Positions 1 to 49,464 of a stretch of DNA of 49,464 nt are shown one piece after another. The stretch comes from Myxococcus sp. (GTDB taxonomy: Bacteria > Myxococcota > Myxococcia > Myxococcales > Myxococcaceae): positions 1-49,464 of the forward strand of contig JACSRE010000174.1 in assembly GCA_014879945.1 (NCBI GenBank), written 5' to 3'. How positions within the stretch are numbered: position 1 is the first letter of the stretch; each line of letters begins with the position of its first letter. The notes beneath the pieces were generated by a model, which was given only the letters and a program-made list of their open reading frames with translations, was not told the origin of the DNA and made no database searches. Position numbers and translations under genes: made by a program.

Positions 1-210
1 CGGAGCACCGTCGGGGCGTTGCGGAGCGCCGTCGGGGCGTTGCGGAGCACCGTCGGGGCGTTGCGGAGCGCCGTCGGGGCGTTGCGGAGCACCGTCGGGG
101 CGTTGCGGAGCGCCGTCGGGGCGTTGCGGAGCGCCGTCGGGGCGTTGCGGAGCGCCGTCGGGGCGTTGCGGAGCACCGTCAAGGCGTTGCGGAGCACCGT
201 CGGGGCGACC
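1..210. repeat. 21-bp tandem repeat array, 10 units, open at the left edge
   Basis: Ten consecutive 21-bp units begin at 1, 22, 43, 64, 85, 106, 127, 148, 169 and 190. Each has the form cggagcRccgtcggggcgtt plus a final g. R is A or G in the order A,G,A,G,A,G,G,G,A,A. Unit 9 carries an aa for gg change and unit 10 ends in acc instead of ttg. The array starts at base 1, so it probably continues outside the window. The period is a multiple of three and one frame reads as a 7-residue repeat (RSxVGAL), but no start or recognisable domain supports translation. It may be a minisatellite or the repetitive end of a gene to the left. Confidence 0.95.
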
Positions 211-212
211 TG

Positions 213-251
213 TCTTCAGGTGTCGGACCTTCTCTTCAGGTGTCGGACCTT
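213..251. repeat. Two copies of a 19-bp element with a 20-bp period
   Basis: The 19-bp sequence tcttcaggtgtcggacctt occurs at 213-231 and again at 233-251, separated by a single c. It directly follows the 21-bp array and is unrelated to it in sequence. The next gene, on the minus strand, ends at 277, so the element lies just beyond its 3' end. Each copy contains the short inverted pair aggt/acct. Function is unknown. Confidence 0.8.
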
Positions 252-276
252 CGCGGGCGAGGTGTGACGCAGGGCC

Positions 277-900
277 TTAGAAGCGGCCGGCGACCCCCGC
301 AGGGGTGACCACCACGCTCACCGGCTCACCACGCGCAGGGGCCGTCGAGAACACAGGGAAGAAGTGCGCCTGCGGCGCCGAGTCGACGATCATCCAGATG
401 GCGACGGCCATCAGCGGCGCGCCCAGGCCCGAGGTGATGAGGCCCGCCACGCACATGCCGCCACGGCGCTGGGTGTCGCTGCAGCCCACCGCGGCCAGGG
501 CGATGCCGGTCACCAGCCCCATCGCCCCAAGCGTGGTGAAGACCAGCCCGTTGACGTGCTCACCGCGGTTGCGGCCCGAGGCGATGACGACGCCGTGCTT
601 CGCGCCCTGCAGCTCGAGGTCGAGGGCGTCGAGGTAGAGGCCGTCTCCGGCCGACGAGCGCAGGTGCACCGTCTGCGTCGGGTCGACCCACATCGAGCAC
701 GGGAGCTGACAGGGGGGCTGGGTGCCCGCGAGCACCTGCCACGCCCGGCCGTCGCGGTCGGAGTCGAAGTGCACGCCCACGGCGTTCGACGGCGCATCAG
801 CGGGCGGCGCACCCATGTCGGGCGGCGCGGTCACCACGCGCCTGACGCAGCCGGTGAAGGAGAGCAGCAGGACCGGGCCCAACAGGAGGAGCGCGCGCAT
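277..900 (-). CDS. Putative lipoprotein with PEGA-like region and two membrane segments
   Basis: From the ATG at 900 the protein is 207 aa. The N-terminus reads as a lipoprotein signal: Met-Arg, a Leu-rich core, then FTGC with Cys as the lipidation site at about residue 18. An upstream in-frame GTG at 918 adds six residues but gives a poorer signal start, and neither start has a clear Shine-Dalgarno sequence. The middle part (about residues 45-100) contains a [10 protein letters not shown] stretch like PEGA-type surface domains. Two Gly/Ala/Val-rich hydrophobic segments follow (about 125-145 and 152-175). This architecture is common among myxobacterial envelope proteins, but I do not recognise a specific family. 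Confidence 0.75.
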
Positions 901-980
901 GGAGCTCGAGTTCGCCACAAGTGGGCGTCGGGGAGAAGCGCGGGCGGATGACTCGCGGCCGCGGGTCCACCTCGAGGTGC

Positions 981-1883
981 TCAGCCGAACCGCCTGCGCA
1001 GCTCGACCCAGGTGCCGACGCTCGCCTCGACCGACGCCTCGATGGGCCTGGCGTAGCCGCCCCCGAGCGTCACCACCACCGGCGCCGCGCGGCTCCAGCA
1101 GAGGTCGAACACGCGCCGGTCTCTGGCGCGCAGGCCCTCGTGCGTGAGGTGGAGCCGGCCGAGCGTGTCTTCCTTCAGCGCGTCGACGCCCGCCTGGTAC
1201 AGCACCAGCGACGGCGCGAAGGCCTCGAACACCTCGGGCAGGTGCTCGTCGAGCAGCGCCAGGTAGTGTGCGTCGTCACAGCCATCGGGGAGCTCGACGT
1301 CACGACTCGACACCTGCTTGCGAAAGGGGAAGTTCTTCGCGCCGTGCATCGAGAAGGTGAAGACGCGCGGCTCACGCTGGAAGATGGCCGCGGTGCCGTC
1401 GCCCTGGTGCACGTCGAGGTCGACGACCAGCACCCGCTCCACCTGCCGCTCCTCGAGCAGCGCCGACGCGGTGACGGCGAGGTCGTTGAAGACGCAGTAG
1501 CCCGAGCCGAAGTCCGCGTGCGCGTGGTGCGTGCCGCCGGCCAGGTTGCCTGCGGCGCCGTGGGTGAGCGCCCAGCGCGCCGCCGAGAGCGTGCCGCCCG
1601 CCGAGGCCAGCGAGCGCTCGAGCAGCGCCTTCGACCAGGGGAAGCCCACCCGCCGCAGCGCCGCTTCGTCGAGGGTGCCGTCGAAGCACGCGCGCACGTA
1701 GGCCTCGGTGTGCACCCGGTGGAGGGCCTGACGCCCCACCGGCTCGGCCTCCTCCAGCTGCTCGGCGCTCAGCACCCCCAGCGCGAGCAGGCGCTCTCGC
1801 ACCAGCCGGTACTTGCCCATGGGGAAGCGGTGGCCCTCGGGGAGCGGCACCGCATAGGAGTCGGAGTACCAGGCACGCAGCAC
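981..1883 (-). CDS. Histone deacetylase-family amidohydrolase
   Basis: A 300-aa arginase-fold Zn hydrolase of the HDAC / acetoin-utilisation family. Visible motifs are GGTHHAH (tandem His 119-120), [10 protein letters not shown] (zinc ligands D157 and H159), YQAGVDAL with the third zinc-ligand Asp, and the C-terminal GGGY tyrosine motif. All key catalytic positions are therefore present. Short bacterial members with a single His-Gln in place of His-His after the DxDVH motif resemble HDAC11-type (class IV) enzymes. The predicted reaction is removal of acyl groups from lysine or polyamine-like amines, substrate unknown. The start is a GTG with no obvious ribosome-binding site. It lies upstream of nothing clearly related, so context gives no substrate. 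Confidence 0.9.
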
Positions 1884-1925
1884 GCCGCTCTCATGCGGCC
1901 GCGGTGGCCGGAACGCAACGCGACG

Positions 1926-2390
1926 TCACGCCCTCGGCGGCTTCTTCTTCGTGCGCTTCGTCGCAGCGCCCTTCTTCGCGGCCGTCTTCTTCGCGGGCCG
2001 GGGCGCGGTGGTGAGCGCAGGCGTGGCCAGCTGCTCGAGGAGCTTCTTCGGCGCCTGCGCGCGGTAGCTCTCGTCGATCCACTGCTTGAGCAGCTCGACG
2101 GGCGGGGTGTCGGCGTCGGCGAACGACGCGCTCACCCAGCCGCTCTTGCCCAGCCCGTAGCCGGTGGGCTCGGTGAAGGGGAGCGTGAGGGCCAGCGCGC
2201 TCGAGGCGGGCAGCTTGCACGACAGGCGCAGCGGCTCCCCGTCGACGCTGAGGTAGGTGAAGGTCTTGTCGTTGACGGCGAGGTCGAGGTGCCCGGGCCA
2301 GGGGCTCTTGGTGTGCGCGCCGGGGTAGCCGAGGCCGAAGTCTCGAAGGGCGGTCAGCGTCGCCTGGTGCGGGTGTCTTCGTTTCGCCAT
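1926..2390 (-). CDS. MmcQ/YjbR-family protein with lysine-rich C-terminal tail
   Basis: From the ATG at 2390 the product is 154 aa. A second ATG at 2408 would add six residues (MLPSGP) that look non-native. Residues 1-115 match the MmcQ/YjbR fold: [14 protein letters not shown], a strand with KTFTYL, and a C-terminal helix around [18 protein letters not shown]. The last roughly 30 residues are Lys/Ala/Arg-rich (AAKKG, TKRTKKK), similar to the basic tails of bacterial histone-H1-like proteins. This suggests nucleic-acid binding added to the core domain. The family fold is called CyaY-like and its biochemical role is not settled. Confidence 0.85.
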
Positions 2391-2416
2391 GGGCCCCGAG
2401 GGTAGCATGCGAGCCC

Positions 2417-2512
2417 GTGAGCCCCGCCGAGCTGCTCGAGTCGTCGTTCGCCGTCGTGGAGCGGCTGGGGTTCACGACGACGTGGCGGGCGTCTCGACGG
2501 TCAGCCGGGTGA
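2417..2512 (+). pseudogene. Short ORF, possible truncated gene start
   Basis: A GTG at 2417 opens a 31-codon reading frame beginning VSPAELLESSFAVVERLGF and closing with TGA at 2512. The amphipathic, protein-like opening looks more like the N-terminus of a real gene than random high-GC translation. The frame breaks inside the 3' end of fdsD on the other strand. It could be the remnant of a gene cut off at the end of the formate dehydrogenase operon, or chance. There is no ribosome-binding site, and I cannot assign a family. Confidence 0.2.
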
Positions 2513-2713
2513 GAGCCGGGCCGCGGCCGCCTTGGCCAGCGGCTCGAGCCCCTCGCCACCCGACGCGAGGTGCGCGACGAGGGCCTGGCGCATGGCCGGG
2601 CTCCAGAAGGCCTTCAGGTGCTCGGCGGTCAGCGCCGCGGCGTCGTCCGTCGGCTGGAGCCGGAAGTTGAGGGCGATCTGGTTCGCCATGTGCACCAGCT
2701 TCGTCGCGTCCAT
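2501..2713 (-). CDS. fdsD: Formate dehydrogenase subunit delta
   Basis: A 70-aa protein starting MDATKLVHMANQIALNFR, which matches the conserved opening of the NAD-dependent formate dehydrogenase delta subunit (about 65-80 aa). The continuation EHLKAFWSPAMRQALVAHLASGG is also family-typical. Its ATG overlaps the TGA of fdhD (ATGA at 2712-2715), so it is the translationally coupled last gene of the operon. Delta subunits are small and are needed for assembly or full activity of the FdsGBA complex in bacteria such as Cupriavidus. I infer the same role here. It sits in a frame where a longer, spurious upstream extension is open. Confidence 0.88.
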   Translation of the reverse strand: MDATKLVHMANQIALNFRLQPTDDAAALTAEHLKAFWSPAMRQALVAHLASGGEGLEPLAKAAAARLSPG

Positions 2714-3507
2714 CACGCCCTCCGCACGCGCTCGGCGCCGTGAAACGCCAGCACGCCATCGCGCCGCGCCACCGCGAGCAGCGTCATGTCGTGCGCGCGC
2801 GCCCGCTCCACCGCGAACGACGTGGGCGCCGAGATGGTGACGATGGTGCGCGCGCCGTACGCCGCCGCCTTGTCCACCAGCTCGTAGGAGCACCGGCTCG
2901 TCAGCAACAGGAACCCCTCACCCGGCGGCAGCCCCGCGCGGAGCCGGGCGCCGATGAGCTTGTCGAGCGCGTTGTGCCGGCCCACGTCTTCACGGACCTG
3001 CTCGAGCGTGCCCCCGGCGGAGCACCACGCGGCCGCGTGCACCGCGCGCGTCAACCCGTTGAGCGGCTGCTGCGCTTCGAGCGCCGCGAGGGCCGCGCGC
3101 ACCGCGGGAAGTGAGACGTCGACGCCCGCCAGCCCCTGCGCCTTCACCATGGGGAGCTGCTCCAGCGAGGTGACACCACACAGGCCGCAGCCGGTTCGCC
3201 CCGAGAGGCTCCGCTCGCGCAGCGGGTGCCGGGGCGCGTCGGCCCTCAACGTCACCACCAGCTCGACGCCCCTTGCCCGCTCCAACACCTGCACGCCCTT
3301 GATGAACGCGGCGTCGGTCACCACGCCCTCGGTCACCGTGAAGCCATAGGCGAAGTCTTCGAGGTCGGCCGGCGTCGTCATCATCACCGCGTAGGGGCGC
3401 GCGCCGTAGACGACGTTCACCGGCGCCTCGACGGCGACGTCCCGGGGGCGCGGCGCGTCGGCCCCGTCGAAGGCGAACGCGACGGCGTCGAGCTCAACGC
3501 GTGACAT
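2713..3507 (-). CDS. fdhD: Formate dehydrogenase sulfurtransferase FdhD (FdsC)
   Basis: A 264-aa sulfur carrier protein that delivers sulfur from the cysteine desulfurase to the molybdenum cofactor of formate dehydrogenase. The ATG at 3507 is chosen over upstream starts because it has a strong GGGAGG five bases before it. The CxxC motif is present (C107-G-L-C110 in SGRTGCGLCG), followed by the family blocks AAWCSAGG, EDVGRHNALDKLIG, LLLTSRCSYELVDKA and ISAPTSFAVE. The start overlaps the end of fdsA by 14 bases and the stop overlaps fdsD. In operons of this type the gene is called fdsC. Confidence 0.95.
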   Translation of the reverse strand: MSRVELDAVAFAFDGADAPRPRDVAVEAPVNVVYGARPYAVMMTTPADLEDFAYGFTVTEGVVTDAAFIKGVQVLERARGVELVVTLRADAPRHPLRERSLSGRTGCGLCGVTSLEQLPMVKAQGLAGVDVSLPAVRAALAALEAQQPLNGLTRAVHAAAWCSAGGTLEQVREDVGRHNALDKLIGARLRAGLPPGEGFLLLTSRCSYELVDKAAAYGARTIVTISAPTSFAVERARAHDMTLLAVARRDGVLAFHGAERVRRA

Positions 3508-6340
3508 CGGGGCCTCCCTCGAGCACCTGCCGGAGCGCGACGTCACGCCGGCGGTCTTCACGCTGAAACGCGCTCGGCCCCGACGTCTTCGACACCTGCA
3601 CCGCCGTCACCTTGTACTCGGGGCAGTTGGTGGCCCAGTCAGAGAACTCGGTCGTCACCACGTTCGCGCCGGTCTTCGCGTGGTGGAACGTCGTGTACAC
3701 CACGCCCGGCTGCACCCGCTCGGTCACCAGCGCGCGCAGCGTCGTCTCGCCTGCCCTGCTGGCCAGCAGCACCAGGTCGCCCGTCGTCAGGCCGCGGTTC
3801 TCGGCGTCGAAGGGGTGCACCTCGAGCACGTCTTCGTCGTGCCAGGCGGTGTTGGGCGTGCGCGCGGTCTGCGCGCCCACGTTGTACTGGCTCAAGATGC
3901 GCCCCGTCGTCAGCAGCAGCGGGAAGCGCGGGCCCGAGCGCTCGAGCGTGGGGATGAACTCGGTCAACATGAAGCGGCCCTTGCCGCGCACGAAGCGGTC
4001 CACGTGCATCACCGGAGTGCCGCGCGGCGCCTGCGCGTTGCACGGCCACTGCACGCTGCCGAGCGCGTCGAGCTTCTCGTACGAGACGCCCGCGAAGGTC
4101 GGCGTGAGTTGGGCGATCTCCTCCATCACCTCGCTGGGGTGCGCGTAGCGCAGCCCCATGCCCATGGCGTTGGCCAGCCCGAGCGTCACCTCCCAGTCGG
4201 CGAGGCCCGAGAGCGGCTGCATCACCTTGCGCACGCGGCTGATGCGGCGCTCGGCGTTGGTGAAGGTGCCGTCCTTCTCGAGGAAGGAGCTGCCGGGGAA
4301 GAAGACGTGCGCGTACTTGGCGGTCTCGTTGAGGAAGAGGTCGTGCACGATGACGCACTCCATCGCCTCGAGGCCCTTCACCACGTGCTGCGTGTTGGGG
4401 TCTGACTGGGCGAGGTCCTCACCCTGCACGTAGAGCCCCTTGAAGGCGCCGGCGAGGGCCTCATCGAGCATGTTGGGAATGCGCAGCCCGGGGTCCTTCG
4501 AGAGCGGCACGCCCCACAGCCCCTCGAAGAGCTCGCGCGTGGCGTCGTCGGCGACGTGGCGATAGCCCGGCAGCTCGTGGGGGAAGCTGCCCATGTCACA
4601 CGAGCCCTGCACGTTGTTCTGCCCGCGCAGCGGGTTCACCCCCACGCCGTCACGCCCGATGTTGCCGGTGGCCATCGCGAGGTTGGCCATGCCCATCACC
4701 ATCGTCGAGCCCTGGCTGTGCTCGGTGACGCCGAGGCCGTAGTAGATGGCCGCGTTCGGCGCCGACGCGTAGAGCCGCGCCGCCGCGCGCACCTCGGCCG
4801 CGGGCACCCCGGTGGCGCCCTCCATGGCCTCGGGCGAGTTGACCGGGTCGGCGATGAAGCGCGCCCAGCGCTCGAAGTCGTCGGGCTCGCACCGCTCGGC
4901 GACGTACTGCTGCTTCACCAGCCCTTCGGTCACCACCACGTGCGCCAGCGCGTTGATGAGCGCCACGTTGGTGCCGGGCTTGAGCGCGAGGTGGTGGGTG
5001 GCCTCGACGTGGGGAGCGCGGACCAGCTCGATGCGGCGCGGGTCCGCCACGATGAGCCGGGCGCCTTCACGCAGCCGCCGCTTGAGCCGCGAGGCGAACA
5101 CCGGGTGCGCGTCGGTGGGGTTGGCGCCGATGACGAGCACCACGTCGGCCTTCGCGACCGACTTGAAGTCCTGGGTGCCGGCCGAGGTGCCGAAGGTCTG
5201 CTTCAGGCCGTAGCCGGTCGGCGAGTGGCAGACGCGCGCGCAGGTGTCGACGTTGTTGTTGCCGAAGCCGCCCCGCACCAGCTTCTGCACCAGGAACACC
5301 TCTTCGTTGGTGCAGCGCGACGAGGTGATGCCCCCGATGGCGTCGGGGCCGTACTTCGCCTGGAGCCGCTGGAGCTCGTTGGCGGCGTGGGTGAAGGCCT
5401 CGTCCCACGTCACCTTCCGCCACGGGTCGGTGATGCGCGCGCGGATCATCGGCGTGGTGATGCGGTCTTCGTGCGAGGCGTAGCCAAAGGCGAAGCGCCC
5501 CTTCACGCACGAGTGCCCCTCGTTGGCCTGGCCCTTCTTCGAGGGCACCATGCGCACCACGCGGTCGCCTTGCGTCTCGGCGCGGAAGCCGCAGCCGACG
5601 CCGCAGTAGGCGCAGGTCGTCTCCACCACGCCGGTGGGCGTGCCGAGCTCAATGACGGACTTCTCGTTCAAGGTGGCGGTCGGGCACGCCTGCACGCACG
5701 CGCCGCACGACACGCACTCGCTCGAGAGGAAGTCGGCGCTCCCGGTGGCCACCTTGCTGGCGAGGCCGCGGCCTTCGATGGTGAGCGCGAAGGTGCCCTG
5801 CACCTCTTCACAGGCGCGCACGCAGCGCGAGCAGACGATGCACTTCGACGAGTCGAAGGTGAAGTAGGGGTTCGAGGCGTCGGGCGGCGTGGTGCGGTGC
5901 TGCGCCCCCTCGTGGCCGTAGCGCACCTCACGCAGCCCCACCGCGCCCGCCATGTCTTGCAGCTCGCAGTCGCCGTTGGCCGAGCAGGTGAGGCAGTCGA
6001 GCGGGTGGTCCGAGACGTAGAGCTCCATCACCCCGCGCCGCAGCGTCTTCAGCCGGTCGGTCTGGGTGCGCACGACCATGCCCTCTTCGGCCGGCGTGGT
6101 GCACGAGGCGGGCGTGCCGCGGCGACCCTCGATCTCCACGAGGCAGAGCCGGCAGGAGCCGAAGGCCTCGAGGCTGTCGGTGGCGCACAGCTTTGGGATC
6201 GCGGCGCCGAGGCCCGCCGCGGCCGCCATCACCGACGTGCCGCGCGCCACCGTCACCTGACGGCCGTCGATGGTGAGGCGCACCTTCTCGTCGCTCACCA
6301 CCACCGGCGTGCCCTGGTCGAAGTCTCTCTCGAACGCCAT
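3494..6340 (-). CDS. fdsA: NAD-dependent formate dehydrogenase, catalytic alpha subunit
   Basis: A 948-aa molybdenum subunit that oxidises formate to CO2. In order: a 2Fe-2S ferredoxin domain (C52, C63, C66, C80); a His-type 4Fe-4S site (H112, C116, C119, C125); two 4Fe-4S ferredoxin sites (C167/170/173/177 and C209/212/215/219); the Mo-domain cluster CAYCGVGC (C243, C246, C250, with C278); then the bis-MGD domains. The active-site residue in ARVCHSPTGYG is Cys371, so this is the cysteine form and not selenocysteine. A GAGGTGA ribosome-binding site six bases before the ATG at 6340 fixes the start, and the gap to fdsB is five bases. Length and domain order are as in FdsA. Confidence 0.97.
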   Translation of the reverse strand: MAFERDFDQGTPVVVSDEKVRLTIDGRQVTVARGTSVMAAAAGLGAAIPKLCATDSLEAFGSCRLCLVEIEGRRGTPASCTTPAEEGMVVRTQTDRLKTLRRGVMELYVSDHPLDCLTCSANGDCELQDMAGAVGLREVRYGHEGAQHRTTPPDASNPYFTFDSSKCIVCSRCVRACEEVQGTFALTIEGRGLASKVATGSADFLSSECVSCGACVQACPTATLNEKSVIELGTPTGVVETTCAYCGVGCGFRAETQGDRVVRMVPSKKGQANEGHSCVKGRFAFGYASHEDRITTPMIRARITDPWRKVTWDEAFTHAANELQRLQAKYGPDAIGGITSSRCTNEEVFLVQKLVRGGFGNNNVDTCARVCHSPTGYGLKQTFGTSAGTQDFKSVAKADVVLVIGANPTDAHPVFASRLKRRLREGARLIVADPRRIELVRAPHVEATHHLALKPGTNVALINALAHVVVTEGLVKQQYVAERCEPDDFERWARFIADPVNSPEAMEGATGVPAAEVRAAARLYASAPNAAIYYGLGVTEHSQGSTMVMGMANLAMATGNIGRDGVGVNPLRGQNNVQGSCDMGSFPHELPGYRHVADDATRELFEGLWGVPLSKDPGLRIPNMLDEALAGAFKGLYVQGEDLAQSDPNTQHVVKGLEAMECVIVHDLFLNETAKYAHVFFPGSSFLEKDGTFTNAERRISRVRKVMQPLSGLADWEVTLGLANAMGMGLRYAHPSEVMEEIAQLTPTFAGVSYEKLDALGSVQWPCNAQAPRGTPVMHVDRFVRGKGRFMLTEFIPTLERSGPRFPLLLTTGRILSQYNVGAQTARTPNTAWHDEDVLEVHPFDAENRGLTTGDLVLLASRAGETTLRALVTERVQPGVVYTTFHHAKTGANVVTTEFSDWATNCPEYKVTAVQVSKTSGPSAFQREDRRRDVALRQVLEGGPDVTR

Positions 6341-6345
6341 ACGGC

Positions 6346-7848
6346 TCACCTCGCCCGGCGGGTGAAGTCTTCGTGGAAGTGCTCGAGCGCGCTCATCACC
6401 GGCAGCGGCGTCAGCCCGCCGAGCGCGCAGAGCGACGCGTCGGTCAGCACGGCGCAGAGCGCATTGACGAGGGCCAGGTTCTTCTCGGGCTCGACGCCGC
6501 GCGCCACCTGGTCGAGCAGCTCGGCGCCGCGGGTGGAGCCGATGCGACACGGCGTGCACTTGCCGCAGCTCTCGAGGGCGCAGAAGTCGAAGGCGAAGCG
6601 CGCCTGCCTGGCGAGGTCCACCGTGTCGTCGAACACCACCACGCCAGCGTGGCCGAGAATGCCGCCGGCCTTCGCCAGCGCCTCGTAGTCGAGCGGCGTG
6701 TCGAGCAGCGCGTCGGGGAAGTACGCGCCCAGCGGCCCGCCCACCTGCACCGCGCGCACCGGCCGGCCCGAGGCGGTGCCGCCGCCCAGGTCGAAGACCA
6801 GCTCCCGCAGCGTGACGCCGAACGGGAGCTCGTAGAGCCCGCCGAACTTCACGTTGCCGCCCAACTGCACCGGCATGGTGCCGCGCGAGCGCCCGACCCC
6901 GAGCGCCGCGTACGCGTCGCCGCCGTGCTCGAGCACCCACGGCACCGCCGCGAGCGTCAGCACGTTGTTCACCAGCGTGGGCCTGCCGAAGAGGCCCTCG
7001 TGCGCCGGGAGCGGCGGCTTGGCGCGCACCTGCCCGCGCTTGCCCTCGAGGCTCTCGAGGAGCGCCGTCTCTTCTCCACACACATAGGCGCCGGCGCCCA
7101 CGCGCACCTCGACGTCGAAGCCGGCTCCGAGCACCCCACGGCTCCTCGCGGTGACGACGGCCGCGCGCAGCACCTCGACGGCGCGCGGGTACTCGGAGCG
7201 GCAGTAGACGAAGCCGTGGCTCGCCCCGACCGCCCGCCCGGCGATGCGCATGCCCTCGAGCAGGAGGAAGGGGTCGCCCTCGAGCACCATGCGGTCGGCG
7301 AAGGTGCCGCTGTCACCCTCGTCGGCGTTGCACACCACGTACTTCCGCGCGCTCTTCGCCTCGGCCACCGTCTTCCACTTGAGCCCCGCGGGAAAGCCGG
7401 CGCCGCCTCGACCGCGCAACCCCGAGGCGATGACGTGCCCGACGATCTCCGACGGCGTGAGCGACGACGCGCGCGTCCACCCGCGCAGGCCACCGTTGGC
7501 CACGAAGTCGTCGAACGAGCCCGGGTCGACGACGCCGACGCGGGCGAAGGTCAGGCGCCGCTGGCGCGCCATCGCTGGGAGCGACGCCACGAGCCCCAGC
7601 GCCTTCGGGTGCGGCGAGCCCGAGCGCAGCGCCTCGAGGAGCGCCGGCACCTCGGCGGGCTGGACGTTGCCGAAGCCGAGGCGGCCGTGCGCGCTGTCCA
7701 CCTCGACGAGCGGCTCGAGCCAGCACAGCCCGCGAGCGCCGGTGCGAACGACCTCGAGCCCGGCACCTCCCGCGGCGACGAAGGCCGCGGCGACCTCGTC
7801 GGCGCCGACCGACTGCGCCGCCGCGTCGCCGGGGACGAAGACCTTCAC
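6346..7848 (-). CDS. fdsB: NAD-dependent formate dehydrogenase, beta (diaphorase) subunit
   Basis: A 500-aa NuoF-like flavoprotein that passes electrons from the Fe-S chain through FMN to NAD+. It shows GRGGAGFP (146-153, nucleotide binding), CNADEGDSGTFADR and GAGAYVCGEETALLESLEG (FMN/NAD region). The 4Fe-4S motif is ESCGKCTPCR (C428, C431, C434), with a further Cys in SLCALGG. Residues 1-90 form the thioredoxin-like N-terminal region typical of FdsB and HoxF. The start is GTG at 7848, which overlaps the TGA of fdsG (GTGA). The apparent open extension further upstream is the fdsG reading region and not part of this protein. Confidence 0.96.
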   Translation of the reverse strand: MKVFVPGDAAAQSVGADEVAAAFVAAGGAGLEVVRTGARGLCWLEPLVEVDSAHGRLGFGNVQPAEVPALLEALRSGSPHPKALGLVASLPAMARQRRLTFARVGVVDPGSFDDFVANGGLRGWTRASSLTPSEIVGHVIASGLRGRGGAGFPAGLKWKTVAEAKSARKYVVCNADEGDSGTFADRMVLEGDPFLLLEGMRIAGRAVGASHGFVYCRSEYPRAVEVLRAAVVTARSRGVLGAGFDVEVRVGAGAYVCGEETALLESLEGKRGQVRAKPPLPAHEGLFGRPTLVNNVLTLAAVPWVLEHGGDAYAALGVGRSRGTMPVQLGGNVKFGGLYELPFGVTLRELVFDLGGGTASGRPVRAVQVGGPLGAYFPDALLDTPLDYEALAKAGGILGHAGVVVFDDTVDLARQARFAFDFCALESCGKCTPCRIGSTRGAELLDQVARGVEPEKNLALVNALCAVLTDASLCALGGLTPLPVMSALEHFHEDFTRRAR

Positions 7849-8357
7849 GGCGCGCGCTCCTTCAGGCGGGCAAGGAGCTGATCGGCGGCTGGCAGGTCGA
7901 GCCGCCCCACCACCCTCGAGGCGTCGACGAGCGCGGTGGGCCCGAGCGCGCAGTTGCCCAGGCAAGAGGCGCTCTCGAGGGTGACGCCCTCGACCGTCGC
8001 GCCGGGGGTGAGGCCGTGCCGGTGCTCGAGGTGGGCCGCCACCGCGTCGGCGCCGCGCGCCTGACACGCCTCGGCGCGACAGAGCGAGACGGTGTGCTGG
8101 CCGGGGGGCGCGGTGCGCAGATCGGCGTAGAACGAGATGACGCCCTTCACCTCGGCCTTCGAGACGTTGAGGGCGTCGGCGATGAGCGCGGTGGCCTCGG
8201 CGTGCAGGTAACCGAAGCGCGCCTGGAGCGCGTGCAGCACTGGCAACATCGCGGTCGCGTCGGGGCCGTCGTCACCCAGAAACGCGCGCGCCGCGCGGAG
8301 CTCGCTCGAGATCAGCCCTCGTGCCTGGTCTGGGTCCCACCGAGAGAGGGTGTGCAT
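7845..8357 (-). CDS. fdsG: NAD-dependent formate dehydrogenase, gamma subunit (2Fe-2S)
   Basis: A 170-aa NuoE-like thioredoxin-fold protein carrying a 2Fe-2S cluster. The ligands are C93 and C98 (LCRAEACQ) and C132 and C136 (SCLGNCALGP). The helical N-terminal half includes MLPVLHALQARFGY and KAEVKGVISFYADL. The ATG at 8357 gives the normal family length; the open frame upstream has low-complexity Arg/Pro/Ala content and is rejected. This is the first gene of the fds operon, so its promoter should lie in 8358-8584, shared with the divergent ankyrin gene. I could not identify convincing promoter boxes there. A decayed copy of codons around 20-55 lies at 9655-9790. Confidence 0.95.
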   Translation of the reverse strand: MHTLSRWDPDQARGLISSELRAARAFLGDDGPDATAMLPVLHALQARFGYLHAEATALIADALNVSKAEVKGVISFYADLRTAPPGQHTVSLCRAEACQARGADAVAAHLEHRHGLTPGATVEGVTLESASCLGNCALGPTALVDASRVVGRLDLPAADQLLARLKERAP

Positions 8358-8584
8358 GGGGCCCGAAATCTCGCCCCGGGGGCGCAGGCCCGCAAGGCGT
8401 CGCGGCGGCCGCGTTGACGCATCGGGGCACCGGCTGTCCGCCCAACCGAGGGAAGCGAGCGCCAGCGCTCGGCAGCGAGGCCCTCGCCGTGCCTCACCTC
8501 GCCGCACCGCTGGGGCACCACGTCCCACACCGACGGCCCACGACCCGGGACTTGACCGCTACGCGCTTGATAGGCTGCGACACC

Positions 8585-9649
8585 GTGATTCTCACGACAG
8601 CGGTCGCCCTCGGCGTCTTCCTCTCGGCCACGCCCGCGGACGCCGCGCTCTTCGGCGAGCTCCGCTACGGACGGCCGGGCCTCGCGGAGGCGCAGCTCGC
8701 CGCGGGGGCGAACGTGAATGCGCAGAACGCCGAAGGCCTGACCCCGCTCCTCTGGTTGATTCGTCACTACGTCGACTACGACGTGGAACTCGCTCTGCGC
8801 AACAAGCAGGCCGGCGAGCGCAACGTCGAGGAGAACGATCGCTACCGCAGATGCCTGAAGCTCCTTCTCGAGCATGGAGCGGATGTGTCCATGAAGACGC
8901 CGGAGGGACTCACCGCGCTCCAGTACGCGGTGGTCCTCGGGAAGTGGGGCCCCACGGAGATGCTGTTGCAGAAGGCAGGCACGCTCGAGAAGTCGATTCT
9001 CGACCGAGACGGCAACACGCTCCTTCACCTGTCCGTTCTCGCTGACAACGACGTGACTCCGAGCCGCTTCTGGCAGGACCTGCACGACGCGCTCCTGAGC
9101 GACAAGGTGAACGTGCGCGTCTCCAACGCCGCAGGGCAGACCCCCATGGACCACATGCGTCGAAACTCGCCCGGCTTTGCCTTCTCGCTCCAGCTCTACC
9201 TCGACCGCGCGATCGTTCAGAAGGCGAAGCACGAAGCCTTCTTGAAGAAGTCTGACGAGCGGGTGGCGGAGAACCAGCGCGTCCTGGCCGAACACCGGCG
9301 TCGTTCCGAAGACGACGGAAGAACGCTCAAAGAGAGCTTTCAGGTTGAGTACCCTTTCCAGTGCGACGTTTCGGAGAACGGCCTCTTTGGTTCGCGAACG
9401 TCCGAGCCCGTGACCGTCACAGTCACGCCGACCAAGGTGCGGATCAGCAACCTCGAGCCGCACTACGGCGCCTTCGTCGTAGAACGAAGCGGCGTGCACT
9501 TGATCGGGGGCCAACGGTGGGAGGTCTATGAGTTCGAGCAGACGAGCACCAACTCGACCTACAAGCGCATCGGGTTCCCTCAACTGCCCGGCCGGCCCCG
9601 CGCGATGCTGGTGACGAGCATCGGCCGTCACGGCATGTGTATGCCCTAG
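8585..9649 (+). CDS. Exported ankyrin-repeat protein
   Basis: From the GTG at 8585 the protein is 354 aa with a good signal peptide (VILTTAVALGVFLSATPADA, cleavage after ADA). Ankyrin-type units follow: GANVNAQNAEGLTPLLWLI, GADVSMKTPEGLTALQYAV, then DRDGNTLLHLSV and NAAGQTPMDHM. A Lys/Glu-rich helix follows (about 215-255, LKKSDERVAENQRVLAEHRR). The C-terminal domain (about 260-354) is beta-rich and resembles nothing I recognise. A periplasmic or extracellular binding role is inferred. Its base composition is somewhat less GC-rich than its neighbours, and it is bracketed by fdsG and an fdsG relic, so acquisition or rearrangement is likely. The exact start is uncertain. Confidence 0.8.
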   Translation: MILTTAVALGVFLSATPADAALFGELRYGRPGLAEAQLAAGANVNAQNAEGLTPLLWLIRHYVDYDVELALRNKQAGERNVEENDRYRRCLKLLLEHGADVSMKTPEGLTALQYAVVLGKWGPTEMLLQKAGTLEKSILDRDGNTLLHLSVLADNDVTPSRFWQDLHDALLSDKVNVRVSNAAGQTPMDHMRRNSPGFAFSLQLYLDRAIVQKAKHEAFLKKSDERVAENQRVLAEHRRRSEDDGRTLKESFQVEYPFQCDVSENGLFGSRTSEPVTVTVTPTKVRISNLEPHYGAFVVERSGVHLIGGQRWEVYEFEQTSTNSTYKRIGFPQLPGRPRAMLVTSIGRHGMCMP

Positions 9650-9654
9650 CGGCG

Positions 9655-9790
9655 CGCTCGGCCGACGCCGTCGAGATGGGCACCGGCCCCAAGCGCGTGC
9701 GGCACGGGCAACTCGCGGTCGCGTCGGGGCCGTCGTCACCCTGAAGCCAGGCGAGCTCGTGCCGCTCTCGGAGGGGTTGCCCCCCCGAGC
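9655..9790 (-). pseudogene. Decayed fragment of fdsG
   Basis: Bases 9692-9741 match 8227-8277 inside fdsG in the same orientation, differing by two substitutions and one missing base. The last 29 bases are identical. Read on the minus strand, the segment encodes GDDGPDATA and then, after the one-base deletion, LPVPHAL, against GDDGPDATAMLPVLHAL in FdsG. Weaker similarity continues on both sides. No complete gene is present and the frame is broken. It indicates that an fdsG copy, or part of a duplicated region, once lay beyond the ankyrin gene. Confidence 0.8.
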
Positions 9791-9855
9791 TCCAGCCTCG
9801 CCGGCACTGCCGCCGGAGCAGGCGCGAACCCTCTTCCCGCCGAAGCTGAGCTACG

Positions 9856-11202
9856 GTGTCGCTCGTGCCCGGCACGCCCCCCAGCACCTTCGCGCCGAGA
9901 CACACCCTGCGCCTCGAGGCCGAGCGCGCGCTCATGTACGACCGCGAGACCCACCAGTACTACGGCGTCTCGGCGGGTGAGGCGTTCCTCTGCACGGCGT
10001 CGGGCGAGGTCGGCCTCGACGAGGCGCAGCGCATGTTGGCCGAGCAGGTGGGCGACGAAGAGGCCGCCGCGCTCCGAGACCAGCTGGTCGCCGACGGGGC
10101 CGTCACCGAGACGGGCTTCACCGGCCGACTCCTCGAGCAGCGAGACGTCAAGGGCGCCTGGGCCGCGCCGCTGGTGTGCCACCTGGGCGTCACGCTCGCG
10201 TGCAACTTCGCCTGCAACCACTGCTACTCGAGCTCGGGCCGACGCGCCCCCGATGAGCTGACGCTCGAGGACATCAAGGGCCTGGTCGATCAGCTGGTCG
10301 AGCTCGGCTGCCTCAAGCTGGTGCTGGGCGGCGGCGAGCCGTTCCTCCGCAAGGAGCTGCCCGACATCGTGGCCTACGCCGACTCGAAGGGCGTGGACTG
10401 CTTCGTCCACACCAACGCCTCGCTGGTTCGCCGCGAGACGCTCGAGAGGCTGGCGAAGTGCCCGCCGGCGTCGCTCGCGGTGAGCCTCGATGGCCCCGAC
10501 GCCGAGACCAACGACCGCGTACGAGGGCCCAGCGCCTTCGACAAGACGCTGGCCGGGCTCGAGGTGCTGCGCGCCCACTGGCCGCACGGCTTCAACCTCT
10601 CGGTCACCATCACCCCCGAGAACGCCGCCCTCACGCCGCGCCTGGTGGCGATGGCGAAGGAGCAGGGCGCGCGCGTGTTGCTGCTGCGCCCCGCCTACCC
10701 CGCCGGCGAGGCGATGAAAGACACCACGCTCGTGTGTGACCGCGACACCTTCGCGCGCGCCATCGACCTGGCTCGACCCGAGGCCGAGCGGCTGGGCGTG
10801 ACCCTCGACGCGCCGCACCCGCACGAGCAAGGCGAACCCGACTTCGAGGGCTTCGGCTGCGTCGCGGCGCGCGTGGTGCTCGGCGTCGACCCACGAGGCA
10901 ACGTGACGCCGTGCCTCAACCTCCCCGGCGGCTTCGACAGCGGCAACGTCCGCACCCAGCGGTTGGTCGACCTCTGGAAGAAGGGCCGCGGGTTCGTGCT
11001 CCTGCGCGCCCAGCAGCCGGGCCCCCTGTGCGGCAGCTGCAAACACTTCGACACCTGCCGCGGCGGGTGCCGGGTGCGCGCGCTCTACGCCGACAACGGC
11101 CTGGGCGGCCCCGACAGTTGGTGTCACTACGAGCCGAAAGAAAGTGTCGCGCCGAAGCGCGGCCGACGTCCCACGAAGCACGCACCAGGAGCAGCCCCAT
11201 GA
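9856..11202 (+). CDS. Radical SAM/SPASM peptide maturase with N-terminal PqqD-like region
   Basis: A 448-aa protein. Residues about 12-90 (ALMYDRETHQYYGVSAGEAF and following helices) look like a PqqD-type RiPP recognition element. The radical SAM core has the cluster motif C116-x3-C120-x2-C123 (CNFACNHCYSS), then LVLGGGEPFLR, HTNASLVR and VSLDGPD. The C-terminal SPASM domain carries C335, C353, C392, C395, C401, C405 and C423, enough for two auxiliary Fe-S clusters. Such enzymes install thioether or carbon crosslinks in ribosomal peptides (for example the PqqE, AlbA and ranthipeptide families). The stop overlaps the start of the next gene, a Cys-repeat peptide, which I infer is the substrate. 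The start is GTG 9856; GTG 9865 is possible. Confidence 0.9.
   Translation: MSLVPGTPPSTFAPRHTLRLEAERALMYDRETHQYYGVSAGEAFLCTASGEVGLDEAQRMLAEQVGDEEAAALRDQLVADGAVTETGFTGRLLEQRDVKGAWAAPLVCHLGVTLACNFACNHCYSSSGRRAPDELTLEDIKGLVDQLVELGCLKLVLGGGEPFLRKELPDIVAYADSKGVDCFVHTNASLVRRETLERLAKCPPASLAVSLDGPDAETNDRVRGPSAFDKTLAGLEVLRAHWPHGFNLSVTITPENAALTPRLVAMAKEQGARVLLLRPAYPAGEAMKDTTLVCDRDTFARAIDLARPEAERLGVTLDAPHPHEQGEPDFEGFGCVAARVVLGVDPRGNVTPCLNLPGGFDSGNVRTQRLVDLWKKGRGFVLLRAQQPGPLCGSCKHFDTCRGGCRVRALYADNGLGGPDSWCHYEPKESVAPKRGRRPTKHAPGAAP
11187..11191 (+). promoter_or_regulatory. Ribosome-binding site of the precursor-like peptide gene
   Basis: AGGAG lies seven bases before the ATG at 11199, inside the last codons of the radical SAM gene. 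With the ATGA overlap at 11199-11202 it fixes the start of the peptide gene and shows the two are co-translated. Confidence 0.8.
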
Positions 11203-11555
11203 CGGTTGGAAGAGCAGGCGCAAAGAAGCCCATCGCGACGGGGTGTGGAGCCTCGACCCGCGCCCCCGCCAAGGCCCCCGCGCGCAAGCCAGTCGCGACC
11301 GGCTGCGGGGCGAGCACCGGCGGCGCCAAGGGGTGGACGGCGAAGACCACCACGCGGCCGAGCACCAAGGTCTCGACCCGCAGCGCCGACCTGCTCAGCC
11401 GCGCTGGCACCAGGAAGACGACGAAAGAGAAGGTCTCCTCGGGCTGTGCAGCGCCTGCGCCGAAGAAGCCCGCCGCGCCAGCCGTGAAGCCGAAGGTCAG
11501 CACGGGCTGCGCCGCCCCAGCGCCGAAGCCCGCGCCGAAGCGCACGGGGTGCTGA
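11199..11555 (+). CDS. Candidate RiPP precursor peptide with repeated Gly-Cys motifs
   Basis: A 118-aa, Lys/Ala/Pro/Thr-rich, basic peptide with exactly five cysteines (C16, C36, C83, C104, C118), every one preceded by Gly. Two sites share the context KPxATGCGAST (residues 10-20 and 30-40). Two share KVSxGCAAPAPK (78-89 and 99-110). The last residues are RTGC, so the final Cys is the C-terminus. It starts in an ATGA overlap with the radical SAM/SPASM gene and has its own AGGAG. The repeated cores suggest several modification sites in one precursor. There is no classical GG leader and no membrane segment. A metal-binding or simply low-complexity protein is the alternative. The family is not one I recognise. 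Confidence 0.8.
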   Translation: MTVGRAGAKKPIATGCGASTRAPAKAPARKPVATGCGASTGGAKGWTAKTTTRPSTKVSTRSADLLSRAGTRKTTKEKVSSGCAAPAPKKPAAPAVKPKVSTGCAAPAPKPAPKRTGC

Positions 11556-11636
11556 GCACCTCCTGGAGCACGGTCGACCGAACGTGACCGTGCTCGTTGA
11601 GCGGGTGGCGGCGCCGCGAGTGCGGTAGTCGGGCGC

Positions 11637-12524
11637 ATGCCTCCTCCTCCTCCCTTGAATGAACAGACCTCGCTGGTCGACTCATTCCGGCGCCTCGCGG
11701 CGTGGCTGCGTGAGCACGACGGGGCCGACCTGCTGCAGTCGCTCTCTCCGGGCACCAAGCCGCTGCACCTGTCGAAGCTCGAGCAGAAGCTGGGCTTCCG
11801 GGTGCCTGCCGGCTTGCGCACCTGGTGGATGCTCCACGACGGCCAGAAGCGCCGCGGCGACAGCCTCATCGGCGCGCTGCAGCTGCTGCCGGTGGCCTGG
11901 GTGCTCAACGAGCGGCCGAAGGCGATCGCGAAGCTGCGACGCGTGCGTGGAGAGCCCGCCTTCGCCGCGCAAGCCGGCCTGACCCCCGACGAGGCCGCGT
12001 CAGACGAGTGGATTCCCATCGCCGTCGGCGAGGCGCTGTGCGTGCTGGTGCAAGCGAAGTCGGGCCGCGTCTTCGCGACCCTCGAGGAGGCTCCGTTCCT
12101 CCAGCGGGTCGGCGACTCGGTGCCGAAGTGGATCGCCGCCTGGGTCGATGAGGTGGAGGCCGGCCGGCACGAACTGGTGCAGAGCCACGACGGCGTGTTC
12201 TTCGTCGAGCACGATGGGGGCAGTGAGGCGTCGGATGATGCCGAGGACGCCGACGACACCGAGGACGCCGACGAGCCCGAGGACGCCGACGACACCGAGG
12301 ACGCCGACGACACCGAGGACACCGAGGACGCCGACGACACCGAGGACGCCGACGACACCGACGACACCGACGACACCGACACCGACGACACCGACACCGA
12401 CGACACCGACACCGACGACGACGACGACACCGAGGACGCCGACGACACCGACACTGACGACGACGACGACACCGAGGACACCGACGACACCGACGACACC
12501 GACGACGACGACACCGCGAAGTAG
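11637..12524 (+). CDS. SUKH (SMI1/KNR4)-like protein with Asp-rich C-terminal tail
   Basis: A 295-aa protein. Residues about 10-190 resemble SMI1/KNR4-type domains: an N-terminal helix, LSKLEQKLGFRVPAGLRTWWMLHDGQ, then LLPVAWVLNE, DEWIPIAVGE and a closing KWIAAWVDEVEAG helix. SUKH domains are common as immunity or binding proteins in polymorphic toxin systems, but no toxin gene is adjacent. From about residue 196 to the end nearly every residue is Asp, Glu, Thr or Ala in DDTEDA-type repeats, giving an extremely acidic and probably disordered tail. A tail like this is unusual for the family and may bind cations or basic proteins. The preceding gap (11556-11636) holds nothing clear. Confidence 0.75.
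   Translation: MPPPPPLNEQTSLVDSFRRLAAWLREHDGADLLQSLSPGTKPLHLSKLEQKLGFRVPAGLRTWWMLHDGQKRRGDSLIGALQLLPVAWVLNERPKAIAKLRRVRGEPAFAAQAGLTPDEAASDEWIPIAVGEALCVLVQAKSGRVFATLEEAPFLQRVGDSVPKWIAAWVDEVEAGRHELVQSHDGVFFVEHDGGSEASDDAEDADDTEDADEPEDADDTEDADDTEDTEDADDTEDADDTDDTDDTDTDDTDTDDTDTDDDDDTEDADDTDTDDDDDTEDTDDTDDTDDDDTAK
12228..12522. repeat. GAC-rich imperfect minisatellite encoding the acidic tail
   Basis: About 295 bases are built from gacgacaccgag and gacgcc units in 6- to 18-bp periods, all in frame with the SUKH-like gene. The pattern (DDTEDA, DDTD, TDDT) changes along the array, as expected from repeat slippage. Decayed-looking similar sequence continues past the stop codon to about 12550. The opposite strand has a long Val/Gly open frame that is only a shadow of the repeat. 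Confidence 0.9.
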
Positions 12525-12680
12525 ACCGACGACGCGGACAACGGCGACGGAGCTCTGACGGCGCTCGCGGATCAGCCGCTGCACCGCCCGAGAGCCGTCC
12601 TCCGCCTGGGGTCGAGCTGCCGCTACGACGACTCCGGCAGGAGGGCCGCCCGCGGGACCTGGGAGCCCACCGTCAGCTCC

Positions 12681-13253
12681 TCACTCGGCCAGCGCGTGCC
12701 GCCGAAACCACCTCACGAGGTCGATCGCCGTCACCAACCCGAGCAGCTGGCCCTGGTCGTTCACCACCGGCACCCGGTCGAGGTCGTGCTCATCCATCAC
12801 CTGGGCAATCTCGGGCACCGTCGAGCGCGCCGACACCGCCACCACCGCGGTCGACATCGCGTCCTCCACCTCGAGGTCGCTCTTCGCCTCGCCGGCGTGC
12901 AGCTCGACGCTCGACACCTGGCCCACCAACACCATGTTGTCATCCACCACCGGCGCTGAGGACACGCGGGCGGCGTCGAGCACCGCGAGGGCCTCGTTCA
13001 CCGACAGCTCCGAGTCGAGCGCCGTCACCAGCGGTGTCACCAGCTCTCCGCAGAACTGAAGACCGAAGCGGTGGCGCATCAGCGAGTCGCGGTCGAGGGA
13101 GTCAGACTCATCGCTGCGCCTGACGCGATGGGAGCAGGCCTCGAGCGGGCAGTGGTCCGCGCAGCTGATGGTCCGCTCGCCGTCAGGGCTGACCTTCACC
13201 ACCCTGCGTTCCCGCAGGCAGACGACTTCCTCCATGACTCGTTCTGGCTCCAT
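12681..13253 (-). CDS. Tandem CBS-domain protein with N-terminal Cys cluster
   Basis: A 190-aa protein starting at the ATG at 13253. Residues about 68-185 form a CBS pair: VTPLVTALDSELSVNEALAV with SSAPVVDDNMVLVGQVS, then VEDAMSTAVVAVSARSTV with DRVPVVNDQGQLLGLVTAIDL. CBS pairs usually bind adenosine nucleotides and sense energy state. The N-terminal part has C12, C31, C35, C40 and H42 (CADHCPLEACSH), a possible metal site. No catalytic domain is attached, so it is probably a stand-alone sensor. The gaps 12525-12680 and 13254-13380 show no further genes. Confidence 0.85.
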   Translation of the reverse strand: MEPERVMEEVVCLRERRVVKVSPDGERTISCADHCPLEACSHRVRRSDESDSLDRDSLMRHRFGLQFCGELVTPLVTALDSELSVNEALAVLDAARVSSAPVVDDNMVLVGQVSSVELHAGEAKSDLEVEDAMSTAVVAVSARSTVPEIAQVMDEHDLDRVPVVNDQGQLLGLVTAIDLVRWFRRHALAE

Positions 13254-13380
13254 TCGGTGCCTCGGCCAAACCAGCGCTGTTCACCGCCCCCCAACGAAAC
13301 GGCCCGTCGCTCGAGAGCCTCTCACGCCGCGGCCTTCAAGGCCCGGCACGACGCGTCACCAACTCCGACACGCGTCAGGC

Positions 13381-15042
13381 CTACTCGCGCGTCACGGCGC
13401 GCAAGATGAGCTCTCGACGACGGTCCAGGAGCTTCAGCACCAGCGGCAGCGAGAGCGCGTACCCGCCCCACGCCCCCAGCGCCGAGGCGCCGATCAGCGC
13501 CACGGTGATCAGCGACGGGCCGGACTTGCCCACCAGCTTCATCGCCACCACGAACGGCGCCGTCCCCACCGAGGCCGCCGCGAGCCCGAGCATCGACGCC
13601 GTGAAGGGCAGCTTGTCGCGCCGCTTCAGGTTCGCGTGGAACTTCACCGGAAAGAAGAGCGAGAGGAAGTTGCCGGCGGTGAGCAGCACCGGCACCAGCG
13701 CCAGCACCGACAGCAGCGCGCCGGCGACCTCGAGCGGGCCGCCGGCGCCGAAGTAGACGACGTAGAAGGCGACCACCAGCACGCCCATGGCGCCGCCCAC
13801 CCCGCCGTGCACCACGTTCTTCGCGCGCAGCACCTCGCCCAGCGGCACCGGAGACGCCAAGAACACCGTGAAGCCGTGCCCGTCGTAGGCGAACGCGTTC
13901 TGCGAGAACGTGGAGGAGAGCACGATGGCGCCGTACACCGTGAGCCCGCCCATCACCCACGCGTCGGCCGAGTCGCCCAGCAAGAAGACGAAGAGCGCCC
14001 GCCCCGACAGCAGCTTCAGCAGAATCGCCAGCACGAAGGGCACCGACGCCAGCAGCCGCGCGCGCGGGTTGTTCCAGAGGTCGAGGGCCTCGCGCACCAC
14101 CAGCGTCGAGAAGGTGTGCCGCGTGCGCGCGAACGGGTTCGACGCGCGCGCCCGGCTCGAGAGCGCGCCGGCCCGCCCCGTGAAGCGGTGGAACTGGAGC
14201 AACAGCCCCCACGCCACCACCAGCGCGACGAGGCTCACCTCGAAGGTCGCGAGCGCGTCGGCCAGGGCCAGGTCGAGGCGGCCCGCCCAGCTCGCCCGCA
14301 GCAGGTGCCCGAACCACCCCGTGGGGAACCGGCCCAGCGCCAGCGCCGCGTCTTCGACGATGGTGTCGGGCACCGCCGCTGCGCCCACCTCGTTGAGGCG
14401 CAAGAGCCACCCCGTGTCCACCGCGGGAATGAACGACGCGACCACCAGCGTCACCACGAAGCCGCCGCCGATGAGCTCGGCCGAGCGCGGCTGCCGCAAG
14501 AGGTTGAGCATCACGTGCAGCCCGACCCGCGAGAGCGCCGCGTTGAAGAGCACGTAGGCCCCGAAGCCGAGCAGCACCACCAGCCACGACTCCGGAGGCC
14601 GGTACCTCAGGTACCCCACCGTCGCTCCCACCACCGGGCCGTAGAAGACGAAGGTGCGCGGCTCGAACAGGCCCGCCAGCGTCGAGGCCAGCATCAGCCG
14701 GAAGCTCGAGATGGGGAACGCGGAGTAGCGCGACAGCTCCGAGTGGTCGTCCACGCCCGCCGACAACACCGGCCACGTCACCCAGGTCGCGCTGGTGACG
14801 AAGAGCAGCAGCCGCACCAGGAAGTCGCCCCACGCGTCCGACCGCACCACCACCGGGTGCAGCATGAACGCGTAGAAGGTGAGCCCGAGCGCCACCGACG
14901 GAGACGCCGAGAAGAGGAACGCCACCACCGAGAGCCACCGCTGCCGCCCGTCGCCGCGGTTGAGGCCGATGCTCAGGCGCAGCTGCCACAGCAACCCCAG
15001 GTGCTTAAGGAACGACGGCGGCGCGGGCCGCTCAGCCGCCAC
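13381..15042 (-). CDS. ABC transporter permease
   Basis: A 553-aa polytopic membrane protein with roughly ten or more hydrophobic segments spread over the whole length, consistent with an ABC-2-like exporter permease. No conserved catalytic motif is expected. The GTG start at 15042 lies inside the end of the ATPase gene (11-base overlap), so the two are co-translated and form one transporter. Loops include ARASNPFARTRHTFSTLV before a central segment and an acidic-poor, Arg-rich cytoplasmic C-terminus (LDRRRELILRAVTRE). The substrate cannot be inferred. Confidence 0.88.
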   Translation of the reverse strand: MAAERPAPPSFLKHLGLLWQLRLSIGLNRGDGRQRWLSVVAFLFSASPSVALGLTFYAFMLHPVVVRSDAWGDFLVRLLLFVTSATWVTWPVLSAGVDDHSELSRYSAFPISSFRLMLASTLAGLFEPRTFVFYGPVVGATVGYLRYRPPESWLVVLLGFGAYVLFNAALSRVGLHVMLNLLRQPRSAELIGGGFVVTLVVASFIPAVDTGWLLRLNEVGAAAVPDTIVEDAALALGRFPTGWFGHLLRASWAGRLDLALADALATFEVSLVALVVAWGLLLQFHRFTGRAGALSSRARASNPFARTRHTFSTLVVREALDLWNNPRARLLASVPFVLAILLKLLSGRALFVFLLGDSADAWVMGGLTVYGAIVLSSTFSQNAFAYDGHGFTVFLASPVPLGEVLRAKNVVHGGVGGAMGVLVVAFYVVYFGAGGPLEVAGALLSVLALVPVLLTAGNFLSLFFPVKFHANLKRRDKLPFTASMLGLAAASVGTAPFVVAMKLVGKSGPSLITVALIGASALGAWGGYALSLPLVLKLLDRRRELILRAVTRE

Positions 15043-15811
15043 GCGCGGCTCCGTAGAACGACAGCCTCGCGTCGCGCGCCACCGGAGCGCCGATGAGCTT
15101 CTCGAACACCTGCTCCAGCGACCTCACCTCGTGCCGCGCCACCAATTCACCCACCGGGCCCTCGTCGACCAGCCTGCCCGCGCGAATGACGCCCGCGTGG
15201 GTCGCGAGGCGGTCGGCGATCTCCAACACGTGCGTGGTGAGCAGCAGCGTCACGCCTCGTCGCGACAGCTCGGACAACAGCTCGCGGATGACGCCGGCGG
15301 CGATGACGTCGATGCCCTCGAACGGCTCGTCGAGGAACACCAGGTCGGGCGCGTGCACCAGGGCCGCGGCGATGGCGAGCCGGCGGCGCATTCCCTTGGA
15401 GTACTCGGCCACCAGCGCCCCGCCCTTGTATGAGAGCTCGGTCAACGTCAGCAGCTCGTCGGTGCGGCGCTCCGCCTCGTCGCCCGGCAGCCCGTGCATG
15501 CGGCCGCAGAACGTCAGGTACTGCCGGCCGGTCAGGCGCTCGAAGAGCGAGAGCTCCTCGGGCACCACGCCGACCCGCGACTTCACGGCCAGCGGGTCCT
15601 TCACCGCGTCGAGGCCCAGCAACGTCAGCGCGCCGGCGTCGGGCGCGTAGATGCCGGTCAACAGCGAGATGGTGGTCGACTTGCCGGCGCCGTTGGGCCC
15701 GAGGAAGGCGTAGAAGCTCCCGCGGGGAATCGTCATGTCGAGCGCATTGACGGCGGTGAAGTCGCCGAACCGCTTGGTGAGCCCCCGCGCCTCCACCGCC
15801 GCCGTCGTCAT
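15032..15811 (-). CDS. ABC transporter ATP-binding protein
   Basis: A 259-aa ATPase from the ATG at 15811; a GTG two codons upstream is also possible. It has Walker A GPNGAGKST (38-46), a Q-loop region around VGVVPEELSLFERLTG with Glu in place of the usual Gln, the signature segment YSKGMRRRL (137-145), Walker B LVFLDEPFEGID (157-168) and the H-loop LTTHVLEI. The sequence resembles ABC-2-type drug or sodium export ATPases of the CcmA class. It overlaps the permease gene downstream. The 156-base gap to the divergent lipoprotein gene at 15974 must hold both promoters. Confidence 0.95.
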   Translation of the reverse strand: MTTAAVEARGLTKRFGDFTAVNALDMTIPRGSFYAFLGPNGAGKSTTISLLTGIYAPDAGALTLLGLDAVKDPLAVKSRVGVVPEELSLFERLTGRQYLTFCGRMHGLPGDEAERRTDELLTLTELSYKGGALVAEYSKGMRRRLAIAAALVHAPDLVFLDEPFEGIDVIAAGVIRELLSELSRRGVTLLLTTHVLEIADRLATHAGVIRAGRLVDEGPVGELVARHEVRSLEQVFEKLIGAPVARDARLSFYGAARGG

Positions 15812-15973
15812 CGTCACCGGGTTCTACCCGACCACCATGGCGTCACCATCGGCCAGACGCCCGAGGGCGACGGAACTCCGGAGCATTTGAAGCCAGCCCC
15901 GGCTTTCGGGTACAGGGGACTGGCGAGCGCTCTCTCCGTGGCCGGCGGGGCGCTCTTCGGGAGCTGCAACCTC

Positions 15974-17722
15974 ATGTTCATGACGACGACGCGCTGGGTG
16001 ATGACCGGGTTCATCTGCGGGGCGCTGCTGTCTGCGACCGCCTCGTGTGGCCCGCAGCAGTGCACGCCCACCACGTGCACCGGGTGCTGCGACTCGAGCA
16101 ACCGCTGTCAACAGGGGAACCAGAACAGCGTCTGCGGCTCGAAGGGCGCGGCGTGCACCTCGTGCTCCCTCGGCCAGGCCTGCAGCTTCGGCGGCGTCTG
16201 CACCGGCGGCACCGGCGGCAACAACGCCGGCGGCGGCACCTCGGTCACCGGCGGCGGCTTCGCGACGGGCGGCGGCACCGCGGTGGGCGGAGGCTTCGCG
16301 ACCGGCGGCGGGAACGCGACCGGCGGCGGCACCGTCACCGGCGGCGGGAACGCGACCGGCGGCGGCACCGTCACCGGCGGCGGGAGCGCGACCGGCGGCG
16401 GCACCGTCACCGGCGGCGGGAGCGCGACCGGCGGCGGCACCGCGGCCTGCTCGCCTCAGAACTGTCTGGGCTGCTGCCGTGGCGGCACCTGCCAGAACGG
16501 CAACGCGCCGTCGGCCTGCGGTCGCTCCGGCAACACCTGCCTCGACTGCGGCGCCGACTCGTGCAGCGCGTTCGGCACTTGCGTGGGCTCGACCGGCGGT
16601 GGCGCGGGTGGTGGCTCCGGCGGCGGCGCGCCCGCCTGCAACACCTGCCTGGCGCAGACCGGCGGGCAGATCGTCTGCGTGCCCCAGGGCACCAACCTCA
16701 ACGTCACCACCTGCGGCAACAACGGCACCTTCTGTCAGAACTGCGTGCGCAACGGCTTCACCGCCTGCACCAACGGCACCTGCACCGGCGCCTCGACGGG
16801 CGGGGGCAGCGCGACCGGTGGGGGCAGCGCGACGGGCGGCGGCAGCGCCACCGGCGGCGGCAGTGGCGGCGGGGCGCCCTCGAGCGGCGTCGGCTCGCCT
16901 TGCACCAGCGCCGCCCAGTGCACCCCCAGCCTGGGGCCCACGGCCATCTGCAAGACGCAGACGAACCCCTCGCCTGGCTTCTCTCCCACCTTCTTCCAGC
17001 AGGGCTTCTGCACCCTGCCCTGCACCGCCAACGGCCAGGCGAACTGCGGCGCCGGCAACGTCTGCGCGGGCGGCACCAGCTCGACGCCGGCCCTCTACAA
17101 CGAGACGGCACGCTACTGCGTCAACGGCTGCGCCATGCGCGGCCAGTGCGCGCCGGGGCTCGAGTGCGTCGACGTCGGCGACAGCCAGGCGACCTCGACC
17201 AACGGCGGCTGCTGGCTCGACCTCACGGGGCCGGGCGCCACCTTCACCGGCGGCGGCCTGCCCACGAACCTCGGCGCCGCCTGCAGCACCAGCACCGGCT
17301 GCTCCAACCCACCCGACCCGGCCCTCGGCGCGTGCTTCGGAGGCTCCGAGCTTCCCTTCACCGGCTTCACCGGAGGCTTGTGCATGACGTACACGGGGTT
17401 CGCCCCCGACTCGTACTGCGTGCAGGCCAACGGCATGGAGGTGCTGCTGCGCACCCGCTCCGACGGCGGCTATGACTTCTGGTGCGGCCAGGCCTGCCTC
17501 ACGCTGGGCAGCGCGCCCCGGCCGGGCTACCGCTGCGCGCCGGTGTACTTCCCCGACGCCGGCCTCAAGGGCGGCATGGTGTGGCGAGAGGTCTGCGCCA
17601 CCAACACCGACTGCGCCAACGTGACCGGCGCGACCCAGTGCAACACCACCTACGGCCAGTGCTGCGTCACCAGCACCTCGGCGTTGACGGCGCGGGACTG
17701 CACCGGCCTCACCGGGCTCTGA
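15974..17722 (+). CDS. Cys-rich lipoprotein with Gly-repeat linkers
   Basis: A 582-aa exported protein. A GGGAG sequence ten bases upstream supports the ATG at 15974; the ATG at 15980 is an alternative. The signal sequence ends in SATASC with Cys25 as probable lipid site. Small Cys-rich modules (QQCTPTTCTGCCDSSNRCQ, NCLGCCRGGTCQNG and similar) alternate with Gly/Thr linkers built from ATGGGTVTGGGN units (about residues 90-157) and from SATGGG units (about 275-300). The C-terminal half holds further Cys-rich blocks (CTSAAQC, CSTSTGCSNPP, CVTST). This style of surface protein is frequent in myxobacteria. The biochemical role is unknown. Confidence 0.85.
   Translation: MFMTTTRWVMTGFICGALLSATASCGPQQCTPTTCTGCCDSSNRCQQGNQNSVCGSKGAACTSCSLGQACSFGGVCTGGTGGNNAGGGTSVTGGGFATGGGTAVGGGFATGGGNATGGGTVTGGGNATGGGTVTGGGSATGGGTVTGGGSATGGGTAACSPQNCLGCCRGGTCQNGNAPSACGRSGNTCLDCGADSCSAFGTCVGSTGGGAGGGSGGGAPACNTCLAQTGGQIVCVPQGTNLNVTTCGNNGTFCQNCVRNGFTACTNGTCTGASTGGGSATGGGSATGGGSATGGGSGGGAPSSGVGSPCTSAAQCTPSLGPTAICKTQTNPSPGFSPTFFQQGFCTLPCTANGQANCGAGNVCAGGTSSTPALYNETARYCVNGCAMRGQCAPGLECVDVGDSQATSTNGGCWLDLTGPGATFTGGGLPTNLGAACSTSTGCSNPPDPALGACFGGSELPFTGFTGGLCMTYTGFAPDSYCVQANGMEVLLRTRSDGGYDFWCGQACLTLGSAPRPGYRCAPVYFPDAGLKGGMVWREVCATNTDCANVTGATQCNTTYGQCCVTSTSALTARDCTGLTGL
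16255..16443 (+). repeat. In-frame 36-bp Gly/Thr linker repeat
   Basis: About four near-identical 36-bp units (gcgaccggcggcggcaccgt followed by caccggcggcggga and ac or gc) encode ATGGGTVTGGG plus N or S. They are preceded by looser FATGGG variants. The shift from N to S units (GGGN twice, then GGGS twice) suggests recent block duplication. A related shorter array occurs at about 16798-16870. Confidence 0.85.
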
Positions 17723-17730
17723 CGCACCAC

Positions 17731-17752
17731 GCGCGGCCACTGGCCACGCGCC
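17731..17752. terminator. Possible bidirectional terminator hairpin between convergent genes
   Basis: gcgcggcca and tggccacgcgc form an imperfect GC-rich stem with one bulged base, lying exactly in the 31-base gap between two convergent genes. There is no T-run, so intrinsic termination is uncertain. Confidence 0.3.
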
Positions 17753-17753
17753 A

Positions 17754-19076
17754 TCACGTCGCGGTGACGCGGGAGCGCAGCTCGTCGGCCACCGCGTCGA
17801 TGCGCCGGGCCAGGGTCGCGCCCTCGGCGAGCAGGCGGGCCTTGAGCCGTGACCTCGAGAAGAAGAGGAAGAAGACGCGCGCGTCGCGGAGCGCGGCGGC
17901 GCGGCGCTCGAAGTACCAGCGGGTGAAGAGCGCCAGCGGCGGCACCCCCCCGAGGGCGACGAGGCCCGCCACCGGCCCCGCGCTCCACCAGGAGAGCGCC
18001 ACCACCAGCGCCCACCAGAAGGGCGCGAGCAACAGCAGCGTCAGCACCTTCACCGTCGACTCGGTGTCCTTGCCCGGCTTCGTGGCCAACACCACGGCGA
18101 TGGGGACCCAGTAGGGCACGAAGAACACCACCATGCCGACGAAGAAGAGGGGCAGCCCCAGGAGCCAGACGAGGTTGCGGCCGACGAAGCGCGCGACGGT
18201 GGCCGAGCGGTACTGAAACGTCAGCTCCTCGGGGCGCACCTGCACGAGGTCGAGCCGGCGCCGAAACGACACCACCTCAGCCTTCAGCGCGTCGAACCGC
18301 TCAGGCTGCTCGGCGCGCAACAGGCGCAGGCCGCGCGCGAAGGCCTTCTGCCGCTCGACGTCACCGGCCCGGTCGCCGCGCTCGAGCGCGTAGAGGGCCT
18401 CGGCGGTCTCGACCAGGGGCAGGTCCTCCCACTGCTCCAGGTTCAAGGTGAGGGCCGCGAGCGCGGCGCCGATGGCGTCGGTGAGGCGCCGCACCGCCTC
18501 GGCGTCGCTCGAGCCCTGGCCCGTCGAGAAGGCCGACACCTCGAGCGCCGCGCCCGCCTCGACGTGCACCGCGCTGCGGAACCGGTTCTTCTCGGCGTAG
18601 GTGATGCCCACCGGCACGATGCGCACCGGCGCGCCCTTCGCGAAGGCGTCGAGGGCGATGCGCGCGCAGCCCGTCTTCAGGTCCGACAGCCGCGGCTCCG
18701 AGTGGCTCTTGCCCTCGGGGAAGAGCGTGAGGGCGCGGCCTGCCAGCAGCGCGTCGACGCTCGCCGTCAGCGTCGAGTCGTTCTTCGAGGTGTCACCCGC
18801 CCCGTCCTGCTTGCGGAAGACGGGGAGCGCGTCGAGCCCCTCGAGGATCCACCCCAGCACCGGCATGCGGAACAGCGGCGCCTTGGCGAGGAAGGTGACG
18901 CGGCGCTCCACCAGCATGAAGAGCAGGCCGGGGTCGACGAGCCCGTTGGGGTGGTTGCCGACGAAGATGACGGGCCCGTCGGCCGAGAGCGCGCGGGTCG
19001 GGTCGACCACCGCCTCGACCCGGAAGAAGTTGCGAAACAGCAGCGCCACCACCAGCCGAAACGCTCGGTAGAACAC
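17754..19076 (-). CDS. PlsC-family phospholipid acyltransferase
   Basis: A 440-aa membrane-associated acyltransferase, GTG start. The acyltransferase block has NHPNGLVDP (the HX4D-type motif with H42 and D48 spaced as HxxxxxD), then FLAKAPLFRMPVLGWILEG and FPEGKSHSEP (block III, 119-128), and VRIVPVGITY. The HPNG variant occurs in glycerol-phosphate acyltransferases related to yeast Gpt2/Sct1. The C-terminal third (about 300-390) has two or three hydrophobic segments, more than in simple PlsC. The likely reaction is acylation of glycerol-3-phosphate or lysophosphatidate. The extra C-terminal membrane region makes the exact substrate uncertain. Confidence 0.88.
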   Translation of the reverse strand: MFYRAFRLVVALLFRNFFRVEAVVDPTRALSADGPVIFVGNHPNGLVDPGLLFMLVERRVTFLAKAPLFRMPVLGWILEGLDALPVFRKQDGAGDTSKNDSTLTASVDALLAGRALTLFPEGKSHSEPRLSDLKTGCARIALDAFAKGAPVRIVPVGITYAEKNRFRSAVHVEAGAALEVSAFSTGQGSSDAEAVRRLTDAIGAALAALTLNLEQWEDLPLVETAEALYALERGDRAGDVERQKAFARGLRLLRAEQPERFDALKAEVVSFRRRLDLVQVRPEELTFQYRSATVARFVGRNLVWLLGLPLFFVGMVVFFVPYWVPIAVVLATKPGKDTESTVKVLTLLLLAPFWWALVVALSWWSAGPVAGLVALGGVPPLALFTRWYFERRAAALRDARVFFLFFSRSRLKARLLAEGATLARRIDAVADELRSRVTAT

Positions 19077-19085
19077 GCCTTGGGC

Positions 19086-19295
19086 CTAGCGCTTGGTGTC
19101 GGTGCGCTGGAGGTAGTCCTGCTTCGTCTCGTAGCCCTCGCGCGCGAGGCGCTGCTTCTCGATGAAGTCGGCGGCCTCTTTGAGGGCCTTCGACAGCGTG
19201 CGCAGGCCGTCGGTGACGGCGCGCTCGAGCCTGGCCTGGCGCTCGGCGCGGGCCGGAGCGGAGTTTTCGCGGCGGAAGAGCAGTGGTAGGCGCAT
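19086..19295 (-). CDS. Small conserved-looking hypothetical protein
   Basis: From the ATG at 19295 this is 69 aa, highly charged and predicted largely helical (ARLERAVTDGLRTLSKALKE, then ADFIEKQRLAREGYETKQDY). It lies nine bases downstream of the acyltransferase gene's start region on the same strand, and diverges from the dehydrogenase gene at 19336, so the 40-base gap would carry both promoters. It may form an operon with the acyltransferase. I do not recognise a family. Confidence 0.65.
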   Translation of the reverse strand: MRLPLLFRRENSAPARAERQARLERAVTDGLRTLSKALKEAADFIEKQRLAREGYETKQDYLQRTDTKR

Positions 19296-19335
19296 GGCTC
19301 GCGTGGGCACTCTACGCCTGCCGCTGGAGCAATTC

Positions 19336-20241
19336 ATGAGCATCCGACACGTGGGCTTCCTCGGCATGGGCCTGATGGGCAGCCGCATGGCCGCAAACCT
19401 CAAGAAGAAGGGCTTCGAGGTGACGGTGTGGAACCGCACCCCCGCCGCCGCGCGGGCGCTCGAGGCCGCTGGGGTGCACGTGGCGCAGACGCCCGCCGAG
19501 GTCGCCGCGAAGGTCGACGCCTTCTGCACCTGCGTCGCCGACGTGGCCGCGCTGCGCGAGGTGGCCCTGGGGCCCGGGGGCCTGCTCTCGACCGCGAAGG
19601 CCGGCCAGCTCTTCATCGACTTCTCCACCGTCTCGGTGGCGCTGGTGAGCGAGCTGGGCGCGGCGTTCGGCGCGAAGGGCGTCGAGGTCATCGACGCGCC
19701 GGTGACCGGGTCGAAGGGCGGCGCCGAGAAGGGCACGCTCGTCATCATGGCGGGCGGCGCCGAGAAGGCCATGGCGCGCGCGCAGCCGCTGTTCGAGGCG
19801 GTGGGTGAGAAGGTGGTGCACTGCGGCGCGCTGGGCGCGGGCACCCAGGTGAAGCTGGCCGGCAACGGGCTCATCGCGGCGATGCTCCAGGCGTTCTCGG
19901 AGGGCATGCTGCTGACCTCGAAGGCCGGCGTCGACCCGCGGCGCTTCATCGAGGTGGTGCAGGCCTCGGGGTTCCGCTCGCCGTACTTCGACTTCAAGGG
20001 CAAGGCGCTGCTGGAGCACGACTTCACCACGCACTTCTCCATCGACCTGATGCACAAGGACCTCTCGCTGCTGCTGGACAACGCGGCGGCGCACAGGGTG
20101 CCGACGCCGTGCGCCGCGGCGATGCGCGAGACGTACGCGGTCGCCCGCGCCGCCGGAAAAGGCGCGCAGGACATCGGCGCCGTGGTGACGGCCTACGAGG
20201 AGCTCGTCGGCCACCGCATCGGCCAGTCGGCAAGCCCCTGA
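19336..20241 (+). CDS. NAD(P)-dependent beta-hydroxyacid dehydrogenase
   Basis: A 301-aa enzyme of the 3-hydroxyisobutyrate dehydrogenase / GLYR family. The Rossmann motif GFLGMGLMGSRMA lies at the N-terminus, followed by VTVWNRTP, where the Arg after the second strand suggests NADP preference. The substrate-binding signature is DAPVTGSKGGAEKGTL and the catalytic Lys173 lies in GAGTQVKLAGNGL. The ATG at 19336 follows GGAG and removes a low-quality extension. Likely substrates are small beta-hydroxyacids or the matching semialdehydes (glyoxylate, succinic semialdehyde). The short gap (14 bases) to the next gene suggests co-transcription. Confidence 0.9.
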   Translation: MSIRHVGFLGMGLMGSRMAANLKKKGFEVTVWNRTPAAARALEAAGVHVAQTPAEVAAKVDAFCTCVADVAALREVALGPGGLLSTAKAGQLFIDFSTVSVALVSELGAAFGAKGVEVIDAPVTGSKGGAEKGTLVIMAGGAEKAMARAQPLFEAVGEKVVHCGALGAGTQVKLAGNGLIAAMLQAFSEGMLLTSKAGVDPRRFIEVVQASGFRSPYFDFKGKALLEHDFTTHFSIDLMHKDLSLLLDNAAAHRVPTPCAAAMRETYAVARAAGKGAQDIGAVVTAYEELVGHRIGQSASP

Positions 20242-20255
20242 AGGAGACGAGCCTC

Positions 20256-20849
20256 ATGTCGACGACGCAGCGCGCAGCCCTGGCAGCGGTGTCCGTGGCC
20301 CTGGTGGCCCTGGGCCTCTTCCTCATCCTCGATGACGACGCGGCGCCGGCGCCGGGCGTGGCGCCGCTCGAGGCCGCTCCGCCGCCCGCGCTGGAGCCGT
20401 CGCCCGCCGTCGCCGCGCCGTCGGTTGCGCCGGTGGTGCCGCCGGTGGCCGAGGCCGTCATCGTCGAGGCTGGCGTTGACGCCGGCGCCGCCTCGACCGG
20501 GAGCCCGCCCCACGTCGAGCTGGCGCCTTCTCCGTTCGAGACCTCTGACTCGGCGGAGCTGCAGTACGCGGTGAAGCTGGTGCTCAGCGACACCTCGGGG
20601 CCCTACGAGTGGCGCAACGCCGTCGAGGTCTTTCGACGCTGCCTCGACCAGAGCCCGCTCAACCACCTGTGCAAGCGCGGCCTCTACGCGGCCTGGGAGC
20701 GCCTCGACAGCGACGGGGGCCGCCCGACGGCGTTGTCGGCCGAGGGGCCCCTGGCGGTGGACCCGGCGGGGGTGCGGCGCGCCACCACCGACCGGCCCGA
20801 CGGCATCGAGGCGCCCTCGCTGAAGGCCCGCATGCCCGTCGCCGAGTGA
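20256..20849 (+). CDS. Membrane-anchored Ala/Pro-rich hypothetical protein
   Basis: A 197-aa protein. AAGGAG nine bases before the ATG at 20256 fixes the start. Residues about 8-25 form one hydrophobic segment (ALAAVSVALVALGLFLIL), followed by a 60-residue Ala/Pro/Val linker. A compact C-terminal domain begins near residue 90 (SDSAELQYAVKLVLSDTSG, then NAVEVFRRCLDQSPLNHLCK) and looks like one or two helical repeat units. It is probably a single-pass inner-membrane protein with a periplasmic domain. It precedes a membrane kinase gene but no functional link is shown. Confidence 0.75.
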   Translation: MSTTQRAALAAVSVALVALGLFLILDDDAAPAPGVAPLEAAPPPALEPSPAVAAPSVAPVVPPVAEAVIVEAGVDAGAASTGSPPHVELAPSPFETSDSAELQYAVKLVLSDTSGPYEWRNAVEVFRRCLDQSPLNHLCKRGLYAAWERLDSDGGRPTALSAEGPLAVDPAGVRRATTDRPDGIEAPSLKARMPVAE

Positions 20850-20915
20850 AGCGGCCGCGAGCGAAAGTGAAGCAACCAGAATCCTTCCGGGCCCGGGTCT
20901 CGTAGCATCGGCCTC

Positions 20916-22550
20916 GTGGCCTCTGCCGGACAACGCGCGCTCGCAGAGCACCTGAGGCGAGACGCGCCGCAGCGCGAGGCCTCGGTCGCGCGCTTCATGA
21001 GCGTGGCGAGCACGCTGTCGATGGTGGCGGCGTTCGCGCTCGGGGCGCTCATCGGCCGGACGCTCAGCGTGCTGCTGGGCGTGCTGCTGCTGGTGTTGTC
21101 GGTGTACTTCTTCATTCAGGACCGGGCGCTGCGGCGCGGCTGGTACCGGCCCGCGCTGCGGTGGGTGAACGTGGCGGTCGAGGTCTCGGCGCCGTCGCTC
21201 CTCTTCCTGGCGGACAGCCAGCTCTACAGCGTCGAGTACGCGCTGACGGCGCCGCCGCTGGTGTTGTGGGGCACCCTGGTGGCGCTGTCTGGGTTTCGCG
21301 GGAGCAAGGCCCTCTCCATCGGCGCCGGGGCCATCGCGGCGACCGAGTACGCGCTGCTGTACCTGCTGGTGGCGTGGCCGAAGCTGCCCCCCGACGCGCT
21401 GGTGACGCTGCAGCCGCCGCTGTTCGCGGTGCGGGTGCTGCTGCTCTTCTCGGCGGGCGTGGTGACGGCCGTCTTCGTGGGGCACTTCAACCGGCGCGCG
21501 GCCGAGGCGCTGACCGCCGTGCGCGTCAACGACGTGATGGGCAAGTACCTGCTGCACGAGCGCATCGGCGCGGGCGGCATGGCCGAGGTGTTCAAGGCCA
21601 CCTACAGCCCCGAGGGCGGCTTCGAGAAGACGGTGGCGCTCAAGAAGATCCTCCCGTCGCTGGGCGCCGACGCCGAGTTCCTCAAGCTGTTCCGCCTCGA
21701 GGCCGAGCTGTGCAGCCGGCTCAACCACCCCAACGTGGTGCAGGTGCTCGACTTCGGGCGGCACAGCGACGCCTTCTTCCTCGCGATGGAGTTCATCGAC
21801 GGCCTCTCGCTCAAGCGGGTGCTCGACGTGTACCAGGGCGTGGGCATGCCGCTGTCGGCGGTGACGTACCTGGGCGTGGAGCTCTGTCGCGCGCTCGACT
21901 ACGTGCACCGGCGGGTCGGGCCCGATGGCCAGCCGATGAACCTGATTCACCGCGACCTGAACCCGCCCAACGTGCTGCTCTCGGTGCTGGGCGAGGTGAA
22001 GGTGGCTGACTTCGGCATCGCGCGCGCCGCCTCTCGCGCCGACGTCACGCGGGTGGGCGTGGTGAAGGGCAAGCCGGGCTACCTCGCGCCAGAGCAGGCC
22101 GCTGGCGAGCAAATCGACGGGCGGGTCGACCTCTTCGCGCTGGGGGTGACGCTGCACGAGGCGCTCACCGGGCGCCGGCTCTTCCCCATCGGCGACGACG
22201 CGGCCTCGCTCAACGCGGTCTTCACCATGCCGATTCCGAAGCCGTCACGGCTGCGGCCCGAGGTGCCGGCCGGCGTCGACCAGGTGGTGATGAAGCTGCT
22301 GGAGCGCGAGCTGGGCGACCGCACCCGGTCTGCCCGCGAGGCGCTCGAGGCGCTGCTGGCGGTGAGCGGCGTCGGGGCGCCCTACCCGACCGGCCAACAA
22401 GAGCTGGCGGCGGCGGTGAAGCGCGCGGCGGCGGAGTGGCCCGAGCTGGCGCGGCGAGCGACCGCGGCGGCGATGGCCCAGGCCAGCACCGACGTGGCGT
22501 CGAGCCCGGTGGGGGCGACCGACGCGAACAAGCCGCTGTTGCCCTGGTAG
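20916..22550 (+). CDS. Ser/Thr protein kinase with N-terminal membrane domain
   Basis: A 544-aa protein, GTG start. Residues about 30-190 hold around six hydrophobic segments. The kinase domain follows: P-loop GAGGMAEVF (218-226), VALKK with catalytic K243, alphaC E263, HRDLNPPN with D347 and DFG with D365. It then has KGKPGYLAPEQ. All catalytic residues are present, so it should be active. Most bacterial PknB-like kinases have the kinase first and the membrane segment after it; here the order is reversed, with the kinase C-terminal and cytoplasmic. Such kinases are abundant in myxobacteria. Its input and target are unknown. Confidence 0.92.
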   Translation: MASAGQRALAEHLRRDAPQREASVARFMSVASTLSMVAAFALGALIGRTLSVLLGVLLLVLSVYFFIQDRALRRGWYRPALRWVNVAVEVSAPSLLFLADSQLYSVEYALTAPPLVLWGTLVALSGFRGSKALSIGAGAIAATEYALLYLLVAWPKLPPDALVTLQPPLFAVRVLLLFSAGVVTAVFVGHFNRRAAEALTAVRVNDVMGKYLLHERIGAGGMAEVFKATYSPEGGFEKTVALKKILPSLGADAEFLKLFRLEAELCSRLNHPNVVQVLDFGRHSDAFFLAMEFIDGLSLKRVLDVYQGVGMPLSAVTYLGVELCRALDYVHRRVGPDGQPMNLIHRDLNPPNVLLSVLGEVKVADFGIARAASRADVTRVGVVKGKPGYLAPEQAAGEQIDGRVDLFALGVTLHEALTGRRLFPIGDDAASLNAVFTMPIPKPSRLRPEVPAGVDQVVMKLLERELGDRTRSAREALEALLAVSGVGAPYPTGQQELAAAVKRAAAEWPELARRATAAAMAQASTDVASSPVGATDANKPLLPW

Positions 22551-22596
22551 CAGCGGGCGCAGCCAAAGCGCCGGCCGAAGCTGGTAGACCGCCGGC

Positions 22597-25266
22597 ATGA
22601 TGCGAGACGCCACGCCGAAGACCATTCGCCTGTCCGAGTACACGCCGCCGCCGTTCAGCATCGAGCGCGTGGCCCTCACCTTCGACCTCGACCTCGACCA
22701 CACCGTCGTGGAGTCGGAGCTCGTCATCGTCAGGCGCCCCGGCGTCACGGGGCCGGTGATGCTCGACGGCGACGTCGACGCCGAGGGCTCGGGCGCGCTC
22801 CTCTCCATCACCCTCGACGGGGTGGCGCTGCCGGCGTCGGCGTACACGGTCGATGGTGGGCTGACGCTCCACGCGCCGCCGGATCGCTTCACGCTCAAGA
22901 CGCGCCGCCGCCTCACGCCCGCGAAGAACAAGAACCTCGAGGGGCTCTACGCCTCGTCGGGCAACCTCTTCACCCAGTGCGAGGCCGAGGGCTTTCGCAA
23001 GATCACCTGGTACGCCGACCGCCCCGACGTGATGAGCGTCTTCACCGTCACGCTGCGCGCCGACCCCGAGCGCTTCCCGGTGCTGCTCAGCAACGGCAAC
23101 AAGGTGCGCGAAGGCGTCGAGGTCGTCGACGGCAAGCAGCGCCGCGTCGCGGTGTGGCACGACCCGCACAAGAAGCCCTGCTACCTGTTCGCGGTCGTCG
23201 CCGGCACGCTGGTGGCGCGCTCCGACACCTTCACCACCATGAGCGGCAAGGCGGTCGCCCTCAACGTGTGGGTGCGCGCCCACGACCTCGACCAGACCGC
23301 GCACTGCATGGACAGCCTCAAGAAGTCGATGCGCTGGGACGAGACGCGCTTCGGCCGGGAGTACGACCTCGACGTCTTCAACCTCGTCGCCGTGTCCGAC
23401 TTCAACATGGGCGCGATGGAGAACAAGGGCCTCAACGTCTTCAACACCAAGTTCGTGCTCGCGCGGCCCGACACGGCCACCGACGTGGACTTCGCGGGCA
23501 TCGAAGGCGTGGTGGGCCACGAGTACTTCCACAACTGGTCGGGCAACCGCGTCACCTGCCGCGACTGGTTTCAGCTCTCGCTGAAAGAGGGCTTCACCGT
23601 CTTCCGCGACCAGGAGTTCTCGGCCGACGTCGGCTCGCGCGCCGTCAAGCGCATCGAAGAGGTGCGGCGCCTGCGCAGCCTGCAGTTCCCCGAAGACCAG
23701 GGCCCCACCGCGCACCCGGTTCGCCCCGACAGCTACGTCGAGATCTCGAACTTCTACACCGTCACCATCTACGAGAAGGGCGCCGAGGTGGTGCGCATGT
23801 ACCTCACGCTGCTGGGCGAAGAGACCTTCCGCAAGGGCACCGACCTCTACTTCAGCCGGCACGACGGCCAGGCGGTGACGACGGACGACTTCCTGGCGTG
23901 CATGGCCGAGGTGAGCGGGCGCGACTTCACCCAGTTCTCGCGTTGGTACTCGCAGGCCGGCACGCCGAGAGTGAAGTCGAAGGGCACGTGGGACGCGGCG
24001 AAGGGCACCTGGACGCTGACGCTCACCCAGACGGTGCCCGCGACGCCGGGCCAGAGCGAGAAGCTGCCGATGCTGGTGCCGGTGACGACCGCGTTGTTGG
24101 GCAGCGACGGCGAGCGGCTCCCGCTGGTGGTCGACGGCGTCGCGCGCGGCACCGAGTGCGTGCTCGAGCTGACCCAGGCGGAGCAGCGCTTCGTCTTCTC
24201 AGGGCTGTCGCACCCGCCGGTGCCGTCGCTGCTGCGTGGGTTCTCGGCGCCCATCATCCTCGAGACCGACGACGACGAGGCCGCCCTCCTCTTCCGGCTC
24301 GCGCACGACGACGACGCCTTCAACCGCGTCGAGGCCGGCCAGGAGCTGTTCCTGCGCCACCTCTTCGCGAGCATCGCGGCGATTCAAGGTGGCGCCGAGC
24401 CCGTCGCTCCTTCTGCGAAGCTGCTCGACGCGGTGAAGACGGCGCTGGCGACCGCACTCACGACCGCTGGCGACCCGGCGCTGCTCGCCCTGGCGCTGAG
24501 CGTGCCCGGCATCGACGTCATCGGTGACCGGCTGGCGTGGGCCGACTACGCGAGCGCCCACCGCGCCCGGGAGCACCTGGTGACGGCGCTGGCGACGGCG
24601 CTGCTGCCCCTCGTCAGCCAGGTTGACGCGCACCTCTCGAGGTCGCTCGACGGCGCGCCCTACCGCTTCACGCCCGACGACGTGGGCCGCCGCAGCCTGC
24701 GCAACGTGCTGGTGGCCTGGCGCGCGCGCCTGGCCGACGGCGAGGCACACGTGCTGGCGCATCACCGTCGCGCGGGCTCGATGACCGACACCCAGGCGGC
24801 GCTCTCGTTGCTCTCGAGCACCACCAGCCCCGCGCGCGACGAGGCGTTCAAGGCCTTCTACGCGCAGTGGAAGGACGAGGCGCTGATGGTGGACAAGTGG
24901 TTCGCGCTCCAGGCCACCAGCACCCGGCCGCAGGCGCTCGACGACGTGATGGCGCTGATGAAGCACGAGGCCTTCACGCTCGAGAACCCCAACCGCGCGC
25001 GCTCGCTCATCGCCGCGCTCGGCATGAGCAACCCGCTGCGGTTCCACGAGGCGAGCGGAAGGGGCTACGCCTTCCTCGGGGAGCAGGTGCGCGCGCTCGA
25101 CGCCTTCAACCCGCAGATCGCCGCGCGCATGCTGACGCCGTTGACGCGGTGGAAGCGGCAGGACGCCCCGAGGCAGGCGCTGATGAAGCGGGAGCTGCAG
25201 CGAATCCTCGATCGCGAGGGCTGCAGCAAGGACGTCTACGAGATCGTCACCAAGTCGCTTGCGTAG
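22597..25266 (+). CDS. pepN: Aminopeptidase N (M1 family)
   Basis: An 889-aa zinc metallopeptidase that removes N-terminal residues from peptides in the cytoplasm. The exopeptidase motif is GAMEN (272-276). The zinc site is H308-E309-x2-H312 (HEYFHNWSGNRVT) with E331 in LKEGFTVFRDQEF. Length and the long helical C-terminal region (HRRAGSMTDTQAALSLLSS, LENPNRARSLIAALGMSNP) match the E. coli-type PepN. Two adjacent ATG codons open the gene; the first is used here. No signal peptide is present. It appears to be a single-gene unit. Confidence 0.97.
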   Translation: MMRDATPKTIRLSEYTPPPFSIERVALTFDLDLDHTVVESELVIVRRPGVTGPVMLDGDVDAEGSGALLSITLDGVALPASAYTVDGGLTLHAPPDRFTLKTRRRLTPAKNKNLEGLYASSGNLFTQCEAEGFRKITWYADRPDVMSVFTVTLRADPERFPVLLSNGNKVREGVEVVDGKQRRVAVWHDPHKKPCYLFAVVAGTLVARSDTFTTMSGKAVALNVWVRAHDLDQTAHCMDSLKKSMRWDETRFGREYDLDVFNLVAVSDFNMGAMENKGLNVFNTKFVLARPDTATDVDFAGIEGVVGHEYFHNWSGNRVTCRDWFQLSLKEGFTVFRDQEFSADVGSRAVKRIEEVRRLRSLQFPEDQGPTAHPVRPDSYVEISNFYTVTIYEKGAEVVRMYLTLLGEETFRKGTDLYFSRHDGQAVTTDDFLACMAEVSGRDFTQFSRWYSQAGTPRVKSKGTWDAAKGTWTLTLTQTVPATPGQSEKLPMLVPVTTALLGSDGERLPLVVDGVARGTECVLELTQAEQRFVFSGLSHPPVPSLLRGFSAPIILETDDDEAALLFRLAHDDDAFNRVEAGQELFLRHLFASIAAIQGGAEPVAPSAKLLDAVKTALATALTTAGDPALLALALSVPGIDVIGDRLAWADYASAHRAREHLVTALATALLPLVSQVDAHLSRSLDGAPYRFTPDDVGRRSLRNVLVAWRARLADGEAHVLAHHRRAGSMTDTQAALSLLSSTTSPARDEAFKAFYAQWKDEALMVDKWFALQATSTRPQALDDVMALMKHEAFTLENPNRARSLIAALGMSNPLRFHEASGRGYAFLGEQVRALDAFNPQIAARMLTPLTRWKRQDAPRQALMKRELQRILDREGCSKDVYEIVTKSLA

Positions 25267-25306
25267 GTTGTTCGTCAGGTCGCCGGTAGCCGAAGGTCAG
25301 CCGAGC

Positions 25307-26308
25307 ATGCCCGCTCAAGCACCACAGCTGGTCCAGATGTTCCAGACGATGAGGGACGTCGGCTCGGTCGTCGTCGGACTTGAACGCCTTGCAGAGTTTG
25401 GACGAAGCGATCGGTTTGATGCCTACCGCGGGCAGCTACTTGAATTCGTCGCATCGGGACTGAGCTTTGCCGACGTCAACGAACATGAACGGCCGCTGCT
25501 GCGTCACGCCTACTCGGAGTCCCACGAGGTGCTGAACATCCTCGATGCGCTCTCATCGCTCGAAAGGCCTCAGGTCGTGCGACGGGAAATGCTGAGGGTT
25601 CTTGCTGGCGACGTGTCGCCGCGTCGCGCGCGTCACTACGTGGAGTTGGCCGGTTCCGTTGAGCAGGCGAGCGAGATGGGAGAACTGGAGTCGCTCCGGC
25701 ACCTCGTGGAGGCGCCAATTGAAAACCTCGGAACTCGTGAGTCGAACTCCGCCGATATCCAATCGACCGAGGAGGCGCCCAGGAACTTCGCATTCGAGTT
25801 GTGGCTTGCCACACTCATTCACCGTGCCGGACTGCGCGCGACGAAGGCTGAGCCGGACTGGGTGGTTGACGCCCGCATCGGACCAGTGGGTATCGCGGCA
25901 AAGCGAATTCAGCGAAACTCCGCGCTCGGGCACCGCGTTCGCGAGGCGTCGGCACAGATTGCTGCGCAGGACGCAAAAGGAGCAACGGTTGGTGGTCTGG
26001 TCGCAGTCGATCTTACCCTCGCGTACGATCTCCACCGAAAGCACTGGGTAGTGCGGCGCGCCGCAGAGACTGGTCAGCTTCACCTAACAATCGCCTCGGT
26101 CCTCCAGCAGAATCGTGCGGTGATCTTGAATGCCATTCGCAACCGACCAGGAGTCATTGGCGTAGTGCTGCACGCCAAAGCCCTCGTCTTCGTGCGAGAG
26201 ACTCAGACCCTCGCAACGGTTCGGCCGATTCTCGTAGCCTCGACGGTGGCGGGCAAGCATCCGCACGCCATTTGGCTCACTGAGTTCGCGGCCTCGATTC
26301 AACCGTGA
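25307..26308 (+). CDS. Orphan protein with PD-(D/E)XK-like motif region
   Basis: From the ATG at 25307 the protein is 333 aa. The gene has more A/T at third positions than its neighbours, suggesting transfer. Residues about 160-200 read FAFELWLATLIHRAG, then EPDWVVDA and GIAAKRIQ. This resembles the core of restriction-endonuclease-like folds (helix with E164, strand with D184, then xxK199), but the usual acidic residue two before the Lys is Ala197. The later part (LVAVDLTLAYDLHRKHW, VIGVVLHAKALVFV) would supply further strands. It could be a diverged or inactive nuclease-fold protein, possibly defence-related. No partner gene is present. Family unknown. Confidence 0.7.
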   Translation: MPAQAPQLVQMFQTMRDVGSVVVGLERLAEFGRSDRFDAYRGQLLEFVASGLSFADVNEHERPLLRHAYSESHEVLNILDALSSLERPQVVRREMLRVLAGDVSPRRARHYVELAGSVEQASEMGELESLRHLVEAPIENLGTRESNSADIQSTEEAPRNFAFELWLATLIHRAGLRATKAEPDWVVDARIGPVGIAAKRIQRNSALGHRVREASAQIAAQDAKGATVGGLVAVDLTLAYDLHRKHWVVRRAAETGQLHLTIASVLQQNRAVILNAIRNRPGVIGVVLHAKALVFVRETQTLATVRPILVASTVAGKHPHAIWLTEFAASIQP

Positions 26309-26357
26309 CGGGTTCTCCAACAGGCCCACCCTGGATTGCCCGCTCGAGTTCCTATGG

Positions 26358-26386
26358 TTGCCAAGCCATAAGCATGCGCTTATATC
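26358..26386 (+). promoter_or_regulatory. Sigma-70-like promoter of the arsR-SRPBCC operon
   Basis: TTGCCA (26358-26363) and TATATC (26381-26386) are separated by exactly 17 bases. The predicted start of transcription falls at or within a base or two of the ATG at 26393, so the first gene would be read from a leaderless or nearly leaderless message. No Shine-Dalgarno sequence precedes that ATG, in agreement. Confidence 0.65.
26368..26383. promoter_or_regulatory. Inverted-repeat operator between the promoter boxes
   Basis: ATAAGC and GCTTAT are perfect inverted arms around the 4-base spacer atgc. The element sits in the spacer and overlaps the -10 box, an ideal place for repression by the ArsR-type protein encoded immediately downstream. 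A second pair, TATGG (26353-26357) and CCATA (26366-26370), overlaps the -35 box. Confidence 0.6.
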
Positions 26387-26392
26387 TCAGCC

Positions 26393-26722
26393 ATGCGCTC
26401 CGCAGCGGCTGAAGACCTCATCTTCCACGCGCTGGCCGATCCCAGCCGTCGGGCGATCTTCGAGTCGCTCGTACGCGGTGAGCTGGCCGTCAAGGACCTC
26501 ACCGCGCGCTTCGACATCTCGCAGCCAGCGGTCTCCCAGCACCTCGCCACCCTGAGGAACGCGGGCCTGGTCAGCGGTCGCAGCGAAGGCCGCTGCATCT
26601 ACTACCGGGTGGAGCCAAAGGGCCTCAAGCCGCTGGCTGACTGGCTCTCACACTACCGCGCCTTCTGGACCGATCGACTCGGCCGGCTCGACGCGCTCCT
26701 CGAGAAGCTGGAAGACCCATGA
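26393..26722 (+). CDS. ArsR-family transcriptional regulator
   Basis: A 109-aa winged-helix repressor. The family opening HALADPSRRAIFESL is followed by the helix-turn-helix VKDLTARFDISQPAVSQHLATLRNAGLV and the wing SGRSEGRCIYYRVEP. The typical metal-binding CxC of ArsR/SmtB is absent, so it belongs to the group coupled to SRPBCC proteins whose ligand is not a metal. It probably represses its own operon through the operator at 26368-26383. The stop overlaps the next start (ATGA at 26719-26722). Confidence 0.93.
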   Translation: MRSAAAEDLIFHALADPSRRAIFESLVRGELAVKDLTARFDISQPAVSQHLATLRNAGLVSGRSEGRCIYYRVEPKGLKPLADWLSHYRAFWTDRLGRLDALLEKLEDP

Positions 26723-27165
26723 AGCCCATCGACAAGACAGCCCCTTCACAGACAGGCGCCCTCACCTTCGAGTTCGAACTTCCGCACGCGCCCCACAAGG
26801 TGTGGCGGGCGTTGACCGAGCCTGCGCTGCTCAACGAGTGGCTGCTCCCCATCACGGGCTTCAAGCTCGAGCTCGACACCGCGTTCACCTTCAAGACGCA
26901 GGCGTTCCCCGGTTGGGATGGCACCGTGAAGTGTCAGGTGCTCGAGGTCGAGCCGCTCAAGAAGCTCAGCTACGCGTGGGTCGTCGGGGAAATGATCTTG
27001 AACACGGTGGTGACTTTCACGCTCACGCCCACCCAGACCGGTACACGGCTGGTGCTCGTGCAGTCGGGCTTCAAGCCAGACCAGAAGCAGAACTTCGGTG
27101 GAGCGCGGTACGGCTGGAACCTCATGGGCGGAAGGCTCATCGAGCTACTCGGGAGAACAACATGA
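26719..27165 (+). CDS. SRPBCC / AHSA1-like protein
   Basis: A 148-aa START-like (Bet v1 fold) protein: LTFEFELPHAPHKVWRALTEPALLNEWLLP at the front, then KCQVLEVEPLKKLSYAWVV and VTFTLTPTQTGTRLVLVQSGF, ending in a long helix (GARYGWNLMGGRLIELL). The fold binds hydrophobic ligands in a deep cavity. ArsR plus AHSA1 pairs are widespread, and I infer that the SRPBCC protein handles the small molecule sensed by this unit. It is translationally coupled at both ends (ATGA overlaps). Confidence 0.92.
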   Translation: MKPIDKTAPSQTGALTFEFELPHAPHKVWRALTEPALLNEWLLPITGFKLELDTAFTFKTQAFPGWDGTVKCQVLEVEPLKKLSYAWVVGEMILNTVVTFTLTPTQTGTRLVLVQSGFKPDQKQNFGGARYGWNLMGGRLIELLGRTT

Positions 27166-27386
27166 AGTGGAGCAACGGAATTCGGCAGTTCCACCGCTGG
27201 GTGTCAGTCGCGTTCACCCTCGCCTTCCTCGCCAACATCGTCGCCATGTCGGTGGGTGAGGGAGCGCCCCCTCCGTGGGTGACGTACTCACCGCTGCTCC
27301 CGCTGTTCCTCCTGTTGTCCACCGGGCTGTACCTCTTCGTGCTCCCGTACCTCGCGAAACGCGGCGCGACGCCTCCTGCCGGCTGA
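27162..27386 (+). CDS. Small two-helix membrane protein
   Basis: A 74-aa protein starting at the ATG at 27162, which overlaps the preceding stop. It has a basic N-terminus with RQFHRWVS and two hydrophobic segments (about 14-31 and 43-64). Small proteins of this type (opening KxxxxxRQxHRW, ending LYxFVLPYxxK) are often the third gene of ArsR / SRPBCC operons. Role unknown. It is the last gene of the operon; the isoleucyl-tRNA synthetase follows 57 bases later. Confidence 0.8.
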   Translation: MKWSNGIRQFHRWVSVAFTLAFLANIVAMSVGEGAPPPWVTYSPLLPLFLLLSTGLYLFVLPYLAKRGATPPAG

Positions 27387-27430
27387 AGCCTGTTGACTCA
27401 TGCGGCTGTCGAGGCGAACACCCGTCTCTC

Positions 27431-27436
27431 AGGAGG
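27431..27436 (+). promoter_or_regulatory. Ribosome-binding site fixing the ileS start
   Basis: A perfect AGGAGG lies seven bases before the GTG at 27444. This supports the GTG over the TTG 51 bases further upstream, whose extra 17 residues look unlike a synthetase N-terminus. Confidence 0.8.
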
Positions 27437-27443
27437 CCGCACC

Positions 27444-30590
<3,147 letters not shown>

Positions 30591-30593
30591 CGC

Positions 30594-31322
30594 CTACCGC
30601 TGAGGCGCCTCGAGGCCGCACGCGAGCGCGACGTCGTCCCGGTAGACGAGCCAGGCGGCCAGCACCTGCTCCATCGCCGAGACGACCTTCGCGCGCTCGG
30701 CCCCGGGCACGTGGTCGAGCATCATTCTCCACGCCGCCTGACGGTGGTCGCCCTCGACGCCGCGGTGGGCCTTCGTCAAGGCGAGCGACTCCAGCGGCAG
30801 CCCGTAGTGCTTCACCAGCGGGTGCTCCGACAGCGCAGGCTCGGGCCGCGCCGGCGCCGACGGGTCGAACAGCGCGCGCTCGTGCGGCGTGCCCTCGATG
30901 AAGAGCGTCACCACCGCGGCCGCCACGCTCCAGCCGCGCGCCTGCGTCACCTCATCCAACAGCCCGCGGTAGAGCTTCGCGCCCGGCAGCAGCGTCACCG
31001 CCTCGAAGCGCGACAGGTCGAAGCCCAGGCCCTTCGGGTACTCGAGGAACAGCTCCGGGTGCGGCCGGCCCGCGTGCAGCCCGCCGGTCTCTTCTTCGTA
31101 CAGGTTCTCGGCGAGCTCGCGGCGCACCGCGGGGAGCGGGCACTGCACGTAGGCGCGGCCCACCAGCACGGGGAAGTCGCGCACGAAGACGGCGTACTCC
31201 TGCTCGAGGTGCACGTGCAGGCGCGCCTTCTTCACCGCCCCGCTGGTGAAGTGCGGCCACGCCCAGTGGTGCTTCCGCTCCATCACCTGGAGCAGCGCCT
31301 CGCGGAACTCGTCGCGCGTCAT
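30594..31322 (-). CDS. CADD/TenA-like heme-oxygenase-fold metalloenzyme
   Basis: A 242-aa, mostly helical protein. HHWAWPHF near the start, then ENLYEEETGGLHAGRPHPELF, FIEGTPHERALF and AHRGVEGDHRQAAW are in the order expected for the PqqC/TenA/CADD superfamily. Candidate metal ligands are Glu in ENLYEEE, H88, E143, and H186, E190 and H193 (H-x3-E-x2-H). Members of this group (for example Chlamydia CADD) use a dinuclear metal site for oxygen-dependent chemistry such as p-aminobenzoate formation. The exact reaction here is unknown. No biosynthetic neighbours are adjacent. Confidence 0.8.
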   Translation of the reverse strand: MTRDEFREALLQVMERKHHWAWPHFTSGAVKKARLHVHLEQEYAVFVRDFPVLVGRAYVQCPLPAVRRELAENLYEEETGGLHAGRPHPELFLEYPKGLGFDLSRFEAVTLLPGAKLYRGLLDEVTQARGWSVAAAVVTLFIEGTPHERALFDPSAPARPEPALSEHPLVKHYGLPLESLALTKAHRGVEGDHRQAAWRMMLDHVPGAERAKVVSAMEQVLAAWLVYRDDVALACGLEAPQR

Positions 31323-31406
31323 GGCCCGAGTGTCAGCGCTCGAGCCGTCAGCCGCAAGCAGGCGCGTGGCACGCGGCGGCAGCGTCGCCCTGTCGGCAGT
31401 GGTGGG

Positions 31407-34160
<2,754 letters not shown>

Positions 34161-34280
34161 GGTCACGCCGATGTGCATTGCGCGGGCCATGCGCGTACAT
34201 CGAGGCCAGGCCCGACGAGGTGCAACGGTTGCGTGAGGCACTTGGCGAGCAGGTGGGGTTTGCGCTCCACTGCGCCCACC

Positions 34281-34571
34281 ATGGGCAAACACGACGAGCC
34301 TGGCGAGACCATCGAGAACCGCGTCTACCTCTTCGAGTCACTGGCCAGGGCCTTCCTCGAGCAGTCGGCGGGCGCCCTTGGCGGCAAGAGCCCGGAGCGA
34401 CGGGCCCGCGCCCTGCGTGCGCTGGCCGACCTCGCCTACGTCAGCTGCGCCGTCGCAGACACCGAGCACCTCTCGCCGAAGGCCGTGCGGAAGAAGGTGC
34501 TCAGCGCGGTGGCGCTGGCGCCCCACGCACGCGAAGCGAGCGCCGAAGATGACGACGACGCGGGGGGCTGA
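34281..34571 (+). CDS. Small hypothetical protein
   Basis: A 96-aa acidic protein starting at the ATG at 34281. Residues 10-80 are mainly helical (IENRVYLFESLARAFLEQS, then RRARALRALADLAYVSCAVAD and SPKAVRKKVLSAVAL) and the end is Glu/Asp-rich (EDDDDAGG). It diverges from ppdK across a 120-base gap and converges on the response regulator gene, stops seven bases apart. I do not recognise a family. Confidence 0.6.
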   Translation: MGKHDEPGETIENRVYLFESLARAFLEQSAGALGGKSPERRARALRALADLAYVSCAVADTEHLSPKAVRKKVLSAVALAPHAREASAEDDDDAGG

Positions 34572-34578
34572 GAGCCGG

Positions 34579-35271
34579 CTACGGCGGATCGCGACGAAAC
34601 AGGTACCCACGCGCGCGCACGGTGACGAAGCGCCGCGGGTTCTCGACGTCCTTCTCGAAGAGCCGGCGCAGCCGCACGATGAAGTTGTCGACGGTGCGGT
34701 CGGTGGGGAACTCGTTCTCGCCCCACGCGGCGTCGAGGATGTCGTTGCGTGAGAGCACCTCGCCCTCTTTGGCGATGAAGAGCTGCATCACCTTGCGCTC
34801 CTTGTCGCTCAGGAGCGTCTCGCCTTCGCTGGTGTGCGCGAGGCCGGTCTCGGTGTCGAGCCACCACGGGCTCAGGTCGACGCGGCGGTTGACGTCGGCG
34901 GGCGCGGCCTTGCGGCGCAGGAGCGCGCGAATTCGGGCCAGCAGCTCCTCGGTGTGGAAGGGCTTGGTGACGTAGTCGTCGGCCCCGCAGTCGAGCCCGT
35001 GCACCTTCGCGGCCACGTCGTCTCGCGCCGTCAACATCACGATGGGCAGCTGAAGGCCCGACCTGCGCGCCAGCCGGGCCAGCTCGAAGCCGTCGCCGCC
35101 CGGCAGCATCACGTCGAGAATCGCCAGCTGGTAGGCGCCCGACAGCAGCGCGTCGCGGCCCTCGGCGAACGAGCTGGCGCGGCGCACCTCGAGGCCCATG
35201 TGCGAGAGGTTGAGCGCCACCATCTCGGCCAGCAGCGCGTCGTCTTCCACCAACAGCGTCGGCACCGTCAT
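34579..35271 (-). CDS. OmpR-family response regulator
   Basis: A 230-aa regulator. The receiver domain has acidic pocket residues D10 and D11 and phosphoacceptor D53 in ILDVMLPGGDGFEL. T81 and K103 (VTKPF) are in place. The C-terminal winged helix includes LSDKERKVMQLFIAKEGEVLSRNDILDAAWG and TVDNFIVRLRRLFE. The ATG at 35271 overlaps the stop of the histidine kinase gene (ATGA), so the pair is co-translated; the ten-residue upstream extension is rejected. Its targets may include the divergent haem-protein operon starting at 36362, an inference from position only. Confidence 0.95.
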   Translation of the reverse strand: MTVPTLLVEDDALLAEMVALNLSHMGLEVRRASSFAEGRDALLSGAYQLAILDVMLPGGDGFELARLARRSGLQLPIVMLTARDDVAAKVHGLDCGADDYVTKPFHTEELLARIRALLRRKAAPADVNRRVDLSPWWLDTETGLAHTSEGETLLSDKERKVMQLFIAKEGEVLSRNDILDAAWGENEFPTDRTVDNFIVRLRRLFEKDVENPRRFVTVRARGYLFRRDPP

Positions 35272-36263
35272 GAACGCACCTCGGGAACCCGCGTGAGCCA
35301 CAGATGAAACGCGGCGCCCTTGCCCGGGCCTTCGCTCTCGGCCACCAGGTCGCCGCCCATCGCGCGCGCCAGCTGTCGCGACAGGTGCAGGCCCAGGCCG
35401 CTGCCGTGGGTCACGCCGTCGTTGGAGGAGGGTTGGTCGACCTCGAAGAGGCGCTCGGCGTCGGCGGGCGCGAAGCCGCGCCCCGAGTCGGCGATCGAGA
35501 TGCGCAGGCGCTGCCCCTCGGTCGCGCTGCTCACCGTCGTCTTCGCGCCGCCGTACTTGCGCGCGTTGTCGAAGAGGTTCTCGAGCACCACCCGCACCGC
35601 GTCGCGGTCGGCGCGCACCAGGCAGCTCTCGAGGTCGCCGACGCGCACCTCTTCGCCGACGTGCGCCACGCGGCGGTGGTCGACGATGTTCAACACCAGG
35701 CTCATCGCGTCTTCATGGGCCAGCGCCTTCGGGTCCACCGCGCGGCTGCGCTGCAGCACCAGCATCGAGTCGGTGAGGTGCTCGAGCGCGTCGCAGGCGT
35801 GCAGGCCGTGGTCGAGCAGGCGCGGCTGCGACTCGAGCGGCACGCGCCCGGCCTTCAGCGCCTCGAGCAGCGCCTTGAGGCCCGCGACCGGGGTCTTGAA
35901 CTCGTGCCCGGTGAACTGGAGCAGCCGCGCCATCTGCAGCGTGCGCCGCTGACGCTCCCGCGCCACCAGCCACAGGCCCACCACCAGCGCGGCCAACATC
36001 GACGCCAGCACGAAGGACTCGCCCACGATCATCAGCTCGAGGCGGCCGGCCCGCTCGGCGGCCTGCGCGACCGGCACGTCCGCGTGCGATACCTGGAGCG
36101 CCCGGTTCTCTTCGATGAGCCGCCGGCTGAAGACGTTCCACCAGCCCACCAGCACGCCAATGACCGCCAGCGCCCCCAGCAGGAGGCCGAGGTCGAGCCA
36201 CTGGGCGCCTCGCCGCGACGTCACGCCTCGAGAGGTAGCCACCGCCGGTCGCTGAAGTGTCAT
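35268..36263 (-). CDS. Sensor histidine kinase
   Basis: A 331-aa two-pass membrane kinase. Hydrophobic segments lie at about 23-45 and 78-100, enclosing a short periplasmic sensor of about 33 residues. The H-box is FTGHEFKTPVAGLKALLEAL with H120. The ATPase domain shows the N-box (LENLFDNARKYGG), G1 (DSGRGF) and G2 (GSGLGLHLS). The small loop suggests sensing within the membrane or via a partner. It pairs with the response regulator directly downstream and diverges from the imelysin operon, with only 98 bases between the start codons. Confidence 0.95.
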   Translation of the reverse strand: MTLQRPAVATSRGVTSRRGAQWLDLGLLLGALAVIGVLVGWWNVFSRRLIEENRALQVSHADVPVAQAAERAGRLELMIVGESFVLASMLAALVVGLWLVARERQRRTLQMARLLQFTGHEFKTPVAGLKALLEALKAGRVPLESQPRLLDHGLHACDALEHLTDSMLVLQRSRAVDPKALAHEDAMSLVLNIVDHRRVAHVGEEVRVGDLESCLVRADRDAVRVVLENLFDNARKYGGAKTTVSSATEGQRLRISIADSGRGFAPADAERLFEVDQPSSNDGVTHGSGLGLHLSRQLARAMGGDLVAESEGPGKGAAFHLWLTRVPEVRS

Positions 36264-36329
36264 GCGTTCGTCAGCCCTCTTCGCTCAAGCGCTCGCCCGT
36301 TGACACCACCCCGGCGCCTCTGCTCTAGA

Positions 36330-36350
36330 TGCGAACGATTATCGTTTGCA
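36330..36350. promoter_or_regulatory. Fur-box-like 21-bp palindrome
   Basis: TGCGAACGAT-T-ATCGTTTGCA has nine of ten matching pairs around a central T. The core AACGATTATCGTT resembles Fur-family boxes (GATAAT/ATTATC type). It lies 12 bases before the ATG at 36362 and 67 bases before the divergent histidine kinase gene. Imelysin-type genes downstream are typically iron-regulated. An ATG at 36329 overlaps the palindrome and is therefore an unlikely start. Confidence 0.7.
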
Positions 36351-36361
36351 ACGGCAAGAAC

Positions 36362-37576
36362 ATGCAGCCCCTCCTCCGAGCCCTCTTCGTCTTCTGCTGC
36401 GTCCTCCTCTCGTACGCCTGCGGCCCGGCGCCCGGTCCGCGCGCCGTGGGCGACGACCTCACCGACCTGCCGCTGGTCGGCCTCTCTGCCGAGTGGACGA
36501 GCCGGTTCGACGAGGGCGACCGTCTGTTCGAGGTGCCGTACACCGCCGGCGACGGGCTCGGCCCGCTCTACATCCGCCAGGCGTGCGCGGCCTGTCACGC
36601 GGGCGGCGGGCGCGGCCCGGGCTTCGTCGAGAAGGTGGCGCAGGTCGAAGGCGACGGGGTGACGCCGGTCGCGGGCCAACCGGCGCTGCCGCTGGGGCAC
36701 ACCGTTCGGCGCCTGATGGCTGGAGGCGCGCGCCAACCGCTCGAGGCGCCCTCGCAGCCGGGCTTGAGGCAGTCGACGCGGGTGGGGCCGGCGGTGTGGG
36801 CCGCGGGGGCGATCGAGGCCATCGACGAGCGCGAGCTGCTGCGCCTCGAGGCCGAGCAGGCGCAGCGCGGCGACGGCGTCTCGGGCCGCGTCAACCGCGT
36901 CAGCTATGCGAGCGAGCGCTCGGCCGACCTCGCGTTCCACGGGCACCGCAAGGGCGACGCGGTCATCGGGCGGTTCGGGGTGAAGGCGCGCGTCGCCACC
37001 CTCGACGACTTCACCGCCGACGCCTTCCAGGGCGACATGGGGCTGACCTCGCCGCTGCGGCTGACGGAGCCGGCGAACCCCGAGGGGCTGCTCGACGACC
37101 ACAAGCCAGGCATCGACCTGCCGCTCGAGACGGTGCAGGCGGTGGCCGACTACCTGCGGCTGCTGCGACTGCCCGCGCGCAGGCCGGCGCCGCCCGAGGG
37201 ACCGAGGCTCTTCGAGGCGGCCGGGTGCGCGACCTGCCACGTGCCGTCGCTCACCACGCGCGCCGACTACCCGGTGCCGCAGCTCGCCGGCGTCTCGGTG
37301 CAGGTCTACTCCGACGTGTTGTTGCACGACCTCGGCGCCTGCCTGGCCGACGGGCTGACCGACGGTGACGCGACGAGCTCCGAGTTCCGCACGGCGCCGC
37401 TGGTCGGCCTGCGCTTCTCGAGGTCGTTCCTGCACGACGGCCGGGCCGCGACCCTCGACGAGGCGGTGCGGCTCCACGGCGCCGAGGGCTCCGAGGCCCG
37501 CGCCGCGGTGTTGGCCTTCGAGCGCCTGTCTGACCAGGAGCGCGCCGCGCTCCTCTCCTTCCTCTCGACACTGTGA
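36362..37576 (+). CDS. Di-heme cytochrome-type lipoprotein (DHOR-like)
   Basis: From the ATG at 36362 the protein is 404 aa. The signal peptide ends in LSYAC with Cys20 as lipid site. Two c-type haem motifs are present: C75-A-A-C78-H79 and C289-A-T-C292-H293. The pattern (IRQACAACHAGGGRGPG, then LRLTEPANP, GIDLPLETVQAVADYLRLL and FLHDGRAATLDEAVRLHG) matches the di-haem oxidoreductase family once called DUF1111, which is often encoded with imelysins. The protein would face the periplasm. The next gene starts within its stop codon (GTGA). Confidence 0.9.
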   Translation: MQPLLRALFVFCCVLLSYACGPAPGPRAVGDDLTDLPLVGLSAEWTSRFDEGDRLFEVPYTAGDGLGPLYIRQACAACHAGGGRGPGFVEKVAQVEGDGVTPVAGQPALPLGHTVRRLMAGGARQPLEAPSQPGLRQSTRVGPAVWAAGAIEAIDERELLRLEAEQAQRGDGVSGRVNRVSYASERSADLAFHGHRKGDAVIGRFGVKARVATLDDFTADAFQGDMGLTSPLRLTEPANPEGLLDDHKPGIDLPLETVQAVADYLRLLRLPARRPAPPEGPRLFEAAGCATCHVPSLTTRADYPVPQLAGVSVQVYSDVLLHDLGACLADGLTDGDATSSEFRTAPLVGLRFSRSFLHDGRAATLDEAVRLHGAEGSEARAAVLAFERLSDQERAALLSFLSTL

Positions 37577-38598
37577 GCGCCTCCATGAACCGACTCCTCC
37601 CGCTGTGCTGCTGTCTGCTCGTCGCCTGTGGCCTGCCTCCGCAGCAGCAGGCCCTGCTCGACGTGAAGGCCTTCATCCAGAAGAACCTCGACGCGCTCGC
37701 CACCGACTCGCAGGCGCTGTGCGACGCCGCGCCGACGCCGAGCGGCCGCGGGTGGGACCTGACGACCGACCGGCCGGCGCTCGACGCCATGCGCGCGGCC
37801 TGGAAGAAGGCGCGGCCCGACTACGAGCGCGTCGAAGGCGCCATCGCGGTGCTCTTCCCCGAGGTCGACGCCTCCATCGACGAGCGCTACGACGGCTTCC
37901 TCGAGGGCGCGATGGACGCCGACCTCTTCGACGACCAGGTCGTCACCGGCAACCACGCCCTCGAGCGCATCCTCTTCAGTGACACCACGCCGCAGCGGGT
38001 CATCGACTTCGAGAAGGCCCTGGGCGCCAGGTACGTGCCCGCGCGCTTCCCCGCCACCGAGGCCGAGGCGCGCGACTTCAAGGACAAGCTGTGCGCGCGG
38101 TGGGCGCGAGAGACGAAGCAGATGGCCGCCGAGTTCAAGCCGCTCGCGCTCGACGCGGCCTCGGCCTACCGCGGGGTGCTGGGCTCCATGCGCGAGCAGG
38201 TCGAGAAGGTCGAGAAGGCCGCCACCGGCGAAGAGGAGTCGCGCTACTCGCAGGTCACCCTCGCCGACATGCGCGCCAACCTCGAGGGCGCGAAGACGAC
38301 GTACGCCGCCTTCCGGCCGTGGGCGCTCAGCACCTCGGCGAGCGCCGAAGACGCGCGCATTCAGGCCGCCTTCGCCGAGCTCGAGGCGACGTACGCCCAG
38401 ACGACGGGTGACGCGATTCCCCCCGTGCCGACGTCGTGGTCGAACGTGAACCCGTCGATGGCAGACCTGGCGACGCCGTTTGGCCAGCTCTTCACCGCCG
38501 TTCGCCGCGCCGCCGATGACAAGGCCCCGGGCTCTCTGGCGGCTGAGATGACGACGGCCGGCGACAAGCTGGGCATTCCCCTGCTCCCGGCCAACTGA
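37573..38598 (+). CDS. Imelysin-family lipoprotein
   Basis: A 341-aa imelysin (peptidase M75-like) protein. The GTG at 37573 overlaps the previous stop; an ATG at 37585 is an alternative start. The signal ends in LLVAC, so it is a lipoprotein. The family motif GxHxxE is present as G126-N-H128-A-L-E131. The helical repeat pattern (ALDAMRAAWKKARPDYERVEGA, then AYRGVLGSMREQVEKVEKAA) is typical. Imelysins are envelope proteins of iron-uptake systems (IrpA, EfeO relatives); true peptidase activity is doubtful. Together with the haem genes on either side it suggests iron acquisition or redox handling. Confidence 0.93.
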   Translation: MSASMNRLLPLCCCLLVACGLPPQQQALLDVKAFIQKNLDALATDSQALCDAAPTPSGRGWDLTTDRPALDAMRAAWKKARPDYERVEGAIAVLFPEVDASIDERYDGFLEGAMDADLFDDQVVTGNHALERILFSDTTPQRVIDFEKALGARYVPARFPATEAEARDFKDKLCARWARETKQMAAEFKPLALDAASAYRGVLGSMREQVEKVEKAATGEEESRYSQVTLADMRANLEGAKTTYAAFRPWALSTSASAEDARIQAAFAELEATYAQTTGDAIPPVPTSWSNVNPSMADLATPFGQLFTAVRRAADDKAPGSLAAEMTTAGDKLGIPLLPAN

Positions 38599-39077
38599 TG
38601 CGGCGCGCGCTCCTGCTCCTGGTCGCCTGCGGCTGCGGCGAGCCGATGATGACGACCACGCCGAGCCCCATCGCGCTGGGCTCGGACTTCCAGGGCTACG
38701 AGTCGTGGGAGTCGTTCACCCTGCCGGCGGTCGACGGCGGCACCGCGCACGACGGCGACGCGCGCACCGTCTTCATCAACCGGCGGCCACCGGCCGGCAG
38801 CGCCGAGTTCCCCGTCGGCACCCTCATCGTCAAGCAGCTGCCCTTCGTGACGTTCGCGATGGGCAAGCGCGGCGGCACCTACAACCAGAGCGGTGCGCGC
38901 GGCTGGGAGTGGTTCGACCTCGAGCGCCACCCGAGCGGCGCCGTCGTCATCGCGTGGCGTGGCCTGGGCCCGCCCGTGGGTGAGCAGTACGGGAAGTCGT
39001 CGGCCACCTGCAACGACTGCCACGGCGCGCACCCCGAGACCGACTCGGTGCTGACGCCCGCGCTCCGCCTCCGCTGA
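38598..39077 (+). CDS. Cytochrome P460-like haem lipoprotein
   Basis: A 159-aa lipoprotein. The signal is short (MRRALLLLVAC, lipid site Cys11). The fold pattern RTVFINRRPPAGSAEFPVGTLIVKQ followed by EWFDLERHPSG and a C-terminal CxxCH (C138-N-D-C141-H142) with HPETDSVL fits the cytochrome P460 family, whose members bind an unusual haem. The start overlaps the imelysin stop (TGATG), so the three genes form one transcriptional unit. Its role here, probably electron transfer or oxidation linked to the di-haem protein, is inferred. Confidence 0.85.
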   Translation: MRRALLLLVACGCGEPMMTTTPSPIALGSDFQGYESWESFTLPAVDGGTAHDGDARTVFINRRPPAGSAEFPVGTLIVKQLPFVTFAMGKRGGTYNQSGARGWEWFDLERHPSGAVVIAWRGLGPPVGEQYGKSSATCNDCHGAHPETDSVLTPALRLR

Positions 39078-39109
39078 AGGCTCCCCCGGGCCCGTCGCTT
39101 GCTCTCTTG

Positions 39110-39130
39110 AGCGCCCAGCCCTTCGGCGCT
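39110..39130 (+). terminator. Possible terminator after the haem-protein operon
   Basis: AGCGCC (39110-39115) and GGCGCT (39125-39130) form a perfect six-pair GC-rich stem with a nine-base loop, 33 bases after the operon's last stop. The following bases are ccctgtttt, with a weak T-run. Intrinsic termination is plausible but unproven. Confidence 0.35.
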
Positions 39131-39159
39131 CCCTGTTTTCAGGGGCTTCGAGCGGGTCG

Positions 39160-39188
39160 CTGACTGGCATTCGCGTTTTGCCAGTCAG
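39160..39188. promoter_or_regulatory. Long inverted repeat upstream of the sigma-54 activator gene
   Basis: CTGACTGGCA and TGCCAGTCAG are perfect 10-base inverted arms around a 9-base spacer, ending 29 bases before the ATG at 39218. It could be an operator, perhaps for the regulator itself, or a hairpin at the end of the upstream unit. It is not a sigma-54 promoter, because its GG and GC pairs are two bases too far apart. Confidence 0.5.
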
Positions 39189-39217
39189 GTTTGACAAGCT
39201 GACAGGGAGCCGACGAC

Positions 39218-40633
39218 ATGACCGCGAGACCCGAGGCCGCGATGAGCCGAGAGATCACCCGTGAGCTGCGAGTCCCTGGCGTGGGGAGCGAGCTTGAGCC
39301 CCCGATGATTCGGGCGGTGCGAATCGAGCGCAGAGGGCAGCCGGCGCTGGTGCTGCCGCTGTACCCCGACGTCGAGTACGTCTTCGGCCGGAGCGCCGAC
39401 TCGAGCGTCGTCTTCAGCGACGACGCGGTGTCACGGCAGCACGGGCGGCTGTGGTGTGACGCGCACCTGCGGTGGGTGTTTCGAGATCTCAACTCGAGCA
39501 ACGGCACCTTCCGCATCCCCAACGGGCGGCCCGAGTCGACGCTCGAGGTGCGCGGGTCGGCGCCGGTGGTGCTGAGCGTCGGCGACCAGCTGCTGCTCGG
39601 CACGGAGCGCTCGAAGCTGGTGCTGCTCGAGGAGGCGCCGGCGGGGCGGGGGCGCGGGGCGGCGACGGCGACGTTCCCCTCTGAGGCGGCGCGGGCGCTC
39701 GAGGCCCGCGTGCAGCTCGTCGCGCACCATCAACTGCCGGTGGTGCTCTTCGGCGCGTCGGGCACGGGCAAGACGTTCACGGCCCGGCGCATTCACGAGC
39801 TGTCGCGGCGGCCGGGGCCCTTCATCCTCGTCAACTGCGGGCGGCTCCCGCGCGACGTGGCGGCGCTGCAGAGCGAGCTGCTGGGCCACGTGAAGGGCGC
39901 GTACACCGGCGCCGCGGGCGAGCGGCCGGGCAAGTTCTTCGCGGCGGCCAACGGCACCCTCTTCCTCGACGAGGTGGAGTCGCTGCCGCGCGAGGCGCAG
40001 GACTTCCTCATCGACATCCTCGAGGGCACGGGGGCCTTCGCGCCGCTGGGCGCGCCGGCCGACGCCAGGCCCGAGGCGCCGCGCTTCAGGCTCATCTCGG
40101 CCTCGAAGACGCCGCTGCTGCAGACGACGCTGCGGCCCGACCTGATTCAGCGGCTGCTGGGCGACCCCATCACCATGCCGTCGCTCGACGAGCGCAAGGC
40201 CGACATCGCCTCGCTGGTGGCGCAGTTCCTGGCGAGGGAGCGCAGCGAGCGCAACGTGGACGCCGAGGTGACGCCCGAGGGGCTGGCGCTGCTCGAGGCG
40301 CGCGCGTGGCCGGGCCAGCTCCGCGAGCTCCAGCGCGTCATCGAGGTCACCACCCAGCGGCTCGCCGCGGAGCGCGCCGCGCGTGGCCTCGACGCCGAGC
40401 GCCTGGTGGTGGGCGTGGAGGCGCTGGCGCAGCACCTGCGCGACCAGGAGCGGGTGCTGGGCGCCGCCGTCGAAGAGCGCCCGACGGGCCTCCACGTCGT
40501 TCGCAAGCGGCCAGGCGACCTCTCGGCGGCCGAGGTGGCCGCGGCCGTCGCGGCGCACGGCGGCAACAAGACCCACGCCGCGCAGGCCCTCGGCATCGCG
40601 CTCAACACGCTCAAGAAGAAGCTGAGGCAGTAG
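39218..40633 (+). CDS. FHA-domain sigma-54-dependent transcriptional activator
   Basis: A 471-aa regulator with AGGGAG eight bases before the ATG. An FHA domain (about 35-135: YVFGRSADSSVVF, SRQH 72-75, NSSNGT 92-97) binds phosphothreonine. The AAA+ domain has Walker A GASGTGKT (179-186), the sigma-54 contact loop GAYTGA (227-232, with Tyr in place of the usual Phe), Walker B FLDE (249-252) and the LRPDLIQRL arginine-finger region. A Fis-type DNA-binding helix ends the protein (AAHGGNKTHAAQALGIALNTLKKKL). FHA-type enhancer-binding proteins are characteristic of myxobacteria and are usually controlled by Ser/Thr kinases such as the one at 20916. Confidence 0.95.
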   Translation: MTARPEAAMSREITRELRVPGVGSELEPPMIRAVRIERRGQPALVLPLYPDVEYVFGRSADSSVVFSDDAVSRQHGRLWCDAHLRWVFRDLNSSNGTFRIPNGRPESTLEVRGSAPVVLSVGDQLLLGTERSKLVLLEEAPAGRGRGAATATFPSEAARALEARVQLVAHHQLPVVLFGASGTGKTFTARRIHELSRRPGPFILVNCGRLPRDVAALQSELLGHVKGAYTGAAGERPGKFFAAANGTLFLDEVESLPREAQDFLIDILEGTGAFAPLGAPADARPEAPRFRLISASKTPLLQTTLRPDLIQRLLGDPITMPSLDERKADIASLVAQFLARERSERNVDAEVTPEGLALLEARAWPGQLRELQRVIEVTTQRLAAERAARGLDAERLVVGVEALAQHLRDQERVLGAAVEERPTGLHVVRKRPGDLSAAEVAAAVAAHGGNKTHAAQALGIALNTLKKKLRQ

Positions 40634-40645
40634 AGTCGCGAGCCC

Positions 40646-41080
40646 ATGAGCGACCTCGACCTGTCTGTGCTCGCGAAAGCCTCACGCCTCTTCGAAGCGC
40701 TCGACCCCGAGGGCCGCAAGGAGCTCCTGGCGCGGGCGGGCCGGCAGAAGTTCCCCGCGGGGCACGTGCTGTGTCGCGAAGGCGAGTCGGGCGACGTGCT
40801 CTACGTGCTGGCGAAGGGCCAGGCGCGCGTCAGCGTCGACGACCTCGGCACCGACAAAGAAGTGGGCCAGCTCACGGCGGGGCAGCTCTTCGGCGAGCAG
40901 GCGATGCTCTCGGGCTCGAAGCGGCAGGCCACCGTGACGGCGCTGACCGAGCTCGAGGTCGTCTCGTTCCCCCGGGCGGCGGTCGACGCGGTGCTGGCGA
41001 AGAACCCCTCGGCGCGCTCGGTGCTGGCCCAGGTGGGCCTCTCACGCAGCGAGGCCTCGATGCAGAAGCTGATGGAGTAG
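40646..41080 (+). CDS. Cyclic nucleotide-binding-domain protein
   Basis: A 144-aa stand-alone CNB domain. Opening LAKASRLFEALDPEGRKELLARA, then CREGESGDVLYVLAKGQARV, and the phosphate-binding cassette FGEQAMLSGSKRQATV with E84 and R93 intact, so nucleotide binding is plausible. There is no DNA-binding or other output domain, which suggests it regulates a partner protein. It begins 12 bases after the FHA regulator gene on the same strand and probably shares its message. Its stop is four bases from the convergent VWA gene's stop. Confidence 0.9.
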   Translation: MSDLDLSVLAKASRLFEALDPEGRKELLARAGRQKFPAGHVLCREGESGDVLYVLAKGQARVSVDDLGTDKEVGQLTAGQLFGEQAMLSGSKRQATVTALTELEVVSFPRAAVDAVLAKNPSARSVLAQVGLSRSEASMQKLME

Positions 41081-41084
41081 CGCG

Positions 41085-42068
41085 TCAGCGCCAGCACTCG
41101 TCGTAGCCGAGCTCGACGGTGCCGCCGCCGGCCGGGCAGACGTCGAGCTCGATGCTGCCCTGCGGGTAGGTGGAGTCGGGCGGCGTCGCGCGGAAGGTGC
41201 TGGGCGCGCCGTTGACGGTCACCCGCACGCGGCGGGTCCGGTCGATGGGCCGCTTGAGGCCGACGATGCAGCGCTGGTTCACCAGCCGCCCCGCGGTGGT
41301 GCGCAAGATGTTGACGTAGTCGGTGGTGCAGAGCGCGAGGGTGCCGTTCTGGCCGAAGAGCGTGGGCAGCGTCGCCATGCGCCAGCCGCGCACCAGCCCG
41401 GGGAAGAGGCAGCCGTCGAGCCCCACGATGGAGGTGACCGAGAGGCGCTGGTCGGCCGTCTTCACCCCGCGCAGGAAGGCCTCGAAGTCCGACAGCGGGA
41501 ACGGCGACTGGTCGTCTTCGTCGCCGAGGAAGACGAGCGCGAGGTCGGCGTTGTCACGCAAGAAGCCCTTGTTCGTCGTCGACAGGAGCGGCTCGGTCAA
41601 GGCGGCCCGCGCGGCGGCGAAGGCGCGCTCCTGGGCGCTGCCCTCGCTGCCCACGTTCACCAGCTTCGAGAAGGCCTCGTCCACCTTCGGCGTCTTGTCG
41701 GTGATGACGGGCCCGACGAAGCGGCCGGTGCGGGTCTCGTCGTCCATGTCGGTGGTGACGGCCGCGATCCGGAAGTCGACCTGGTTGGCGCGGAAGGAGC
41801 CGAAGAAGGCCTCGAAGTTCGCCGCCAGCGCCGCCTGGTCGTTCTCCATGCTGCAGGAGTCGTCGATGACGAAGAGCACGTCGATGGGCTGCCGCTTGAA
41901 CGGCTCGAGCCGGTACGCGTCGGTGGCGGCCACCTTGCAGCCGTCGGGCGCCACGTTGACGTTGGTGGTCGCCTCGACCACGTCGGGCACCGGGGGCGCC
42001 TCGAGCAGCTCGGTGCGGCCACAGGCCGAGGCGACCAACGCGAGGCTGAGGAGGGTCTTCAGGTTCAT
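41085..42068 (-). CDS. VWA-domain lipoprotein
   Basis: A 327-aa lipoprotein (signal ending LVASAC, lipid site Cys16). A von Willebrand factor A domain follows: PIDVLFVIDDSCSMENDQ with a MIDAS motif D69-x-S71-x-S73, then FRIAAVTTDMDD and LALVFLGDEDD. The C-terminal part has scattered Cys (GCLFPGL, LCTTDY, QRCIVG, ECWR) that may form disulfides. Extracellular or periplasmic metal-dependent protein binding is expected. The gene diverges from the helicase gene across 119 bases. Partner unknown. Confidence 0.9.
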   Translation of the reverse strand: MNLKTLLSLALVASACGRTELLEAPPVPDVVEATTNVNVAPDGCKVAATDAYRLEPFKRQPIDVLFVIDDSCSMENDQAALAANFEAFFGSFRANQVDFRIAAVTTDMDDETRTGRFVGPVITDKTPKVDEAFSKLVNVGSEGSAQERAFAAARAALTEPLLSTTNKGFLRDNADLALVFLGDEDDQSPFPLSDFEAFLRGVKTADQRLSVTSIVGLDGCLFPGLVRGWRMATLPTLFGQNGTLALCTTDYVNILRTTAGRLVNQRCIVGLKRPIDRTRRVRVTVNGAPSTFRATPPDSTYPQGSIELDVCPAGGGTVELGYDECWR

Positions 42069-42187
42069 GGGCTCGACACCGGTTCGGCCACCGGCCTTCT
42101 TTCAACCACACCCGGGGGCGTCAACGCGACTGGGGCTGACCGATTTCACAGGGCCCCCATCGACCCGCTGCGGGGTAGACGAGCGCC

Positions 42188-45130
42188 ATGGCGGATGCCG
42201 TGTCGTTGCTCGAGGCCGTACGAGGTGAAGCCAAGCCGGGCGTCTGGTCGAACGGCGTGAAGCTCGCGCGCGCCGGCGCGGTGGTGCAGGAGTCGACCGA
42301 CGGCAAGGAGATCATCCTGCGCGTCAAGGCCGGCGGCCGACCCGTTCCGTGGACGGTGGTGCTGACGCCGGCGGAGTCTTCGTGGGAGTGCAACTGCCCG
42401 GCGCCGGTCGACCCCTGTGAGCACGCCGTCGCCGCCGCCATCACCCTCAAAGAGGCCGCCGAGTCGGGCCAGCACCTCGCGTCGGTCGAGAGCCGCTACG
42501 CGCGCGTGGTGTACCGGGTGCTGCGCGTCGAGAGCGGGGTGCAGGTGCACCGGGCGGTGGTGACGCCCGAGGGCGCCGAGACGCCGCTCGACTCCCTGGC
42601 CGCGGCGCTGGCGAACCCGGTGACGGCGAAGCAGCTCCAGGTCGAGCAGCACGACCTGCAGGCCGACAGGCTGCTCGAGAAGAAGACGCGGCTGGCGCTG
42701 GCGCCCGAGCGGCTCGACGCGGTGGTGGCGGTGCTCCAGCCGTGTCGAACGGTGCTGCTCGACGGGCGGCCGGTGGCCATCGCGGCCGAGCCGTTGCTGC
42801 CGCGGGCGACGGTGAGAGACGAGGCGGAGCAGATCGTCGTCACCGTCGAGCGAGACCCGCGCGCGGTCGAGGTGCTCGCGCCGGGGTTGGCGGTGGGCGG
42901 CGACACGCTCTTTCGGCTCGGCGAGCAGGCCTTCACCGGCGCGTGGCTCGAGAAGCTGCCGGTGGTGAAGACGTACCCGGCGGCGCGGGCCGGCGAGGTG
43001 AGCGCGCAGGTGGTGCCCGAGCTGGCGAAGCGGTTCCCGCTCGAGGTCACCAGCGCCCGCCTGCCGCGGGTCGACCAGCGCCTCGAGCCGCGGGTGGTGC
43101 TCGAGGTCAACCAGCTGGAGCAGGGCCTCTCGGTGCTGCCCACGCTGGTGTACGGCGCGCCCGCCACCGTGCGCATCGACGCGGGCCGCATGGTGCACCT
43201 GCGGGGCCCGGTGCCGGTGCGCGACGAGGCGAAGGAGCAGCGGCTCCTCCATCACCTGCGCGACGTCCTCAACCTGGTGCCCGGGCGGCGCATGACGGTG
43301 AGCGGGCCCGACGCGGTGAAGTTCGCCGACGCCCTGCGCAAGTGGCGCGGCGGGCTGACCGGTGACGCGGCGAGGAAGCTGAGCCCAGACCTCAAGCTGG
43401 TGCCCCGCCTCACCCTCGACGACCGCGCGGCCGGCGGCGTGCCTGCGGTGGGCTTCTCGTTCGACTTCGAGCTGGTGGGCGGCAGCGGTGACATGCCGAA
43501 GCAGGTCGACGGCGAGGCGGTGCTGCGCGCGTGGGAAGAGGGCTACGGGCTGGTGCCCATCGAGGGTGGCGGCTGGGCGCAGCTGCCGACCGAGTTCCTC
43601 GAGGCCCAGGGCGCGCGCATCGCGGCGCTGCTGGCGGCGAAGCAAGAGAACGGCACCCTGGCCAACCACGCCCTGCCGCGGCTGGCCGAGCTGTGCGACT
43701 CGCTCGAGCAGCCGGCGCCGCTGGGCCTCGAGAAGCTCAGGCCGCTGGCCGAGGGCTTCGAGACGTTGCCTTCGCCCTCGCTCCCGGCCGACCTCACCGC
43801 GACGCTGCGGCCGTACCAGGCGCAGGGGGTGGCGTGGCTCCAGTTCCTCCAGCGCGCGGGCCTCGGCGGCGTGCTGGCCGACGACATGGGCCTGGGCAAG
43901 ACGCTGCAGACCATCTGCGCGCTGGGCCCGAAGTCCCTGGTGGTGTGCCCCACCAGCGTGCTGCCCACCTGGCTGTCGGAGCTGCGCCGCTTCAGGCCGA
44001 CGCTGACGGTCAACGCCTACCACGGGCCCAACCGCGCGCTCGACGACGCCGACGTCACGGTGACGACGTACGCCATCCTCCGGCTCGACCTGAGCCAGTT
44101 GCAGGCGCGTCAGTGGAGCGCGCTGGTGCTCGACGAGGCCCAGAACATCAAGAACCCCGAGAGCCAGGCCGCGAAGGCCGCGTTCGCGCTCAAGGCGCCG
44201 TTCCGCGTCGCGTTGTCCGGCACGCCGGTCGAGAACCGCCTCGACGAGCTCTGGAGCCTGATGCACTTCACCAACCAGGGCCTGCTCGGGGGCCGCAAGG
44301 ACTTCGACGAGAAGCTGGCGCGCCCCATCGCCGAAGGCCGGCAGGAGGCGAGGCTCGAGCTGCGGCGGCGGCTGCGGCCGTTCGTGCTGCGGCGCCTCAA
44401 GAGAGACGTCGCGAAGGACCTGCCGCCGCGCACCGAGATCATCCGCACCGTCACGCTCGATGAGCGCGAGCGCGCCACCTACGACGCCATCTACGCCGCC
44501 ACGAAGGACGAGGTGGTGAAGCTGCTCGGCCAGGGCGGGAGCGTGCTCAAGGCGCTCGAGGCCCTGCTGCGGCTCCGACAGGCCGCCTGTCACCCCGCGC
44601 TGGTGCCGGGGCAGATCGCGAAGACCTCGTCGAAGGTGCAGACGCTCGTCGAGGCGCTCGTCACCGCGGTGGCCGATGGGCACAAGGCGCTGGTGTTCTC
44701 GCAGTGGACGAAGCTGCTCGACCTCATCGAGCCCGAGCTGACCACCGCGGGCGTGCGCTTCTCACGCCTCGACGGCTCGACGCCGAACCGCGGTGAGCTG
44801 ACCGAGGCCTTCCAGGCCGAGGGCGGGCCGCCGGTGATGCTCATCTCGCTGAAGGCCGGCGGCACGGGCCTGACGCTGACGGCGGCCGACCACGTCTTCC
44901 TCGTCGACCCGTGGTGGAACCCCGCCGTCGAGGCGCAGGCCGCCGACCGCGCGCACCGCATCGGCCAGGACAAGCCGGTGATGGTGTACCGGCTGGTGTC
45001 CCAGGGCACCGTCGAGGAGCGCATCCTCACGCTGCAGGACAAGAAGCGCTCGCTGTTCGAGGCGGCCCTCGGCGACGTGCAGGCCGCCGGCGCGCTCACG
45101 AAGGACGACCTGCTCGAGCTGTTCTCGTGA
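42188..45130 (+). CDS. SWIM-domain SNF2-family helicase
   Basis: A 980-aa protein. The N-terminus has a SWIM zinc motif, C68-x-C70-x6-C77-x-H79 ([12 protein letters not shown]), for nucleic-acid or protein binding. A long accessory region follows. The SNF2 ATPase starts with [14 protein letters not shown], then [11 protein letters not shown] (Walker A, K571), [16 protein letters not shown] (649-652) and [16 protein letters not shown]. The helicase C-terminal half ends with [21 protein letters not shown] and GTVEERIL. The RapA/HepA-like group moves proteins or RNA polymerase on DNA. It appears to be a single-gene unit or to be co-transcribed with the acyl-CoA synthetase 45 bases downstream. 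Confidence 0.95.
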
Positions 45131-45175
45131 GGCGAACGGAGTAGATCGACACCTCTCAGATCCAGGGAGCCTTCC

Positions 45176-46798
<1,623 letters not shown>

Positions 46799-46805
46799 CG
46801 CAGCC

Positions 46806-47219
46806 TCAGCGGAAGGTGGACGCGACGCCGGGGCCGCTCCACAACGTGCGGCCCGAGGTCGACTCGCGGGCCTCGACGACGATCTCGAAGGCGCCGCGCT
46901 CGTCGGTGCGGGCCAGGAAGCCCTGGGTGAGGTTCCACACCTCTTCGGGGTGGAAGGTCACCTCGCGCCACACCTGCTCGTGCAGCACCGAGCCGTCGGC
47001 GCGCACCGCGCGGAGCACCACGTCGACCACCACCAGCTGGTTGGAGCGGCTGAGCAGCTCGAGGTTCACGTTCACCATGCGGCCGGCCACCGGAGCCGTC
47101 GGGTTGACCTTCACCTCGGCGATGAAGTCGTAGCGCGCGAGCTCCTCGGCCGTCGACGAGTACTCCCCCGCGCAGGCGGTCGAGAGCAACACCGAGAGCG
47201 ACAGGAGCATGGCGCGCAT
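46806..47219 (-). CDS. Small lipoprotein
   Basis: A 137-aa lipoprotein: signal MRAMLLSLSVLLSTAC with the lipid site at Cys16. The mature part looks like a single immunoglobulin-type beta sandwich (FIAEVKVNPTAPVAGRMVNV, then VVVDVVLRAVRADGSVLH and GAFEIVVEARES). No enzyme motif is visible. It converges on the acyl-CoA synthetase gene, stops seven bases apart. The upstream gap (47220-47404) shows no gene or convincing promoter. Confidence 0.75.
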   Translation of the reverse strand: MRAMLLSLSVLLSTACAGEYSSTAEELARYDFIAEVKVNPTAPVAGRMVNVNLELLSRSNQLVVVDVVLRAVRADGSVLHEQVWREVTFHPEEVWNLTQGFLARTDERGAFEIVVEARESTSGRTLWSGPGVASTFR

Positions 47220-47404
47220 CGGACGCCTCCCACTGCGAGCGCCTTGCCAGCGGGTGGGCCGGAGCTGGAATTCCGAAGAACTGCGGGCGGTTCGACGCGC
47301 TGCGCGGGCTTTGGGTGTCAGGGCGCTTGGCGTTTCTGGACCATCGGCGCCTCGATCGGCCGTGCACTGGCCCGGGCACCTGAACCCTCGACTGCACAGC
47401 GGCG

Positions 47405-48196
47405 TCAGGGCTTCTCGGGCTCGAGCTCTGGCCCCGTGGGGCGCGGCGCCGACAGCTCGAGCGTGAACGGGCGCGCCGCAGCGTTCCCCGCGGCGTCGAA
47501 CAGCTCGACCGTCAGCTTGTACGCGCGGCCGTCATCGAAGCCGAAGCTGCCGGAGCAGGCGTCGTGACCGAACACCACCGCCTCACCGTCGAGCGGCACC
47601 GGGTACTGCTGTCGCGCCGCCACGCCGCGGGCCCGCTGCATGGTGAGCAACAGGTACGCCGCCCCCAGGTCGTTCACCTGCGTGCGCAGCTTGAGCGTGC
47701 GCGTCAGCCCCTCCCGGGTGCGTTGGTAGAAGCCTTCAGAGACGGCGGGCCGGGTGACGAACTTCGGCGCGGCGCCGTCGGCCGAGGGGCCCGTCTTCCA
47801 CCGCGCGGTGTTGTCGCCCCAGACGTCGTTGAGCAGCCTCACGCCCGACAGCGCGCGGCCGAGGTTGAGCGTGTACTCGGTGTTCGGCTGGAGCGGGCGC
47901 GTCGGCTTCAGCTTCACCGCGACCCGGTTCATCGTCGACGACCAGCCCTTCTCGACGACGACGCCGACGGGGTCGCCGCCACCCAGCAGCACCAGGTCCG
48001 AGCCTCCGACCAGCTTCGAGACGCGCTCCTGCTCGGCCCGCACGCCCTCGAGCACGAAGTGCGCGTTGGTGGGCACGGTCGCCCCCGGCGCCGGGAACAG
48101 CCGCACGCCATCGTCACAGGCGGCCTCGACGCGCGCCGCGAACCCGGCGGCGGCCGCCACCACACACGCCACCAGCCACGACGTCGTCGACCGCAT
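47405..48196 (-). CDS. Exported Ig-like-domain protein
   Basis: From the ATG at 48196 the protein is 263 aa with a typical signal peptide (MRSTTSWLVACVVAAAAGF, cleavage near VEA). A longer start at 48235 is possible. The region around residues 24-125 has the layout of a bacterial Ig-like (SbsA type) domain: GVRLFPAPGATVPTNAHFVL, then LKPTRPLQPNTEYTLNLG. A second beta-rich part follows, with Cys in HDACSGSF and the strand YKLTVELFDAAGNAAARPF. It is probably a periplasmic or surface protein; function unknown. Confidence 0.75.
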   Translation of the reverse strand: MRSTTSWLVACVVAAAAGFAARVEAACDDGVRLFPAPGATVPTNAHFVLEGVRAEQERVSKLVGGSDLVLLGGGDPVGVVVEKGWSSTMNRVAVKLKPTRPLQPNTEYTLNLGRALSGVRLLNDVWGDNTARWKTGPSADGAAPKFVTRPAVSEGFYQRTREGLTRTLKLRTQVNDLGAAYLLLTMQRARGVAARQQYPVPLDGEAVVFGHDACSGSFGFDDGRAYKLTVELFDAAGNAAARPFTLELSAPRPTGPELEPEKP

Positions 48197-48239
48197 CAGC
48201 CGCTGCGACGGGTGCGCGCTGGGCACATTCACCATCAGG

Positions 48240-48530
48240 TCAATGCACCGGAGTGCCGGGGTCGATGATCTCGACCGGCCCGAACTTCGACTCGTACTTG
48301 GCCAGGTTCTCTTGAATGGCCATCAGCAGGCGCTTCATGTGCTTGGGGTTGGTGATGATGCGCGAGAGCACCTTGGCCCGCGGCTGCTGCGGCTGCACGT
48401 AGATGAAGTCGAGGGTGAACTCGGTCTCGGTGTGGTTCACGAGCGCCATGTTCGCGTAGCGGCCATTGGCCACGTCGTCATCGAGCTGAATCTGCAGCTG
48501 AACCTCGGGAGGCTTCGGCGTGTCACTCAT
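48240..48530 (-). CDS. DUF3467-family protein
   Basis: A 96-aa soluble protein from the ATG at 48530. The family pattern is clear: GRYANMALVNHTETEFTLDF, then QPRAKVLSRIITNPKHMKRL and LAKYESKFGPVEI. DUF3467 proteins are widespread small cytoplasmic proteins without a settled function. It ends 43 bases before the exported-protein gene on the same strand and diverges from the hydrolase gene across 99 bases, which contain no clear promoter boxes. Confidence 0.9.
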   Translation of the reverse strand: MSDTPKPPEVQLQIQLDDDVANGRYANMALVNHTETEFTLDFIYVQPQQPRAKVLSRIITNPKHMKRLLMAIQENLAKYESKFGPVEIIDPGTPVH

Positions 48531-48629
48531 GGTGGCCCACGGTCTACCCCGAGCGCCGCACGAGGTGAACCGCCGCAGCGCAAACGTGTTGCGCTCGCTC
48601 CGCGGCCTGTCACCATCCGAACTCTCGTC

Positions 48630-49400
48630 GTGTCCTTCCCCCTCGACCCTGCCCTCACCTCGCCGTTCGAGCTCGGCCCCGCCAACGCGCACACCGCGGT
48701 GCTGCTGCTCCACGGCTTCACCGGCAGCCCGTGGGAGGTGCGCCCGCTGGCGCAGTCGCTGGCCGACCGGGGCTTCTACGTCAGCGTGCCCCGGCTGCCA
48801 GGGCACGGCACCGTGCCCGAAGACATGCTGTGGGTGACGTGGCGTGAGTGGCTGGCCCACGCCGAGGCGTCGTTCGAGGCGCTCTCACGCTTCCCGCGCG
48901 TCTGCGTCGCGGGGCTGTCGATGGGCGGGCTGCTCGGGCTCCTGTTGGCGGAGCGCCACCAGGCGCGGGTCTCGAAGCTGGTGTTGATGGCGCCGGTGAT
49001 GCGGGTGCAGCAGCGGGCCGGGCAGCTGCTGGAGCGGCTCGGCGCCCGCGCGCTGCGCGGGTTCGGCGCGTCGTGGCTGAAGAAGACGACCACCGATCTC
49101 GAGGACGAGCAGGCGCGCGCGCGCGCGCCGGTCCTCCCGCAGTACCCCCTCGGCCGGCTGCTCGACCTCTTCGAGCTGCAGAAGCTGGCGCGCCGGGCGG
49201 CGCCGAGGGTGACGGCCCCCACGCTCATCGCCGCCGCGCGCCACGACCACGTCGTCGCCTTCGACAGCCTCGAGGCGCTGCACGCCCAGCTGCCGACCTC
49301 GCGCCTGCTGGTGCTGCAGCGCGGCTTTCACATTCTGCCGCACGACGTCGACCGCGCCCGGCTCATCGCCGAGGTGGCGGAGTTCATCGACACGGCCTGA
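48630..49400 (+). CDS. Alpha/beta hydrolase (monoacylglycerol lipase / Est30-like carboxylesterase)
   Basis: A 256-aa serine hydrolase from the GTG at 48630. The oxyanion motif is LLLHGFTGSPWEV, the nucleophile S97 lies in GLSMGG, and the acid and base are D206 (AARHDHVV) and H234 (GFHILPHD). RLPGHGTVPEDM is typical of the Est30 / monoacylglycerol lipase group that cleaves short- to medium-chain esters. There is no signal peptide, so it is likely cytoplasmic. No related neighbour helps define the substrate. Confidence 0.9.
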   Translation: MSFPLDPALTSPFELGPANAHTAVLLLHGFTGSPWEVRPLAQSLADRGFYVSVPRLPGHGTVPEDMLWVTWREWLAHAEASFEALSRFPRVCVAGLSMGGLLGLLLAERHQARVSKLVLMAPVMRVQQRAGQLLERLGARALRGFGASWLKKTTTDLEDEQARARAPVLPQYPLGRLLDLFELQKLARRAAPRVTAPTLIAAARHDHVVAFDSLEALHAQLPTSRLLVLQRGFHILPHDVDRARLIAEVAEFIDTA

Positions 49401-49419
49401 GACCATATGAAACGACCGG

Positions 49420-49441
49420 CTCACGATCGCGAGGTCGTGAG
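49420..49441 (+). terminator. Hairpin after the hydrolase gene
   Basis: CTCACGA and TCGTGAG form a perfect seven-pair stem with an eight-base loop, 19 bases after the hydrolase stop. There is no T-run within the window, so it is only a candidate terminator or structured element. Confidence 0.35.
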
Positions 49442-49464
49442 TCCGTGAAGGCACCCATGATGGG

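Follow-up and report, generated by a model that had tools for sequence, protein, structure and literature searches.

The peptide maturases SkfB, CteB and SuiB, in all of which an RRE is fused to a SPASM/Twitch radical SAM enzyme, have been compared together; residues 12-105 of SkfB form a peptide-binding domain containing the RRE, and in SuiB a linker cysteine completes Aux I (PMC6231123). In the freyrasin/PapB ranthipeptides one SPASM enzyme is paired with several identical Cys units (CX3D repeats), the acceptor being an Asp downstream of the Cys, and two further groups with repeated motifs, Cluster 59 of Kostenko et al. 2022 (Asp-Cys, up to six repeats) and TvgA (TVGG), are catalogued beside one radical SAM enzyme (PMC9062424). 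Repeated Cys units with a Gly next to the Cys are also found in the captophorins, bufferins and bulbicupramide and in the SbtM thiooxazole peptides, where every Cys is modified; bulbicupramide has no protease gene nearby (PMC12668002, PMC12538549). The MNIO enzymes are unrelated to radical SAM enzymes, and SbtM has a curated family of its own.

The window (the whole stretch of DNA analysed, 49,464 nucleotides from a soil Myxococcus sp.) contains a two-gene cassette, shared with a few scattered relatives, in which a radical SAM/SPASM enzyme gene is joined to a gene for a small basic peptide. The SPASM peptide-maturase architecture of the enzyme, together with its neighbour as the only consistent partner, makes it very likely that this is a minimal RiPP-type cassette of enzyme and multi-site precursor, a reading that covers the pairing and the modified units and no particular chemistry. 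The features are listed below in window coordinates, with the enzyme domains in residues of its product.

9856..11202, + strand, radical SAM/SPASM maturase gene (GTG start, 448 aa)
enzyme residues ~16-94, RRE-like winged helix (profile alignment, AF2 fold and Foldseek)
enzyme residues 105-~290, radical SAM core (C116/C120/C123; Pfam PF04055, E 1e-25)
enzyme residues 335-423, SPASM domain with seven Cys (Pfam PF13186, E 2e-6)
11199..11555, + strand, putative precursor peptide gene (118 aa, pI 11.2, five [T/S]GC units, ending ...KRTGC-stop)
11199..11219, + strand, N-terminus MTVGRAG, a short conserved stretch (alignment A6) and possible leader
11229..11246, + strand, candidate core unit 1, P-I-A-T-G-C
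11289..11306, + strand, candidate core unit 2, P-V-A-T-G-C
11370..11405, + strand, helix-like block VSTRSADLLSRA, similar to a block of the EF-hand-type precursors
11430..11447, + strand, candidate core unit 3, K-V-S-S-G-C
11493..11510, + strand, candidate core unit 4, K-V-S-T-G-C
11535..11552, + strand, candidate core unit 5, P-K-R-T-G-C followed by the stop codon (C-terminal)
11566..11595, + strand, hairpin directly 3' of the precursor stop (10-bp perfect arms, no T-run)

The two genes overlap in an ATGA, as the preliminary description had it, with the peptide ATG at 11199-11201 and the enzyme stop at 11200-11202. The hairpin (fold -24.2 kcal/mol, z -2.7) is a possible operon end.

The cysteine motifs recognized in the preliminary description, a CX3CX2C radical SAM motif and a seven-Cys SPASM tail, are both present and correspond to those of radical SAM/SPASM peptide maturases (CX3CX2C and CX9-15GX4C...CX2CX5CX3C...C). 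The former lies at C116-x3-C120-x2-C123 and the latter has the canonical seven-Cys pattern (C335-x12-G-x4-C353, C392-x2-C395-x5-C401-x3-C405 ... C423); all ten motif cysteines are invariant in 9/9 homologues, as is C294, a linker cysteine between the core and the SPASM domain. Given the role of the linker cysteine in SuiB, it is plausible by analogy that Aux I is fully ligated here, via C294. The N-terminus had been called PqqD-like, and although Pfam gives no match in the N-domain, three other approaches agree with that assignment. A profile of the nine homologues matches SkfB (PDB 6efn) with E 9e-34, aligned from SkfB residue 15 through the RRE; the AF2 model, built from six sequences, has an EEE-HHH-E fold at residues 16-94 with block pLDDT mostly 65-96, thus containing the three strands and three helices of a fused RRE; and the top Foldseek matches of the enzyme model are SkfB (E 6e-17), CteB and SuiB. 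The SPASM region of the model is poor, with block pLDDT about 30-55.

SkfB, the sporulation killing factor sactisynthase, is thus the best solved relative both by sequence profile and by Foldseek, and has the same order of RRE, radical SAM and SPASM/Twitch domains. It differs in having a Twitch domain with one auxiliary cluster, whereas the enzyme here has a full seven-Cys SPASM domain and the invariant linker Cys. Its precursor SkfA has 55 residues and is not known to contain [T/S]GC repeats. SuiB and CteB (PDB 5v1q, 5wgg) are RRE-fused SPASM peptide maturases too, and the SuiB linker Cys parallels C294, but they act on other substrates (forming a Lys-Trp crosslink and a Cys-Thr thioether respectively) and have 16-20% identity to this enzyme. 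The mycofactocin maturase MftC differs in that the RRE is fused in the enzyme described here.

NCBIfam lists 78 families for the enzyme, and in the best 25 of these 78, for which scores and cut-offs were compared, it falls below the cut-off in every case, so that no curated maturase model is reached. The highest score is with the mycofactocin maturase MftC model TIGR03962 (186 bits, cut-off 265), so that the scores do not single out thioether enzymes as close kin. Membership of the mycofactocin system was rejected, as TIGR03962 is 79 bits under its cut-off, the loci contain no mycofactocin precursor, and no other gene is conserved. The sactipeptide maturase models StsB (112 of 625 bits) and SkfB (79 of 300) are likewise under their cut-offs, and the thio(seleno)oxazole SbtM model TIGR04082 reaches 58 of 350 bits in an alignment to part of the radical SAM core only. 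The captophorin/bufferin (MNIO) group was also rejected, because no MNIO (DUF692) enzyme goes with the precursor: the maturase at these loci is a radical SAM enzyme, and no other gene is conserved. The 118-aa peptide has no Pfam match and no NCBIfam family, and the precursors as a group reach no NCBIfam model at cut-off.

Close homologues of the enzyme were found with its profile in 9/195 Myxococcota genomes belonging to four families (43-82% identity), including six of the 96 genomes in the family of the window genome. In a tree the nine enzymes form a clade with 100/100 support on a long branch, apart from the next radical SAM proteins; most branchings within the clade lack resolution, and the tree therefore does not reveal how the two precursor forms described below came about. 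The peptide gene is conserved beside the enzyme, as is general for RiPP pathways, in eight of the nine enzyme-bearing genomes. Five family members were found with the precursor profile, all next to the enzyme, and those of G010, G130 and G131 were recognized by eye. The peptide lies downstream of the enzyme in seven loci, G130 and G131 among them, and upstream in G010, where the genes share a 7-base overlap; overlaps are also present in the window, G065, G064, G008 and G014. In G008 one contig stops within the repeats, and a second contig of this genome opens with that repeat sequence and has the ending TRTGC-stop; assembly therefore seems to have split a single gene.

The ninth and most diverged enzyme, in G137 (L050 8448-9776; 43-50% identity within the clade), has no recognizable precursor nearby, and a degenerate DNA pattern search of that genome gave too many chance matches. 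Both precursor profiles were also run against the 195 Myxococcota genomes and returned no orphan precursor above compositional noise; the weak matches in other genomes (E 0.002-0.009) do not come from similarly small proteins with [T/S]GC repeats and were set aside as such noise. No copy of the peptide is present near ten loci encoding distant homologues (L012, L033-L035, L039, L040, L042, L015-L017) or five encoding paralogues in the window genome (L002-L005, L007). The enzyme was not found at 1e-75 in a sample of 395 genomes of the phylum to which G196, a Geobacter MAG, belongs, a negative of little weight as this group offers no positive control. Viral contigs did not contain it either, and plasmids contained only mycofactocin-type and other distant relatives. 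The preliminary description had made its proposal depend on homologous maturases occurring together with the peptide; they do so in 8/9 cases, with no credible orphan.

Comparison of the nine neighbourhoods by blastp at E 1e-5, using a simple gene caller that missed most precursors, shows only the enzyme in common, and the pairing is therefore not a by-product of general synteny. By this comparison the cassette consists of two genes whose surroundings are unrelated from locus to locus, and no protease, oxidase, transporter, immunity or metal-related gene is conserved across the nine neighbourhoods.

The peptide has the features that had been reported for it, with 118 residues and five cysteines that each follow a Gly, an arrangement reached in 0/20,000 composition-preserving shuffles. 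The repeated contexts are likewise as reported: IATGCGAST and VATGCGAST, VSSGCAAPAP and VSTGCAAPAP, and a C-terminal RTGC. The first four units sit in K/P/A/S/T linkers and the fifth is C-terminal. When the 30 Cys of eight precursors are pooled, Gly occupies position -1 in 29/30, Thr or Ser position -2 in all 30 (Ser in four of them), and Val or Ile position -4 in 26/30, with Ser the commonest residue at -3 and Pro at -5. The residues that follow the Cys vary among small ones (G, A, S, T), and seven Cys are the last residue; in 7/7 complete precursors Cys is the exact C-terminus. The precursors have a pI of 10-12 and their units are separated by K/R/P-rich linkers. The Gly-Cys repeat proposed earlier is thus upheld as the conserved element, but the residues after the Cys, which had been included in the repeats, vary and are missing at the C-terminal unit; what is conserved in the pooled sequences is [V/I]-x-[T/S]-G-C, on the upstream side of the Cys. 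Because it is the conserved element, each Gly-Cys unit is a likely site of modification.

Comparison of related loci by the Nei-Gojobori method gives dN/dS values for the precursor of 0.44 (window and closest homologue) and 0.36 (a second pair), and for the enzyme of 0.16 and 0.23 in two pairs. Among 18 identical motif codons in the window precursor and its closest homologue, ten have silent changes; TGC is kept through silent changes, while the linkers change and gain or lose residues. By these measures the 118-aa ORF behaves as a real protein under purifying selection.

The precursors have two architectures. The short form, at five loci, consists of short basic repeat proteins that begin M[TP]V[GR][KR][AT] in 5/5 and have a central Gly-Trp; 4/5 also contain a helix-like block, of which VSTRSADLLSRA and LSERTASQLDKA are examples. 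The second form, in G010, G130 and G131, has a helical-looking domain of ~100 residues and a C-terminal tail; within the domain lie a single internal [T/S]GC and a loop like that of an EF-hand (DKNKDNFITPTE, DKDRDGKLDTEE, DSNRDGEIGYGE). Canonical EF-hand loop residues are visible in DKDRDGKLDTEE and DSNRDGEIGYGE; at gathering score the Pfam EF-hand is not reached, the best E being about 0.03 in two precursors, and G131 gives no match. The G130 precursor (L030 / L048) has the EF-hand-like domain, one internal TGC, four VSTGC[AS]SP repeats and the ending GTGC, and so joins features of both architectures. The G131 precursor (L049 6277-6684) ends in SSHC, the sole site at which a non-Gly residue, His, precedes the Cys. 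The gene that follows it (6694-7107) encodes a zinc-ribbon protein.

A block after the EF-hand loop of the second form (LSQTAKDLLNYT, LSPLAARLLNVA, LSPLGVRLLDAV) resembles the short-form block, in the best register among all tested, with a column-shuffle p of about 0.0005 (post hoc) and an hhalign probability of 96%. This likeness was tested after being noticed, on few and repetitive sequences, and is for that reason only a lead, in which the shared block would be a candidate recognition helix inside both precursor forms.

We propose that the RRE-like N-domain would bind the precursor, that the radical SAM cluster would generate a 5'-deoxyadenosyl radical, and that each [V/I]-x-[T/S]-G-C unit, one after another, would have a hydrogen abstracted, the electron passing, as presumed from the enzyme family, to the SPASM clusters; the window precursor could thus receive up to five identical modifications per molecule. 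With 7/7 complete precursors ending at Cys, a modification common to all sites can need only the Cys and residues upstream of it. The eight precursors have no conserved Asp or Glu after the Cys that could serve as an acidic acceptor of the freyrasin type, in which the acceptor lies downstream, where the last Cys here has no residue at all. A thioether from the Cys sulfur to an upstream carbon, with Thr/Ser(-2) or Val(-4) as the conserved candidates, is favoured by the conservation of these residues and by the likeness of the enzyme to SkfB and CteB, and within this explanation its probability falls somewhat short of even. That four of the 30 sites have Ser in place of Thr speaks against any linkage dependent on the Thr gamma carbon. 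The 2-Da loss anticipated in the preliminary description (thioether) is thus one plausible outcome, and a loss of 4 Da (thiooxazole) another. Because the loci share neither a protease nor a transporter gene, the basic protein, once modified, probably functions intracellularly or undergoes processing by general enzymes. Against the proposal count the G137 enzyme (43% identity) without a recognizable precursor, the G131 site with His instead of Gly before the Cys, the lack of a match to any curated maturase model at cut-off and the poor SPASM region of the AF2 model.

The main alternative is the 4-Da route, in which a radical SAM rather than an MNIO enzyme would form a thiooxazole from every Gly-Cys (-4 H per site); the product would be a poly-thiooxazole protein that binds metal inside the cell in the manner of the captophorins, bufferins and bulbicupramide. 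Such a reaction needs only the Cys and the residue before it, in keeping with Cys as the last residue and with Gly(-1) at nearly every site, and the radical SAM/SPASM enzyme SbtM is reported to form a thiooxazole by removing four hydrogens (PMC11002830). The MNIO systems offer the parallel of repeated Cys 5-mers with every Cys modified, and bulbicupramide that of a locus without a protease gene (PMC12668002, PMC12538549). We regard it as unlikely, in that the SbtM model aligns with only part of the radical SAM core at a score far below its cut-off, a two-residue reaction leaves the strict Thr/Ser(-2) and Val/Ile(-4) unexplained, and no metal-related gene is common to the loci. Quite improbable is a precursor that carries several copies of a small product, its units changed at Val or Thr and later excised at the basic linkers. 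TvgB acts on repeated TVGG units (PMC9062424), and TvgA (for which this is proposed), PQQ and mycofactocin are precedents; the K/R/P-rich linkers lie between units as this requires, and the best NCBIfam model is that of the mycofactocin maturase, but the loci have no protease, oxidase or transporter gene in common, and this reading fails to explain why Cys is the most invariant residue.

The high pI of the precursors and the one enzyme locus without a peptide could also mean that the peptide is not the substrate at all, being for instance a Cys-containing basic nucleic-acid or metal binder while the enzyme acts elsewhere. Exclusive adjacency in 8/9 otherwise unrelated neighbourhoods, in both gene orders, and the RRE-type N-domain of the enzyme make this very improbable. 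An equally slight probability attaches to a classical sactipeptide antibiotic cluster that has merely diverged. Among solved structures SkfB comes closest, and the models for StsB and SkfB do match, albeit under cut-off; against this, no transporter, protease or immunity gene is conserved, and the precursor is long, basic, repetitive and Cys-ended, with an EF-hand-like alternative form. Sactipeptide precursors are generally short, unlike the long repetitive basic precursor here.

The reading as an RRE-fused SPASM maturase paired with a multi-core Cys precursor, which is that of the preliminary description, draws on the domains, the 8/9 adjacency and the Cys motif. Its further statement that the core sequences match no familiar RiPP class agrees with the searches, in which no curated family is matched and the pair is undescribed in the libraries covered. 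The open literature yielded nothing matching for EF-hand, Gly-Cys or Myxococcota radical SAM RiPPs, and neither [T/S]GC repeats nor EF-hand-like radical SAM precursors are described in it (subscription papers, most preprints and RadicalSAM.org being outside this scope, so that the cassette may have been catalogued before). On sequence evidence the cassette seems to represent a family of modified peptides that is so far undescribed. Repeated motifs beside single radical SAM enzymes are already known; the motifs of Cluster 59 and TvgA/TvgB are Asp-Cys or TVGG as opposed to [T/S]-G-C, and those clusters carry extra genes (a recombinase; an oxidase and transporters). Its chemistry or a link to calcium would make the cassette a new class, a prospect that we consider possible but doubtful. 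Equally tentative is the specific version in which the same unseen modification would be placed on every V-x-[T/S]-G-C unit, the C-terminal one included, with recognition, and perhaps modification, tied to calcium via the EF-hand-like precursors.

If the modification is real, the cassette would comprise an enzyme and its substrate as a complete unit, with several equivalent sites per chain and a strict upstream-only rule, useful for studying how SPASM enzymes choose an acceptor and move along a substrate, and would add a new precursor family without a curated model. It could also show directly whether radical SAM enzymes converge with MNIO enzymes on poly-thiooxazole metal binders.

Several other genes lie near the cassette in the window. 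Immediately downstream, 11637-12524 encodes an SMI1/KNR4 (SUKH) domain protein with a long low-complexity Asp/Thr/Glu/Ala tail (about 12224-12520); it is not conserved beside the other cassette copies. On the minus strand, 3494-8528 contains ORFs for a molybdopterin oxidoreductase and a NuoF-like (FMN, Fe-S) protein and then another ORF; these resemble an NAD-dependent formate dehydrogenase and are not conserved next to other cassette copies. An ankyrin-repeat protein is encoded upstream at 8321-9649 on the same strand as the enzyme, and a long frame at 15494-17722, with Cys-rich segments and many GGGxATGGG-type repeats, resembles a secreted or lipoprotein-like repeat protein.
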